This document shows positions 1 through 64,000 of a stretch of 64,000 nucleotides of DNA, in pieces. Positions within the stretch are counted from its first letter, which is position 1. Each line of letters begins with the position of its first letter. The notes under the pieces are model-generated. The model saw only the letters and a list, made by a program, of their open reading frames with translations. It had not been told where the DNA came from and did not search any database. The position numbers and the translations under genes were made by a program. Source of the stretch: Babesia bovis T2Bo (lineage: Eukaryota; Apicomplexa; Aconoidasida; Piroplasmida; Babesiidae). Where the stretch lies: assembly GCF_000165395.2 (NCBI RefSeq), contig NC_010575.1, positions 1,721,001 through 1,785,000 of the forward strand, given 5' to 3'.

Positions 1-746
1 GCGCGAATAGTGGCATCCTCGTTCAAGAGGGCCTTGCCCAGTTCAGGAGTGTACCTATATAAACGCTGACCATTGACAAATTCATTTATAGGGGGTGTTG
101 CGATAAAGCCATCCAAGTGCGATGGCGCCTCTGATTGACTCAGAGTTGCAAGCAAATCTATACTGTGGTGATTCCAAAAGTCCTCAGCGGATACCACCCC
201 CTCCTCAACGCCATCAGCAGATAAAACCAATTGCTGATATAGTTGAGCTATATCTGGATTAGTTTCTAACACCTTTTTACGATTGTTTTGTATGGACTCG
301 TTCACAGGCTCCTTGGCCACTGGAGCTTTCACAGGTGCCGAGGCATCTTCGTCCTTCTTGGACGAACCAGGACCAGCAGTAGCTTGAGAAGTGCTTTCAA
401 CCTGTGCAGCAGCCCCTTGAGCAGAAATCAAACTGCAAAACGCTTCTAGAGTATCACGGTCATTGCCAAAATCAACAATTATCACATCCTTCTCCAATAT
501 ACTGGAATTCGATTCATCTGGACATTTATGACATAGACACACACACAATAACGTACCTTCCGCTAATTTAAGAGGACCTTCAGTAAATCGGATCCTGACC
601 TTAGCACTCTTCTTTGATTTCTCATATTTAAGCCATGTTGCAAAGGACCACTTAAAGGTACCCCCGGCAGCATGGAAAAAGAGAAATCCATCCTGTATGT
701 TATAGGTACCTTGTATACCATTAATAATAGCAACATTTGATGCCAT
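1..746 (-). CDS. TFB1: TFIIH core subunit p62/TFB1 (GTF2H1-like), 3' end cut by window
   Basis: Non-catalytic core subunit of general transcription factor TFIIH, acting in RNA polymerase II initiation and nucleotide excision repair in the nucleus. The gene starts at the ATG at 746-744. Exon 1 (746-557) encodes a PH-like N-terminus. A 39-nt intron (518-556, GT-AG) joins GAA-G to AT-GAA in frame. Exon 2 runs off the window. After a low-complexity Ala/Ser/Lys linker comes a BSD domain with the family pattern NPDIAQLYQQLV ... EEGVVSAEDFWNHH, followed by a segment NGQRLYRYTPELGKALL that matches the region after BSD1 in p62 (family knowledge). The N-terminal PH part is shorter and more divergent than the human one. 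It lies only about 50 bp downstream of the SPF30-like gene on the same strand. The C-terminal half of the protein is missing because the window begins here. Confidence 0.85.
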   Translation of the reverse strand, partial: MASNVAIINGIQGTYNIQDGFLFFHAAGGTFKWSFATWLKYEKSKKSAKVRIRFTEGPLKLAEGTLLCVCLCHKCPDESNSSILEKDVIIVDFGNDRDTLEAFCSLISAQGAAAQVESTSQATAGPGSSKKDEDASAPVKAPVAKEPVNESIQNNRKKVLETNPDIAQLYQQLVLSADGVEEGVVSAEDFWNHHSIDLLATLSQSEAPSHLDGFIATPPINEFVNGQRLYRYTPELGKALLNEDATIR

Positions 747-795
747 ATGTCTAATGCGATGTATATTAACAAGTGTCTAGTGTGTGACTGTGTGG

Positions 796-1933
796 CTAGA
801 AGCGTTCATTAAAATCAAACTTCTTCCGAGGGATGAATGAGTTGTGTAAAATGTTAGGAGCTAATCGCTCAGTGGATTCATCCGTGCTGCTGAAAATCGA
901 ACCTTCCCGCTTGCCAGTCATGTATCCACTTTTATTCTTGGCACCAGCCTGGAATGCATAACCACAGAGTCATGGACACCTACCTTCTGCTGAAACTTCC
1001 GCCAACTATTAGCACGTTGACTAGCCTCCGATTCCACACGTTCTGCCTTTTGCTGCTTCTTCAATGTTTGAACAAGCTTCTTCTTGCGTAGCTTTTCCTT
1101 CTCACTGTCACCCTGTTTAATAATCAGGTTTTCAGGAATCTTGTAACCAGCGGGAGTTATGATCTCCTTGACCTCTTTAGCCTTAGCGTCAGCACGTAAC
1201 CGCATACGAACCCAATCACGGCGAACTTCCTCCGAGATGTTGTAATCCTTATAAGTGATGACGTAGCCAGTCTCAGTCTCCCTGTTGACAACGGCATCAT
1301 ACCACCGCCTGTAACGTATAGATTAATACAGGACTACATACCCATCATCAGCATATAGAACCTGTACCAAGGAACCGACTTTACACTCCTCACTAGATGG
1401 AGGATCTATCAACTTCAGGTCCTTGGCAGCCAGACTGCACTGCTCACCAGTACCAACCAGTTGTATGATAACCTGGTCACTAGGCAAATTGCCCATTACC
1501 TGGATGATCTCACCATACTTGCGCTTTCCGTTGTAGAGGACCACGCATATACGGCCTATGAGCACAGTTAACTTGTCTATATGCGACATACCTAAAAAGC
1601 TATCGTTGCCACCAATATCCGAAGTAGCATCAGCAGGTTGAGGTGATGCAATACCACTGGATGGGAATATGTCACCCTGCTCATTTTGTTTCTTGTATTG
1701 GATCAGATCCTGCGTAAGCTGGATGACTTCCTTAAGATCTGATTCCAAGGCCTTGAGCTCATCATCACCAGGAGTTTGTTGCAATGCCTCTTGTATCAAT
1801 TGTAACTTATTACGATAATCGGCAAGCTTAGCCTGTAACATGTTAATCGTGGATATCAACGCGAGATATAAGTCGACATGTATATACACATGACACATAC
1901 CTGCAAATCCTCATAGGATTCCTGATTTTCCAT
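796..1933 (-). CDS. SMNDC1: SPF30-like Tudor-domain splicing factor (SMNDC1 homologue)
   Basis: Spliceosome-associated protein of the SMN/SPF30 family; the Tudor domain is known to bind symmetrically dimethylated arginines of Sm proteins. Four exons: 1933-1901, 1832-1342, 1308-984 and 948-796, with introns of 68, 33 and 35 nt, all GT-AG and frame-preserving. The N-terminus (MENQESYEDLQAKLADY) is a coiled-coil helix as in SPF30, with a KALESDLKEVIQLTQDLI stretch. The Tudor domain begins KVGSLVQVLYADDG and continues across an intron into RWYDAVVNRETETGYVITYK, a very close match to the SPF30 Tudor. A basic C-terminal tail (KLRKKKLVQTLKKQQK ... SRANSWRKFQQK style) and a final IPRKKFDFNERF end the protein, also typical of the family. 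The first exon is too short to be found as an ORF; it was placed from the donor at 1900 and the acceptor at 1833. Confidence 0.93.
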
Positions 1934-2199
1934 CTTTATATGGAAGTACGGGAAAATGTGTAAAGGATGAACATGGAATCCTTGAAGATCTGTGATGCAA
2001 GGGAGTGAAAAACATAGAATCACCCAAAAGGATGCAATGTGTTAGGCAAATGGGTTCAAATCTCCCATAAAGAACAAAGGATCAACACCCCTGCTAATTT
2101 TCTATATAGTTTCTCTGGGGTCAACAGAATACTTACACCACACACTTCGCACTTGTCCGCTCAGTCACTCACAACTTTTCATCTTCCTTCTATCTCAAA

Positions 2200-3565
2200 A
2201 TGGCAACTATCAAATCTGTTCACGCTCGCGAAATTCTCGGTAAGGCCTATTAAATCTTGATATATGCATTCAACAGACTCTCGTGGTAATCCAACTGTCG
2301 AAGTTGATATCACCACTGTTGACGGTCTCTTCAGAGCCGCTTGCCCATCTGGCGCTTCCACTGGTATCTACGAAGCCCTGGAGCTCCGTGATGGCGACAA
2401 GGATCGTTACTTGGGTAAGGGTGTGTTGAAGGCTGTTGCCAACGTCAATTCTACCCTCGCCAGTGGAGTTACCGGCCATGATGCCACCAGACAAAGGTGT
2501 TTGGATGACTACATGGTAAAAACTCTTGATGGCAGTGAAAATGAATGGGGATACTGCAAGTCTAAGCTAGGTGCTAACGCAATTCTAGTAGTTTCCATGG
2601 CTGCTGCCAGGGCCGCTGCTGCACACAAAAAGATTCCTCTCTACCAACACCTGGCTGAACTAGCTGGCAAACCAACCGACAAGTACATGCTCCCAGTTCC
2701 ATGCCTTAATGTCATTAACGGTGGTTCACACGCTGGAAACAGCTTGGCCATGCAAGAATTCATGATCCTTCCAGTTGGTGCTCCCAGCTTCAAGGAGGCC
2801 ATCCGCATGGGATGTGAAGTCTACCACAACCTTAAGAAGGTTATTAACGCCAAATATGGACAGGATGCTACTAATGTTGGTGATGAAGGTGGTTTTGCCC
2901 CCAATATCAAGTCAGCTGAAGAAGCACTTGACCTCTTGGTGGAATCCATCAAGAAAGCTGGATTTGAAGGTCAGGTCAAGATTGGTATGGATGTCGCCGC
3001 CTCAGAGTTCTATGTTAAGGAGTCCAAATCATACAATTTGGGATTCAAATGCGAAACTCCTAACATGAAGTCTGGTGCCGAGATGGTTGCCTACTACAAG
3101 GACTTGTGCCAGAAGTACCCAATTGTCTCTATTGAGGACCCCTTCGACCAGGATGACTGGGAAGCATACACCTTGATCACTAAGGAGATTGGAGACAAAG
3201 TTCAGATCGTTGGTGATGACTTGCTCGTTACTAACCCTAAGCGTATCCAGACCGCCTTGGACAAGAAAGCTTGCAACGCCCTCTTGTTGAAGGTTAACCA
3301 AATTGGTTCCGTAAGCGAAGCTATCGATGCCTGCGTCCTTAGCCACAAGAACAACTGGGGTGTCATGGTATCTCACAGGTCTGGTGAAACCGAAGATACG
3401 TTCATTGCTGACCTTGTAGTAGCACTCGGAACCGGTCAAATCAAGACCGGCGCTCCATGCCGCAGTGAAAGAAATGCCAAATACAACCAGTTGATCCGCA
3501 TTGAGGAAGAACTTGGATCACGCGCTTCTTACGCTGGTGCTGCATTCCGCACCTGTGCCCAGTAA
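2200..3565 (+). CDS. ENO: Enolase (2-phosphoglycerate dehydratase)
   Basis: Glycolytic enzyme converting 2-phosphoglycerate to phosphoenolpyruvate in the cytosol, Mg-dependent. Two exons: 2200-2239 ([13 protein letters not shown]) and 2277-3565, separated by a 37-nt intron whose removal gives the canonical [15 protein letters not shown] start. Seen in the sequence: the substrate loop ([15 protein letters not shown]), the catalytic Glu in [11 protein letters not shown], the metal ligands in [21 protein letters not shown] and [12 protein letters not shown], the catalytic Lys in [10 protein letters not shown], and the [14 protein letters not shown] loop. About 446 residues, normal for the family. 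It carries the five-residue insert EWGYC (in [13 protein letters not shown]), a relative of the EWGWC insert of plant and apicomplexan enolases. Transcription starts opposite to the SPF30 gene, so 1934-2199 is a shared divergent promoter region. All key residues are intact. Confidence 0.98.
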
Positions 3566-4330
3566 ATTTATGCTATGTACTAGTTTTATGATTACGAAAA
3601 CCTAATCTATATACAGACAAATGTCATAAATTTTCATGTCTTTAGCTATGTTGTATTTGGGAATAGATTTAGTTTTTGGTATGATCCGTGGGATGTACTT
3701 CGGATTTTGATCTCTATGGTATCTATAGTTTAATTCACCTAGTGTCATAGCTACTCCAAAAGTTATGTTTAACTGAATCGTATAAAAAATCACTCCATTA
3801 AAAGGAGTTCCATTGATTGTCTTACTTTATCTGTATAATTCAAAACTCCAGTATCGCAGGGTTATTGCTTGTTTTATTGAAGACTAAGTGAATAATCATC
3901 TAGGTTATAATTGGCGAGCACAGTTGAAGCACGTGGTACATCTATCTTATGTTAAGTGGCTGATATAAGTCAAATATATAGTGAAATTACTAGCTTTATA
4001 GAATGGTTTTATAGACCAATTTACTGATAAACTAGAATAAAAATTGTAATATGAATGAATTGTCTAAATTTTATGCCTTGTAAACATAGTGGTCCTTACA
4101 TGCTATGGTTGGTGTTACAGCCTCATGTAACTTTTCCATTCGTTATTAAGAACACCCATTAAGTTTAACAATGTTACATTGTGTCACATAATCAAAATTT
4201 CCGCTTTTCATCAACTATAATCATTAGCTTTCATCATACAAAACAGAATGTTTCTATTTATTTAGTTTTAAATGTACGTATAAATGCAATGCGTGTATAC
4301 ACGGTGATTGCATGACCATTCATTTCGCCA
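3566..4330. other. Gene-free AT-rich intergenic stretch
   Basis: About 765 bp between enolase and the next plus-strand gene. It should hold the enolase 3' UTR and the promoter and 5' UTR of the Cys-rich gene. The only open frame (3602-3793, minus) is 63 codons with no recognisable content. No tRNA-like cloverleaf, repeat array or mobile element was seen. Confidence 0.6.
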
Positions 4331-6355
4331 ATGAACTCAAGTGAATGTGCCACGAAACAATCCTCCAACAGCAACGAGTGCATGTGTGGTAGTCCACATT
4401 GTTGGATTACCTATCTAAGTAAACTTGATAAAAAAGACTTGCCTAATATCAGAATATCACGCTGTAATCGTTGCGAACCATGCATTGCAAAATATAACGT
4501 GATACTACATGGAGACTTACCTAAAAAGGAATTGAACGGGAAAGTTGAATACGATAAAAAGGTTTATATAAACAAGGATAAATTGGAAAAGACTGCACTA
4601 AAACACAATTTGAGTAGTTCCGAAGAAAGTAGTGCTAGGATATGCGATTACATTCAAGAAAAAGAAATTGACGCTGAAAAAGTTGAGCAGCCGCCGTGTA
4701 ACGTGGAAACAACGGAACATATCGACAAGCCTGATCGAATTTATCAACCTTTTGCCACAGAAATACCAACGAGTCAAGATAAAACTGTAATACCAAAGAC
4801 TGAAACCGTAGTTAACAAAGATGCAGAAAGGGTAAAGGACACCAGTGTCAACCTAGATAACATTGAAATATCAAAAGAAAGATCCTCATTCACAGAAACA
4901 ACAATACCAGATAGTCCTAAAACTATTGAGATTGTTTTAAAACCTTTCATTACATCCTTTGTTGATATAGATACTGGCGATATAACCGTAAAGGCTACCG
5001 AAGATAAAAGTATGATGACATCGGTAAAAGCAAACGACAGGACCTCCGAAAGTCAAGGCGGAATGGAATCGTCATGTGGAATACAAGACAATGTAAAGGT
5101 ACAACCCAAAATGACAATCAAGACCAAAATTATGGGACTCTGCGCAAGTCAAAGGCCTTCTACTCCCAGATATACCAATGATGCTCCTGCATCAAATGGT
5201 AACAGTAAAATGGGTCGTTGTAACTACGAAGTTAATATATCTACCAGAAGTCCTGGAGGGCGTACAAAAACAACAGAAAATAGTTCATCTAAAAATGGTG
5301 GAGCTACCACAGGACCGCTACGTAAATTCCCTAGTAACTCATCACATGCAAAGTGTAAACAGCAGGTTATAAATAGCATAAGTAGCCATTCAGTGGGTAC
5401 AGTCCTAACTAAATCTAGAGAAGATGAATATCGAAATGGTCGCGCAACCGTACCACGCAGGGCTAGTGGAGTTAAATCTAACAGAACAGGAACTACCGAT
5501 GAACGCCCTCCATGGAACCGACTCAGATCTTCAGATAGTCTAGAAATTGGTAAAGACGCATTGGTTCCCGTTAACCCCGGGGTATTGCGTCGACTTAGGA
5601 GTTCTAAAGGCAAATCTAAAACGATCACGAAACAACGCAGCATAAGCATCCAACCATGCGTCACCGAACGAGCATCTGATCTAAATGATTTGTCGGATAT
5701 GGAATCAAAGTCAAGAAAAAAGAAAACGAAGGGATTCAATATAGGAGCACTTGGTAGTTCCGCAATGGGTATAGAAGCTGATAAAGCTATTTACTGCACC
5801 TTCCGCGGAGTTATGTTACCACCCTCTCGTTCCAGGAAACATCAAACCAATCGCCGTGTTATTACAGCTGTTGATAATAGCAACAACCGGCCTTGTGAAG
5901 GCTGTTCAACAGGTTATTACCAACTGGATTACACTGAGCCTGATAGCGATGAAGAATTATACATTCCCGGATTACATCAGAATAGATGTTATGGAAATTC
6001 TAATGATACACCTGTTGCCACTAGACGTATTGGGTTAGGTATTTGCAAAGAATGTGAATGCCCATTAGACACAAATGAGTTGCCAATACAAACAGTACGC
6101 TGTTCCGCGGAAGAGGGTAATGCGTGCGAGTGTGGTATCAGTAACGATGTCAAACAAATAACACATTATGAGCCGGATCCATGGGATTGTTTAAATACGG
6201 CACCAGTACATGTATGTGAACACTGCTCTGGCCTTCCAGACGGTAGCATATGCCCTGGAACCTCAACATACAACCAATGGCCTTCTTCTACACCATTTCC
6301 AAACTACAATGCTGTATACAATATGCCAGAACGCCCTTTCATCATCTATAGATAG
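4331..6355 (+). CDS. Unrecognised Cys-rich protein, 674 aa
   Basis: Single-exon frame of 674 codons; I do not recognise the family. The N-terminal 50 residues carry clustered cysteines (ECMCGSPHCW, RCNRCEPCIAKY), and the C-terminal about 120 residues carry more (CEGCSTGYYQLDY, CKECECPLDTNE, EEGNACECGISN, HVCEHCSGLPDG), so both ends have CxxC-type pairs that could bind zinc. The middle 350 residues are Ser/Thr/Lys/Arg-rich and look disordered, with basic stretches such as KSRKKKTKGF. No signal peptide or membrane helix is visible. Codon usage looks like its neighbours, and an uninterrupted frame this long argues for a real gene. It is flanked by long AT-rich intergenic regions on both sides. 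Metal-binding or a cytoskeletal or pellicle role are possible, but neither is shown. Confidence 0.8.
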   Translation: MNSSECATKQSSNSNECMCGSPHCWITYLSKLDKKDLPNIRISRCNRCEPCIAKYNVILHGDLPKKELNGKVEYDKKVYINKDKLEKTALKHNLSSSEESSARICDYIQEKEIDAEKVEQPPCNVETTEHIDKPDRIYQPFATEIPTSQDKTVIPKTETVVNKDAERVKDTSVNLDNIEISKERSSFTETTIPDSPKTIEIVLKPFITSFVDIDTGDITVKATEDKSMMTSVKANDRTSESQGGMESSCGIQDNVKVQPKMTIKTKIMGLCASQRPSTPRYTNDAPASNGNSKMGRCNYEVNISTRSPGGRTKTTENSSSKNGGATTGPLRKFPSNSSHAKCKQQVINSISSHSVGTVLTKSREDEYRNGRATVPRRASGVKSNRTGTTDERPPWNRLRSSDSLEIGKDALVPVNPGVLRRLRSSKGKSKTITKQRSISIQPCVTERASDLNDLSDMESKSRKKKTKGFNIGALGSSAMGIEADKAIYCTFRGVMLPPSRSRKHQTNRRVITAVDNSNNRPCEGCSTGYYQLDYTEPDSDEELYIPGLHQNRCYGNSNDTPVATRRIGLGICKECECPLDTNELPIQTVRCSAEEGNACECGISNDVKQITHYEPDPWDCLNTAPVHVCEHCSGLPDGSICPGTSTYNQWPSSTPFPNYNAVYNMPERPFIIYR

Positions 6356-6816
6356 AAGAAGTTGATTAAGCATAATGCTTCGGTCAGTTACGGATACAAC
6401 TACGCTAGTAATAACCAATATGATAAACATAAAATGTAAGTTTTACCAACGCTAATTAAGTTTACCGTTGCTTTATAATACGCCAGTTACTTTATGATAA
6501 TGAGAAATTAGACGACCTAGACATGGATTGAATACTCATCATAAAGTCTGGATATATTAATATTCATTTCACGCACTCAATAACTAATTATTTACCATTA
6601 ATTTATTAATAATTTTATGAAAAAATATTGAATTATGGGATTCGGCATTAATTATTACACCGATACACATCACGTTGTTATATATTGTGACATTCATAAT
6701 TTTAAAGGATTCTAATCATGTTAATTAAAAAAATTCGCAACAAGCATAAAATATATAAATGTGTAGTAATCTACCGTTTATCGCCATTTTGGCCTTAGTA
6801 ACGGTGCATTACAAGG
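6356..6816. other. Gene-free AT-rich intergenic stretch
   Basis: 460 bp, strongly AT-rich with runs of A and T (around 6590-6740). It separates two plus-strand genes, so it presumably contains the 3' UTR of the Cys-rich gene and the promoter of the TFIIIC-like gene. No open frame or RNA gene is recognised. Confidence 0.6.
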
Positions 6817-9800
6817 ATGTCGTTTGATGTGTATGACTGCTGTCTGGAATTTCTGGCGTCACAATGTGATCTTGTAGTATTCGAACACCTTCTTTCAAGT
6901 GTTCTATCGGAGAATCAGCAGCCTGAGCTCGATACATCCTCTAAGGTAATATATTTATTATCAACTTTAATCTTCACGCTTCTCAGATAAACGTTTGGAT
7001 TAAATTATATCAAGATCCAAATGTATTGGTGCTTTCAGATCAACCAACTGATGTATTATATGAGCATCTAGATAGTCTGGCTTCATCGGAAACACAAGGC
7101 GTAACTCATGATGTGGAAAGTAGCAACGTTGATAATGCTGCCGAAGCTAATAGGGTCATTAACATCGCTAATAGGGTAGGAGAATCTTCGGAAGAATTCC
7201 TTATTTCGTGCGAACAAGCATTCGTGGATTATATCAACAAAAGTCGATTGAGCGTTTCTAATGCACTACGTATACAAAAGCTGAATTTGTTTCATAATGA
7301 AAGTTTAGTTCGGAGTTCTACTCGGTTCAGCATATTGATGGCTATAGCATCAAAGCGATATAATGGTATGTTGATTTTTTAGTATATATTACTTAATAGG
7401 TTATTGGCAACACGAAATAGTTCAAGATTTTGGGATAACACCAAAAGATCTCTTTAGTCATATGGTTCATTTGTCAAAGGCGTCGTTAGTATGCCGTGTT
7501 TCGGTCCCACAAGATTGCGTATCCCGCAAGCTGGTGTTAGAGAAGTATGAAGAACAGAAGGTAAAAAGTAAAGTCAAGGGCTTTCCTGACGGTGATAATG
7601 AAGCACGTCCGGGTTCGACCCATGTGGCCATATTATGGTTTCATACTCGTTATTTTATACTTGACCGACTTCCAGAATGGATCCAGGAGGTTTGCTTTAA
7701 TCGACAAAATGAGGATACTGATGCTCGTATGCTGCGAATACTAGAGGAAACGCCAAATCGTATAATAATGGAATCCGATTGGAAGGCTGCGTATTGCTCG
7801 ATTCTCTTGGAGAGCGTCCCGGGTTCACACCCAAATGTTGATAATCGCATGTTCGCCAAGAGTTTTTGGTCTTTTCGTAAATCACTTGAGAACAAGTGCA
7901 TGATCACCAGAATATTTGCTTGGTGTCCTCAGACTAACAGGTATGAGCGCTGCATAATTCCATATGCCGGTGCAAGTGATTTGGGTCTACCAGATCTAAA
8001 CGCTACTAATTCAAATAACCAGCATGTTATCGACCTACAATCGCAATCTTCTGGTAAGCCGGCAGCTACTACAAAGGATACATTGTCTCACAAACCAAAT
8101 CCACTCATATACCAGAGCCCCGATTTGATGTACGGACATACATTATCTGAGTTTATTTATTACCTGGTGAGGTGCCACCCAGAAGGTATTGGGATTAACG
8201 ACATTAACAAGCATTTAGGTCTGCCTTACAAGATGGCAACCAAATTAGTCACAGCAATAGAATCCAAAGGGATCTTCGTGAAACGGCCATACCGTGACGG
8301 CAAACTGCTCATGAATCTTTATTCAGTCTCACCGAAATTTGGTGACGCTCCAACTTTGGCACCTGAATTGAAGGCGAAAATGTCTGAAATAGCCAATAGT
8401 GAACCGGCGGAGTTGAGCATAGATACGGTTAATGTTGAAGCTAGTAATGTGGGTGCATCTCCAGGAGATCTACAGGCCATTAATGAAGGTAACGCTGAGC
8501 AACCTATCCAGGAGCGTTTGGGTATACCTCCAAAACCGATAATTGTACCGATTACTGGAAATCTAGAATATGATAAGTGGATAGCTGTACATAGGGCTGC
8601 TTTATCAAATGATGCATCATATGAAGCCTATTTCAATGATCTATTCGGTGTTAAATTTAATCTGCCCAAACAGTTAAATACGGCTATATTTCGCCGACGG
8701 ATGGTGTTATTAACTTTATACATTGAGCATTTTCATGCAGCTTCTTGCAATACCATATCGCTGATGTATGGTCACATGGATCCAAGTTACGGTAAGAAGG
8801 TTGACCGTAAGACTGTAACAAGGGTTGTTGACGTTGTTGTACAAGCCCGTGAACACATCCAAATAATGAAGGCTCATGAATTGGAAGGTGTTAAAATATC
8901 GATTTCAATCATTTTTGACTCACGTCACGTGGATGGTTTGGGCGCATACCGCCTTGTTAATGAGGATTTACAACGGAAAAGGCAATTATCATGTATGCAT
9001 GTATCCAACTTGCAAAGGCATGTCAATACATCTTTCAAGGGTCCAAGTGATTGTACGGGCGAGGAGGCGGTATCTTTAGCTACCCATTTTGAAACTGTCG
9101 TGGACAACGTTAAAATGGTCTCTACAACATTGGTAAAGGGCGTAAGCGTAACGAAGCAAGAAATGCCAACAAAGAACAAGACTAAAGTGAAGGCATTCAG
9201 CCAAAAGTCACTATCAACAAATGGCTACATATTCCCCGTGGTAACCCGTGTCAAGTGCTTACACAAATATCTTCTAGAAACGTGCCGCCCTAAAGAGCGT
9301 TATACGGCTCTACAGTTACTTCAGAGTATGCCAATCGATACTTATTTCCAGGTCATTGGTTACGGCCATCCTTTGAGAAATGTGCTTGATTTACTTGATG
9401 GCAATGTGCTACCAGTTCACATTGAGGATGGTTGTGCAAACATTCTGTATGGCTCCCGAAATAGACGCGCTCCTGTATATATTATTCGTCGTCTGTTGCA
9501 AATTCTAACTACATTGGGGCTGCTTGTTGTACATACAACTCCTGTGGATAGCTCCCAGAGTGTACTGATACCGGAATGCCACATGGAATGGGAGATAGTT
9601 ACTACGGTAAAGCTTTACAGTCTAACGGATCCTACTTCGGTTGTTGGAAAGTTTGAATTACCGCATTATTGTAATAAATTTTGGCAAGCACTGCAAGCTG
9701 AGGTTGATGCGTATATTGACTCTAACCACGATGATATACCTGCATCAATGCCAATACGTGAATTGTTTTTGAAGAAGAATTGGAAGCGTTCTGTGTATAA

Positions 9801-12659
9801 TGGCAATCTTTGTCGAGGTCACCTTGAAAGGACGGTTTCTGGATGGTTCCGGTCTATATGTCATGGTTTGGATCATAGAAAGCTTTCAAAAACCATGTAT
9901 ATGCCAGATTATTTGATTTCCATTATTTGCCAACGTCATAATATATCTCATGAGCAGCTGTTTAACTACATTACACATCGTATAAGGTCCGTTGGATCAC
10001 ATTCATTAAATATGAACGTTCCCGCTCACATTGTATCTTATGTCAAGGATATGAATAGCGATCGTGAATTCCTGTGGTTGGCTAAGTTTGTATTGGCCGA
10101 ACGTCTTTGTAATGCGATTTTCTATGATAAAGTATCCTCATGTTCTGCAACTTCATCGGATGGTCCTATAACTTGGGGATCGCTTCGCCAAAAGTTGATA
10201 GATGCTCAGATGACCTATGAAGAAACTACCAAAAGGCGACGGCTGAACGAAGATCGCACCAATGCTGAAGAACAAAGGGATGTTGCTGAAACAGCAAGTG
10301 AAAGCGAGCTTAAAAGCTTGGATACTACAGCATCAACACGTGGGCAATCATCTACTCTACATAATGATCCCGTTTCTTCACTAGATAATGGAGAGGAATG
10401 TGAGAAAGTATGGAAATTGGATAGAATATGGTGTATGCTATCCCTATTGTTCGATAATGAATTCTCTCCATCGGCATGCCGTTACATCTTTGACCATATT
10501 TTGGATAAGTCTGTTCTTTGTTTGCGTCTTATACGTCGTTTACGTCATTTAAGCTCGTCAGACGTAATGCATAGTGCAATGAAGTGCCATATTCCAACTT
10601 ATAGATGCATGACGAACAAACTTACCGTTTCAGACCCTATGAAGTGTTGTATGAAGAGCATGTTGTTCACCCCGGTGGTGTCGATGCGTCCTTGGTTCTT
10701 GCGAAATCTGCCGGAGTTGCGTCGTGGCCGTTCACTTTTACGTCAGTGGTCAGATAGTGGTTGGGTTGTTAGAACTAAGCAGACCTCAAACATATACACG
10801 TTGTTTCGCTTAAGCACACTAGCTAAAGTGAAGCTGTTTGGCAAGTTCAATGACCTCCACTTTACTGCCAAGGTCCTAGGATCCCACCTTTCCATGTATA
10901 CAGATGCTTTGGAGACCTTTGAAACGATAAACCCAACCCCAAAAGATGAGGTTGCGTTCCCCCCTGATAACGAGGACTACGCTGTAGGAACCCATGGTAA
11001 AAAGCGATCTTTACTACAAATGTCAAGCAGTATTGGGGCATCGAATCTACTTGGGCCAATCTCATGTTTACGCAATTGTGATGAGATGTCTATGCACGAT
11101 ATTTATGCTATGATGGATCACTATGTGCATGGATTTTTATCATTCAAACCTGTTTGGACGAAGGACAGCTTTTCCCAATCACTTCTTCCGAAGCGTCACA
11201 AAATATCGAATGACCGTCTGAATGACGGTGGGATATCTCGACATATAAGAGAGCTTACAAGTGATACCGCTACCATTGCATCGGTGTCAGTTGGATGTTC
11301 CATACCGAGTTTCGGACTGCCTGATGGATTGATTTTAGAGGATAAGTCTTTATGCAGTTCGATATCAGCTTGTGTCATAAATCATGAGATTGTCTGTGCA
11401 AGTTCATTTTCGGATGCTTTATTCCCTCCCGGATGCCCTTCTTCATGCCTGACTTCTCGTGTACATCATTTGTATCCTTTAATAAATCTTGAATATGCAT
11501 CTGACGCACGTCATCAATGGTGGTCATCATCTCAATACAAGCAATATCGGTTTCCTACAAGCATGCATACAACGCAAGCCGAGGATCATGCTCCTGGTAT
11601 TCCAGAAGCTGATGATACACGCCCTTCTGAGGAGTGCCATGTGAATTGCCTCACGCGGAAAGGTGACTTATCAGATTCGAATGGCCTACAGTCTCTTGTT
11701 ACTAAGGTTATAAGTGCTCTATACGGCCATAATAACGGTATGTTGGACCCTATGCTCCCGGATATAGACTCTTATCTATATGGAATAATACTGATTGTGA
11801 AATCATCTGGCAATTCTGGCATTCGTGAGTCTGACTTGTATTGCAAGTTTAGTGCGCCATTTATCAGTAGTGCAGAGAGTGGACATTCAGTACCTATGGA
11901 GATGTTGTCGCTTGTATGGACCCTTTTTAATGTGATGGTTGTCAGTGCTGAGGTATTACGATATATCAATCGCGTGGCCTCCAATGATGAATTCGTATAC
12001 TACTACTGGGATAAACACTGTGCTATATTTATCACCCCCGAACCTGTAGTAGCTGTGCGCCATTACGGTAAGCAAGCTAAAGGGGATAAAGATATGACTG
12101 TGCTGTCTTCCATATTCAAATGCCCGGAATATATTCCACCACTTTTCTGGTTGCTTTACGAGGAGTTCAGAGATCATTCATTGATATTGGAAGGTTCATG
12201 GTATGAGTCAAGTAGAATCTCAACGTTGCTAGAAAATGAAGATGAAATAAATCGTTTCAAGGCACATCGATTAAAATCACCCTTATGCTCATTCGTATCC
12301 CTCGATGGCCATTTGAACCGCTGTATGTTAGCATTTGTTATGCTGAAAATAGCTGCGCTATTAAAGAATGTTCCCGGTCAAACTGCAGAAGAGGTTAGTG
12401 TGTATGTGTGTGTTTCTGTCTAATAATGTTTCAGGTCTGGGAGAAACTGGTTCTTTTTGACCTCTGTGAGGTTAGGACAATATTAGAAGGAATGTCTTCC
12501 ATTGGCATATGCCGTAGATTGCTGACGGATAGATCGATTCTTCCCAATTCTTCCTTCAGTGGTGTAGTTAACCCTCCTCCATTACTAACCTATTTCCTAC
12601 TAGAAGAGTGTTCTTGGTTACACAAATTTAGCCCGGTTTTACTACCGTATAGGAATTGA
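6817..12659 (+). CDS. TFIIIC largest-subunit-like protein (GTF3C1/TFC3 B-block binding)
   Basis: Large protein, about 1908 residues, similar to the B-box-binding subunit of RNA polymerase III factor TFIIIC, which recruits TFIIIB to tRNA genes. Four exons: 6817-6945, 6987-7365, 7400-12393 and 12435-12659; introns 41, 34 and 41 nt, all GT-AG and frame-preserving. Joining exons 2 and 3 gives NGYWQHEIVQDFGITPKDLF, a winged-helix of the B-block type (strand and helix pattern of GxxQxxLxxxLGIxPKxxF). A second winged helix is at roughly residues 400-480 (SEFIYYLVRCHPEGIGINDI ... LGLPYKMATKLVTAIESKG), as in GTF3C1. Much of the rest is weakly conserved, with Ser/Glu-rich linkers near codon 1120-1180 and a third helix-turn-helix-like segment near the C-terminus (YLYGIILIVKSSGNSGIRES). 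The family call rests on the winged helices and the length. The Maf-type gene begins 10 bp after its stop codon. Confidence 0.75.
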
Positions 12660-12669
12660 TATTTACAAG

Positions 12670-13407
12670 ATGGTTGGCACTACGTTATTATCGCTGGGTG
12701 ACCGTTTTTCCAACCCTGATGGCGATTATATCGTCCTGGCATCGGAAGCTTCCATTCGCGCACACATTTTGAATCAGCATCTGAACGTGAAAAACGTTTT
12801 GATGATGGGATCAGGATTTCCTGAGGATCTAGATAAGGCAAAATTTGCTACCCATGATGAATACGTTGTGGCTACTGCTGACGGAAAAGCTCGTATAGTT
12901 GCTGAAACTATTTTCGGAGCTGACACTGCTGAGAAGCGCGCTAATATATTGAAGGTTTTGCGTCATCCTTACTGCGACATTGACTCATCATTTGACTTTA
13001 ATAAGATAAAGTTTGTCATTGGTGGTGACACAGTTTGCAGCTGTGGTGATGAGATTTTTGAGAAGCCGGCCGATGAGAAGGAAGCTCTCAAGCAATTTAG
13101 TTCTTATCAAATTCACGACCCGGTTTTCATTACTGGGATATCAATCTACTGTCGTCCCTTGGGTGCGTCTAAGCCTGCGTGTACCTTCTCCGACAAAACC
13201 CATGTTAAATTCCAGCGCATGACTCCTGAGGATATTGATGCTTACATTAAAACTAAGAATTACATAGGTACTGCTGGTTCTTGCAGGGTGACTGCATGTG
13301 CTGAGTCTCTTGTAGAGCGAATTGAAGGTAGTTACACGTCTATAATCGGTATGCCAGCACAAAAACTATCCTACAATTTATGCAAGTTGGCTAACACACT
13401 GTTTTAA
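12670..13407 (+). CDS. Maf-type nucleoside triphosphate pyrophosphatase
   Basis: House-cleaning enzyme of the Maf/ASMTL family, which hydrolyses non-canonical or modified NTPs to NMP and pyrophosphate. 245 residues, single exon. Seen: an N-terminal LASEASIRAHILN, a degenerate form of the family LASxSPRR motif; KARIVAET in the early helix; the metal-site motif VIGGDTVC, equivalent to IGADTVV; EIFEKPADEKEALKQFSSY, matching the KP-x-D-xxEA-xxxL motif; VFITGISIY (the VxTGV strand); KTHVKFQRMTPEDIDAYI, matching the V-F-xxL-xxxxI-xxYI region; and a C-terminal GSYTSIIGMPAQKLSYNLCK, matching the GSYxNVxGLP ending. The first motif has lost its usual arginine pair (SIRA instead of SPRR), which could change substrate choice. 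It starts only 10 bp after the TFIIIC-like stop and converges on the RPB4-like gene with a 13-bp gap. Confidence 0.85.
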   Translation: MVGTTLLSLGDRFSNPDGDYIVLASEASIRAHILNQHLNVKNVLMMGSGFPEDLDKAKFATHDEYVVATADGKARIVAETIFGADTAEKRANILKVLRHPYCDIDSSFDFNKIKFVIGGDTVCSCGDEIFEKPADEKEALKQFSSYQIHDPVFITGISIYCRPLGASKPACTFSDKTHVKFQRMTPEDIDAYIKTKNYIGTAGSCRVTACAESLVERIEGSYTSIIGMPAQKLSYNLCKLANTLF

Positions 13408-13420
13408 TGATTAGTATACA

Positions 13421-13853
13421 TTATATTGTGTATAGTATAGCGTTCTTCGTGCATCCCTCTAGCAATTCCAGTATGACTGACTTTGCTTCATCCACTGATT
13501 TGGGCAGCAGATTTACCACGCTTGCCATCTCAAATTCGTGCAAAGACCCTTCTCGTTCGATGGTTCTGTGAATAGTGTAATCATGACGGTGATTATTAAG
13601 CCTATTGTAGCTTTCGCAAACCTACGTTCTAATATCTACAATAGCACTTCTAAACTTTAATATGGCAAACCGACTTGCATATTCGTGAGATGTCCTGATT
13701 AACCTGTGGTATATACGCCAGGACAGAGACTACCTGCAGTTTAGCGTTCTCATTCCTTTTATGTTGCAAGCGTAGTTGACATAAGCTCAGGCACCTGGCC
13801 TTCTTCAGTTCCTCGTCCACCTCAACCTGATTATATTCCTTCCGCGTATCCAT
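13421..13853 (-). CDS. RPB4/RPC9-like RNA polymerase subunit (exon 1 junction uncertain)
   Basis: Small subunit of the Rpb4/CRCP family, which pairs with Rpb7-type subunits on the polymerase stalk. The last two exons are clear: one ends at 13626 and encodes HEYASRFAILKFRSAIVDIR; after a 60-nt intron (13566-13625) exon 13565-13421 encodes TTIEREGSLHEFEMASVVNL followed by LPKSVDEAKSVILELLEG and a stop, matching the family pattern LHxFExAxLxNLxPxTxxEAKxLxxxLEG. An upstream ATG at 13853 opens a frame (MDTRKEYNQVEVDEELKKA, then CLSLCQLRLQHKR) that also looks like an Rpb4 N-terminus. However, the short introns available there (donor 13735) do not put it in frame with the next exon. A phase-2 donor at 13794 with acceptor 13695 would work but drops the second half of that exon. 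The true 5' structure is open. RPB4 and RPC9 are hard to separate at this divergence. Confidence 0.6.
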
Positions 13854-13930
13854 GAATACGAATTAACCTTTGGGTTACCACTAGCATACACGTTTGTATA
13901 GCATATCACATGCAATGATCGACATCATTA

Positions 13931-15070
13931 CTACTGTTCCAATTTCTCCTCAATGGCAAAACGAAGCAACGCCACTATACCAGTTAAGTTACGTAAAAAC
14001 GAGCACGAAACATGCTCATCAGAAAAGTATAAAACTCGGGCACCCTGCGATTTAGCGTTATCTATTAGCTTATGTACCCGTGTCCTGACCTCTGTGGAAC
14101 CAGTCCTTATCAATTCATCAGATAACAATACCTTCTCTACGGCACCGAGCTCCGTAGCATAAGCCACATCCTCAATACCAATGGATATTGTAGATTCATT
14201 GGCTTCAAGTCGTTTGCGCAGCATGTCTACAGCACGATTGTGCTCTATGTAATGTTGACCAAAGATAGTCACAGCAAATTGTTCATTGCCCATGACTTCA
14301 GTGATGGCATTTCGATCGGATGAAGTGGATCCGCATACAATGAATTTATTTAGATGGCGATGTAGTTCAGAATGGCCAATGGATACAAGTTCCTTGCACA
14401 TGTAATCATAGAAACTGTTTTTCGTAAACCCGGGTCCAGTGATTACCACTGTACGAGTTATTTCAAAGTCAATCGTTTCAGCCAACTTTTGTATAATTGC
14501 CTTGAAAAATGCTTCCAAGGCCTTTTGGTGATGAGAATACCTCATGTTTGATATTTTACGATTGGGTATATTGTGGACCAAGCTAAACACCTCTTTGGTG
14601 AGGTAACGCAACAGAAAATAGAGATTAGCTCGGCCATTATCCAGGACCAAAAATGCTTGCTCAGCCTTGCCTGATATGTCAGTCACCTCCCTCAGCTTAT
14701 CGTTATAATACGAGTTCCACAGTTGCTTGGTGAGGGTAATTTTAGAATGTGGACGTATCTCGGCGGTATGGTACTGCCCTACCTTGACATAAGGATTGTC
14801 CGTTAAATTCCTCCCAGAAACTTGGAGATCATCCTCTGAACAAGCATAGGTTATGCGCTCGATTTCAAGGTGTATATTGAACTTCTTAACCTGTTGGCTA
14901 ACAGCGCCTGTATCGACGTTTTCCTTCTTCACCTTCCTAGAAGTAAACACTGTTATTTCATCTCCCTTAGACAAGAGGTTGTATATGCACCAGATATCGT
15001 CTGGATTCTCAGCAGTTAGTACCAGGGTGACCCCTCCCGATGGATTATTGAAACGTTTATGGACGTGCAT
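13931..15070 (-). CDS. PELO: Pelota / Dom34 (mRNA surveillance, eRF1 paralogue)
   Basis: Ribosome rescue factor; with Hbs1 it recognises stalled ribosomes in no-go and non-stop decay in the cytosol. 379 residues in one exon, normal for the family. The N-terminal Sm-like domain reads GGVTLVLTAENPDDIWCIYN, LLSKGDEITVFTSRKV and YVKVGQYHTAEIRPHSKITL, all positions matching the pelota pattern (PExxEDxWxLYNLIxxGD, TxRKV, G-x-YHTxELE). The central eRF1-like domain has QAFLVLDNGRANLYFLLRY and RTVVITGPGFTKNSFYDYM. The C-terminal domain has GIEDVAYATELGAVEKVLLS, the usual GxxxVxxAxExGAVxxLLxxD pattern. As expected for pelota, the GGQ peptidyl-hydrolysis motif of eRF1 is absent. It is 77 bp upstream of the RPB4-like gene on the same strand. 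Confidence 0.95.
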   Translation of the reverse strand: MHVHKRFNNPSGGVTLVLTAENPDDIWCIYNLLSKGDEITVFTSRKVKKENVDTGAVSQQVKKFNIHLEIERITYACSEDDLQVSGRNLTDNPYVKVGQYHTAEIRPHSKITLTKQLWNSYYNDKLREVTDISGKAEQAFLVLDNGRANLYFLLRYLTKEVFSLVHNIPNRKISNMRYSHHQKALEAFFKAIIQKLAETIDFEITRTVVITGPGFTKNSFYDYMCKELVSIGHSELHRHLNKFIVCGSTSSDRNAITEVMGNEQFAVTIFGQHYIEHNRAVDMLRKRLEANESTISIGIEDVAYATELGAVEKVLLSDELIRTGSTEVRTRVHKLIDNAKSQGARVLYFSDEHVSCSFLRNLTGIVALLRFAIEEKLEQ

Positions 15071-15456
15071 TGGGAGTACTTAAAAATCCAATAAACGGTC
15101 TTCACACTATACACATCCGACATTGGAGCAAGCTCGAGCCATTTGTAGCTAGTGTGTAGCTCCTTTGTCTAAATTGACTTGTTATGGTGGTGCCTACGGT
15201 GGCCGCACTTGTAGATTCCACAAATTCTACTTCTGTACTACTAACCACTACACAGCTATAGGAATCTTGCAAGTTTAATGCTGTGAAAGCAACTGTTCAC
15301 GTATGTTCTCGCTTTGGACTGTGTCCAGCTCCAACCCGTGCTAGGCGACGCGATTATTCCGCTTGATATCGCATAGTTGGATTTGGTAGCAATTGGTATA
15401 GCACTTAACTGCTATTAAGTTGGCATCGTACCAAGTATATTTGCTGGATTCGCATT
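15071..15456. other. Divergent intergenic region between pelota and PAM18
   Basis: 386 bp between the start of pelota (minus) and PAM18 (plus), so it must hold both promoters and 5' UTRs. No open frame, repeat or RNA gene was recognised in it. Confidence 0.6.
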
Positions 15457-15732
15457 ATGCCGTGGCCAATTGTTGCCCTAGCGTGCGGCACGGGAGTACT
15501 GCTTGGTAGGTATATGTATCGAGCTGTGTCGAAATCGAAAGTGCTATATGGATTCGAACATAAAATGTCACTGTCAGAAGCCTGTGCAATTTTGAACGTA
15601 TCAGCCACAGCCCCCAAGGACAGAATCAGGGAACATTACAAACAGCTAATGATGAGGAACCACCCAGACAACGGCGGCTCAACGTACCTTGCTTCCAAGG
15701 TTAACGAAGCGAAGGATTATTTGCTAAAATAG
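15457..15732 (+). CDS. PAM18: PAM18/TIM14 J-protein of the mitochondrial import motor
   Basis: Membrane-anchored J-protein that stimulates mitochondrial Hsp70 at the TIM23 channel. 91 residues, single exon, typical TIM14 size. An N-terminal membrane helix (about residues 4-20, [18 protein letters not shown]) is followed by [20 protein letters not shown], corresponding to the family FExxMxxxEA segment. The C-terminal J-domain reads [20 protein letters not shown], then [20 protein letters not shown], with the HPD catalytic tripeptide followed by the NGGS typical of TIM14. The last residues [11 protein letters not shown] match the family KINEAKDxL ending. Nothing is missing. It is the first of several mitochondrial genes in this part of the window. 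Confidence 0.93.
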
Positions 15733-16441
15733 TAAATAAACATAGAACCACTGGATCGACGGCCAGGGACTTTGGCTCAAAATTAGCAAGGTGGTACTCA
15801 TAAAATACACTGAACTAGATACACCACCATTGGGTTCATTAGATACTAATACAACTGTGGATACCTAATGTAGTTACTGTATCGTACATTAACGTTTTAC
15901 TCAGTGTGTAATGACCCGAAGCAAGTTGCAGCGGCGAAACATGGAATCACGCCCGCAAAAGCCATAAAGATGATAAGAGTAAACCTTTTGAGTAAACATA
16001 AAACATGATTTATATTATTGGTGTCATGCAGTTGTACAGGACACAAGGAAGGAACGATTTAGATATAGAACTGTAGGAGAAAGCCACAAAACACCGCCAA
16101 TACTGACCTTTAGGCATTTTCGATTCAGTTTGCTTTGAAATTATTGCACATTTGAGTAGGTGATTTAGCCACGCATATGTTGCTACACAAACAATGCATT
16201 TGTGGTGTCTGAGTAGTGGCACTCTTGCACTCCACTCCATTGTGATTATAATATATTCACCAAGATATTTATCATGTCGCACACACATTCGACATTATAC
16301 ACGTTGCAATAAAACATGTTTCTAGATATGGCTTCGCATTGTATGCCATGTTTAATTCCATCCATGGAATCACATCGGGTCTGATAAATAGCCGGTCAGG
16401 GTTCCAAAAACGGGTTAGCTACCCCTTCCCAAACATATGCG
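15733..16441. other. Gene-free intergenic stretch
   Basis: About 709 bp. A 92-codon minus-strand frame (16010-16288) lies here, but it has no recognisable domain, unusual composition (many Cys, His, Trp) and no supporting splice structure, so it is not called. No tRNA or repeat was recognised. Confidence 0.55.
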
Positions 16442-17263
16442 ATGTATCTATCTCGCATTTTATGCCATAGGCCTGGTGGTATATTCTTTCCCAGATTCGT
16501 GGCCCCTAAGGTTCATGCATATGCACTCTGGAACTCCACTGTACGATACAACCTGGGCACGACAGTTCGTTGGCATCGGTGGTGGAGGTCTAGATTTATC
16601 CCGAAAGATGGCAGGAGTAGTTCAGGAAATGCTTCTACATTTGTGCGGGATGCTAACTCGACCCAGGAAAACAAAAGGCCCATTCCCATCACTATTCGTG
16701 GCGCCGTTGCAAAGGTGAAGAAAAGATTCACGCGCTATTGGGGATTTAGGAGGCCACAACTTTTATTGTCTACCGTTAAGCGATATTTGTACCGTAAGAG
16801 GTTAACGTATGGTCCAAAGCGACCCTCGCGGCACCGAGAAAAACTACGGCAAATAAAAACTCGGGCGGCTGAAAAGTCAGCGGCAGTAAGTTATCAGTAG
16901 ATTGATATTCATTTCTCCGACAGCTGAAAATAAGTGCCATATTCGCCCTCCGTAAATACGGCAAGCTAGGTGCTGGTATCTATCTAGGGTAGGTCATATA
17001 GATACGATTACACGTGATACAGTGTCTACATCGCAACTTTAGTGCTGATGAACATATTAACGTTTGAAGGCTACGTGTCAAGTGATGACCTAAGGAATCT
17101 ACTAGAGCGAATTAACGTCACGCAGTTCCAGGTTCCCGACATGGACAGTTGGATCGCCAAATTCACAGTGGCTTACATTGCCACTAAGGTAGTGGAGCCA
17201 CTGCGCCTGATACTCTCAGTGCTAATGGTACTGGCAATCAAGCGTGGTGGGAAAAGGGGGTAG
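16442..17263 (+). CDS. FAM210/DUF1279-like mitochondrial protein (copy A)
   Basis: Probable three-exon gene: 16442-16885, 16924-16975 and 17043-17263. Exon 1 encodes 148 very basic residues (Arg/Lys/Trp-rich), which would suit a mitochondrial presequence and matrix arm. Exons 2 and 3 give FALRKYGKLGA, then LMNILTFEGYVSSDDLRNLL, then WIAKFTVAYIATKVVEPLRL and ILSVLMVLAIKRG, the pattern of DUF1279/FAM210 (KKYG ... AYxxxKxxxPLRxxxT/Sxxxx), with one or two membrane helices. Intron 1 is 38 nt with good signals. The exon 2-3 junction is the weak point: the donor that keeps the frame (GTATCT, 16976) removes the residues GIYLG that would extend the domain, while the stronger donor five codons later (GTAGGT) breaks the frame. 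Exon 3 is 96% identical over 218 bp to an inverted copy at 24261-24478. Confidence 0.6.
17043..17260 (+). repeat. Inverted duplicate, copy A (218 bp, FAM210-like last exon)
   Basis: 218 bp matching the reverse complement of 24261-24478 with 9 mismatches counted by eye. Similarity begins just inside the exon and stops abruptly at a run of five G before the TAG stop. Seven of the eight changed codons are synonymous; the exception is Ile to Val. Confidence 0.95.
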
Positions 17264-18019
17264 TGGAACAGATGTTTTATTACCCTCGGATAAATAACGA
17301 AGTATATTCCTTTTAAAAAGCGTTGAAATATGTGCTAGGATTTACCTTTTGCTATAGTTGCACCCGCCAGTGCTGATGGCGAAAGGTGGTACTGGGAAAT
17401 TTCAATTTTAAGGGAAAATCTGAATGAAATTTGCTGAAGATAACTCTACGTGATCTGATAAGGTATGATAATGAAGCCTGATTGTTTCTGCAGCCTTTTT
17501 GTCATAGCCGACGATACCCTCCCAACCTACTCAGCCCGAAGTATAGGAACCAGAACAGATCCATCGAAAAAATAGACATCCATAACTTTCTCTTGTTGTT
17601 GATAAAGGGGAATTATGGTAGTTTGCTCATTTTTATGTTTAGGTTGGATTCACCACCGTGGTGGTCATTCCGTACCACCGGAACTGTATGCCATGGTATA
17701 TCTCTTGGTTCCTTTTTGTATGCTACAGCATAGGTAGTTTTACAACCCTTTTTCTGGCCCCACTATGGATGCCTACCCGCCATATGTGCCATCGGGTCCA
17801 TTTATGGCTACTATACATCAGGGGGGAGGTCAACTGTGCTATTCTGGGTCACCTCCCAGAGAGCAACTTGGTGACTACATTTCACACAAAGGGTACATAG
17901 TATGCTCTAAATAGTCTTTAAAAGTTATGTTAAACATATATCTTAGCCGTGAATAGTTTTAGTACATATTACCTTACCAGATCCACCCAACTGAATCACA
18001 TCGGTGCTCCTGGTCGACG
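17264..18019. other. Gene-free stretch upstream of the mtm-like gene
   Basis: 756 bp. Open frames of 80-83 codons (17482-17733, 17658-17900) overlap each other in different frames, are Pro/Trp/Cys-rich and match nothing I know. The stretch presumably contains the 3' UTR of the FAM210-like gene and the promoter of the mtm-like gene. No repeat shared with 19901-20783 was noticed by eye. Confidence 0.5.
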
Positions 18020-19900
18020 ATGGAGGAAACGGGAGCTGTTATTAACGTTGGCACATCGTTGTTCATTGTGTTGGTGGCCCTTGGTATCGCCGGTTGCATC
18101 GCTCTCTTACTGAATGCAGTACTAACAGGAATCGCTGGTTTAGACTCCTACATGCTGTCCACTGCGTTTGACCACAATGCCAACGCCATCCTGGCAACGG
18201 TAATACTGGGAATACTGGTGATATTACATGGAGTTGGGTACTACTGTCAGTACGTCAAGACACCGCTCAGTAAGTGCCATCTATGGCTACTGGTCACAGG
18301 GTCACTCACAGTCCTGGTAGCCGCCTCAGCCGTACTTATGGTTACCAAGGGTCAAGGATTAGGTCCCCAAATTCTTGGCTACTATAACACTGCTTTCACT
18401 GCAACGCAACTGATGGCACTTATGGCATTTGGTGTTTGTATGTGCAAGTCCGGATGTTTCGGAAAATCTAGCTCAAATGCTAGGATAGTTTTCTATGTAG
18501 TTGCCGGAATATATGCAGCATGGTTGCTTGCATACCTCGCCGCGTGCGCTGCTTATGCGGTAATGTACAATAGAGGACAAGGTGTGAGTCATGCAGTCGA
18601 TGCACAACAAAGGATAACTCAATCCTATAAAAGAATTCCATGCGTCAATTACGTACTACTGATAGCACTGACCTTCAGTGCCTACCAGGTAAACTTTTGT
18701 TGTGTACCTGTCACGGGCACCGACTGGACCTTCCTGTTGCTGTTTGGTACATGTGCCGGTATACTACTATCGGTGTTCATGCATTACCAGGGTGGTAACG
18801 GTGCTTTTCACCACAAGATGGAACACATACTAACTGCATTGGCAGCAATAATCATGGGTTTCATGCTGATGTATAGCTACTTCAAGGAGCCGTTTGCTCA
18901 GGTGGTGCCTGACAGAAAGTATACAATCTGGGACCTCGTATTTATACTGCTGGCTGTAGTACTAGCGGGTATTACTATGGCACTGTTAATCAAGTGGAAG
19001 GGTGATAGTCATAGAGGCGAAGATTGGATCCATTATACCCTTCTATCCGCTATGATGGTATGCACTGCCATAGAGCTTGGGATGCTCCATTTTGGATGGG
19101 CTCGTGGCGGTTCTTCTGGCGTAGTTTGGCAAGCTGTCATGGTAATCTTGGTGCTAGAGTTGGTGGCTACACTTGTCATGGTAGTTATAGATGTATGTGG
19201 TGGTGGTAGTGGTAACGGATACGTGTTTACGGTATCCACGACTGTGTATCCCTTACTAATACTCCACCTATTACTAATGCTGGCCAATGTACTAGTATGC
19301 CACTATCACATGCCATTTCCAGGTAACTACCAGCTGTGGCACTGGAGTTTATCACTGTGGGATACTATGTTAGTACTGCTGGTACTAGAGTCACTAGTGG
19401 TACTGGTAATGGCGATATCAGGGGTGCACCAGCAATATACGTTTCATGGTCTTTATGAGAGTGGCCAAGACAATCGTTGCTATGTCGTTCTCGCTCTACA
19501 TGCCATACTATGTGGCACTGCAATTGGTATAATACACTTCAAGGAACCATTGTCACAGTATTGGTCCAAGGACCAACTGGCTTGTGTAGTGCTCAGTGTA
19601 GTGTCACTAATCTCCTGTCTAGGACTTGCATACGATGGGATGAAACCAAAACCTGGAGAGTCACGCAGTGAACCTGGATTCTACTGCCTAGTAGTGTACG
19701 CAATAATTACATTTGGAGGCGCTCTGTACTATGGCTTCCGTAGTGGCCTTATCCAGGGCAGTTGCTTCACTAAGAAGAGCGATGCCAAAAAGCTACAGGG
19801 TAGTGAAGAGGCAGTGTCAAGCATGGAGAGTACTGTGGATGATGCAGAAGACATCTCGCCCGAAGTAGCGTTACAACAGGATAACACTGATGTAATATAG
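18020..19900 (+). CDS. Multi-transmembrane protein of mtm type, 626 aa
   Basis: Single-exon 626-residue protein, hydrophobic almost throughout, with roughly 14 predicted membrane helices and a short acidic cytoplasmic-looking tail (DDAEDISPEVALQQDNTDVI). No cleavable signal peptide stands out; the first helix starts about residue 11 (FIVLVALGIAGCIALLLNAV). Internal similarity is visible: paired helices are joined by short polar loops, and the loop motif recurs (SYFKEPFAQVVPDRKYTIWD near residue 290 and IHFKEPLSQYWSKDQLACVV near residue 510). This suggests repeated two-helix modules. Architecture, intronless structure and lack of wider homologues fit the multi-transmembrane (mtm) multigene family of B. 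bovis, members of which have been reported to be exported and to alter drug uptake; that assignment is from general resemblance, not alignment. It lies alone between two gene-free stretches, flanked by the inverted FAM210 duplicates. Confidence 0.7.
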   Translation: MEETGAVINVGTSLFIVLVALGIAGCIALLLNAVLTGIAGLDSYMLSTAFDHNANAILATVILGILVILHGVGYYCQYVKTPLSKCHLWLLVTGSLTVLVAASAVLMVTKGQGLGPQILGYYNTAFTATQLMALMAFGVCMCKSGCFGKSSSNARIVFYVVAGIYAAWLLAYLAACAAYAVMYNRGQGVSHAVDAQQRITQSYKRIPCVNYVLLIALTFSAYQVNFCCVPVTGTDWTFLLLFGTCAGILLSVFMHYQGGNGAFHHKMEHILTALAAIIMGFMLMYSYFKEPFAQVVPDRKYTIWDLVFILLAVVLAGITMALLIKWKGDSHRGEDWIHYTLLSAMMVCTAIELGMLHFGWARGGSSGVVWQAVMVILVLELVATLVMVVIDVCGGGSGNGYVFTVSTTVYPLLILHLLLMLANVLVCHYHMPFPGNYQLWHWSLSLWDTMLVLLVLESLVVLVMAISGVHQQYTFHGLYESGQDNRCYVVLALHAILCGTAIGIIHFKEPLSQYWSKDQLACVVLSVVSLISCLGLAYDGMKPKPGESRSEPGFYCLVVYAIITFGGALYYGFRSGLIQGSCFTKKSDAKKLQGSEEAVSSMESTVDDAEDISPEVALQQDNTDVI

Positions 19901-20783
19901 TTTGGTGTACTGTGGTGAAGTGTTTTTAGTCCGTTATTAATCCTGTAACAGTTTTTCTTGCCTGTATCACTAAATTTCCAGATGCAATTTTTGTTAGTCT
20001 CGCCATTCAAAGTGGTTAGAACAATTTTATGTAATACAGGGAGGTATTATCAGCCGCATAACTTATATCCATTTATTATCAGGAGCGTAACTTACCTCCA
20101 TTGTTACACAATACATACAGAAGTAAGGGTACATATAGGTGGTTACCAAAGAACCAGAAAATCGTGTTGCATTTCTTGAGAATGAACATTGCACTCTATC
20201 ACATTAATTATATAGAATATGGGATGGTTACATCTCATGTCGGCGGTATATTGTCTATTTGTGTTACCGCCCTACATGAATTTAGCCCTACAGTGGTTTA
20301 TAATGTGGTGTTATTACTTACCATATTACTTCCTTGGTGCTATGGTATCACAATACAGTATAATAGACATTGCTGTTAACACAACTGCAACATGGCAGTA
20401 ATGGGGAAACCGTTGTGTGTGACCAAACGTAATAAATGCATCACTGTACTTACCGTTATGAGTACGATGCCGGTAGCATATGGCTTATGTATAGGGTCCT
20501 TCAGGTAGCGATGTGCTATGTGGGTAGTTCTACCAAAAGATTAAGGGATGATGGGACAAGCAGTGGTGCTTTCTCTTACGTGTATTCAGTTAATTTCTAT
20601 AGAGTTTTGTCGTACATTCACAATATAGTTTCCCCAGTATGTATGGTAAATAGGCTTATTGAAGCAAAATATCTGTACTTCTGGAACATATAATCTCCGT
20701 GTTGGGGAGCTTTGACTATGAGCTCCAGGTTACCTACTTCCTTTCCATGGTGATGGTGCAAACAATAGCGTGAAACAGTTGGT
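19901..20783. other. Gene-free stretch downstream of the mtm-like gene
   Basis: About 880 bp between the mtm-like stop and the convergent CLEC16A-like stop. A 60-codon hydrophobic frame (20219-20401) and an 85-codon frame (20436-20693) are present, but neither has a convincing start context, splice structure or known domain. The hydrophobic one could be a decayed fragment of an mtm-like gene; I could not show that. Confidence 0.5.
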
Positions 20784-22926
20784 TCATCTCGGTTTGTTCC
20801 ATAGTTCCAGGTCCTGTAAGCACTGTCTAAGTAGATTCGCTGCCTTAACGTGCCGGAGGAATATTGAGAGGGGATCTGATGTATCCACTGAATCAAGCTC
20901 ACCCAGAGGATCCTTAGATATGTCAGTTGAACAACCACTTTCCAAGTCACTAGGCCGAGACCACTCCTCCCGAAACACCTCAGTATGCCTTGGTGTTGCA
21001 ACTGCCATCTCGCTTTCTACTAGCGTTGTGACCATATTGTATCCTGCTTCTAGATGAAACCATATTTCATCCACTATGCGTGGCATTTCATCAGCATTAT
21101 GTTCCTTTAACATGTTTACGCCGTTCTTAACCACGCAACACATGAGGCGTAATACAGGAAGTCTAAGAGTAACTTCACCAACCCAACGCGTTGCTACATT
21201 TAGCGACTGTAGGATAGTTAAACTGGCAACGAAACGTTCCAGTGGTGAAGTGGGATTAATCTGTGAGTGCCTTATGACATTTAGCAGCAGCTTCAGTTTC
21301 GTATCACTCTTCGGAAGCTCACATACGGCCAATCGAATAAATTCGGCCATTATAATATTCAGCAGATAGTCATTGTCCGAAATATCCATATTTTCCGATA
21401 GAGAATCGTTACTTTCATCGCCAAAAACATAGTGGTCCCATGCTTGCATGGATGTAAATATGGATAACGAAGTATCAATGGGTTCGCAACTGCTTGCGTA
21501 ATCTGAACTCTGTTTAGTGCAATGACACAGATGCTCCAGCACATTACGGGGGATAAATGGGCATTGCAGAAGTAATAAAATATATCGCTTCAATGGTCCC
21601 TTACCCATTGAGCATAGGTGGTGTACCAATAGGAAGTAAGATAGTCTACGAGACTCTGTCACGTCATTTGTACAGTCATCGCGCGAAATGGGAGCGCCAA
21701 AAAACTCGCTTTTGTTCCTTGCGTATATACTCATAAGCCCGCTATGCATTAGCAGCTGTTGGTATATTTTGTAAAGGATGGAAATATCCTGCAATTCCTG
21801 TGGTAGGGTTACTGGTACAAGGGCAGTTACTTCCCACTCCACAGCTGACAGCAGTGAGCCTAACAATGGAAAGAGACAGTGGGCTAACATATGTTGCGTC
21901 AGCGCCTAAATGAGTATTTATATGGCTAACTGAGAACCCACCTCAGAGATCTCTGGGTTTCCGAGATCCAGAATATCCTGCAAAAACTGGAATGCGTCAT
22001 CACATTGTACTATAGCTGTGTCAATGTAACCTGATTTATCGGTCAACTCATTGGAATCAACGTGAAGGTGCCTATCAAGTCTACGCCAAGTGTGTCTCAG
22101 GAAGCCCGTGAGTTGCATGATTACTCGTGACTGGGATACCACATAGAGGTTAACTGACGGGTCGTTTACTGTAACAGGTGAATATGCAAATCAATGAACC
22201 TACACCTTAGAATACTCAAAACAATAGTCATTGCATGGGCACGCTTGATACTGTCACTGCTAGACAGAAACTTCAGGGCTCCCTCCAACAGCGGGAAGTC
22301 AGTATTACCCTGGGTATACCATTAATATAATTTTAAACAATGGCTCACCTCGTGAAAGAAAAACTTGATGGTGGTACCATTAATCAAGCTGCTTAGGGTC
22401 TTTAATAAAGACACCGTCCAACTGCTAACTTCATCGGAAGCGTAAATGTTTCGGTTGGTAACTAAATTGTTCATGTAGTTGTTCGAAAGCATATAGTCTG
22501 TGTGGTACTATGAAAGAAGTTTTACTTAACCTACACAACATCCGTTCGTTGTTTATATTGTGTACCAGCATGGACAGCGTCTGCAGAAGTTGGATTCTCA
22601 CCACTTTTACTGGTGTCATTGGCAACTCAGCAGTAAGAAATTCCATCATACGGGACTCACAAAAGTACCTACATGTCTTTTTACTCCTCCTGTGTTAACC
22701 TACTCGAACATGACATCACAGTCATTTCTGTCTCCCCAAATTAGCAGCTCGGGTAGCTGTTTCAACGCAGCGACAACCTCTGGGCATGTTGCCTTTCTGG
22801 CTGCCTGCCGGTTGAGAGCATTGCGGTGAAGTGACCTATATACGTGATGTATTATAAGTGTCGTGTCTACCTCAATCTTTCAAGATTTGTCGTGATATCA
22901 TTCTCTGCGACTACATCTTCGTGCAT
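20784..22926 (-). CDS. CLEC16A/Gop-1-like FPL-domain protein
   Basis: Seven exons: 22926-22871, 22835-22704, 22668-22535, 22497-22349, 22309-22204, 22168-21942 and 21905-20784; introns 35-39 nt; total 1926 nt, about 641 residues. The spliced N-terminal 200 residues match the FPL domain of CLEC16A (ema, Gop-1, plant TT9): LKQLPELLIWGDRNDCDVMF, then EYFCESRMMEFLT, IQLLQTLSMLVHNINNE, LYYMLSNNYMNNLV, SSWTVSLLKTLSSLINGTTI and KFFFHEGNTDFPLLEGALKF. In the family these read ELLIWGDxxD, FFLE, VQLLQTLxIxxxNIxNE, LYYLLSNN, SFLKTLSxxLNxxT and FFxxxxxFPLYxEAxKF. Family members work in endosomal and autophagic trafficking and mitophagy. The C-terminal half is not recognisable. Splicing is strongly supported because each junction restores a family motif. 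It converges on the mtm-like gene and follows the DNAJC11-like gene on the same strand. Confidence 0.85.
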
Positions 22927-23095
22927 CCTTAAGTTTTCGTCGCTGCTGTATGCCACTTAAAACTACATACAGTCCATATGGCACGAGAACAGCTAGGAGG
23001 CACTCCCCATCCGCAATGTGCAGGATATCAGTCTCAAAATAGATCACGTAAGCTAGTCATTACACTAGAAAAATTACACATAACTTCATTTTACC

Positions 23096-24479
23096 CTAAT
23101 GTGTAGAGTCACCATGGACAAGTACCGCAAGGTTACCATCGGCATAAGGTCCCTTGATATAGGAGCCGTATACCCTATGTGTACGCATAGGAAGCTTGAA
23201 AGGTGTACCATCAGATATGGTTACTTCATGTACATCACCCTGTAAGGATATTGAACACGCACATAGACTATTTACCTTGAACAAATATAGAACGTAGAGC
23301 TGTGCATCCACCTCAAAGCATGGCATCAAATCCGACGTTGTCTGCGCATTTTGATTACTATTTAAACCGAGATACACCATTAACACGCATTTAACTTACT
23401 ATTTCTAGGGGATTATAGAATCCTGGTAGAAACGCATATGACATGGGACCACCTGAATTAACATTCAATGTACCCCGTGCACAAAGCAATTGCAATTGCA
23501 CTGTCACATCGATAAATGGCCCTTTAAGGTGCTGTTCAGTAATTGTTTCCATGGAGACAAGTTTGTTAGGTTCCTTGAGACTAAGGTCGCCATATATAGC
23601 CTTTTGTATGACCAGTCCTGGAGAATGCTAGAGATAAAAAACAAGACCTACCTCTAAGGCGGTACTCCTGTCCAACGGATGCGATATAGTTCATTTGGCG
23701 CTCATTGAGAAACTGCATGTATCTCTCCTTGAGGCCTTGTTGCAGAGCTGACATTTGCGCTTGAAGTTGGTCTCCAGTGGAGAATCCATTTTTTATATCA
23801 TATAACACTCGCTTATAATCGTCACAAAGAATTGTGTAGGCCATTTGCACATCATTTAGCAGCGAAGTAGCCGATTGATCCTGACATCTGAACTCTATGA
23901 TAGATAAACTCTCTGCACTCACTTGTCTGGATGTAGTATACGAGAAAAGTGATAGTACGCTTTGCGAACGTCTGACTGCGCACATGTTGGTTCCAGCTCT
24001 AGTATGTCGTATAGAGAAATATCATTACCATTTTGTAGTTTACACCTCCTTCGTTTATATTCCTCTAGGTTGTTAGACAGCTCTGCTGTGTCACTGGGCA
24101 AAGATTGCTCCATTCTTGGGATACCTACAGAGCCAATTATAATACACACTAATACTTAATGATTATACACACCCTGGAGCGCGATGTACTCCAAGGGTGG
24201 TTTTAACTCTATATTAGTTTCATCTACCAGTGCCAGCAACTCCCCACCCGAACACTCATTCCCCCTTTTCCCACCACGCTTGATTGCCAGTACCATTAGC
24301 ACCGAGAGTATCAGGCGCAGAGGCTCCACTACCTTAGTGGCAATGTAAGCCACCGTAAATTTGGCAACCCAACTGTCCATATCGGGGACCTGGAACTGCG
24401 TGACGTTAATTCGCTCTAGTAGATTCCTTAGGTCATCACTTGACACGTAGCCTTCAAATGTTAATATGTTCATCAGCAT
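23096..24479 (-). CDS. DNAJC11-like J-protein, apparently fused to a FAM210-like exon
   Basis: Core gene in five exons from the ATG at 24113: 24113-23923, 23887-23652, 23617-23400, 23341-23276 and 23239-23096 (284 residues). J-domain: ISLYDILELEPTCAQSDVRK, then AYYHFSRILHPDK (HPD present) and MAYTILCDDYKRVLYD. The C-terminal half matches the DUF3395 region of DNAJC11, a mitochondrial outer-membrane and cristae factor: GLVIQKAIYGDL, GPFIDVTVQLQLLC, YAFLPGFYNPLEI and DVHEVTISDGTPFKLP. An upstream exon 24479-24173 carries copy B of the FAM210-like exon. A donor at 24172 and acceptor at 24125 (48-nt intron) join it in frame: ALQG to IPRMEQSLPSD. The fused product would be 390 residues, with membrane helix or helices before the J-domain. 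If unspliced, the upstream frame ends VYNH at 24156. The J-protein part is secure; the fusion is inference. Confidence 0.8.
24261..24478 (-). repeat. Inverted duplicate, copy B (218 bp, FAM210-like exon)
   Basis: Second copy of the FAM210-like last exon, opposite strand to 17043-17260, 9 mismatches in 218 bp. Upstream sequence (24480-24740) shows no trace of exon 1 or 2 of copy A, so the copy is 5'-truncated. Downstream it runs into 88 bp of open frame unrelated to copy A, up to the splice donor at 24172. Confidence 0.95.
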
Positions 24480-24740
24480 TAGGGCTATATAACAATCCCA
24501 TAAAGAGTTAATGTCTACCAGATATTAAGGTACGGTACGTAGCATATGTTATGGTTGTTGTTTGCCAATGCTCGCTCTTTGGGCGGAGCATTATGGGAAT
24601 AGACATTGCTACGTAAATTCATTTTCTAGCGATCATATGTCAATTTCAGCCTATTAATCTGTTAAATGGTGCGCCACCAGATGGGACAATGCGATGCTAC
24701 CGTTTGTAGCGCTCGTTATTCCTGGACAACAAGACTGTTT

Positions 24741-25250
24741 TTATGGGTATTGACTCTGATTAACGTAATACACCGCTTTAACACGCCTCCACACCAGAGC
24801 GCAGTTGTCTTGGATACCCGCAACATGTTCGGTACGATAGCGCCAGAGATCCTCACGTAGCAGTTCTTCCCGAGGTTCTGGTAGCACGTTGACCAAGCGT
24901 ATGTTCCTTACAACATCATGGGTATATTTTACCCTGCCATGAGCCGTGGCGAACAGTGTAGTTGTCTTAGAAGATACTCCTACATTCTCCCCTGGATATA
25001 GCTTAAAGTGCCTGTTCCGAGTCACACCGGGATTTTGTGCTATTGGTTTTCTTTGTTTCACCAATACATCTCCTGGTTTTACATATTCAGCTGCTAGGCG
25101 CTTTATACCGATATGTGCCTTTTGCGTCTGACCTGTAGGCGATGCTCGCGCTGGACGTCGATAGGCAGATACTTTCACCGTTTTGTTCCTACATTGCACA
25201 AAGCAGTAAGCGGCACTGCCTATCGTAGCACAGATCTTCGGCAGTTGCAT
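24741..25250 (-). CDS. Organellar ribosomal protein bL27
   Basis: Nucleus-encoded large-subunit ribosomal protein of bacterial type, 169 residues, single exon. The core motif is clear: IGIKRLAAEYVKPGDVLVKQ, then RNRHFKLYPGENVGVSSKTT and TLFATAHGRVKYTHD, matching bL27 (KxFGGQxVxxGxILVRQRGT..HPGxNVGxGxDxTLFAxxxGxVKF). About 45 residues precede the core (a likely targeting segment; hydrophobic patch near residues 8-18) and a 65-residue extension rich in Arg and Glu follows it, typical of mitochondrial ribosomal proteins in this phylum. The canonical bacterial N-terminal GSxxNGRDSxxKRLGVK stretch is not retained. Mitochondrial use is more likely than apicoplast, but the sequence alone does not decide. 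Its start codon is about 540 bp from the divergent pinin-like gene. Confidence 0.88.
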   Translation of the reverse strand: MQLPKICATIGSAAYCFVQCRNKTVKVSAYRRPARASPTGQTQKAHIGIKRLAAEYVKPGDVLVKQRKPIAQNPGVTRNRHFKLYPGENVGVSSKTTTLFATAHGRVKYTHDVVRNIRLVNVLPEPREELLREDLWRYRTEHVAGIQDNCALVWRRVKAVYYVNQSQYP

Positions 25251-25285
25251 TCTTGTGACCGGTGATTATAACTGGTGGTACTTTT

Positions 25286-25477
25286 CTATTCCGCTAATAG
25301 TTCATTAGTACCAATATTGTCCCCTTCGTACTGGTTCACGACTACTAGTGGTTTCTTAGAAACCAATGTACCACGGGAGTGACTCTTGTTGGTAATTTTA
25401 GATGTTTTTGTATTTTGAGCAGTGTCACATCTTCTCCATCTAAGGCATGAAAATCTATATTCTTGGGTCATAATCAT
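25286..25477 (-). CDS. Possible small protein, 63 aa
   Basis: Short frame ending SKKPLVVVNQYEGDNIGTNE then LLAE and stop. No recognised domain, no clear upstream exon. It lies between bL27 (35 bp from its start) and the pinin-like gene. It could be chance or the 5' UTR of bL27. Listed for completeness only. Confidence 0.15.
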   Translation of the reverse strand: MIMTQEYRFSCLRWRRCDTAQNTKTSKITNKSHSRGTLVSKKPLVVVNQYEGDNIGTNELLAE

Positions 25478-25791
25478 TACGTTTAAACCGCAACACTAGT
25501 ACAATGGATCACGAGGCATATGGTATTCACTGTAAAAGTGGCAGAGATATGTTGCCGATAGGAAGAGACAATTTGCCTCGGAGTGGTATACTAAAAATGG
25601 CACGTACAACACTTCTATACTGCCTTGGAAGATGAATTGAATATCTCTCATGTGATGTGTAAGTATATAGCGTTCTAATGGTGGCACCACCAAAGCGTCT
25701 AAACACATCCCATAAACACTTATTTGTACCTCCTGGAAGATATCAACGGGTTAACTTCGTAGTACCGTTGGTCTTCTACACATTCGTTAAA

Positions 25792-26511
25792 ATGTTAGTT
25801 CAAAATGAGATTCATTCGTTGCGACGTAAAAGAGCATTACTCCAGTCTCGCTGTAGAAGGCTGGAAAATCGGCTTGCCACAGCAAACTCTTCTGGAGCAC
25901 ATGAGGAGGCATCTACTGCACCACGTAGTATTACAATGCACGATAATGTAGAGGATCAGGACATATCTAAAGAAGAACCACCTACAAATCGGCCTAGGGT
26001 CAGCACCGACGGCCGTTTTTTAAGGGCTACTCTGCTAGGTCACCTCCAGAAGGCACAGCGTGATTTGGCATCGGAACGTGATAATCCGGAGGTTAGTACA
26101 ATTACATTCATAAAGATCTTTGTCCAGACTCAGCGTAGAATGGCTGCACTGGAACATGTAGATGCTAAGGTTGCCAACCAGGAGCGCCAACGTATGGAAG
26201 CCGTTATGGAAGAGATGAATCAGAAACTAACTGATACAAAGAACCTTTTATCTACGGTAGAGGAGGAACTATCCCAGAAGCAGTCCCAACTAATGGTATG
26301 TCTACTTTGTCTTGCCTAATTGACACTCCAGGGATCGGTATTGACCAATCACTACAGCCATATGGCCAAATTCATCGCCACTAAGACGCAACCGACTCTT
26401 TGGTGGATGCCAGGAAAGGAGTCTGAAGCTTTAGAGCCGTTGCGACGTTCGACCTCCCAATTCGTTGGTCACAAGCTTGAGGACATTAAAACGCGTCTGG
26501 GACAGTGCTAG
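25792..26511 (+). CDS. Pinin/SDK/memA-like nuclear protein
   Basis: Two exons, 25792-26295 and 26332-26511, 36-nt intron. The N-terminus is a coiled coil (NEIHSLRRKRALLQSRCRRL). After a Ser/Asp/Glu linker comes DGRFLRATLLGHLQKAQRDL, matching the pinin RMFGxLLGTLQxFxxE motif, a long charged helix (RQRMEAVMEEMNQKLTDTKN), and, across the intron, HYSHMAKFIATKTQPTLWWM followed by PGKESEA, matching the H..LxxFIxTKxxPxIxxxP block of the pinin_SDK_memA domain. Pinin is a splicing-associated, exon-junction-complex periphery protein in the nucleus, which fits the RNPS1-like and SPF30-like genes elsewhere in the window. An in-frame ATG 38 codons earlier (25678) would add a hydrophobic, Val/Phe-rich stretch not typical of pinin, so the later ATG is chosen. 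Confidence 0.8.
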
Positions 26512-27014
26512 TCTAATTTGTAGATTATATCTATTGATGCATTTAAGATAATATGAATCTGTAACTGAGCACATTCATTCATTGCCAGAATAGTATAGTT
26601 TTATAGATGCTTATGATGGACCTCGCAATTAGATTCATTGACATTATCACACAATGTATTCATAAAATCTTTACCAAACTGATACACTACAGATTAGTAT
26701 ACTATACATCTTATATTGCCAAGTGGTGCCATGAAAACTACGATTTAAGCATCATTTCGTCGTTGCAGATGTCCCAATCAGTTGTGATTTTGAGGTTCCG
26801 GTTTAGGGTTACACATTGTTACTAGCGGTTCGTTTATATCAAATCAAACAACGTTAAAGTGTTATTATGCCTTTTTGGTTGCGGAGAATTCATTTTGGCG
26901 TGCTCATTCCCACGTTACACATTCTAAACAGTGTTGACTGAAATATTGTTTCATTACCACACACTTGTATTTTAATATCGCAATGATACTATAAATTCGC
27001 ATTATATCCATTCG
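26512..27014. other. Gene-free intergenic stretch
   Basis: 503 bp between two plus-strand genes. A 72-codon frame (26607-26825) has no recognisable content. Presumably 3' UTR plus promoter; no repeat or RNA gene recognised. Confidence 0.55.
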
Positions 27015-30000
27015 ATGGGAGGATATAGCATGGATAATTCTGCATCTCGGTTTGCGGATCCTCTGAAGGATTATGGCTTCGATCCATCAAGTTTGTTACA
27101 TCCTGCTAAGGACAAGGAAAATAAGCTAGATGACGATTCTCTGGCGATTCTAAACTACTTTTCAGAGCATTCCAGTGGGCTGAATCTATTTCCTACTGAA
27201 TTGTTTGATGTAGACAGTACTCCTGGTACATCACGTTCTCGTCGTTTGGACTGGTTGCATGATTTCCACGGTGACCATGGTAAGGAATCGGATCCTGACA
27301 CAAGCGAAGATGTGCATCCGGATGATTTATTTGATGGTATGTTGTCAGCATTACAATCTCATTACCCATAGGCGCCGAACTCGGTAGACGCTTGACATTT
27401 TATATGCATGGTAATGCCTCTCCTACGGAACAATCTTATGGTAGTTGGGAGCTTCCTCACAGTCACCCTGTGCGCCCATCTCTATTAAGTCCAGATGATG
27501 AAGGCTTTGAGTTGAATACAAATTGGTACGAGCGCCTCCAGCTTGCATATCGCTCGGCATTACCTCGTAACAAGAAGCATAAATCTTTGTACGTTTTGGG
27601 TAGTGACGAGGAGCATGAGTTATTATTGTAAGTTTTCTTAATCTGTGTATAACCTTGGTTTACAGGGAGCTCGGTCGTTTTAGTAAATCTGCTTGTCTTG
27701 GTGCCACTTCATTGGTCTACACAATGTTGCATAACGGCATGAAATCATGCCCTCCTGATTATATTGAGATAACCAAATCAAGTTCACCTTTGATATACCA
27801 ATTTTATCACAAGAAGTTCCCTCATGGTACGTTGCGTTGTGTTTCCTTACAGAATTTACAGATCGTCAATTTGTACATGATGGTATTGTCTATACATTAG
27901 TGCTAGGTCGACTAAACTGTAATTTGGGCGTGACCTATACCATGGCTAAGAAGATGTATTCTAATGACCACAAGGGTAAACAAGCTTTATGCGAAGCACT
28001 TTACCATCGTGGCTCTTACGGCCATTTTGCCATCCCAACTCAGTGCGTTGTTGATTACGTGGGAATAAGGGTAGTTGCTGAGCCATTGGTTCCGTTATAT
28101 AAATCTACGCCTAGTGACTTTGTGACTGAGTTGCTTCGTAACTATCGTTCTGCTAGTGGTGACGCTGCCATTGACATTTCATCATCCCTGTTAGAGCATC
28201 CGGAGATATATGAGTCATTGAGGAGTTTATCGTCGTATTTACATTTATGTTCGTTACCTATACCCTTCGAGGCATCTGACATTTGTGGCTTTACGTGTTC
28301 CATATCTGGGACACCTACAGGATTGGTTTGCGAGCACTCTGGAGCTAATTTGCAACGTTGTGATAACAACCTTCATATTCGGCAGTGTCATGAAGTCCTT
28401 CCTCCTATTTTACAGGGCCATTCAGTGTACGATCCATTATTTTCTATGCGCTTTCGTCCAGAGTTTTGTTATACTTTTGATGGTGCATTGAGATCTACTG
28501 TGCGTTCCGCTGCTATCTTTAGTGATCAGCGTGATGATGGTCATATTGAGGATGCATTCCGTAAACTTCAGGTTATACTGGAAGATTGTGTCAGTCATTG
28601 TGATGAATTATTTGATTCATGGGATTTGCGTGAAACGTTTCATTCCTTTGGTGTTAACATGCGTTATTTAGGCATGGCATATGAGTGTGCTGTGTATGCT
28701 GGTCTTAAGAATTTACTTGCTAGTGACATGGTTTCGCGTGCAGTTAAGCACTTATGGGATCTACAGTTGCAGTCCATATTCAACAGTGGTACTATTGACC
28801 TAGAGAATGTAATGAGGTAAGTTATTAGCCATATACCTAATTTTGATTAGGCGCTTATTACGTTTAATTAATGACACTTTTGGTCTTTTACCGGATTCAT
28901 CTGATTTTTGGTCTCAGAGTGTTATTCCTGAGGTTGCTCGGCATTTTAATTTGGTTGACCTAGAGGGCATATCATATCGTCTGTTGCCTCACTTATTGCT
29001 GAAGAGTTCTTTAGAGTTTCATTTAGGGATTTTAATCCCACCTCCTAAGGGTGGCCATACTTATCGCAGTCCCATTATATTTCATGATTTCAATCGCATA
29101 CAGATGCCGGAATCACTTGTCAAGAACAGGGTTCCATATAGCATCTCTAATACTGTTGACAACACATATTATCCTCTGGCTTCATCACGTTCCTTTGTAT
29201 CGCCACCTCAGACTTTTTGCAACCTGTTACTCAATGTGTTATTTCCCAAGGTCAACACCGTGCGCCCTTATCGCGAGTTACAGATTTTACAGGCCGCATC
29301 TAAGTTATATAAAGGACATACCGCTTCAATTGGCCCGGCAACATTGATTAGAGCAACTACGTGGGAGTTGGGATTATCTAAGCAATTGGAATGTCGTTTG
29401 GTCGGTAACGGATATCCTTGTGACCCGGCGTGCATCTACAGCGCTAAATTATCATGTGTCAATTATCAACAGTCTCTTACTGGCGTGAATCTATTTTGCT
29501 TAACTGAGACCTTAGTCCAGCTTGATGTGCTAAAGCGTGTGAAGTTGATCCTTTTGATGGGTCACGAGTATATGCGTCATCGATACTACTCTGAGGCATT
29601 AGAATGTGCAGATTATGTTTTGCGCCATGCACCTCCTCTTTGTGCAAAACGTCTTGAAGCGCGTCTTTTGGCTTTACAATGTTACTGTTTAACAGGTTCA
29701 TCTGATAAGAGTAATGAGTGTTACAACGAGTTGAATAAAGACATTAGTTTTTATGAAGGTTGTATAGGTCTGCTATCATTGCAGTTGATTGTCTTCATGT
29801 CCATCTATGCATGGTTAAAACGTGATTTCGAGTTATGCGCATCTTTTACGTCACGTTGCCGTGACGCCATGCTTAGTATTTCTGGAATGGTCAAGTATGA
29901 ATGGCTTCCTGTAGCTATAACCTCATTACAGGGCCACTGTGAAGTCGCACTTGGTAACGGCGTGGCTGCTATTAAGGCACAGCGTGAGGCTGTACGACTA

Positions 30001-31295
30001 TGCAACGTTTCCGGTATGCCAAGGTTTACTCTGTGCAACCAGACCTGGTTATTTGTGGAGTGCTTACTTCGCAACGACTCTTATGAGGAAGGATGCCCAC
30101 TGTCTATGGAGTTGGTACCTATATTAGAGGCTGAATTTGGGTCTTTATCGATCGAGTGCTTACGTGGCTTATATGTTTCTGCATGGTCTAATCAACAGGT
30201 TGGATGTGGCCATTTACTTCATCCACTGCTCTACCTTTGCAGTGCCGACCGGGTTCACGAGGCTTATGTGAGTTAATCGACATAATTTGCACATTATTCT
30301 ACAGAATCAAATTGCTGGCATCCAGGGTTCTCTAGTGCTAGAGGAATTTGTGATTGCTGATATTTGTTCATCTCGAAGTCAACATCGTAGTGACGCTTTG
30401 GACCTTTACAAATCGTTGTATGAGCGTCTAGGTGTGCTAATCCAGAGGACTCGCCATGAGATAATTGCCTATATAAAATCGGTATATCCACTATCTGATA
30501 CATCTTCTCTCAGGGATTTATCTCGTTTCAATCTGGTCTCCATATCATCGACGCTGCCTGATCTTAATATCCATGATGACGATCTCTTGGGGGAGATGGT
30601 GGCTGATTGCGAGCGCTACCACCAGAAGTTGTTACTAGTGATTCGTAACTTGTTAAGTCTGAAATTGCTGTCTCTCAGCAGCTCTCAAGCCATGTTAATA
30701 GCCCGTCGTCTATACAACGCTTACGTTTGCCAGGTATCTGATGACTACGTCTTTAAGTTATGTGTTGGTGACAATGAATTGGACGTTTACAAACACGATA
30801 TGGATAATCATAACATCACCAGCGGCTCCAACATAGGGTCACTTTATGGAAGTGGAGTCGATCGTCAACCGGAGCGCTTCAACGCTTCAGTATCCATACG
30901 ACAGAACAGTGTACCTCACCGTGGCCACGAACTACGTTCAATTGAGGAATTGTTGCTGAAACCTGCATCAACCCCTATCGGTACAATTTGCGAAATTTGT
31001 GCAACTAACTTGGAAGGCAGTAGCAATACTCCTTCGGAATGGTAGGTATTTTTAGAATGAATATATTCCATATAGGTTTGACAAGCTATTTGACCTTGAT
31101 CCACTATGCAAAGTTGTTATTGAAAATTCATTCAGTCTTATTTTGGATGTATTACGTCACATGTTAACTCCCAGCAAGCGTTTGGTTCTCCTGGGCCACG
31201 TTGCCAGTATAAGCGGGGTCGAGGTTGACATTACAACTACATTCCAGGAGCTTCGCTCTGCTCTGGAGCGCGCGATCATAAATCGGGCGTTATAA
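27015..31295 (+). CDS. CLU/TIF31-like protein (clustered mitochondria homologue)
   Basis: Seven exons: 27015-27336, 27372-27627, 27666-27826, 27862-28816 (acceptor could also be 27852), 28851-30267, 30305-31041 and 31076-31295; about 1355 residues. Exons 3-4 give the CLU domain: VYTMLHNGMKSCPPDYIEIT, KKFPH then DRQFVHDGIVYTLVLG, and AIPTQCVVDYVGIRVVAEPL, corresponding to the family PLxxLxxYxGxRVxxxxxxP. The middle is the eIF3-associated p135-like region. A helical stretch follows (YYSEALECADYVLRHAPPLC, CEVALGNGVAAIKAQREAVR) that resembles the TPR array of CLU proteins. Family members bind mRNAs for mitochondrial proteins and keep mitochondria distributed. The first ATG (27015) and a second five codons later are both possible. 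The N-terminal ubiquitin-like part of other CLU proteins is not evident; the acidic N-terminus (SDPDTSEDVHPDDL) looks disordered. Confidence 0.72.
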
Positions 31296-31775
31296 AATTT
31301 ATCTAGCAAATCGCAAGCTTTCAGACACGTTCTTATCTAACTAGGCCTATTACGTTCGCGATCTACAGAATATGCACATAAGATCTGAGTAAATAGCTTC
31401 CCTATCACAGGAATAATTTGGTATCTCTTCTACAGAATATACAGTTGTCCGCTATCTAGAATCTAATCATATCCTGACGTGGAATCTATATACACTTAGC
31501 GATACATATTGCATTGATAAACTGTGATGGCATAACTTCTGTGGCATTTGTCTCTATTTGAAATGAAAACTATTTATAATTTTAAAAATAAGTCTAAACA
31601 AAGTCGATGTGTAGATGTTTCTGGATATGCACTGTGTCCTTCCGTTGTCCCGTGATGACGAACTTTTAACTTCATTGTGACTCAAGACATGATTTGAGGA
31701 TTATATCTTTCCTATGATGCGAACATTGGCCAGTACAGTTGCGATGGTACTGTTTCTGTCCAATGTGTACGTAGG
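31296..31775. other. Intergenic stretch, possible extra 5' exon of the channel gene
   Basis: 480 bp. Near its 3' end an ATG at 31714 opens a frame with a signal-like start (MMRTLASTVAMVLFLSN). A 29-nt GT-AG segment (31771-31799) would join it in frame to the channel gene at VIDSYVAAV. That intron is shorter than the usual 33-41 nt here, so I kept the start at 31776. Nothing else recognised. Confidence 0.4.
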
Positions 31776-34700
31776 ATGGTCACTTACAACTTCGGGCAGG
31801 TGATTGACTCGTACGTTGCTGCTGTATTTCCTGAATCTGATGACCATTACAACCTTCTGAAAGATAGCAATGAAGATGTTGCTACTGAGGAGAAGCCTGA
31901 GGTGCCTCGTTGGCATACTATATTGCAGTGTCTTCAGGCTACATTGTTGATAGCGACATTGATTGCCCTTGGTACATATGCACTGCACGTGCGTTCCTCT
32001 TATTTTTCCACATTAATTCAACGTGCTGGTCTCAAAGAGCCTGTATCTTTGACTGATGAGGGTTATGTTAAATTTCTAACCAAGTTGGACGAGGTGAAGT
32101 CAAGTGCTAATGTCGATGCCGGTACAATCCAGCTCTTTGACTTGGAACTTCAGCACGGTAGTGACACGTTTGGTTATAGTGACATAACGACGCGTCGTGA
32201 TGTTGCATATTGGCTTCAATTCGGCCTGATTCCTACTTTATATCGCGGTTTGAAATCATACAACACCTTGATTGGTAGCACAGTTCGTCTATCATTTATC
32301 TACAATGGCGATACTGGAAAAACTGGTGAACTAAATCCCGATGAGAATATTGTGTCTCGTACTGCTTTAATGTCTACATTCCCTTTAGGTGGCGACGATG
32401 ATTTGAATGAGAAGGTTGAGGACGGTATATCCGGTATTGACAAAAATGAGGATGAGGATGTGGAATTGGTAGTGAACGATTCTTCTGGTGATCCAAAGGA
32501 GAGGCTGCCAGATGTAAATACTAAATCTCCTTATATTTCGAAGATCCCATTCGCTTCTGACGGTACTCATCACACAGACTCTAGTACAGGTGGTCGTTTT
32601 ATGTACGTCAGTGGTGACTCGTTTGAGGATTTTATGAACACTTTAAACTTTGGTGAGCAGTACTCATCTAGGTCTCCTTACTTCCCATTATGTTCCATTC
32701 TGTCGGACCTTAATACCACTGCTGTTACACTTGAGGCCTTTACTGGTAACGCCACTGACTACACTATGACACACATTCGTGTTCATTTTGAATTTATATT
32801 AGGTGCCAATGGTGACACTAGCATAAAGAAGGTTTCGAAGGCTTCGTCTATATCAACTCCACGTGACAATCTCACACGTCGCATTCAGCTAGGTATATAT
32901 ATCCTCGTTGTGCTTATTACGGTGTTCTATTTCTACCACAGTTACTGCATACACCGTGGGTATAAAGTTTACAGATGGAAGGGGATGTACGTCCTTGATG
33001 GCCTTGCTAAGTTATGTTTGTTAATTTGCCTAATTGCTTATACCTTTAGGCTTTATATGGGTCATTCATCGGGTCCGTATATCCAATCGGTTTCCGACAG
33101 TAACGGTGACTACAATTTGATTGCTACCTTAGGGCGCAACGGTAGAATACTTGATGCGGACTTACTTGAAGTTATGTTTAACAATTTACGGTCAACTATT
33201 AAAAAGGGCTATGTTAGCACGGGATTATTTCAGATGATGACATTTTGGACAATTACGTTATTGTTTATCTTATGTTGTGCCAGTCTTATTGGCGGCGGTC
33301 GTGCTGGTAAGGTTTTAATTTTTTGGGCTCATCACTCGATGTCTCAATTCCTGATAGCCTGTTTCGCCGTTTTGTTTACATTGTTCATGATGTCAGCCGT
33401 TAACGCTTACCTTGTGAATTCTGTTGAGAAGAACAATGCGAGTTTTCGTTATAACTTTGCAACATTGTTTAACATCTTGGCGGGTGTTTCAAACGATCGT
33501 GTGGATGAATACGTGCAGAACACCGGGTTCATGCATACGGTTTCGATTTTAGTTTTAATTGGTGTCTTTACATACTTTGGTATTATTGTTTTGGCTACTT
33601 TAATGCTTACTGCAAATCCTGAGCACCGGATTCGTAGCTTTGAATTCATTCCTCTGAGGAATCCGTTTGACTCATCTCGTTGGCACCGTATTAAAATGCT
33701 TATTGAGCGCAAGTTTGGATTCTTGTCAATGAACAACCGTCGCATGATATTGCGTGAGCTTGTTTTTTCTCGCCGTAGGCGTGCTGCATCTGACGGTGCA
33801 AATACTTCCTCGGGACAATCTGGTTCTAAAGGAGTGGCTACCGGGAGCCCTGCTGGCGGTGTTGATACTGCCGCGGCTTCAATGGAAGCAGAGACCGTCA
33901 ATCTGGAGCCGCCAGTTATTAATGGCAATAATCAAAGGGAGCAGCATTGTGTTGATGTATCTGGTGATGGTGATAACAAAGGTTCTCCTAAGATCCCCTT
34001 TGGGTTAGATGGCCTTAATATCAGGTGGTCTTTTAACTATAGATTCCGGAATGATGTCCGTACTTATCGCAACATTTTATATTGGCTCATTTTAGTTGGT
34101 ATCCTTGTCTTTGGGTTTAAAGATTGGCGTTATCACAACTCTCGCAAGCTTTTACAGCAGACGTTGAAGGATCGTATAAAGACGGATATTTCGGACCTTC
34201 CACCTTTGTTCGCTAGTTTAAATCACACTGCTGGGGACAAAGCACTTAAACCTGTACCTGATGTTAAGTTAGAAAAGCCGAATGGGCTGACACCTGAAGT
34301 TGAACAGGCAACTGTGATATCGCCATCCATGGGCCAAGATATACCCCGTGTGTCTAATAGCGATACAAATACATTGTCAATACAGACAGCAAATCAGTTG
34401 GATGCTGAACCTGGGGAACATTCTCGTTCCAATGTAGATGCTCCAGAGTCAAGTGGCGGTTCAGACGGACCTAGGGTCAACCAAGCAATGCAGCCTTCAT
34501 ACGGCGTAAAGGCGATTGTACCAAAGTTACACTTCAGTCCTAGACGCATAATATCTCGTCAGGAGGTGTTTCGCTGGATGACGGACGGCGGTTTGGCATC
34601 TATGTTCCAATGGGTCCAGTTTGATAATGACATGTTCCACTCAGCGACTGAAAATCCAGAATTCATGTCAGTTAACAAACGCTTTTTTGCTGTTCCCGCT

Positions 34701-36294
34701 AATAATCCGATCTTTATTGAATTCAAGTTACATTCTGCTGATGGCTTTAAAAGTCCCATTTTTTCCAATATGACTCACGATCTTGGTAAGCTTACAGTTC
34801 GTGGTGTGATTCATTCTGAACCCATATCATTGGGTCTAAGGGAAGTATTTGGCAAAGGCGCCACCGACTTCCCTGATTGTGTACGTAAGGTGTATATCCA
34901 TCTGCTCTTGGTGGACCGAAACGCCGACTGTAAGCTTTACAATACCAGGATACGCTTTGACCTTGGTAAATCTGGCATGGTCTTATTAAGGCTCAGCGTC
35001 AGGAGTGTGGTGGGCGTGCATTTAACTGCTCGATACTGGAACATCGCTTTTATAGTGGTCACTACTGTATCATCACTGTTGCTACTACTATTTGCTTGGT
35101 GGATCTATAAAGACTTTGTTTCCTTCAGGTTCAATTACTGCAGGCACCACCGTATTAGCCCCAAAGGCCGCTTTTGGCATTGCCTGATGGTCTACTTCGT
35201 GAACGATTACTTGAGGTTAATACACTTTTGGATACTATCATTGATTGCTGTTACCTGTGTGATGTACTATATAATTCACGACAATACAAATGCAGTATAT
35301 CGCAATATCAACTTGATATCTACTTTAGAGGGCCGTTTGGTTGTACAAAATGCTCTTTGGCATATTCGTGCGGTCCACTTATTACTTTGGTATGTATTGG
35401 GTACTCTTTGTACACTCATTCTATTGGTTCAATTCAACATGTTACAAGTATTAGTCCAAGTAATCTTCGTCTGCATCACATTTGCTTTTACGATGTACAT
35501 GCTAGTATTCTTGGCCTTGTTTGTACTAGCAATCACGTTTCTGTTCGTCATTTTGATCTTCGCTGCAGACTTATATGATGGTTAGTTTTACTTATTCATC
35601 TCACATGTTTATAGAGCTATCTCGTGACGAGAATTTTGTTTTAGGTGGTTTACGTTTACTGGTGGGCCAATCTAAAATACCATCCCACGTTTATGAGAGC
35701 AACCCTGTAATTATGTTAATATATCCCTTATGCAAGCTGTTGGAGCTGTTTTTGGGTAATTTACTATTTGTCTATTTATGGTCCATATGGCCTAAAGAAG
35801 ATGACAAGGAGGCGGAAGCATTAGACAAGACCTACGAGATGTTTAGGTCGGAACCTATTGAGGAATGTGAGATATCTGATGGCGTCGCTAGCCTTACGCA
35901 AGTGGCTCCAGATCAGCTTGACTTGATTCCCAATGAAATTAAGGAATACTGTGCTGATGAAGCTATCAAGTTCCATGAAATGTTTCGTCAATTTAACGAG
36001 GAGCTGACTTCATCGGGGCTAACCAAAGTGGAGTATTTGATGCAGTTGGAAAACCGGTTGGCAAAACAAACACATGAAATGCTAACCCATTGCCAGTCTT
36101 TGGAGTTAGAGCTCGAAGTACTGAGCAAAGCGTGCAACAAGGCTGAGGGAGAGGATAACGACGAGTTGGAAACTGCGATATCGCTATTGGAAGCCACGGT
36201 AGCTGACAAGAAGAACGAACTTGATGCTATATACGCCAAGTATAAGAGTATTATGGACCAAGAAGATAACGAAGCAAGGAATAATGTAGATTAA
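31776..36294 (+). CDS. Two-module polycystin (PKD2/TRPP-like) cation channel protein
   Basis: Exon 1 31776-35581 and exon 2 35616-36294 (34-nt intron), about 1494 residues. The protein repeats the polycystin plan twice. Module 1: TM1 about residues 53-70, a long extracytosolic domain containing RRDVAYWLQFGLIPTLYRGL, TM2-TM6 about 371-390, 409-428, 490-507, 525-545 and 591-611, with a pore-like SFRYNFATLFNILAGVSNDR before the last helix. Module 2: TM1 about 766-782, a domain with SRQEVFRWMTDGGLASMFQW, TM2 about 1088-1111, further helices to residue 1266, a pore-like NFVLGGLRLLVGQ and a final helix encoded by exon 2. A Gly/Ser/Asn linker separates the modules. The C-terminal 150 residues are an acidic coiled coil, as in PKD2. 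Apicomplexans have polycystin-like channels linked to calcium entry (family knowledge); ion selectivity here is unknown. Confidence 0.78.
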
Positions 36295-36731
36295 GTTACT
36301 TTATATACTACGTATATATTTAGCTGTTCCATCCATATCTATCTGTTTCCGCTGACACTTTGCATTCTAGAACAACCTAGGATCTAGATACAACTTCATG
36401 TGTGATATACACCCGTTATTTGGTACCGCTTATCCGATTCTTGCACATATCACAGAGACAGATGCCACATGCTTTATCAATACACATCTCGATGTAATGC
36501 CACCTTACTGTGTGCTATGTTATAATAAAACTGAAATTTATAACCAAAAAGACTCAAACAGGGCAACACATCGATTCCCTATGATGAAATACACTGTCCA
36601 ATGTTTATAGATTCTCTAGTATACTTTAGACAATTCCACGATAATATATAATTATACTTTCGGGTTACTCTAGGATAACATACTGAAGCTTTGGGTCTAG
36701 TGTGTTACTACAATGAGGGACGCATTTCAAC
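36295..36731. other. Gene-free intergenic stretch
   Basis: 437 bp between two plus-strand genes. A 70-codon frame (36398-36610) has no recognisable content. Presumably the channel 3' UTR and the helicase promoter. Confidence 0.55.
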
Positions 36732-38682
36732 ATGAATGTGCGCGGTATGTGCCATTTATGGGCGTTTGTAGGCCCTGGTTTATCGGTCCATAATCGTAAT
36801 GATGGCCATAAGACGTTGTATGCTTTTGGAAATTTAGGAATCCGCTTGCCTAAATCCCCTGAGGGTTTCTGGAATCCTAAGTCTGAGTCAAAGAACAATG
36901 TGGAACAACGCCAATCGTTACCCTTGATCCATGTGCCTGATTGTGGTCCCCAGGGCGTAGTTTCATACGCTGGTATATACAAGGATATTGACAACTTGCC
37001 AGCGAGAACATTGGAGAATGTAGATATAGAGTCACTTACCCCTGGTGCCATATCAGAGATTGGCCGAATGCTGAATGCCGTTGGCGTTGAAAGCCTCTCC
37101 AGGCTTCAGTTATCGTTGTTTGATGAGCTTTCGTATGGTAGCAATGCGTTATTCCACTCTGAGACGTCTACTGGCAAGACCTTTTCAATGCTTTTGTACG
37201 CTACCTTGAGACACTACTATCGCATTGACCCTTCATGGTTATGTTCACGCAGGGTACAGACTTTGTTTGATACATCCTTATCTGGGAAGGTTAAAAATGC
37301 ACCTTTCACACCGCCAAATTCGCCTGTACTCGGCCGTGTTATGGTACTCTGTCCAACCAAGGAGCTTGCTGTACAGACAGCTAATCAGTTAATTGAATTC
37401 ACTTGCGGTGATGTCGACGCTGTTAGACTTATTATTGACGACCAAGCTATGTTACCTGAGGATATTAATAGCCGTCAACTATTTATTGTGGGTTCTGCGA
37501 ATCAGGTGAACCAGTACATGCTGACTAAGAGTCGTCGTTATACCCGTGGCATACTTCAGCACGTATCTATGATAATACTTGACGAAATTGATCGTTTGAT
37601 TAAAGTACCAAATCAATATGCTTCATCTAGGCGTAAATCATTCCTTCGTACTCATCCAACAGCAGCATTTCAGCTTTGTCAGGTATGCTAGTCATTGGAA
37701 TCCACATGCGTTACAGACGTTGCTGGCGTTGTCACCAAACCGTTTACAGGTAGTTGGTGCCTCCGCTTCTATATCGAGGCACCATATTCGATTCATGGAT
37801 ACTGCTATTCAATCATATCGCAAGACTAGGTGCCCCCTGGCGGTCATCAGGCACCAAGATGAGCGTACTGCTGCTAACCGTTACGTATCAATTCCAGAAT
37901 CTGTAGAGCATTTCTTTGCGGCGTCCAATACAGATTCTTTGGGTAACAAGGTTGGCAAGTTAGCTACAATATTGCGCCAGCGTCCGCCTGAGCGTGTAAT
38001 ATTCTTTATCAGCTCAGATCACTCTTTGCTATCTTTTAGGCACTACCTAAATAACTGTGGATTTGAGGTATGTTTATATACAGTGCAACATATCATATCA
38101 TTTCAGTGCAAAATTTTACATCATGAGTTTGGTATACGTGACAACATATCGAAGCGCTTTGACCCTACTGTACAAAAGGGGCTGTATGATCGTCGTGCAT
38201 CTACTGAAGTGATGGATATGTATGACAGTTGTAAACAAACTTTAGAAACTGAGTCGGGTAGGTTTTCTTAGTACTTCTAACCAAATCGTAGATCAATCCT
38301 GTTACTATGCGGCGTCTATGGATTCAGCTCGCGGGTTACACTTCTCAGCTGTAAGCTTACATTCTCAGTTTCAGATGTTTACAGCTCGATACGATATACA
38401 TGATAGGCATACCTAGAAACGTGGATGAGTACGTGCATATAGCTGGTTTGTGTACAGTATTGGATTTCATTACTCTCAGGCCGCGTTGGAAGATGCGGAA
38501 ATATTGGACGATGCATTGTGGTGGACAGTGCCCCTAACCTAAGGTACATGAGCACTATTGTTCTTACATATAGCTACAGTAAGGTGTTGACATGGCAGAG
38601 TGCCATGAATTGCACCATATCACCGTTATCTGATGCGGAATCGGAAGCCCTATCAAAATACAAGAGTAATATCAAGGGATGA
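36732..38682 (+). CDS. Degenerate DEAD-box RNA helicase-like protein
   Basis: Seven exons: 36732-37682, 37717-38067, 38107-38257, 38292-38350, 38385-38445, 38480-38543 and 38580-38682; introns 34-39 nt; 1740 nt, 579 residues. Helicase core in order: Q-like region SRLQLSLFDELSYGSNALFH; motif I SETSTGKTF (consensus AxTGxGKT); Ia CPTKELAVQ; motif II LDEID in place of DEAD; III GASAS in place of SAT; IV region ERVIFFISSD; V MDSARGLHFSALDTIYM; VI VHIAGRVGRCGNIGR. Motif VI, spread over exons 5-6, identifies the correct 34-nt intron there. The motif III and II changes suggest altered coupling of ATP hydrolysis to unwinding, or a scaffold role. The N-terminus (MNVRGMCHLWAFVGPGLSVH) is basic, so mitochondrial targeting, as for mitoribosome-associated DEAD-box proteins, is possible but unproven. 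Confidence 0.82.
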
Positions 38683-39587
38683 CCTGGCCAATACCATACA
38701 CAATGCAACACTTTGGGCGCCTCCTTTTGCGAAGGATTGTACTTTACTAACGAGTCGTTGCAATCGCATCCATCCTTGGTGCTAGTACATAGCACTGCTG
38801 TGATAATCAATGACACATGTACGGCATTGGTAGACCAAGGAGACTCTATATCGGTACCCAGGGCTCCTTGGCATACCACACGTAGATGAAACCGAATAGT
38901 AATATCAAAAATATAGATATACAAATGGGTCACATTGTGTACAGACTGCCCATATTAAACAATAATCACGTATGAATCACTTTTCATTCCATTGCGAAAA
39001 TCGCGGTACAATGTGTAGCGCCGAGAAGAGCCTAACTCAGACCCTAGTGAGATAACTAAAAACCACCACAGGGTATCTATCTAGTTATATGGACATATAA
39101 TGCCGGTTACTGGTTGATATATTGAGAACGGCATTTCTCGATGGTGGTGACGCGCCTAGGAATCTGGGTGGGGCGGGAGGATGCCAGGCCAGGTGTCTCC
39201 AAAATTGTCATCTATTACACGTGATAAAGTCTTCATATAGGTGGTGTTGAAACCTAGCTCTATTTCTGACTCAAACGGACACAAACATCTCAAAGGTACG
39301 TCTAAATTATCATGATTTTATATCTATTTTGTGTGGTTATGTACACGGTGACGTAGTCGAATGCGTGTTATCGTTTATATACAGCTTTTATTTAGTGCTG
39401 GTTAATTAATTGGGTACTAATGATAAATGTTTGGTACTATTTTAGTCTGTAGTCCCTGTTATTTCATGAGTTTCGTTTATACAGTGGGATCCAATGTGGG
39501 TTGTCTTAATATATAATGCTGTATCCATGGGATTTGTATAGCAATTATATACCTTTGGTTTAATGTGTGTTACAGGGGCTTGTCAAA
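38683..39587. other. Intergenic stretch with a likely 5' UTR intron of the P1 gene
   Basis: 905 bp. A good donor (CAAAG|GTACGT at 39295/39296) and an acceptor (TTACAG at 39575), 13 nt before the P1 ATG, define a probable 280-nt 5' UTR intron. Around 39170-39200 is a G-rich segment (GGTGGGGCGGGAGGATGCC), unusual for this AT-leaning sequence. A 119-codon minus-strand frame (38574-38933) overlaps the helicase 3' end and is not convincing. Confidence 0.5.
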
Positions 39588-39944
39588 ATGTCGTCTGTTC
39601 CCATGTCCGCCCTTTCTGCTGAGCAGCGTGACGAGTTGCTTTGCATCTACTCATCTTTGATTTTGTACGACGAGGGTCTCGACATCAGTGCTGAGAACAT
39701 CACTAAGCTGATCAAGGCTGTTGACATCAACGTACAGCCCTTCAGGCCTATGCTTTTCGCCAAGGCTCTTCAGGGCAAGAACATCGCTGAACTCTTTGCT
39801 GGTGTTGGTTCATCGGCTGCTGCTGCCCCTGTTGCTGCCGCTGGAGGTGCTCCCGCCGCTGCTGAGGACAAGGCTGAGGCTAAGAAGCCCGAGGCTGAGC
39901 CTGAGGAGGAAGAGGACGACATGGGTTTCTCTTTGTTCGACTGA
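39588..39944 (+). CDS. RPLP1: 60S acidic ribosomal stalk protein P1
   Basis: Stalk protein that recruits translation factors to the large ribosomal subunit GTPase centre; works as P1-P2 dimers on P0. 118 residues, single coding exon. The N-terminal dimerisation domain reads SAEQRDELLCIYSSLILYDE, then GLDISAENITKLIKAVDINV. A hinge rich in Ala/Gly/Pro (AAAPVAAAGGAPAAAEDKAE) and the invariant acidic tail EEEEDDMGFSLFD follow. P1 rather than P2 is inferred from the LCxYxSLILxDExxxIT-like start. The frame opens earlier (39567), but the ATG at 39588 follows the probable 5' UTR splice acceptor and gives the standard P1 N-terminus. High GC and strong codon bias fit high expression. Confidence 0.97.
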   Translation: MSSVPMSALSAEQRDELLCIYSSLILYDEGLDISAENITKLIKAVDINVQPFRPMLFAKALQGKNIAELFAGVGSSAAAAPVAAAGGAPAAAEDKAEAKKPEAEPEEEEDDMGFSLFD

Positions 39945-40278
39945 GCGACACACCTTGGTGTTTTGCCAACATGCTTTAAAGCTCAATTTCTGCTTTTAGA
40001 ATATCTATATTAGTGTTTGTAAAGGATGCTATAGTCATCCTACCCCCGCGCTGTACATTCTGGTAGCCTGTGTATCTAAGAATAACTAGATACACATTTA
40101 CGCTTTTCATATCGCAATATACATTTCTGTTAGGTAAGCACCCTAATAGGTGTTATATGTATTCTTCCGTTTATATTTAGCGGGATTTACTTGATACATA
40201 TAGAGCATGGATCACATGGCGTGACTCATCTCATTCTTATTGGCAAGTTCTGGTTTTACTAATTTCCAAGTGTTTGTA
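39945..40278. other. Intergenic stretch between P1 and cytochrome c
   Basis: 334 bp between two plus-strand genes; it should contain the P1 3' UTR and the cytochrome c promoter. No open frame or RNA gene was recognised. Confidence 0.55.
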
Positions 40279-40929
40279 ATGGCTGCTGGAGACAGCTGGG
40301 ACGACATCCCAGATAATTTCGTTTTACCTGCTGGCAACGCCCAGCGTGGCGCTAAGCTTTTTAAGAAGCATTGTCAACAATGTCACTCCATGCGTCCGGA
40401 TAACCGTCAGACATCAGGTATGTGGATGTTTGTATGTAATAAGTACTTTTGATGGCCATATATGGTAATATATACGTTTACTTCTGTTCATACTACGGAG
40501 CCATAACGTTGTCACTGTAATATGAATGCTACAATTTGTTAATCATGTGCTCAATGCGTTGATCCTATCATACATATGTTCACGAACATCCAGGCTTTGC
40601 TACAGTTGGACCCACTCTGTTCAATGTATATTGTAGGACTGCTGGTGCATCGGGCCATGACAGTGTCAAGGGAATTACTGACAATTTGCAAAATGCCGGC
40701 ATCGTGTGGACCGATGCCAACTTAATGAGGTATGGCACTGTTATTTATTCTATGACATTACAGGTACATGAAAAACCCTGAACGTTACGTTAATGCTGTT
40801 GTTGGCATGAATTTCTCTGGTCTTCCTAATTTCCAGGATCGTGTTGACATCGTTCACTTTTTGCGTGACTTAACTCCTGAGGGCACGGTGGGCAAGAAGA
40901 TGATGGAGGAGGCTAAGAGGAAGAAATAG
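40279..40929 (+). CDS. Cytochrome c
   Basis: Mitochondrial electron carrier between complexes III and IV. Three exons: 40279-40417, 40594-40729 and 40764-40929; introns 176 nt (long for this window) and 34 nt. Haem attachment site CQQCH is in AKLFKKHCQQCHSMRPDNRQ. After the introns come GFATVGPTLFNVYCRTAGAS, SVKGITDNLQNAGIVWTDAN, and LMRYMKNPERYVNAVVGMNF, where the Met of VGMNFSG is the expected axial ligand in the position of the usual KMxFxG. The C-terminus NFQDRVDIVHFLRDLTPEG matches the family RxDLIAYL helix. An Asp/Trp-containing N-terminal extension (AGDSWDDIPDNFVLPAGNAQ) and the long gap between haem motif and NPERY are divergent traits; a second, cytochrome c2-like paralogue is known in apicomplexans, and this could be either. 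Confidence 0.9.
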
Positions 40930-41192
40930 TTTTACTTCCTTGACATAGATTCTAATATTTAACATTACATTCACTGTGCCCTTTAGTTCTCTGGTCATCT
41001 TGAAATGTTGACAATCTAGTGCAGCACTTTGTATGACAGTTAGCAGCTCTATAATGAAAATATAAATTAAGATATAAAATTTACGCGTTATGATAATATA
41101 TAGCATATTTGTACAAAAAAATACAGGATCACACTCTAGTTCTGGTACCCTGTATTGCTATGATACAATATAAGTTCGTATATCGTAACTTG

Positions 41193-42563
41193 TCACATAA
41201 CAGCACATCCATACGGGAGCTGTATAACTGAGTCGTTGTTATCGTCCCTAAGGACAATCTCGATATTGTCATATTGGAACTCATCCCAATGACCCGTATG
41301 TATCATCGTATGTTCCTGCATACGGTAGTGTGCATTATCGTCGAACTTCGATTCGTCATTATCTTCAGATTCCTCATTACCGCGCCTAGAACGTAGATTA
41401 GCAAAATAACTACGTAATGTCTTGGGGCCCGGTGCTTCCTCGGAACGCTTCGATAGGTACTCGCTAAACATGGCTACTCTGTTTTTGATATAGGATGTAG
41501 GTGAGTAGTGTGACATGGATTCCACGTGATCCTTAGAGCCCATACTTTGGGAGGGAACGTCCTGATTATCTATATTTTTATCACTCGGTTTACGTAATGA
41601 TTTAATTGCCTGGAAGAAACGCAAGCGTCCATTGTGTACGGGCATGTCTTCAATAAACTCTTTTAGTGGTTTAGCTTCTGTTTCAGTGTTAATATTCTCC
41701 TCAAATACACATTGGTAAGGTCCATGTTCCGATAATACCCGTTGTGAAGCTTTGCTAACAATTTCACAACGCAGGTTGTTTCCAACGTCGATTACTGATT
41801 GTGCGTCCACGGGGTCTGGAGACTTCTGTTCCTTTGGCGGGTCCTCGATAAATAGTGCAAAGCAATCTACAAAGGTACCATGGTTTGGGATAAAAGCATC
41901 GCTGAAAGTATAGCCTGATTTCTGCGATGAAAATGACGGGATAAAAGCGATAAATCGTTCAGAGGCGCTATTACTCCTCAGAAAGCTTTCCATATTCCAG
42001 CTAAAGCGTTGCGATATGTTCGGCACTCCGTTAGCCATAGAGCTTATGGCTGAAGCGGTGTTAGTTCCGAATGTCCTGGTTATCTTCCAGTTGGTGTACA
42101 TCATTCCCTTGAAACCGTCAAACATGGATGATAGCTTGTTGTACAGTGCTGCAGTATAGGTACTAGACTCATTATCGTCAGTCACCTCTGTCTCCTGGTC
42201 TGAATCATCTGTATTTCTCGACTTGAACCAGTCAACTCCATGGAAAACAGTTTTGAAACGATCGATATTACGCCTACTTTTCACCGAAAGTTCGCTGGGG
42301 GATGACTTCCGGGAACCCTGATCTGACTTTCTCCAAAACCCGGAAACCAGGTCAGATTTGAGCCATCCTTCAGATTTGGCAGCTTCCTGAGGAAGCATAC
42401 CTTCAGACAAGGCGCGGCGATCTTTAACATCTAGTACCTTGATCGCTACTGCCTTAGTCCTACGAACTGTTTCCAAAGGAGCGTCATCTACCATTGTGTG
42501 CTGGAGAAAAACGCTTAGGTGGCTACTTAGATGTACAGCATGTGTAATCCTGAAACTAGGCAA
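41193..42563 (-). CDS. Unknown protein ending in a CaaX-like motif, 456 aa
   Basis: Single-exon frame, 456 codons from the first ATG; an ATG at 42494 (residue 24) gives a more usual start, MVDDAPLETVRRTKAVAIKV. I do not recognise the family. Composition is Ser/Asp/Asn/Lys-rich, with basic-hydrophobic patches such as SGFWRKSDQGSRKSSPS and a helical region near GFKGMMYTNWKITRTF. No membrane helix. The last four residues are CAVM: Cys-aliphatic-aliphatic-Met, a CaaX box of the type recognised by farnesyltransferase. If prenylated the protein would be tethered to a cytosolic membrane face. The tail is preceded by acidic residues rather than the polybasic run of many small GTPases. Long AT-rich flanks on both sides. 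Confidence 0.75.
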   Translation of the reverse strand: MPSFRITHAVHLSSHLSVFLQHTMVDDAPLETVRRTKAVAIKVLDVKDRRALSEGMLPQEAAKSEGWLKSDLVSGFWRKSDQGSRKSSPSELSVKSRRNIDRFKTVFHGVDWFKSRNTDDSDQETEVTDDNESSTYTAALYNKLSSMFDGFKGMMYTNWKITRTFGTNTASAISSMANGVPNISQRFSWNMESFLRSNSASERFIAFIPSFSSQKSGYTFSDAFIPNHGTFVDCFALFIEDPPKEQKSPDPVDAQSVIDVGNNLRCEIVSKASQRVLSEHGPYQCVFEENINTETEAKPLKEFIEDMPVHNGRLRFFQAIKSLRKPSDKNIDNQDVPSQSMGSKDHVESMSHYSPTSYIKNRVAMFSEYLSKRSEEAPGPKTLRSYFANLRSRRGNEESEDNDESKFDDNAHYRMQEHTMIHTGHWDEFQYDNIEIVLRDDNNDSVIQLPYGCAVM

Positions 42564-43202
42564 TGATGACTAAAACGAGCATATGGATCTGGCGTGCATT
42601 GATTACATTATTATATGTGTCGATCAAAGATGTAAGTGTAAACACTTTGATGACGCTACGTATATAATATGATAAACCATGTCAACCCTAGACATGACGC
42701 GCCAGATCCTGTACGAAAACTGTTAAAATATAATTATATATATTTTGAGAGACATGGTGATCCACACATTTTACAATGTTCTTAACGTAACCTATATTGT
42801 GACTTAAGTGATTATATATTGCGTGCATTAATGCATCCGTTAAGTGGAAGGTTGTTGTTATAGCAATTTAATTATTTGGTTTTGTTAAGTAGCTATTAAC
42901 TTATAGTTGCTAATATTAAAAATATGTACCTTCCGGTATTCAATATATATAACATTCGTGTGTAGGAGCGTAACATAGGCAGCTCCATCTAAAGCGAGAT
43001 TACATTACGTTCTAATCACTAGCAAATTAAAATTGTAAATACAAATCCCAAATAATGCACAATAGAAATACAGTTTATTTCGTCTTCTTGGTGTATACAT
43101 TCACTTTACCCCAACATACCTCATCTTTGGTTACGATTCGGATGTCGACCTTACCTGTGGCAGTATCTCCGTCCACTGTTCATTTGTCTTAGATTTGGCA
43201 AA
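42564..43202. other. AT-rich divergent intergenic region
   Basis: About 640 bp between divergently transcribed genes, strongly AT-rich (for example 42720-42960). It should hold both promoters. No open frame, tRNA or repeat recognised. Confidence 0.6.
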
Positions 43203-45420
43203 ATGGAAAACACTTCGTGCGGTACTATTTACAAGGTGTCCGGTCCCTGTAAGTCTTAGTTCTACATATTGGTTGCCAAGATTGCACATGTCTATGGAAT
43301 TATGTTTAATTGCATGAGGATAATAATTTACAGTGGTCATCGCTGAGAACATGCCTGGGACTAAAATGTTCGAGCTTGTTCGTGTGGGTAAACGTGAGAT
43401 TTGTGGAGAGATCATTAGGATCGATGGGAATTCCGTATATATCCAAGTCTACGAGGACACCTGTAAGTTTTGTTTGTATTCATTGGTTTTGGGTATCTCA
43501 TTTGTTCCGGTATATATATCCAGTTAGGAATATCTGCTGTTCATCTTGATTCTATTTTATACCATTTGGGCTTCTATGTACTAGACCTTATCTATTGCAT
43601 GGTCATTACATAGTATGGGTCTATGTGTTAGATATACATCCTTCCTGGGTTAGCGCATAACGTGTATTCATGCACGGTGCTGGTTGATTCAATGTTGCTT
43701 TTATGTTTTTTGCCTAATACGTTGACTAACATAATACAGCTGGGTTGCGTGTTGGTGATCCTGTGAAGAACACTGGTATGCCGCTTTCTGTGGAGCTTGG
43801 TCCTGGTGTTCTCGATACTGTTTTCGATGGTACTCAGCGCCCACTGAACAAGATTTACGAGACATATCAGCAGTATGCGGTCCCTATTGGTGTGAATATG
43901 GCATCGCTCGATCGCACAAAGCTGTGGGAATACACGCCAAATCCTAGTATTACTGTTGGTTCCATGGTGACCGGTGGTGATATTTTTGGTACTGTTCGTG
44001 AGAATGACATTTTCTCTAAACACCACATAATGATACCGCCAAATGTGAGTGGAAAGGTTACGTTCGCTGCTCCTGCTGGGCAGTACACTATTGAGGAACC
44101 ACTACTAAAGCTTGACTACCTTGGTGAGGAGAAGGTATGCAAGATGTATCACGTCTGGCCTGTACGTCAGGCAAGGCCGTTTGTCAAGAAGATCCCTTCA
44201 ACGAAGCCGTTACTAACGGGTCAGCGTGTATTGGATGCTTTTTTCCCAGCTGTTATGGGTGGTACTTGTGCTGTTCCCGGTGCCTTCGGTTGTGGTAAAA
44301 CGTGTATATCTCACGTAAGTTTTCGTGCGGCGGTTATATATCACTCCAGGCCCTGGCTAAGTACGCTAATACTGACGTTACTGTCTATGTGGGATGTGGA
44401 GAGCGTGGGAACGAGATTGCGGAGGTGCTTAAAGAGTTCCCTGAACTGAAGACCAAGGTTGATGGCAAGGAAGTGAGCATTATGAAACGCACTTGCTTGG
44501 TGGCCAATACTTCAAACATGCCAGTGGCCGCCAGGGAGGCTAGTATCTACACTGGCATTACCCTATGTGAATACTTCAGGGATATGGGATACAACGCTTG
44601 TGTGATGGCTGATTCCACCAGTCGTTGGGCTGAGGCTTTGCGTGAGATATCAGGTCGTTTAGCTGAGATGCCTGCTGATTCAGGTTATCCCGCCTACCTT
44701 GCTTCTAGGCTTTCGGCGTTCTATGAGCGTGCTGGTACAGCTGAGTGTATTGGAACACCACTTCGTGAAGGTTCAGTTACCATTGTTGGTGCTGTATCTC
44801 CACCAGGTGGTGATTTCTCATGTCCCGTCACTTCGTCAACAATGTCCATTGTCCAGGTGTTTTGGGGTCTTGATAAAAAGCTGGCGCAGCGTAAGCACTT
44901 CCCTTCGGTTAACTGGACCACTTCATTCTCTAAGTACGAGAAGCAGTTAGAGCCTTTCTTTGAGGAGAACTGCCCAGAATTCATCCCTTGTGTCAAGGTA
45001 CTTAAGAATGTGCTTCACAAGGAGGGTGAGCTCCTGGAGATTGTGCAGCTTGTTGGTAGGGACTCGCTATCTGAGGATCAGAAGGTGACGCTTGAGGTGG
45101 CCAAGATAATTCGTGAGGACTTCCTCCAACAGAACTCGTTTACTGACTACGATTACAAGTGCCCGTTGTACAAAACTGCGGGTATGCTGAATTGCATAGT
45201 TACCTTCCACAACGAGTGCCTGAAGGCTATTGCGGAATCTGGCAAACGCGGTAACAAGTTGGGTTGGGGTACTATTTACAACACCATGAGGGCAACTATC
45301 AACAAAATCACTGGTCTTAAGTTTATGGACCCGTTACTCCCCCAGGAAGAGTTTGAGGAGGCTTTCAGGACGATTATTGACGAGGTTACTTCGGGCATGC
45401 GCCAGTTGGTCGACATTTAA
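43203..45420 (+). CDS. VMA1: V-type H+-ATPase catalytic subunit A
   Basis: ATP-hydrolysing subunit of the V1 sector, acidifying vacuolar compartments and energising plasma membranes in apicomplexans. Four exons: 43203-43248, 43334-43462, 43740-44314 and 44350-45420; introns 85, 277 and 35 nt. The spliced N-terminus, [15 protein letters not shown] then [20 protein letters not shown], matches the family start. P-loop [39 protein letters not shown]; and [20 protein letters not shown] are all present, with the Walker B and arginine-finger regions intact. About 606 residues, normal length. The first two introns are much longer than the 33-41 nt typical here. No intein is present, unlike yeast VMA1. 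Confidence 0.97.
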
Positions 45421-45721
45421 TTAGAGGCTAATCGCCTTGATTATATAGTATACATTCAACAACAATAAATTTTTTGTTTGTTCAGCAACTGGCAGACCAT
45501 ATCCATGGGTTGAATGAACATAGTTTTACAAGTGTATATGCATACCCTTAACATGGACTATAGCATCCCATGTGTCATATAGTTCTCTGCCTATGGTATA
45601 TCACGTTAGTACATGAACTCCTGTGATTGCTAGATCTAGTTTTACATGGAACTATTATACCGATGTAGAGGGATATATATAACTGCTATATTCCGTTATG
45701 AACGTGATCATACCTAATGTT
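45421..45721. other. Convergent intergenic region
   Basis: 301 bp between the 3' ends of the V-ATPase gene and the next, minus-strand gene. It should contain both polyadenylation regions; an AATAAA-like hexamer occurs near 45465. No gene recognised. Confidence 0.55.
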
Positions 45722-48016
45722 TTACGTGGAGTGTCTTTGTTGTGATACATAGAGATCGCCCTGTGATGAGCTAAACAGGTGGCTTACCTTCCTGGATGCA
45801 ATCCTGGATAGGTGCGCTTGCGTCTCCCTGAGATTACTTTGCAGACGTTGCTTGATCAGCATCTGTTGTGCCTGTAGCATTGCATTATTGCTCTGTTCAT
45901 CTGCGATGTTTGTGCTTGAATTACTATACAGTTGCGTAGTTATTTTAGCCCTGGTTGGTATTCCCATTGACGATTGTAGTCCTGGTTTATAGTGTGGTTG
46001 AAGGAGTACGCCTTCGGCATCAGAGTGCCATCTGTTTTGTTTTACAAATTGGGTATTACTCTCCAGGTCATTGGGTGCCCCCGGGTGGTGTGATTGCCAT
46101 CTATTCAACTGCGTATCACCTGGGTGCTCATAGATGTTCATCGGTTCAGCTTTTAATATTTGTCTTCGTAGCGACGATAACGGGTTTGCATTCACATCGG
46201 ACATCTTGGGGGTGGGTAATGCAATTGGTGTCAGTGTAGTTTGGTAGTAATTACGATCGTTAACGGGATCATACGATGCCGATTTAATGGGTGTCTCATC
46301 TATAGACAATGGAAACGTAGCGGTATGTTGGGACGTCCGTTCAAAATTTGTATGTCTTTTAGGTACTGGCAATGGCGTCATCAGCCTTGGGTATTCCTTT
46401 ACGTTTCGTACCACGTTATGCCCCGCGGGAACATCCGTTTGGAATATATTGTGTTCGTCTAGGTTGCTGCCAGGTATATATGGCTGCTGATCCAAGTCGC
46501 CTAAACTGTTTTGTGATATATGCATTAAATTGTAATTCCCATGGTGGATGTTTTTCTCCGCGTTGCAGCCAACATTATCCGCACTACGATTGTTTAGCAT
46601 AATCCTATTGTGTTTGTTTTGGGCTCCTGTCATGGATACTGCCTTACGACGTATTAGCTCTAGATGGTCAATTGAGGCTTCTTCTGTAGTGTATCCTCCG
46701 TCAGGCATTATATTGTCTCGGTTATTGACATGGTTGCGTACTACATATCCCAGCGAATGGTCGCGTGCCGCATCGATGGAATAGTTCGCTACATCCTGAT
46801 AAGTGTCATCCCGACTCAATTGGAACAGACTATTGCCCTCTGATTTTGATGGTATTTCTGTATTGCTGGTATCATTTCCAACTGGTTGCTGTGATTCATT
46901 AATCTTTGAATCGATATCACTGTCGTTCATGGTATAGTAGGTAGACGTGGGCAAACCCTTGGTTACATCCGGTATGTCAGCGCTTTCATCGCTACCCGAT
47001 GACTTGGGGTCAAGGAGGAAGATCTGTACTGATTCTTCTTTATTATCCACTGGCGTTGCATCCGGTGTGGCGTAGGAATGTGTAAAGTTGAGCGTAGGGA
47101 AGTCCTTATCGAACGATACTGCGGTTTGATAATCTCGCAATATCACGTGCTCCTCTGATAGCATGCCGTTATTGGACGACTCTGCTGGCATAGAAGTCAG
47201 CCTTACGGGTATGGCTACATCGGCATGAAGCTGTTCATGTACCGTTGATACATGCTCGTCTGAATATGCACTCTCATAGTTCCTGCTGTAATTGTCGCTA
47301 TTTGGCGCCTCCATGGTAGCAATGCTCAACTGGTGCAGTGCAGGTGTTATGGAGTGGTAAATGACGTCTTCTTGACCCTCTCCCTCTGAGCTAGGATAGG
47401 GGTAGTCTGGCGTCATGGTCCTGATGGTCACCGCACTTGACGATTTACTCCGATGGTACCCCGGACTCTGAGATCGTGACCTGTGCATATAGGAGCGATT
47501 ATCCGATGCGTTTACAGCTTCCACAGAGCTCTTTGGCTCGATATTGCTCCCCAAACCCGGGATATGTATTACATTTGATGACGTACTACGTCTGGGCGAC
47601 ACGGGTAAGCATGGAATTGAGGTATCCGTAGTTTCAGGACCCTGGACTAAGCGGTCCATGTAATGCGAGCATGCAAACACCTCGTCACAGTTGTCTAGGA
47701 AGTCCTTTTGTAGTAAGGGTAGATGCTATGAAGGGTATAGGAGACATGGAAACAACATTACCATTTTAAGCCTTTGGAACCCCGACTGCGTCATGCGTCC
47801 GTGACTACATGGCGCGAATGGCGTGGTCTCCTCGAAATAATTCGAGTAAATGAAGTACACCACTCGAAATGTATCAACGGGACCGTATGTGTATCCCCGA
47901 GGATCCTGTAAAGTGTTACACATTATGTCAAACCCTACCTTATAGTACCATTCCAGCATCTTTTCAAGTGCCTTCTTCCGTTTATAGCAACATACAGGGC
48001 TCTCCTCATCGTTCAT
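45722..48016 (-). CDS. Unknown protein: small N-terminal domain, long disordered tail
   Basis: Two exons, 48016-47762 and 47725-45722, 36-nt intron; about 752 residues. Not recognised. The first about 120 residues look folded (KKALEKMLEWYYKVGFDIMC, GPVDTFRVVYFIYSNYFEET, then across the intron LPLLQKDFLDNCDEVFACSH), with aromatic and Cys positions that read like a compact domain. The remaining 600 are Ser/Asn/Asp/Gln-rich and probably disordered. Near the C-terminus a coiled coil is likely (NAMLQAQQMLIKQRLQSNLR). A 27-nt GT-AG segment near the end (45754-45780 region) is a multiple of three; both readings stay open, and at 27 nt it is probably just coding sequence. Two adjacent cysteines near the N-terminus (VCCYKRKK) could be a palmitoylation site; this is speculation. 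Confidence 0.75.
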
Positions 48017-48403
48017 TTTGTATATACTTCCTATACAAGTGTGTAACTGTACATATGTTTATACTAAGTTATCCAGTGTCTTATGACATGGTTAATTTAT
48101 ATAATACACACCTTATCTATAGGATTGATTTCCTTTTAGTTTGTGATATGGAATGTAAAATTTGGGGACTCATGACGATACCACTACGGCAACGAATCTG
48201 CATGTTGTCGTTATTTTAGAATTGTAGTATCCATTCATTTATATAATATTTTAAATTAAGCACGACTGGCTACATTTCACTATATATAGATTACTCTTGC
48301 TCGCCAATATGCGACATGGAGTACTGCGGTCTATTTTGAATACAATTTTCCATACATTCAATATGGCCTAGAGCAGTATTCATCGTGGTATAATATAGAT
48401 ACG
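48017..48403. other. Divergent promoter region
   Basis: 387 bp between the starts of the unknown minus-strand gene and the Sen1-like gene. AT-rich. A 116-codon plus-strand frame (47869-48219) overlaps the minus gene and is a shadow. No RNA gene recognised. Confidence 0.55.
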
Positions 48404-51400
48404 ATGGCTACTAGTGAGGGTGTGGAGTTTTTCTGCTCTGGTGACCAGCTGCTACAGCGGATACTGTCTGTGGATTTTTACTGTGACCTTCCTCGAGATG
48501 TGTCTGGTAATTTGTCTGATGTCCAGAAGCGTATTCGTTGGCATCGCCCCTTGGAAGAGCTTCCAAGCTTTATTGACGACCTGGCGAAATACCACAGATG
48601 CTTTTTCCCCTTGTACATGACTGAGTGCCTTCAGATGCTTGCAAGCAGCAAGTACATGAGTATGGGCTACCCTCTACGTGTTTACAAGGTATGGTAACAT
48701 CAATGCTAGATTCTATTTGCTATATATAGTTTCAATGTGTTGTTTTTATATCTACTTGGGTCTGATTTGTTTAATTACCTTTGTACCATCGTTTATTTGT
48801 GGTATAATGCTTTGTAAGCGCTTGCGTCTTATTCGTTCAATTACATTTGTATGTACCTTCGTTTATATGCAGCATATGATTCTGCTTTGAAACTGCATTA
48901 TGATTGTTTTAACCAATGTCATTCTAATGTTTCCCGATAGCTAATAATATACTTCAGGTAAGATACCAATTGATAGACAATTTTGCGCTCGTCAATTTTT
49001 ATGGGAAAACTGGGTTTCCATTCATTCCTGGCGACCTCGTATTGCTCTACATTGGTGGAGTTGGTCATGATGTAGTCCCTGACTCTGGAATGCCCACTAT
49101 ACAGGAAAGCGTAGATACCTCTGATTGGGACGATGTACCACTGTTTGTTTCGGTGCCAGCGGACCACCCATTGTACCAGGACACGCTTAAGCATTCCATT
49201 GGGTTTGTGACCAGTGTCAGCAAGAACCAATGCACCCTCAAGATTCTTATACGCCCTCCTGATTTCTGCAATATGGCTACCTTTGACATGCGCAGTATTG
49301 CCCGCATGGAGACCATGCAGTATTTGCTCGAGAACACCTCCAACATTATAATGGGTTCTGCAAGTATAGAGGAGCCCACAACTGCAGAGTCCTGGTACGT
49401 GTCGAAGCTATGCTCATTCGCTACCTCGATGCGTGAGTTCCGCGCCTTGTGCCAGATGAAAAGCATGCCGCTGGTCAACAAGATGCTGGGTAAGTACTCA
49501 GGTCCCGTTATGAGTGATTCCATCGGGGACGATAAGACGTGTTACCTCGAGGGTGTAAGCATACCGGAGAAGCTGAAAAGAAGCCTAGAGGCGGCTTACA
49601 ACGATGCGCAGCTGCGCTCCATTCGCAACAGTTTGACTAGTAATGGCATAACCCTTATCCAGGGTCCGCCGGGTACTGGTAAGACTACCACCATTATAGG
49701 TTTGATTAGCGCTATCCTGGAGCACGACATGTTACCGCCAAGTTGTAATGCTGTTAGTGGGCCCATATATGAACACAATGCTGCTAACGCCGTGTCACGT
49801 TGCCCGTGGTTCACAACAGATGCGAGGCAGAGTGAGCCCTTGGAGGTGGCTTTTGACGAATTGAATCTAACTGAGGCGCACATGGAAGCCGGAGTGCACC
49901 GGTATGATTCCTATGCATGTATGAAGCCCAGCACAAGCACTGCTGTGGAGACCATTGTTGTACCTACCATGCGCCAAAGTAAGCGCAGGATACTGATATG
50001 CGCACCGTCTAATGCAGCGATTGACGAAATAGTGCGTCGGCTTGTTAGGCCTGTTACCGGCGGTATATTCAACGCCGAGGGCGAACGTTATAACCCCAAT
50101 GTCACTCGTATAGGCCCGAACTTCCATGACGACCTTAAGCAATACAGCCTAAAGAGTAAAGTTGATGCTTTGGGATATAAGCTATACGGGCGAATATACA
50201 ATAAAACGAAGTACCACGCTAGACATCGGCTAACTAGGGAGACTTTGAACGACAGTGATATCATATGCTCCACCCTATCAGCTTGTGGTTCACCGGAGCT
50301 GTTTGTACATCGCAATATGTTCGACACTTTGATTATCGACGAGGCGACCCAGGCAGTTGAGCTGTCCACCTTGATTGCCTTGAGCATAGGCTGTCGTCGG
50401 GTTATACTGGTAGGTGATCCTTGCCAGCTATCGGCCACAGTATGCTCCAATGTCGCCGTATCGTTAAAGTACGATAGATCATTGTTCCAGAGGCTGCAGA
50501 TGTGTGGCTACCCCGTTAATCTATTGGATATTCAATATCGCATGGACCCGCTTATAAGCAGGTTTCCCTCGATGTACTTCTACCGCAACCAACTGAAGGA
50601 CGCCCCGAGTGTCTACGAGCGCCAGAAATCTGATTGGCGCGAATTCCCGTTACTCAGGCCGGCAGTGTTTTACGCTATAGACTCACTGCAGATGAAGAAT
50701 GAAACCTCGTACATGAACGAGATGGAAGCTGAGTTGGTATGCCAGCTGCTAGAGCTGATATTGGACGTGCTCGCAGCAGAGCCGGGGTTCGAGTTATCGT
50801 CACTCGAGCAAAGGGTGGCTGTAATAACTACGTATTCAGCACAGGTGGCCCTGCTTAAAGAGACTATAGCCCGGCGCCACCCGCAGTTAGTGGTACCTTC
50901 CGTTGATAAGGACTCCATATTACCGGGGATATCTTACCCCAAACTGCTATTTGATGTTAGTTCAGTTGATGGTTTCCAGGGTATGGAAAAGGAAATTGTA
51001 ATTTTCAGCGCCGTACGCACGAGCTATGCCGATGGGCAGAAACCCATGAAAAAAGGGTTGCAGGATTTCACGCCTCCTAACATACTCACTATAGATCAGG
51101 AGCCTCATGACCCCAAGAAGTTAAAGAAATTCAGTGCAATGACTGAATCCTATGTCAAAGAGGTGGAGTCAGGTAAAGCAGTGCCTGATATCCGTGATGT
51201 AGTTGATGTATCGTTTATTGCCGATCGGCGCCGTATCAATGTGGCCATTACCCGAGCTTGTAGAAACCTGTTCATCGTGGGTAAGTATATGTTTGTTTGA
51301 TGCATTCCCTTTAGGTAATCCTCGGTACTTACTCGGGCATACACATTGGCGTGCTTTATACAAGCATTACGCTTACTGCGGCTCCATCTTTTTGTGCAAG

Positions 51401-51514
51401 CTTGGACGTAATACTTTAAAGCCTAACTATCTAAAGTCTTGGGCGAAGGACTATCTGCAGAAGGACCCGGTAGGTTGGCCTTTCGGTATTATATTCAATT
51501 CAGGTCGCATATGA
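48404..51514 (+). CDS. Sen1/senataxin-type superfamily 1 RNA-DNA helicase
   Basis: Three exons: 48404-48688, 48958-51280 and 51315-51514; introns 269 and 34 nt; about 935 residues. SF1B helicase of the Upf1/Sen1 family, acting on RNA and RNA-DNA hybrids in transcription termination. Core motifs: Q/I TLIQGPPGTGKTTTIIGLIS; Ia RRILICAPSNAAIDEIVRRL; II FDTLIIDEATQAVEL (DEAT); III ILVGDPCQLSATV; IV YRMDPLISRFPS; V SVDGFQGMEKEIVIFSAVRT; VI RRRINVAITRACRNLFIVGN. The N-terminal part contains YHRCFFPLYMTECLQML and GFPFIPGDLVLLY, the region that precedes the beta-barrel in Sen1-like helicases. An insert of about 60 residues (MEAGVHRYDSYACMKPSTST region) lies between motifs I and Ia. The protein is shorter than yeast Sen1 and lacks its long N-terminal domain; IGHMBP2 is less similar. 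Confidence 0.9.
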
Positions 51515-51841
51515 GCGATTCCAGCAGAACCCATCACTGCAAGCATTCGTTCAAAATGTAATGGCCCACTAGCCAACAAAAATAGTAACCCTAATGTAGT
51601 ACATACTGGTTCCGTATGTTGTTACACTAGAACGTGCATTCCATGGTCACTGTAATTTATGTACTGCAGTTCGTATATAATGTGTCAGATCCATTGGAAT
51701 TCACATAAGATGCTTTTACTAATGGCACAAATATATATTTGCTGTAACCCCTTAACTAATCTGGCAAGAAAGTAACGTCTATATGGCAAACACGATTATA
51801 AAATTGCTATACGTAAGCATTAACTACATTAGAAAATGTTT
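51515..51841. other. Convergent intergenic region
   Basis: 327 bp between the Sen1-like stop and the GNAT stop; 3' UTRs expected. Nothing else recognised. Confidence 0.55.
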
Positions 51842-52510
51842 TTATTGGCCTTGGTTAATTGTGTACTCCATTACGGTGAATTGACATGGAGTTCCATTGA
51901 GCTTCACCTTGAGTTCAGATTGGTCAAGAGGTTCATAATCGGTTTTAGTGAAGCCGAGTTTATTATAGAATCCCTCCGTTTCCGCATCTGCAAGTGCAAA
52001 TATCTTGTGAAAACGGGCCTCGATAGCTTTATTCATGGTATGGTCGTAAAGCTTTCTAGACAGGTTGACTCCCCGGTAAGTTGGAAGCACCGCTATACAT
52101 AAAATTACCACTGCAAAGGGCTCAGGCTTAATTTTGCCATTGCTTTTGCCAATTCCTTTTTTAGGTTGCCCTGTCCAGTCGTATTTCACGACATCACAAA
52201 GACAGATGCCAACAGAGAAGTTATAGAGGTATACTATGGAAGAGAATTTGGCATACTTGTAGTAAGCAGTAGCCTCAGGGAACTCACTGCCATCCTGCTT
52301 ATGATCGTTGAAGTCATATTTAGTAGCATTGTTCAAGAATATCCACGCCTGGCGTATTGTGTGTTTAGTTAGGTCGTGTATGTGTATCGCGCGATTAATG
52401 CGACTTTGCACATACTCCTCTCTAGAACCAGCTTCCTGTGATTTACTATGGACTGAGCCTATGCTAAGCTTCTTTGAAAGCTCTTGCGATAGTGATTCCG
52501 CGATGGACAT
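51842..52510 (-). CDS. GNAT-family N-acetyltransferase
   Basis: 222-residue single-exon protein with a GNAT fold. Motif A is visible as VVILCIAVLPTYRGVNLSRK followed by LYDHTMNKAIEARFHKIFAL, i.e. beta-4, the acetyl-CoA pyrophosphate loop (RGVNLSRKL for consensus R/QGxGxG/AxxL) and alpha-3. Motif B is ADAETEGFYNKLGFTKTDYE, with the typical AxxFYxKxGF. The pyrophosphate loop is degenerate (V-N-L-S instead of G-x-G/A), which is seen in some active members. The N-terminal 70 residues (MSIAESLSQELSKKLSIGSV) are Ser-rich and have no known domain. Substrate cannot be told from sequence; protein N-terminal or small-molecule acetylation are both possible. Confidence 0.8.
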   Translation of the reverse strand: MSIAESLSQELSKKLSIGSVHSKSQEAGSREEYVQSRINRAIHIHDLTKHTIRQAWIFLNNATKYDFNDHKQDGSEFPEATAYYKYAKFSSIVYLYNFSVGICLCDVVKYDWTGQPKKGIGKSNGKIKPEPFAVVILCIAVLPTYRGVNLSRKLYDHTMNKAIEARFHKIFALADAETEGFYNKLGFTKTDYEPLDQSELKVKLNGTPCQFTVMEYTINQGQ

Positions 52511-52908
52511 CTTGAAACAAAAAATGTGTTAACCTGCAAAATGACCAATGGAATGTCATATATCAGGCAGTATAAGCAACGACGCTAGATAAAAATTCCT
52601 CCGTTAATTAATCAATTGGGTGTACTGTGTAATTACTTTGGTATATACAATTTAATGCTTGGTTTGGGAATTGTACATATAGTCATCATCGTTGGGGGAC
52701 ATTAATATCATATAGCACTTTTAGACATTTTACAATCCAATATTACGGCATATGTTTCCGTAGAAATGTGTATATGGATATTTAGTGAACACTGATGCTG
52801 AGTTGCTAAGGGTATGTTTCCGTATTTTAGTATTTATTGTCTGATGTGGGCGCATTAACTGAAATATTGCTTATATACAGGATAATCTAATATTGCGTAC
52901 TCATATAT
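52511..52908. other. AT-rich intergenic stretch
   Basis: 398 bp upstream of the GNAT gene. AT-rich, no open frame of note. Probably the GNAT promoter and 5' UTR. Confidence 0.55.
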
Positions 52909-53199
52909 TCAATACAGCGCACGTGGTAATGGTTTGCCATCGTGTCTAATTAATGGATGTGTTATTTCATTACTGTGCTTCCTGAAACCGTTGAATTGGT
53001 TGTGAATACTGTCTATAAGTCGATTAACGGGCTTTGAGGCTTGCATGATTCGTGTTCTATTGATTGAGTCTACTATTGTTATTGGCTTTATGTCCTTATA
53101 AGGTGGCATATAACCCTGCAACATTTTGATAATGCAGATGTGATTTGGAAATTGCGTAGTACCATGAGTAAATCGTGGATATAGGCTGATTTCATGCAT
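52909..53199 (-). CDS. Possible small basic protein, 96-107 aa
   Basis: Open frame with ATG at 53199 (or 53232, which would overlap the syntaxin gene). Basic, with IKPITIVDSINRTRIMQASK and a C-terminus ITHPLIRHDGKPLPRALY. It is not a shadow of any other gene, because the syntaxin-like gene starts outside it, and the length is above chance for AT-rich sequence. It looks like a small ribosomal or mitochondrial protein, but I cannot match it to a family. If real, its start codon is about 10 bp from that of the divergent syntaxin-like gene. Confidence 0.4.
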   Translation of the reverse strand: MHEISLYPRFTHGTTQFPNHICIIKMLQGYMPPYKDIKPITIVDSINRTRIMQASKPVNRLIDSIHNQFNGFRKHSNEITHPLIRHDGKPLPRALY

Positions 53200-53209
53200 C
53201 TTAACAACT

Positions 53210-54385
53210 ATGGACCGATCTTCTGTATACAAGCGAAGGGTGGCTCACTACGTCCGGGTAATTGGTCTCAAACCGTCAGATGATGGTTCCGTGCATAGTG
53301 CCGTGGACAGGTTTTCTGTTATTTCTTCTAACGTATTTATACAACTCCAGACCTTGCACAAGCTGGTTGAACCCTATACAGTATACGTCCCGCTGAACGC
53401 CCCCAAACACCTGGTTGGTGGCTACGTGGAGACACCCAAGTGCTCAAATGTAATAGCATTCATATACAATAAACGGCGTTTGTTCGGTGATACGAATATC
53501 AAGGACATTGTACACGATATAAGAACTGCTGGCGATTTGATAAAGCACCTGTCAAGTGGTATCGAGGCTGAAATTAAAAAATCACAGGAATCTAAGGTGT
53601 CGCGACACTTGCAGGAACACCGAATAGGTGTGATAGCGTGTCTGCAGCATATGCTAAAATTGGTCCAATCATACATAGAGGAATACGAACGTTACCGTTT
53701 AAAGTTTGAGACTACCTCAAGTTTAGCGCTGCGTATAATGACGGAAAACTGCCTAAAGTCACTGAAAACTAGTGTAACCAGGGAAGAGGAAGAAACCACA
53801 AATAGCATCGCAAAGGAGTATCTCCAACTATTCATGGGTGATCACACTGGCAAGGCCGTTGATGTATTACATGAAAACACATCGGTGCAAACACCAGTGG
53901 CGGCAGCTGGTCAGTTGCCACCCAGCGAATTCACTGGGTCACTGACATCCAAGTCAAGGCACTCGGGGCATAGTACAGACTCGGTTGTGGCAACACGTAT
54001 GGAGTATCTGGAAACACCTAGTGACCATGACGTACAAATGTTGGAGATGCAGCATAAGGCGTTGGTACAAAGGGTAAATGAATCTGTACAGGCAGCGGAA
54101 TTGAGTACTATAGACGGTGTACAACAGCGCCTTACTGAGATATCATCGATGTTCGAACAGTTTAGTGGCACATTGGCGGTGCAACTGGATATGTTCGAAT
54201 GCATCAACGCGAATGTCATGGAATCGCTGTCCAACATTGAGACCACGGAGACATCATTGAAGAAGACGGAGTCACAAGGCATGTCATTCATGCAACAGAT
54301 GATGTGCTACTCATTTATGGGCTCAGCGCTGTTCTTGCTTTTGGTGGATTACATCAGGAGCAGGAGCGGTAACTACATTCTGTAG
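53210..54385 (+). CDS. Syntaxin-18/Ufe1-like ER Q-SNARE
   Basis: 391 residues, single exon, tail-anchored. The N-terminus has the syntaxin-18 style helical region (RFSVISSNVFIQLQTLHKLV, then IKDIVHDIRTAGDLIKHLSS). A Ser/Thr-rich linker leads to a SNARE helix (LTEISSMFEQFSGTLAVQLD, MFECINANVMESLSNIETTE), with Gln in the zero-layer region, then a single C-terminal membrane helix (SFMGSALFLLLVDYIRSR) and a luminal tail of about 10 residues. The order DYIRS right after the helix resembles the LDWYDS ending of syntaxin 18. Syntaxin-18 proteins act in Golgi-to-ER retrograde fusion. All other SNARE partners are outside the window. Confidence 0.8.
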   Translation: MDRSSVYKRRVAHYVRVIGLKPSDDGSVHSAVDRFSVISSNVFIQLQTLHKLVEPYTVYVPLNAPKHLVGGYVETPKCSNVIAFIYNKRRLFGDTNIKDIVHDIRTAGDLIKHLSSGIEAEIKKSQESKVSRHLQEHRIGVIACLQHMLKLVQSYIEEYERYRLKFETTSSLALRIMTENCLKSLKTSVTREEEETTNSIAKEYLQLFMGDHTGKAVDVLHENTSVQTPVAAAGQLPPSEFTGSLTSKSRHSGHSTDSVVATRMEYLETPSDHDVQMLEMQHKALVQRVNESVQAAELSTIDGVQQRLTEISSMFEQFSGTLAVQLDMFECINANVMESLSNIETTETSLKKTESQGMSFMQQMMCYSFMGSALFLLLVDYIRSRSGNYIL

Positions 54386-54642
54386 CACATGGCGACTATA
54401 GCATTAAACTGTTGTATATCTTACATTGGCGGAATAAATGCTTACCCTAGGTCGATACATTGTATTAGTTATAATGCACTAAATAAACCTGCACTTAGCT
54501 GTCATACCAAGGTGTTTATGTATAACAACTATCAATGGCATTAGAACACAATGAATATATTACATCCTCTGTCTTATAGAGAGTTTTATTATTTGATGTA
54601 TCTTTTACATCACAATATGGTAACAGTTGTAAAGGAAGGCTT

Positions 54643-56092
54643 CTAAGCCATCTCGTATTTAGTAAGGTTGTAGTTTTCACCGTAACGCTCCATGTGGTCT
54701 ATGAAGCTCTGGCGCTGCTCCTCAAGCAGCAGGTGCGGCTTGTCGTAAACGTCGTCGAATATACCAGAGACGAGGTCGCAGTGCTTAATTTGCTCCACCT
54801 CGCGAATCTTCTTGAGCATATACTTGCGCGCCTCCTTTTGCAATTCCTCGTCGCGCTCGTTATCCCAGATACCACGTTTCTCAAGGTAGGTCTTAACACG
54901 GTTAATGGCGTTTATACCACCCGAGGTCCACACATCAAATTCGCCAGCGCCACGGTATTGCGAAGATTCATCAGACGTGCTGTGGTGACCCAGACGGTAA
55001 GTCATGTACTCAATGCAGATAGGAGTTGAATGCTTGATGCAATGCTCACGAGCATGCTTGGTAGCAATGTACGAAGCAAAGAGATCGTTACCGTCAACCC
55101 TGAGTGATATGCAGAAACATGGATTATACATACCTGATGCTGGGCATGCCATAAGCTACACCGCGGATGGCAATACCGTCACCACGGTACTGGTCACGCA
55201 CTGGAGTTGAAATGGCATAGCCATTGTTCCTGCAAGCAAAGATAGTCTGAGACTGACGAACCGCAGCCATGTTCATAGCAGCATGGAAGTCACCCTCTGA
55301 CGCTGCACCTTCTCCGAAGAAACCTACAGCACAAGCGTTGGCTTTAGCCAGCTTTAGGGCATAGCCAGCACCTGCAGCGTGAGGTAGCTGTGATGTCAAC
55401 GGGGTACAGATGGCATGGATGTTACACTCCTTTTTGGAGTATGAAATGGGCATCTGACGCCCTTTGCACTCGTCACCCTTGTTGGCAAATAGCTGATTCA
55501 ATGCATCGTCAACAGTGAAGCCCTTGCAAAATAGAACACCAAGTTCACTGCACAAATGTGGAGATGGTTGAGATAAACCTACCGGTACTGACCAAAGATG
55601 TGGTCTTCAGGGGTTAAAGCTAAACCACACCCAATTTGCATGGCCTCCTCACCCTGGTTCTGGATGTAGAATGAGATACGACCTAGGTAATATGACTCCA
55701 TACTGAACTAGATTACCTTGACGTTGGATATTGTACCACAGGTTGTCCCAAATCGACAGTCGGACCATAGTCTTGTAGTGCTCCAACACTGCCTCGTCAC
55801 TCTCGAAAGGGTTCTTCCATGAGCCCAAAAGGTTGCCATCGGGGTCCATAACCTGGAAGATAGGAATTACCTGAGAGTCCTCAATCAACTGGAGCTCATT
55901 TGTGAACTCAGTGTACCGCAATCCCTGTACATAAGGCTTAACATCAGTTGGATTCTCAAAAACACGAGGGTTTTCAGGTCGTTTAGCAATTTGGCTAAAA
56001 TTACGACGCATCACATGGCCGATGGCCAGAGGGTGTGACGATGACAACCGCGATAAAGCGGGTGTTATACGTTTAAACCCTATCCTCATCAT
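54643..56092 (-). CDS. BCKDHA: Branched-chain 2-oxoacid dehydrogenase E1 alpha subunit
   Basis: TPP-dependent E1 alpha of mitochondrial BCKDH. Four exons: 56092-55717, 55682-55583, 55547-55134 and 55099-54643; introns 34-35 nt; total 1347 nt, about 448 residues. Starts with a mitochondrial presequence (MMRIGFKRITPALSRLSSSH). Motifs: GRISFYIQNQGEEAMQIGCG; FGQYRELGVLFCKGFTVDDA; the TPP motif GEGAASEGDFHAAMN ... RNN; DQYRGDGIAIRGVAYGMPSI; VDGNDLFASYIATKHAREHC; and YRLGHHSTSDESSQYR, which in animal enzymes is the phosphorylation loop. The last motif and the length identify the branched-chain rather than the pyruvate enzyme. In apicomplexans BCKDH is known to take over the mitochondrial conversion of pyruvate to acetyl-CoA. 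E1 beta and E2 are not in the window. Confidence 0.94.
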
Positions 56093-56421
56093 TAATATAT
56101 TAACTATAGAATTTCAGACAATGCCGTGTGTACGGCCCAAGGTGGCGGTATGTACTATCTCCACAACACGAGTGGTAACGTGAGCTGCGAGTATGGGTCT
56201 ACACAATTAAAAGTAATGGATCTGTTGTAACTGGAATTACAGTTATTTCACGAATATAGCATTGTGTCATATCCTTGAGTATGTCGGTATTGTTGCTTAC
56301 TTTGTAACATGAACACATGCTAATCTGGAAGTGTTTCCACGAATGTTGCCTACGGCACACCCGTGGGTTTAATTCTAGCCCACAGAACACAATTTAATGA
56401 ACTAAAACATATAACTACCAT
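56093..56421. other. Divergent promoter region
   Basis: 329 bp between the start codons of BCKDH E1 alpha and the HPR-repeat gene. A 63-codon minus frame (56199-56390) has no recognisable content. Both products are predicted mitochondrial, so shared regulation is possible but not shown. Confidence 0.5.
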
Positions 56422-57423
56422 ATGTTGCGAAGAGCTTTGCTATGTCTTCCACTCAACCTTGCTGAATACCATGGCGTTTTCATTACACACTGTAGATCGA
56501 TGTGCCCCGTTGCTACACTTAGTAGATCTTCCCACTCGTTAAGAAATAGCTTTAGGGCCTGTATTAATGGAAATAATACCGGGTGGGTGCCTCTGGAGGA
56601 GCTTTATCCAACGGAGTCTGATGAGACCCAGGACCACAGTAGTGCGTATGTTACAAATGAACGAAGAATCAATACTGTAAACCAGTTGATGTATGTTGCC
56701 AGGAAGGGCTTAAGATGCCAAGTGTTCGATTGCCATCTGTGGCATGAGCTTTATGACCGATCGTTAGATTTAGCCCCGGAATTTACACCTAGACAGTGGG
56801 TAGAGCTGTTACATATATACAAGCGCATTAAAATGCGGCATACAGGCTTGTTAGACCTGGTCACTAGGGAGCTTCTGTACCGTTTGGACTCATTACAGTT
56901 AGAGGATCTTAGCAAGTTGGCCCTATGCTTCGGATGGCATGGTTACTGTCATCGGGATATGTTCAGCCGTATCGCGGATGTGGTAATCACTAGACTCACG
57001 CGAACTAGAATGGAAGAGGTTCCTGAAGAGGGTAGTAATGAGGTAACGGACGAATCTGAGTCCACAAACATCGCAATGTCAAAAATTACATCGTATACAC
57101 ATCTTTTGGGTGCATTCGCTAAATGTGACCATGGGCACAAAGAGCTGTTTGAAGCAGTTGCAGTTGAGCTTATTCAGCTTCTTAAATCCAAGGAGATGCT
57201 GATACCCCCTGGCTTCCTGGCAAAGGTTTTCGCGTCATACGCTCGTTTCGGATATAGGCATGTGCCACTGTTCGATGCACTGTCCAAGGAGATGCTGACA
57301 GCTAAGATACCCATTGAGCAGCTGTCAAGGATCGAGCACATGGTCAAGTCCTTGGATTACAACAACGAGATCCTGAATACAGTGTTCGCCTATCGATTGG
57401 GCAACAGCGTTCAAGCAGGGTGA
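56422..57423 (+). CDS. Mitochondrial HPR (heptatricopeptide)-repeat protein, FAST-kinase-like
   Basis: 333 residues, single exon. Begins with a presequence-like MLRRALLCLPLNLAEYHGVF. The body is helical with repeated units: QWVELLHIYKRIKMRHTGLL, LEDLSKLALCFGWHGYCHRD, YTHLLGAFAKCDHGHKELFE, LAKVFASYARFGYRHVPLFD. These match the 37-residue heptatricopeptide pattern (xxLxxILxAYxxxxxRxxxLFxxLxxxL) of mitochondrial FASTK-type proteins, which are abundant in apicomplexans and implicated in handling fragmented mitochondrial rRNA. No C-terminal RAP domain is present in the frame, which is common for short members. Confidence 0.8.
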   Translation: MLRRALLCLPLNLAEYHGVFITHCRSMCPVATLSRSSHSLRNSFRACINGNNTGWVPLEELYPTESDETQDHSSAYVTNERRINTVNQLMYVARKGLRCQVFDCHLWHELYDRSLDLAPEFTPRQWVELLHIYKRIKMRHTGLLDLVTRELLYRLDSLQLEDLSKLALCFGWHGYCHRDMFSRIADVVITRLTRTRMEEVPEEGSNEVTDESESTNIAMSKITSYTHLLGAFAKCDHGHKELFEAVAVELIQLLKSKEMLIPPGFLAKVFASYARFGYRHVPLFDALSKEMLTAKIPIEQLSRIEHMVKSLDYNNEILNTVFAYRLGNSVQAG

Positions 57424-57550
57424 TTCTCCAGGACAGAATCCATTTAGTGATACACACAAATATACCCAATAGATGTATATAATACATTAACTAGTTGCTT
57501 TGCCTTTCTTGCGCAATAGATAAGCGGATATTACAGTAAACACTGCCAGA

Positions 57551-57802
57551 TCACTCATGCCGTTTAACCTCTTTCATTAGTCGCTCGGTAATGTCGCCTG
57601 AGAAATATGTCCACGCATATAACGGCATACCTAGATAATGGGCATTGTGGACGAGATTATCGAATATATCGGCCTGTAGAATAGCTATATTGCTAGATTC
57701 ATCGTAGTTATCACGACCCAGGATCTCCTTTAGCTTGCGTATTTGCCTGTGACGATATAGACTAATCCCTAGAAACCCACTCATCAGAGATACCCAAGTC
57801 AT
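57551..57802 (-). CDS. Possible small protein with one N-terminal membrane helix, 83 aa
   Basis: MTWVSLMSGFLGISLYRHRQ then a charged segment RKLKEILGRDNYDESSNIAI, with no recognised family. The frame ends MKEVKRHE; just downstream, in another frame, is MSDLAVFTVISAYLLRKK and a stop, which might be a further exon if splicing differs from what I could build. Lies between the HPR gene and the next minus-strand gene. Low support. Confidence 0.35.
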   Translation of the reverse strand: MTWVSLMSGFLGISLYRHRQIRKLKEILGRDNYDESSNIAILQADIFDNLVHNAHYLGMPLYAWTYFSGDITERLMKEVKRHE

Positions 57803-57862
57803 TAAAGTTGAATGAAAGGGTGACCTTAGTAGGTTGCGGCAAATTAGCTGGTGAAGCTTGTG

Positions 57863-58359
57863 CTAACCAGTTGACCCTATAGCGTAAAACATGTGGAAAG
57901 TTGTGTCTAGCCTGGCCTGCATTGTATATAGGTTACTGTAATAGGACCGACCAAATGTAGTAGGCAACGTAGCTTCGTGCTGAAGCCGAGTTAGCGGTGT
58001 TACAAACGCGCCAGGAGCTGTGGATCTTGGATTATCGTGTGTTAGACCCATAGCACGAGCTGTCTAGAAACATTGATTCTGTTGAATTACTACATACCCG
58101 ATACTGTAGCATACGTGCATAGTGCTTCCGCGTAATTACACCTTGCTGTACACTGCGCACGTTCTTACGAATGGTTTGTGCGATGGATTGCGGGGTCTCC
58201 GGAACACCAACTCGATCGTGAAGCCGAATTATATCCATACTGTGTAAGATATATACAACTTGATCGAAGCAGTGAGCGTATAACTTACCTTGTGGCACAC
58301 TCCTTTTGCTCGGCGCTCTTAGGGATCTTCTCGACCTTCCGGCGTTTCTTCTTACCCAT
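57863..58359 (-). CDS. Unknown small basic protein, 137 aa
   Basis: Three exons: 58359-58289, 58239-58098 and 58063-57863; introns 49 and 34 nt, all GT-AG; 414 nt. Starts MGKKKRRKVEKIPKSAEQKE, a strong nuclear or nucleolar-type basic stretch. A helical middle follows (IRLHDRVGVPETPQSIAQTI, RKNVRSVQQGVITRKHYARM), then LPTTFGRSYYSNLYTMQ and an unremarkable tail. I do not recognise the family. The in-frame splicing of three short exons supports a gene. The two outer exons are open much further in overlapping frames, so exon limits carry some doubt. Confidence 0.5.
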
Positions 58360-59035
58360 TCGTTGCGATAGGAAGTACCACTGTGAAGTGGTTGCAGACA
58401 GGGTGTCTGAAGCACCGAATGCAATGTTGCGTAGCACGCAACAATTACGTAAAGCACAGTACATGATTATTATGGAGGTATACAATGGAAACCGCCTGTA
58501 GCTAGATTCCACGGTGCAATGTGTACTACAGTGGATATGGGTGCTATGACCTGTGACAGCCACTACCAACAAGGAATCATTAATCAAACGTTACACATCA
58601 CTGTGAAATAGATTATATGTCAGTATATGTTTGTTACAACGACATAGTACCTGTTGTACGTTAGACTATATGGTACTCTAAGCTTCATGTGTGGATATGC
58701 CCTCATACATGTTTTGCGGCATTACCCACTTAATGGATCTATTGGAACTCATCTGTTATCTAGAATGCAGCGCTCTAAACATAACTAGTTGTATAGCCTT
58801 CAGATGTGTACCACATTGAAGACAGGATATCAGCAGCACCTTCTGATCCAATGGATACTTGTTAAGGACTAATATTTTAACTCGCATATCTTAGAAAAAG
58901 CTCATTGATGTACGTATCAAAAGGTGAAAATACCAATATTTTACATTTGGTGGTACTATCAATACTTTGTGCTATCTATTTGTGGATACCTCCTCCAGGC
59001 GCCAACCAAAAGTGCTCCACCAGAGAATATCAAAA
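58360..59035. other. Divergent intergenic region
   Basis: About 680 bp between divergent genes. Minus frames at 58285-58587 and plus frames at 58178-58501 are shadows or 5' extensions of the previous gene. Nothing else recognised. Confidence 0.5.
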
Positions 59036-60088
59036 ATGGCATTAAAAACAGGATCTATACTGGTTAGTAAGGGTCCACCCTCGAAGGTGTTTGGGGATGA
59101 TAACGAAACCGCGGAACCTCCAGTGATTAAATCACCGGAGATAGCACCGGAGCAATGGAAACCCAAAGCAGTTCTATCTATGGACTCAATTACGGTTGGA
59201 ATAGGACCACCAAAAGCTTTGTCTTCTAAACCCACGGCCAAATCTCAGATATTCCCGAAAAACATAGTTGTTGGGAGGTCTGTAAAAGCAGGGTTGAATC
59301 TGGCACCTAAAGCTGTACCCAAAGCTCCCACTCCAATCCAGGTAGATAAAACGGAGAAAGGAATACCGGTGGAGACACCCAAGAGGCACAAAGATGAATT
59401 CACCGAAATTATGAGGGACCTGGTGTCCACAGATTCCCTAAAGTGCGATATATTAGAGGAAGATGGAAAACCGGTTACCGAAGACTCAGCTGAAACAAAA
59501 CCATCGCAAAGCAGCATTGTTGAAATCCCACCAAAAGATAGCCTGCCAAATGGCCAAGTTAAATGCTTCACAACGGCAATGCCAACTTATGGGACCCTGC
59601 AAGAACAGAACACGATATCCGCCAAACCCTTAACTGAAAAGGCGAAGTCAGCCCATGATATCAAACTGGATGCATTCAGAAGAGTTGCAAATAAATTCAA
59701 GATGATAACCAGGTTAAGATGCGGTAAAGAGGAGGAATACTTCCCACTGGATCAATATGGCTACGCTATGCGTCACAGCCACTCTAACATTACTGACCCT
59801 TCGCAATGTGAATCAGCAAGACGTACCACAAGCCTAACGAGTGATAAGTTTGCATCATCCACGTTCTCTGCCACAGGAGGATTAGTACCAGCTTCACAGT
59901 ACGATATAGGGAGACGAGCTGGGCTCAAGATGAACGCCATCACGCAAAAGTATAAAGCAATAAGAGAATCAATAGAAAATTTAGATTCATACAATGGCAC
60001 CGAGGCTAAAGATGGACACTACATGGAACACAAACCAACAATGGCCAAATTATGGTCAAAACATGGTAGTACCGCAGTATTAACGTAA
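59036..60088 (+). CDS. Unknown, probably lineage-specific protein, about 350 aa
   Basis: Single-exon frame; opens at 58967, but the ATG at 59036 (MALKTGSILVSKGPPSKVFG) is preferred because the upstream 23 residues look like 5' UTR. The first 140 residues are Pro/Lys/Val-rich and repetitive in flavour (GPPSKV, GPPKAL, KAVPKAPTP). The C-terminal 120 residues are more structured (HDIKLDAFRRVANKFKMITR, CGKEEEYFPLDQYGYAMRHS, RAGLKMNAITQKYKAIRESI). No signal peptide or membrane helix. I do not recognise it. A cytoskeletal or pellicle protein would fit the composition but that is guesswork. Confidence 0.65.
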   Translation: MALKTGSILVSKGPPSKVFGDDNETAEPPVIKSPEIAPEQWKPKAVLSMDSITVGIGPPKALSSKPTAKSQIFPKNIVVGRSVKAGLNLAPKAVPKAPTPIQVDKTEKGIPVETPKRHKDEFTEIMRDLVSTDSLKCDILEEDGKPVTEDSAETKPSQSSIVEIPPKDSLPNGQVKCFTTAMPTYGTLQEQNTISAKPLTEKAKSAHDIKLDAFRRVANKFKMITRLRCGKEEEYFPLDQYGYAMRHSHSNITDPSQCESARRTTSLTSDKFASSTFSATGGLVPASQYDIGRRAGLKMNAITQKYKAIRESIENLDSYNGTEAKDGHYMEHKPTMAKLWSKHGSTAVLT

Positions 60089-60485
60089 GTAATGCATCGA
60101 TCACAAACATCGCAAATAGGAAAAGTGGGACTCAATATGACGAAGAAAATCTACCGGCATTATATTCGGTAAGCATATGCAATATTTTTTACAAAGTGTC
60201 AGGTGTACAAAAGATACAGCAGGGGTACTGCACACGGGTTACTGTGAAAAAGCATGAGAAGAAAATTCACTTCCATGTTTTAGCACAAAAACTCTAATGT
60301 AAAAAATTATAATTTAAACGCACAATAATTCATGAATGATCGAATGGCGAAAGCATCGTGACATGCAACAAAGCTGAAGTGCTTCTTATATGCTTTCTCC
60401 TGGAGGTACTAGATATGTACCTCGAAGTGGCGATTTAATCCATATGGATCTCGTCATATAGTCTAGAGATACATCCTCTTGCGAA
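60089..60485. other. Gene-free intergenic stretch
   Basis: 397 bp between two plus-strand genes, AT-rich in the middle. No open frame or RNA gene recognised. Confidence 0.55.
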
Positions 60486-60832
60486 ATGAAACAAGAACTG
60501 CTTCAGCGTATATGGAAACTTGAGAAACTAGAGGGGTTTAATGGATTTGGGACCCTGGTGAATTCCGCCATCCCGGCGGCTGTTAGATGGATTGCCATCT
60601 TGGCAATTGTGACGTTATTGGACATTATCGGCGTATTCAGGTCCTTTCCTGCATTGGATGCAGGATTACAGATATTTATACATGTCTTCATGCGCATGAA
60701 ACAAGTAAGAAGGTAGGTTTAGAAAAACGCATTGCAAAGTCCTATAGGCTAAACCTGCTCAGAAGCAACTGTGTTTACTTGGTTTTGGCGGTTTATAAGC
60801 TTTTCTCAAAAGTGCGAACCAACACGATATAG
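60486..60832 (+). CDS. Small membrane protein, 103 aa, spliced
   Basis: Two exons, 60486-60712 and 60748-60832, with a 35-nt intron joining MRMKQVRR to LNLLRSNCVYLVLAV in frame. Two or three membrane helices: WIAILAIVTLLDIIGVFRSF at about residues 35-54, GLQIFIHVFMRM about 59-70, and CVYLVLAVYKLFS near the C-terminus, with positively charged loops. The N-terminus (KQELLQRIWKLEKLEGFNGF) is an amphipathic helix. Not recognised. The conserved-size intron at a position that keeps the frame is the main reason to call it. Confidence 0.5.
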
Positions 60833-61075
60833 ACGTAGCGATTGTTTAGTTCTAGGTACACACTGTCTTACAATGCGTGATATTAAGCAATAAAACTCAT
60901 GATCGATTAATAATAGGTCGATTTACTTGCGTAGCGTAGATTTTATTGATCGATTCACCTGCACGTAGTTTGTATTATTGGTAGATGTGTGCCCTTTGGG
61001 AATAGTTAAGTATACGTTTATTGCTTTTTATATTGAATAACACATTTCTAATGCTAGTATCCATCCGTAGACATC

Positions 61076-61424
61076 ATGACTACTAATCAGTCAGAGGTTT
61101 ACGTATGCCCATTATCGCCAAACGTCACCACCGACCATCTGCGCGAGATAATGGGCAACTTCGGGGAGATATACTCTGTTGATTTGGAATCAATATCGGT
61201 AGGTTTCGGCTGTTTGTGTCATATGATTCAGGGTTGCCCTGATAGACAAATTGGCAAAGTCCAATTCAACGATTCGGAATCTGCCCGCAGTGCTTTGACA
61301 CATATGGATAGGGTATATAATACATATACGTGACATACTTTCGTAGGGTGAGATAGACGGACTCAGGATACGTGTAACATTCGAAAAACCTGAAGGTGAC
61401 GATCTACAAAGGTTGATAAAGTAG
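61076..61424 (+). CDS. RNPS1/SR45-like RRM protein
   Basis: Three exons: 61076-61198, 61232-61312 and 61347-61424, introns 33 and 34 nt. Spliced protein of 93 residues is one RRM: RNP2 EVYVCPLSPNVTTDHLREIM, NFGEIYSVDLESIS, RNP1-like RQIGKVQFNDSESARSALTH, and MDRGEIDGLRIRVTFEKPEG. The pattern V-x-x-L-xxNVTxxHxxEIFxxxGxI and HMDxGxIDGxxIxV is that of RNPS1, a splicing activator and exon-junction-complex peripheral factor. RNP1 lacks its aromatic residues (GKVQF for GYAYVEF), so RNA contact may be weakened. Compared with RNPS1 it lacks the Ser/Arg-rich arms, giving a minimal RRM. Confidence 0.82.
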
Positions 61425-61846
61425 ATCCGCATTACTTAATACCTCAATGAACTAAATGCAGTCTTAAAATTTTGGTGACTTACCCTAATGACACCTACAT
61501 AGAATAGTTGATATGGTAAATGAATATTTACACAAACGTTGTATAATCCTATACATGAATCTTAATAGGAAACCCGAGATGTATTATGTGTACATATCGC
61601 TCCAGTTTATGGAGTACTACCACATTACGGTAGCAAAACTAATATAGAGTGAGCTAAGATATACGGCGGGTGTACCAACAATACTAAAAAAGCGTTAACA
61701 GATGTTCCATAGTAGATTTGCTAAGATATTGCAACGAATGGGAACTATAAACATAGATGCCTACGTGGATAAATTTCCAATTATAACTATGAAACATATG
61801 ATACCGTTTGGAGTGAACCAATATTAATAATTGAGTTTTGTAACGG
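61425..61846. other. Convergent intergenic region
   Basis: 422 bp between the 3' ends of the RRM gene and the aquaporin-like gene. No open frame or RNA gene recognised. Confidence 0.55.
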
Positions 61847-62995
61847 TTAATGTTTCTTAACCTTACTGACGCCTTTGGTCAGACGAGTGAATACAGTGCC
61901 CAAAATACTTTGGGGAAATACACTAAACTTGATATCACTGTCAACTACATTTTTAGTGTCGATCTGTGCACATGTACCATTTTTCGGTAACATTGATTGC
62001 TTCTTCGATCGACTCACGTTGACGTACATGTCCACAAAATCACAATGACGCAATCGACTCATTGGATTAAAAGCCGTCGCAGCAGCTGTAACTGCCATGA
62101 AATTAGCAAGTAACCTCACGAGCAACATAGACAAGTCACGCTCGACAAAGTAACGGCGTATAGTAACAGCAGCGTCTAGGGATACCCAGCTGTCTATATT
62201 AAGCAAATAACTGTTAAGGGAAAACGAAGTCATCCTTTTAAACACAGCGTACAACGCACAACCATTGCCAAATCGGTCCAGTACCAACGTTACTGTAAGC
62301 ACTAAGTAAATAGCCAAACAGCCTAGGAACTCAAATATAAAGTTCTCCAACAGAAACAGACTATGAGGTGACAACTTGAAACTTATGTCACTTACTTTAG
62401 GAATACTAGACCCAGTTACATAAAGCCATACCCGATTTATGTACGTGTATATATGAACAAACGGCAGCGTTATAATCTCAGCAAAGGTTAGGCAATCCGC
62501 ACAATCACGGAGTGTAGCATTGATATTTACATGGCTTGGTATAGTTGAACTATGATAGTACCTACTGACCACTGCCAGTAACATACCACAGCATACGCCT
62601 CCAAATAGTGCTCCAATAAAACGCGATACCATCTCCCTTTTGTTTATCAAACGGTAATGCCAATATAAGACATGACTGAAAGCATCACCATCAAAGCCCT
62701 GCGTTAAATAACGAGACCATGAGTAGGATATACAAACAATTAATAATCCCTCCAGCATCATACGCTGTAAAATGTGAAGTTTCAATATGTGCCATGTTGC
62801 AAGGTACTCCACAGTACGACAGAATATATCGTAAGTAATATAGTAGTACAAGAAATAAACAAAAGTGTTCACACAGTGGCCTAAACAAAACAGTATAGGC
62901 TTCAGAATATTCTGCGATATACGATTATGTGTCGTTTCATCACCATTATCACTATCACCTTGCTCCTTCACAGAGCGAGGTAGACGCAGTCTCAT
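61847..62995 (-). CDS. Divergent aquaporin-like (MIP) membrane protein
   Basis: 382 residues, single exon, about six membrane helices. The clearest MIP-like signs: helix 3 FIGALFGGVCCGMLLAVV, the position of the AQxxGAxxG helix; a helix starting ENFIFEFLGCLAIYLVLT, the place of the ExxxTFxLV helix that opens the second half; and FMAVTAAATAFNPMSRLRHC, which has NPM in the position of the second NPA box, followed by SR as in NPARxxG. The first box is not an NPA (the matching segment reads GDAFSH). Apicomplexans have a second, highly divergent aquaporin of this size. The C-terminal 60 residues are polar (SRSKKQSMLPKNGTCAQIDT). If the family is right, the pore filter is unusual; it could also be an unrelated six-helix protein. 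Confidence 0.5.
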   Translation of the reverse strand: MRLRLPRSVKEQGDSDNGDETTHNRISQNILKPILFCLGHCVNTFVYFLYYYITYDIFCRTVEYLATWHILKLHILQRMMLEGLLIVCISYSWSRYLTQGFDGDAFSHVLYWHYRLINKREMVSRFIGALFGGVCCGMLLAVVSRYYHSSTIPSHVNINATLRDCADCLTFAEIITLPFVHIYTYINRVWLYVTGSSIPKVSDISFKLSPHSLFLLENFIFEFLGCLAIYLVLTVTLVLDRFGNGCALYAVFKRMTSFSLNSYLLNIDSWVSLDAAVTIRRYFVERDLSMLLVRLLANFMAVTAAATAFNPMSRLRHCDFVDMYVNVSRSKKQSMLPKNGTCAQIDTKNVVDSDIKFSVFPQSILGTVFTRLTKGVSKVKKH

Positions 62996-63607
62996 ATCTT
63001 TGGGTGGTAGCTATTATCCTACCTTCTATGGCGATTGTTATAACCAAATTCATCCACCGAATCATACGGGTATGGATGCCGTAGCCTTATCTAACTTATC
63101 AGGCAAAATGAGGCTGACACATGATGTCTATCGATAGAGGTGCTACACATTGCCATGAATCTCTAGATTTTAAACATTCCACACGATATAATATTAGTAT
63201 ATGTACATATTTTAATACACATATACAACTTTTTGCTAAACTACCAAGATTCCATTACTAAACGATACGGGAATACACTTCACTCTGTAATGTCGTTTTT
63301 AGTTATTCAATGATTGTAAATAATACGTTAGATCACTTTTAATGCGATTTTTAGGTTGTATATTTGTATAGTAACTAATATACTTAACCGATACATTGCA
63401 AAATAACATTATCATACCTTCTTTCCTCTTAGAATTTACTACAATCATGGTTTCCCCCTCTTGCGTCGCTTTTAATCACTCCATTGACAAACAGAACTGA
63501 TTTAGAGAGTTATATTTGATGAACATAGTTGCCAAAGTGGAGTGATGATGTTTCATGGTATGAATTAGACTTTAACTGTTTCCGATCTAACCGACCTGGG
63601 TGGCATC
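62996..63607. other. Divergent intergenic region
   Basis: About 610 bp between the aquaporin-like gene (minus) and the helicase (plus). AT-rich at 63170-63420. A 90-codon frame (62865-63137) mostly overlaps the aquaporin gene and is not called. Both promoters should lie here. Confidence 0.55.
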
Positions 63608-64000
63608 ATGGCGGCTAATGATGAAGGGAAGTATACCTTCTCGGCACTAGGAATAAGTGGTTCTCTACAGGAGGGGCTAAAGAAAAATGGTGTGATAGCT
63701 CCATCTCGCCATCAATACAATGCAATCAAAGCCATACTTGATAGACAGGATCTCATTTTGCAGTCGAAATCAGGAACAGGTAAAACTCTAAGTTTTTGCA
63801 TTGCAGTTCTGCATTTAGTTTATCAGGATGATTCAAGCACAAACCCTGATAACGATGATTCCTGTGTATCGGAGACATTGGAATCCACATCAGTAAGATG
63901 TCTATCACCGAAACATTCATCTTTGGATATAGAGCAAAACGACCTAGAGAATATGGATATATCATCAGTTGATGAAATGGAAGCTGATATTACTTCTGCC
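63608..64000 (+). CDS. DEAD-box RNA helicase, DDX20/Gemin3-like (start only)
   Basis: N-terminal 131 codons before the window ends. Reads MAANDEGKYTFSALGISGSL, then QEGLKKNGVIAPSRHQYNAI (the Q motif, with the F upstream and PSxxQ) and RQDLILQSKSGTGKTLSFCI (motif I, in the form QSKSGTGKT used by the DDX20/Gemin3 group). After motif I a Ser/Asp-rich insert begins (DDSSTNPDNDDSCVSESTLE) where motif Ia would be expected soon. Its remainder, including DEAD, is beyond the window. DDX20 works in SMN complex function in animals; in apicomplexans the role is not established. Confidence 0.8.
   Translation, partial: MAANDEGKYTFSALGISGSLQEGLKKNGVIAPSRHQYNAIKAILDRQDLILQSKSGTGKTLSFCIAVLHLVYQDDSSTNPDNDDSCVSETLESTSVRCLSPKHSSLDIEQNDLENMDISSVDEMEADITSA

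Follow-up and report, generated by a model that had tools for sequence, protein, structure and literature searches.

A probable 7-kb inversion that broke a FAM210-like gene in its last exon, beside DNAJC11, in Babesia bovis

We analysed a stretch of 64,000 nucleotides from Babesia bovis T2Bo, called the window below (C3:1721001-1785000 of an 8.23 Mb genome in 8 contigs). Among inverted repeats of 40 bp or more, a single one was reported in the window, pairing 17040-17260 with 24261-24481. Its core of 218 bp lies at 17043-17260 on the plus strand (copy A) and at 24261-24478 on the minus strand (copy B), and the two copies differ at 9 positions. A search of the 8.23 Mb genome with the repeat returned these 2 sites and no third copy of the duplicated exon. 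The 218 bp repeat with 9 differing sites that an earlier note on this DNA had described was thus reproduced, both by sequence comparison and by genome search. Scans of the window for tRNA genes and Rfam families gave no matches.

Copy A belongs to a FAM210-like gene on the plus strand. By spliced translation, exon 1 runs from the start codon to the donor (16442-16885, with a single match in the genome), exon 2 is the KYGKLGAGIYLG stretch (16924-16988), and exon 3 (17023-17263) contains copy A and closes with the stop codon TAG at 17261-17263. The two upstream exons and the stop directly after the repeated block are as previously proposed. The frame is intact, and its product of 249 residues aligns over the full length with the B. 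bovis entry P0001 at 93% (17 of 249 residues differ). Like FAM210A/B-like domain proteins, it scores above the curated cut-off for PF06916 (37.9 bits against 26). Copy B, in contrast, reaches only 26.7 bits over profile positions 18-86 of 88 and is missing the first part of the domain. When C-termini were compared, all 5 separate FAM210 proteins, one of which is P0001, ended at the KR of copy A or within one residue of it. The intact FAM210 gene is the one with copy A. As the repeated block starts 20 bp inside exon 3, the duplication is not bounded by the exon; the statement that the last exon was duplicated holds for an inverted duplication of most of the exon, and not for the whole of it.

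Exon 1 of this gene is variable among B. bovis entries, since 14 of the 17 differences between the window and P0001 fall before residue 139. Upstream of the FAM210-like gene, 15409-15732 holds a small Pam16/J-like gene (PF03656, 39.4 bits), which makes two J-type genes within 9 kb.

The second of these, a DNAJC11-like J-protein gene, lies at 23096-24113 on the minus strand and has five exons (24113-23923, 23887-23652, 23617-23400, 23341-23276 and 23239-23096). Its product matches a B. bovis entry at 97%. By Pfam, the B. bovis entry P0003 (S6C8V8) carries the J domain PF00226 and the DnaJ-like C11 C-terminal domain PF11875, the two domains of DNAJC11-type J proteins; beyond its extra start, comparison with the window protein gives 8 differences in 284 residues. 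Compared with DNAJC11-type J proteins in general, the piroplasm form is short, and no added N-terminal domain is demonstrated in B. bovis. These domains, together with PF06916, uphold the family assignments that had been made for both genes. Among other species, all 6 separate J-protein models start at a methionine aligned with 24113. At 24135-24137 the window has ATT where P0003 has its start methionine, a strain difference in a possible start of the J protein. We considered a sixth exon and dropped it; 7 of 8 other J-protein sequences in the alignment end within a few residues of the exon 5 stop, and the exception, P0009, diverges earlier.

Two further genes lie between the copies. A multi-transmembrane gene unit at 17417-19816 on the plus strand (a CDS at 18020-19900 plus some 600 bp upstream of it) is repeated at two other genome sites, C5:11264-13646 and C3:169637-171976, with 80-83% identity. 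It begins 156 bp past the end of copy A, a member of a multigene family beside single-copy genes. Its protein has 33 matching stretches in the genome, with some genes giving two. Such families are described as lineage-specific expansions in piroplasms in PMC7561165; this one may be of the mtm or the tpr-related kind. On the minus strand, open reading frames mark a large gene at 20784-22926, whose exon structure and start are approximate. A Pfam search with two of its open pieces gave no match.

Upstream of copy B no FAM210 exons could be recognised, as the earlier note had held: genome searches with exon 1 and exon 2 gave no second match. Copy B is also missing the opening residues of exon 3. 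A spacer of 147 bp (24114-24260, minus strand) separates it from the start codon of the J protein. The frame of copy B stays open for 34 codons and meets the stop TAA at 24158-24156; from there to the ATG of the J protein, this frame has no further stop. Codon use in the 34-codon tail scored 0.245 bits per codon against training genes drawn from the same window. None of 33 open intergenic pieces scored 0.245 or more, against 2.7% of 74 open pieces in a wrong frame and 29% of 113 pieces of coding sequence. We ruled out that the tail is a piroplasm-wide ancestral FAM210 C-terminus, given the common end of the 5 separate FAM210 proteins. Its codon use leaves room for a possible FAM210 extension found in B. 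bovis only.

According to PMC4148916, B. bovis 5' UTRs have a median length of 152 nt. With a spacer of 147 bp, the leader of DNAJC11 may therefore begin in or beside copy B; it would start near the end of copy B, and the promoter would lie inside copy B. The promoter motifs ATGGGG and CCCCAT, described in the same paper, are both absent from 24114-24760, so they lend the promoter idea no support.

Of the 72 codons common to copies A and B, 8 are altered; 7 of these changes are synonymous and the remaining one is I to V. The earlier note took this as a sign that both copies were kept as protein. The differences are indeed mostly synonymous, and a protein-coding copy B is not demonstrated by them. 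With all 9 changes neutral, the probability of no more than one amino acid change is 0.0002. It rises to 0.10 with the changes split equally between a neutral copy B and a constrained copy A, and to 0.39 with 70% of them on the constrained copy A. At the I/V site, copy A of the window and B. bigemina have I, and copy B and P0001 have V; from these residues no direction can be given to the change.

The DNA flanking copies A and B is unrelated on both sides. Three flank alignments were no better than alignments of shuffled sequence, and homology ends abruptly at both edges of the duplicate. The residues YIA occur in both flanks, and we considered whether homology extends upstream of copy B; this was rejected on the same comparison with shuffles.

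The arrangement in relatives appears to be different. In Babesia sp. Xinjiang, J and C11 domains come after a FAM210 domain within the single model BXIN_1735. In B. duncani, 35 residues of model P0014 match FAM210 at 63-66% and are followed by DNAJC11. In B. gibsoni the two genes carry consecutive tags (FAM210, BgAZ_206620; DNAJC11, BgAZ_206630), and in a further piroplasm relative each was found on one 12,828-bp contig, which we took as the same contig. FAM210 is therefore adjacent or close to DNAJC11 in 4 of 4 relatives with a readable position, where adjacency was read from gene models, tags taken as map order and equal contig size, not from aligned genomic DNA. Order and strand can be read only in the two merged models, from Xinjiang and B. 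duncani, and in both FAM210 comes first. In B. bigemina and T. equi, which are outside the 4 readable species, both genes are on megabase-size contigs; in the remaining species one of the two genes was found. Because of the adjacency in the 4 relatives, the older order is most likely one with DNAJC11 after FAM210. In the window, 7 kb separates the two genes, which point in opposite directions, and each end carries the exon that was cut.

Taken with the older order, this map puts copy B at its old place, the pair having been split by an inversion. Copy B is then a stranded FAM210 last exon at its ancestral site upstream of DNAJC11, which goes against the earlier proposal that it was newly carried onto the J-protein gene. 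We infer that an inversion of about 7 kb, with a break in the last exon of FAM210 and staggered ends, duplicated most of that exon at both ends of the segment, and we consider this very probably the correct explanation. The inverted segment, drawn from the gene order of the relatives, would be the 7000 bp between breakpoints at 17261-24260. The unrelated flanks beyond the 218 bp are what is expected at breakpoints, and we counted them for the inversion. An inverted duplicate is found at both ends of one segment, as an inversion with staggered breaks requires.

The events may have run as follows. In the B. bovis lineage before the inversion, FAM210 and DNAJC11 would have stood in tandem on the same strand. 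One breakpoint would have fallen inside the last exon of FAM210. The staggered break ends would have been filled in, or a repair fork would have switched templates, and about 218 bp of the exon would thereby have come to lie at both ends in opposite orientation. Copy A would have stayed with exons 1 and 2, leaving the FAM210 protein whole and ending at a stop codon provided by the new junction. Copy B would have stayed upstream of DNAJC11, on the strand of DNAJC11. The old exon may also have served as the start region of the gene after it, so that a break duplicating this exon would have spared both genes. More tentatively, copy B would persist because it carries a putative leader or promoter of DNAJC11, which is more likely than survival as a protein.

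Not everything fits the inversion. Had copy B kept its old 3' flank, the stop codon of FAM210 should lie directly after it, yet 34 open codons with coding-like use follow. The far end of the segment is also less certain. Its outer neighbour is mL27 (24744-25250). In T. orientalis mL27 is 3 tags from DNAJC11 (MACJ_001495 and MACJ_001498). In T. equi it is 30 tags from FAM210, in steps of ten (BEWA_024700 and BEWA_025000), and in Babesia sp. Xinjiang it is 53 tags away (BXIN_1682 and BXIN_1735). Thus mL27 is close to DNAJC11 in just 1 of the 3 species with tags. The far end may have undergone further reshuffling.

A similar structure is described for inversion O8 of Drosophila subobscura in PMC5080602: a fragment from one breakpoint only is duplicated in inverted orientation and found at either end of the flipped segment. 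There too, one gene copy is intact and one is truncated. Unlike O8, the segment in B. bovis is just about 7 kb, it is in an apicomplexan, and the copies are still close in sequence. A further difference is that the leader of the neighbouring gene may lie in the B. bovis duplicate, and the uninverted chromosome, for B. bovis, is reconstructed from relatives. Among titles and abstract openings (subscription papers were outside the search), we found no report of the B. bovis inversion. No paper in the literature searched combined Babesia with either FAM210 or DNAJC11, or Babesia bovis with DUF1279.

The same final map would be predicted by two steps, in which an inverted copy of the exon first arose at the far site and recombination between the inverted repeats then flipped the segment. 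Inverted repeats can recombine, and the multi-transmembrane gene unit, repeated elsewhere, shows that duplicative insertion has taken place nearby. However, this origin takes two events where one is enough, and no third copy of the exon was found in the genome. We consider it unlikely.

Another explanation, proposed by the earlier note, is that the inverted copy of the last FAM210 exon is spliced in frame onto DNAJC11 and yields a new protein with membrane helices ahead of the J domain. The splice path itself is present in the sequence. Past the repeated block, copy B stays open for 88 bp up to a GT at 24172; a splice from there to an AG that sets the next exon start at 24124 would keep the frame and remove a GT-AG intron of 48 nt. 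Copy B and the J protein share one frame with a single TAA between them, and the tail has coding-like codon use. The 7 synonymous changes among 8 altered codons also speak for a fusion if all 9 changes are neutral, and the fused models of Xinjiang and B. duncani could be real. However, of 5000 shuffled spacers, 56% also had an in-frame splice path or read-through, whichever of three minimum intron lengths was applied, so the path onto DNAJC11 is no better than chance. The synonymous changes are less telling if only half of them arose in a neutral copy B. Copy B is without exons 1 and 2 and lacks the opening residues of exon 3. The 6 separate J-protein models of other species begin at the methionine aligned with 24113. 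The fused models look to us like run-ons: in Xinjiang the usual end of FAM210 is joined to the start of the J protein, and in B. duncani the FAM210 domain is only partial.

The start of S6C8V8 bears directly on the proposed splice. It begins MGSVGIPRMEQ and so has 24137-24125, which the splice would remove, as coding sequence. As the residues GSVG are encoded across the proposed acceptor, this stretch was not removed in that sequence. We take the S6-type B. bovis UniProt entries, S6C8V8 among them, to come from the Texas-strain full-length cDNA set that PMC4148916 describes. With in-frame paths common by chance, exons missing and S6C8V8 reading through the acceptor, the chimeric protein is not supported. 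A FAM210-DNAJC11 fusion gene in B. bovis is unlikely, and a rare fused isoform is possible. Given the order of FAM210 and DNAJC11 in the relatives, an inversion scar fits better than the birth of a new gene architecture that had been suggested. The locus looks like an ordinary rearrangement scar and not like a new fused gene.

Within the 72 residues of the common block there are 3 differences between copy A and P0001, 2 between copy B and P0001, and 1 between the two copies, a comparison of small numbers. As the copies are no further apart than entries from different strains, the inversion may be about as old as the split between the strains, or the arms exchange sequence. P0001 ends exactly at the stop of the copy A junction, which hints that the other B. 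bovis strain carries the inversion as well. It is also conceivable, and in our judgement quite unlikely, that FAM210 and DNAJC11 form a conserved, partly co-expressed mitochondrial pair that is one protein in some Babesia. The 7-kb segment of B. bovis would then still flip or exchange sequence, and strains would differ between a FAM210 with its own stop and one that reads on towards DNAJC11.

If copy B were a random dispersed duplicate of the exon that came to lie beside DNAJC11 by chance, the existence of the repeat would be accounted for and nothing else. This is very improbable, as copy B lies directly upstream, on the same strand, of the gene that is the neighbour of FAM210 in 4 of 4 readable relatives. 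An assembly artefact is hardly credible, with no point found in its favour: the copies differ at 9 sites, their flanks are unrelated, and the C-terminus of P0001 falls on the same residue, at the stop provided by the copy A junction.

The inversion, as we read it, makes a compact case in which a small rearrangement through the last exon of one gene, beside another gene, left both usable. Both would still be usable because the broken exon was duplicated. Scars of such inversions can be mistaken for exon shuffling. For annotation, BXIN_1735 and the DNAJC11 model of B. duncani are merged gene models that probably need splitting. In Babesia sp. Xinjiang, BXIN_1682 (P0090) likewise has a mitochondrial-type mL27 merged with a hydrolase-like protein, and is likely a run-on like BXIN_1735.
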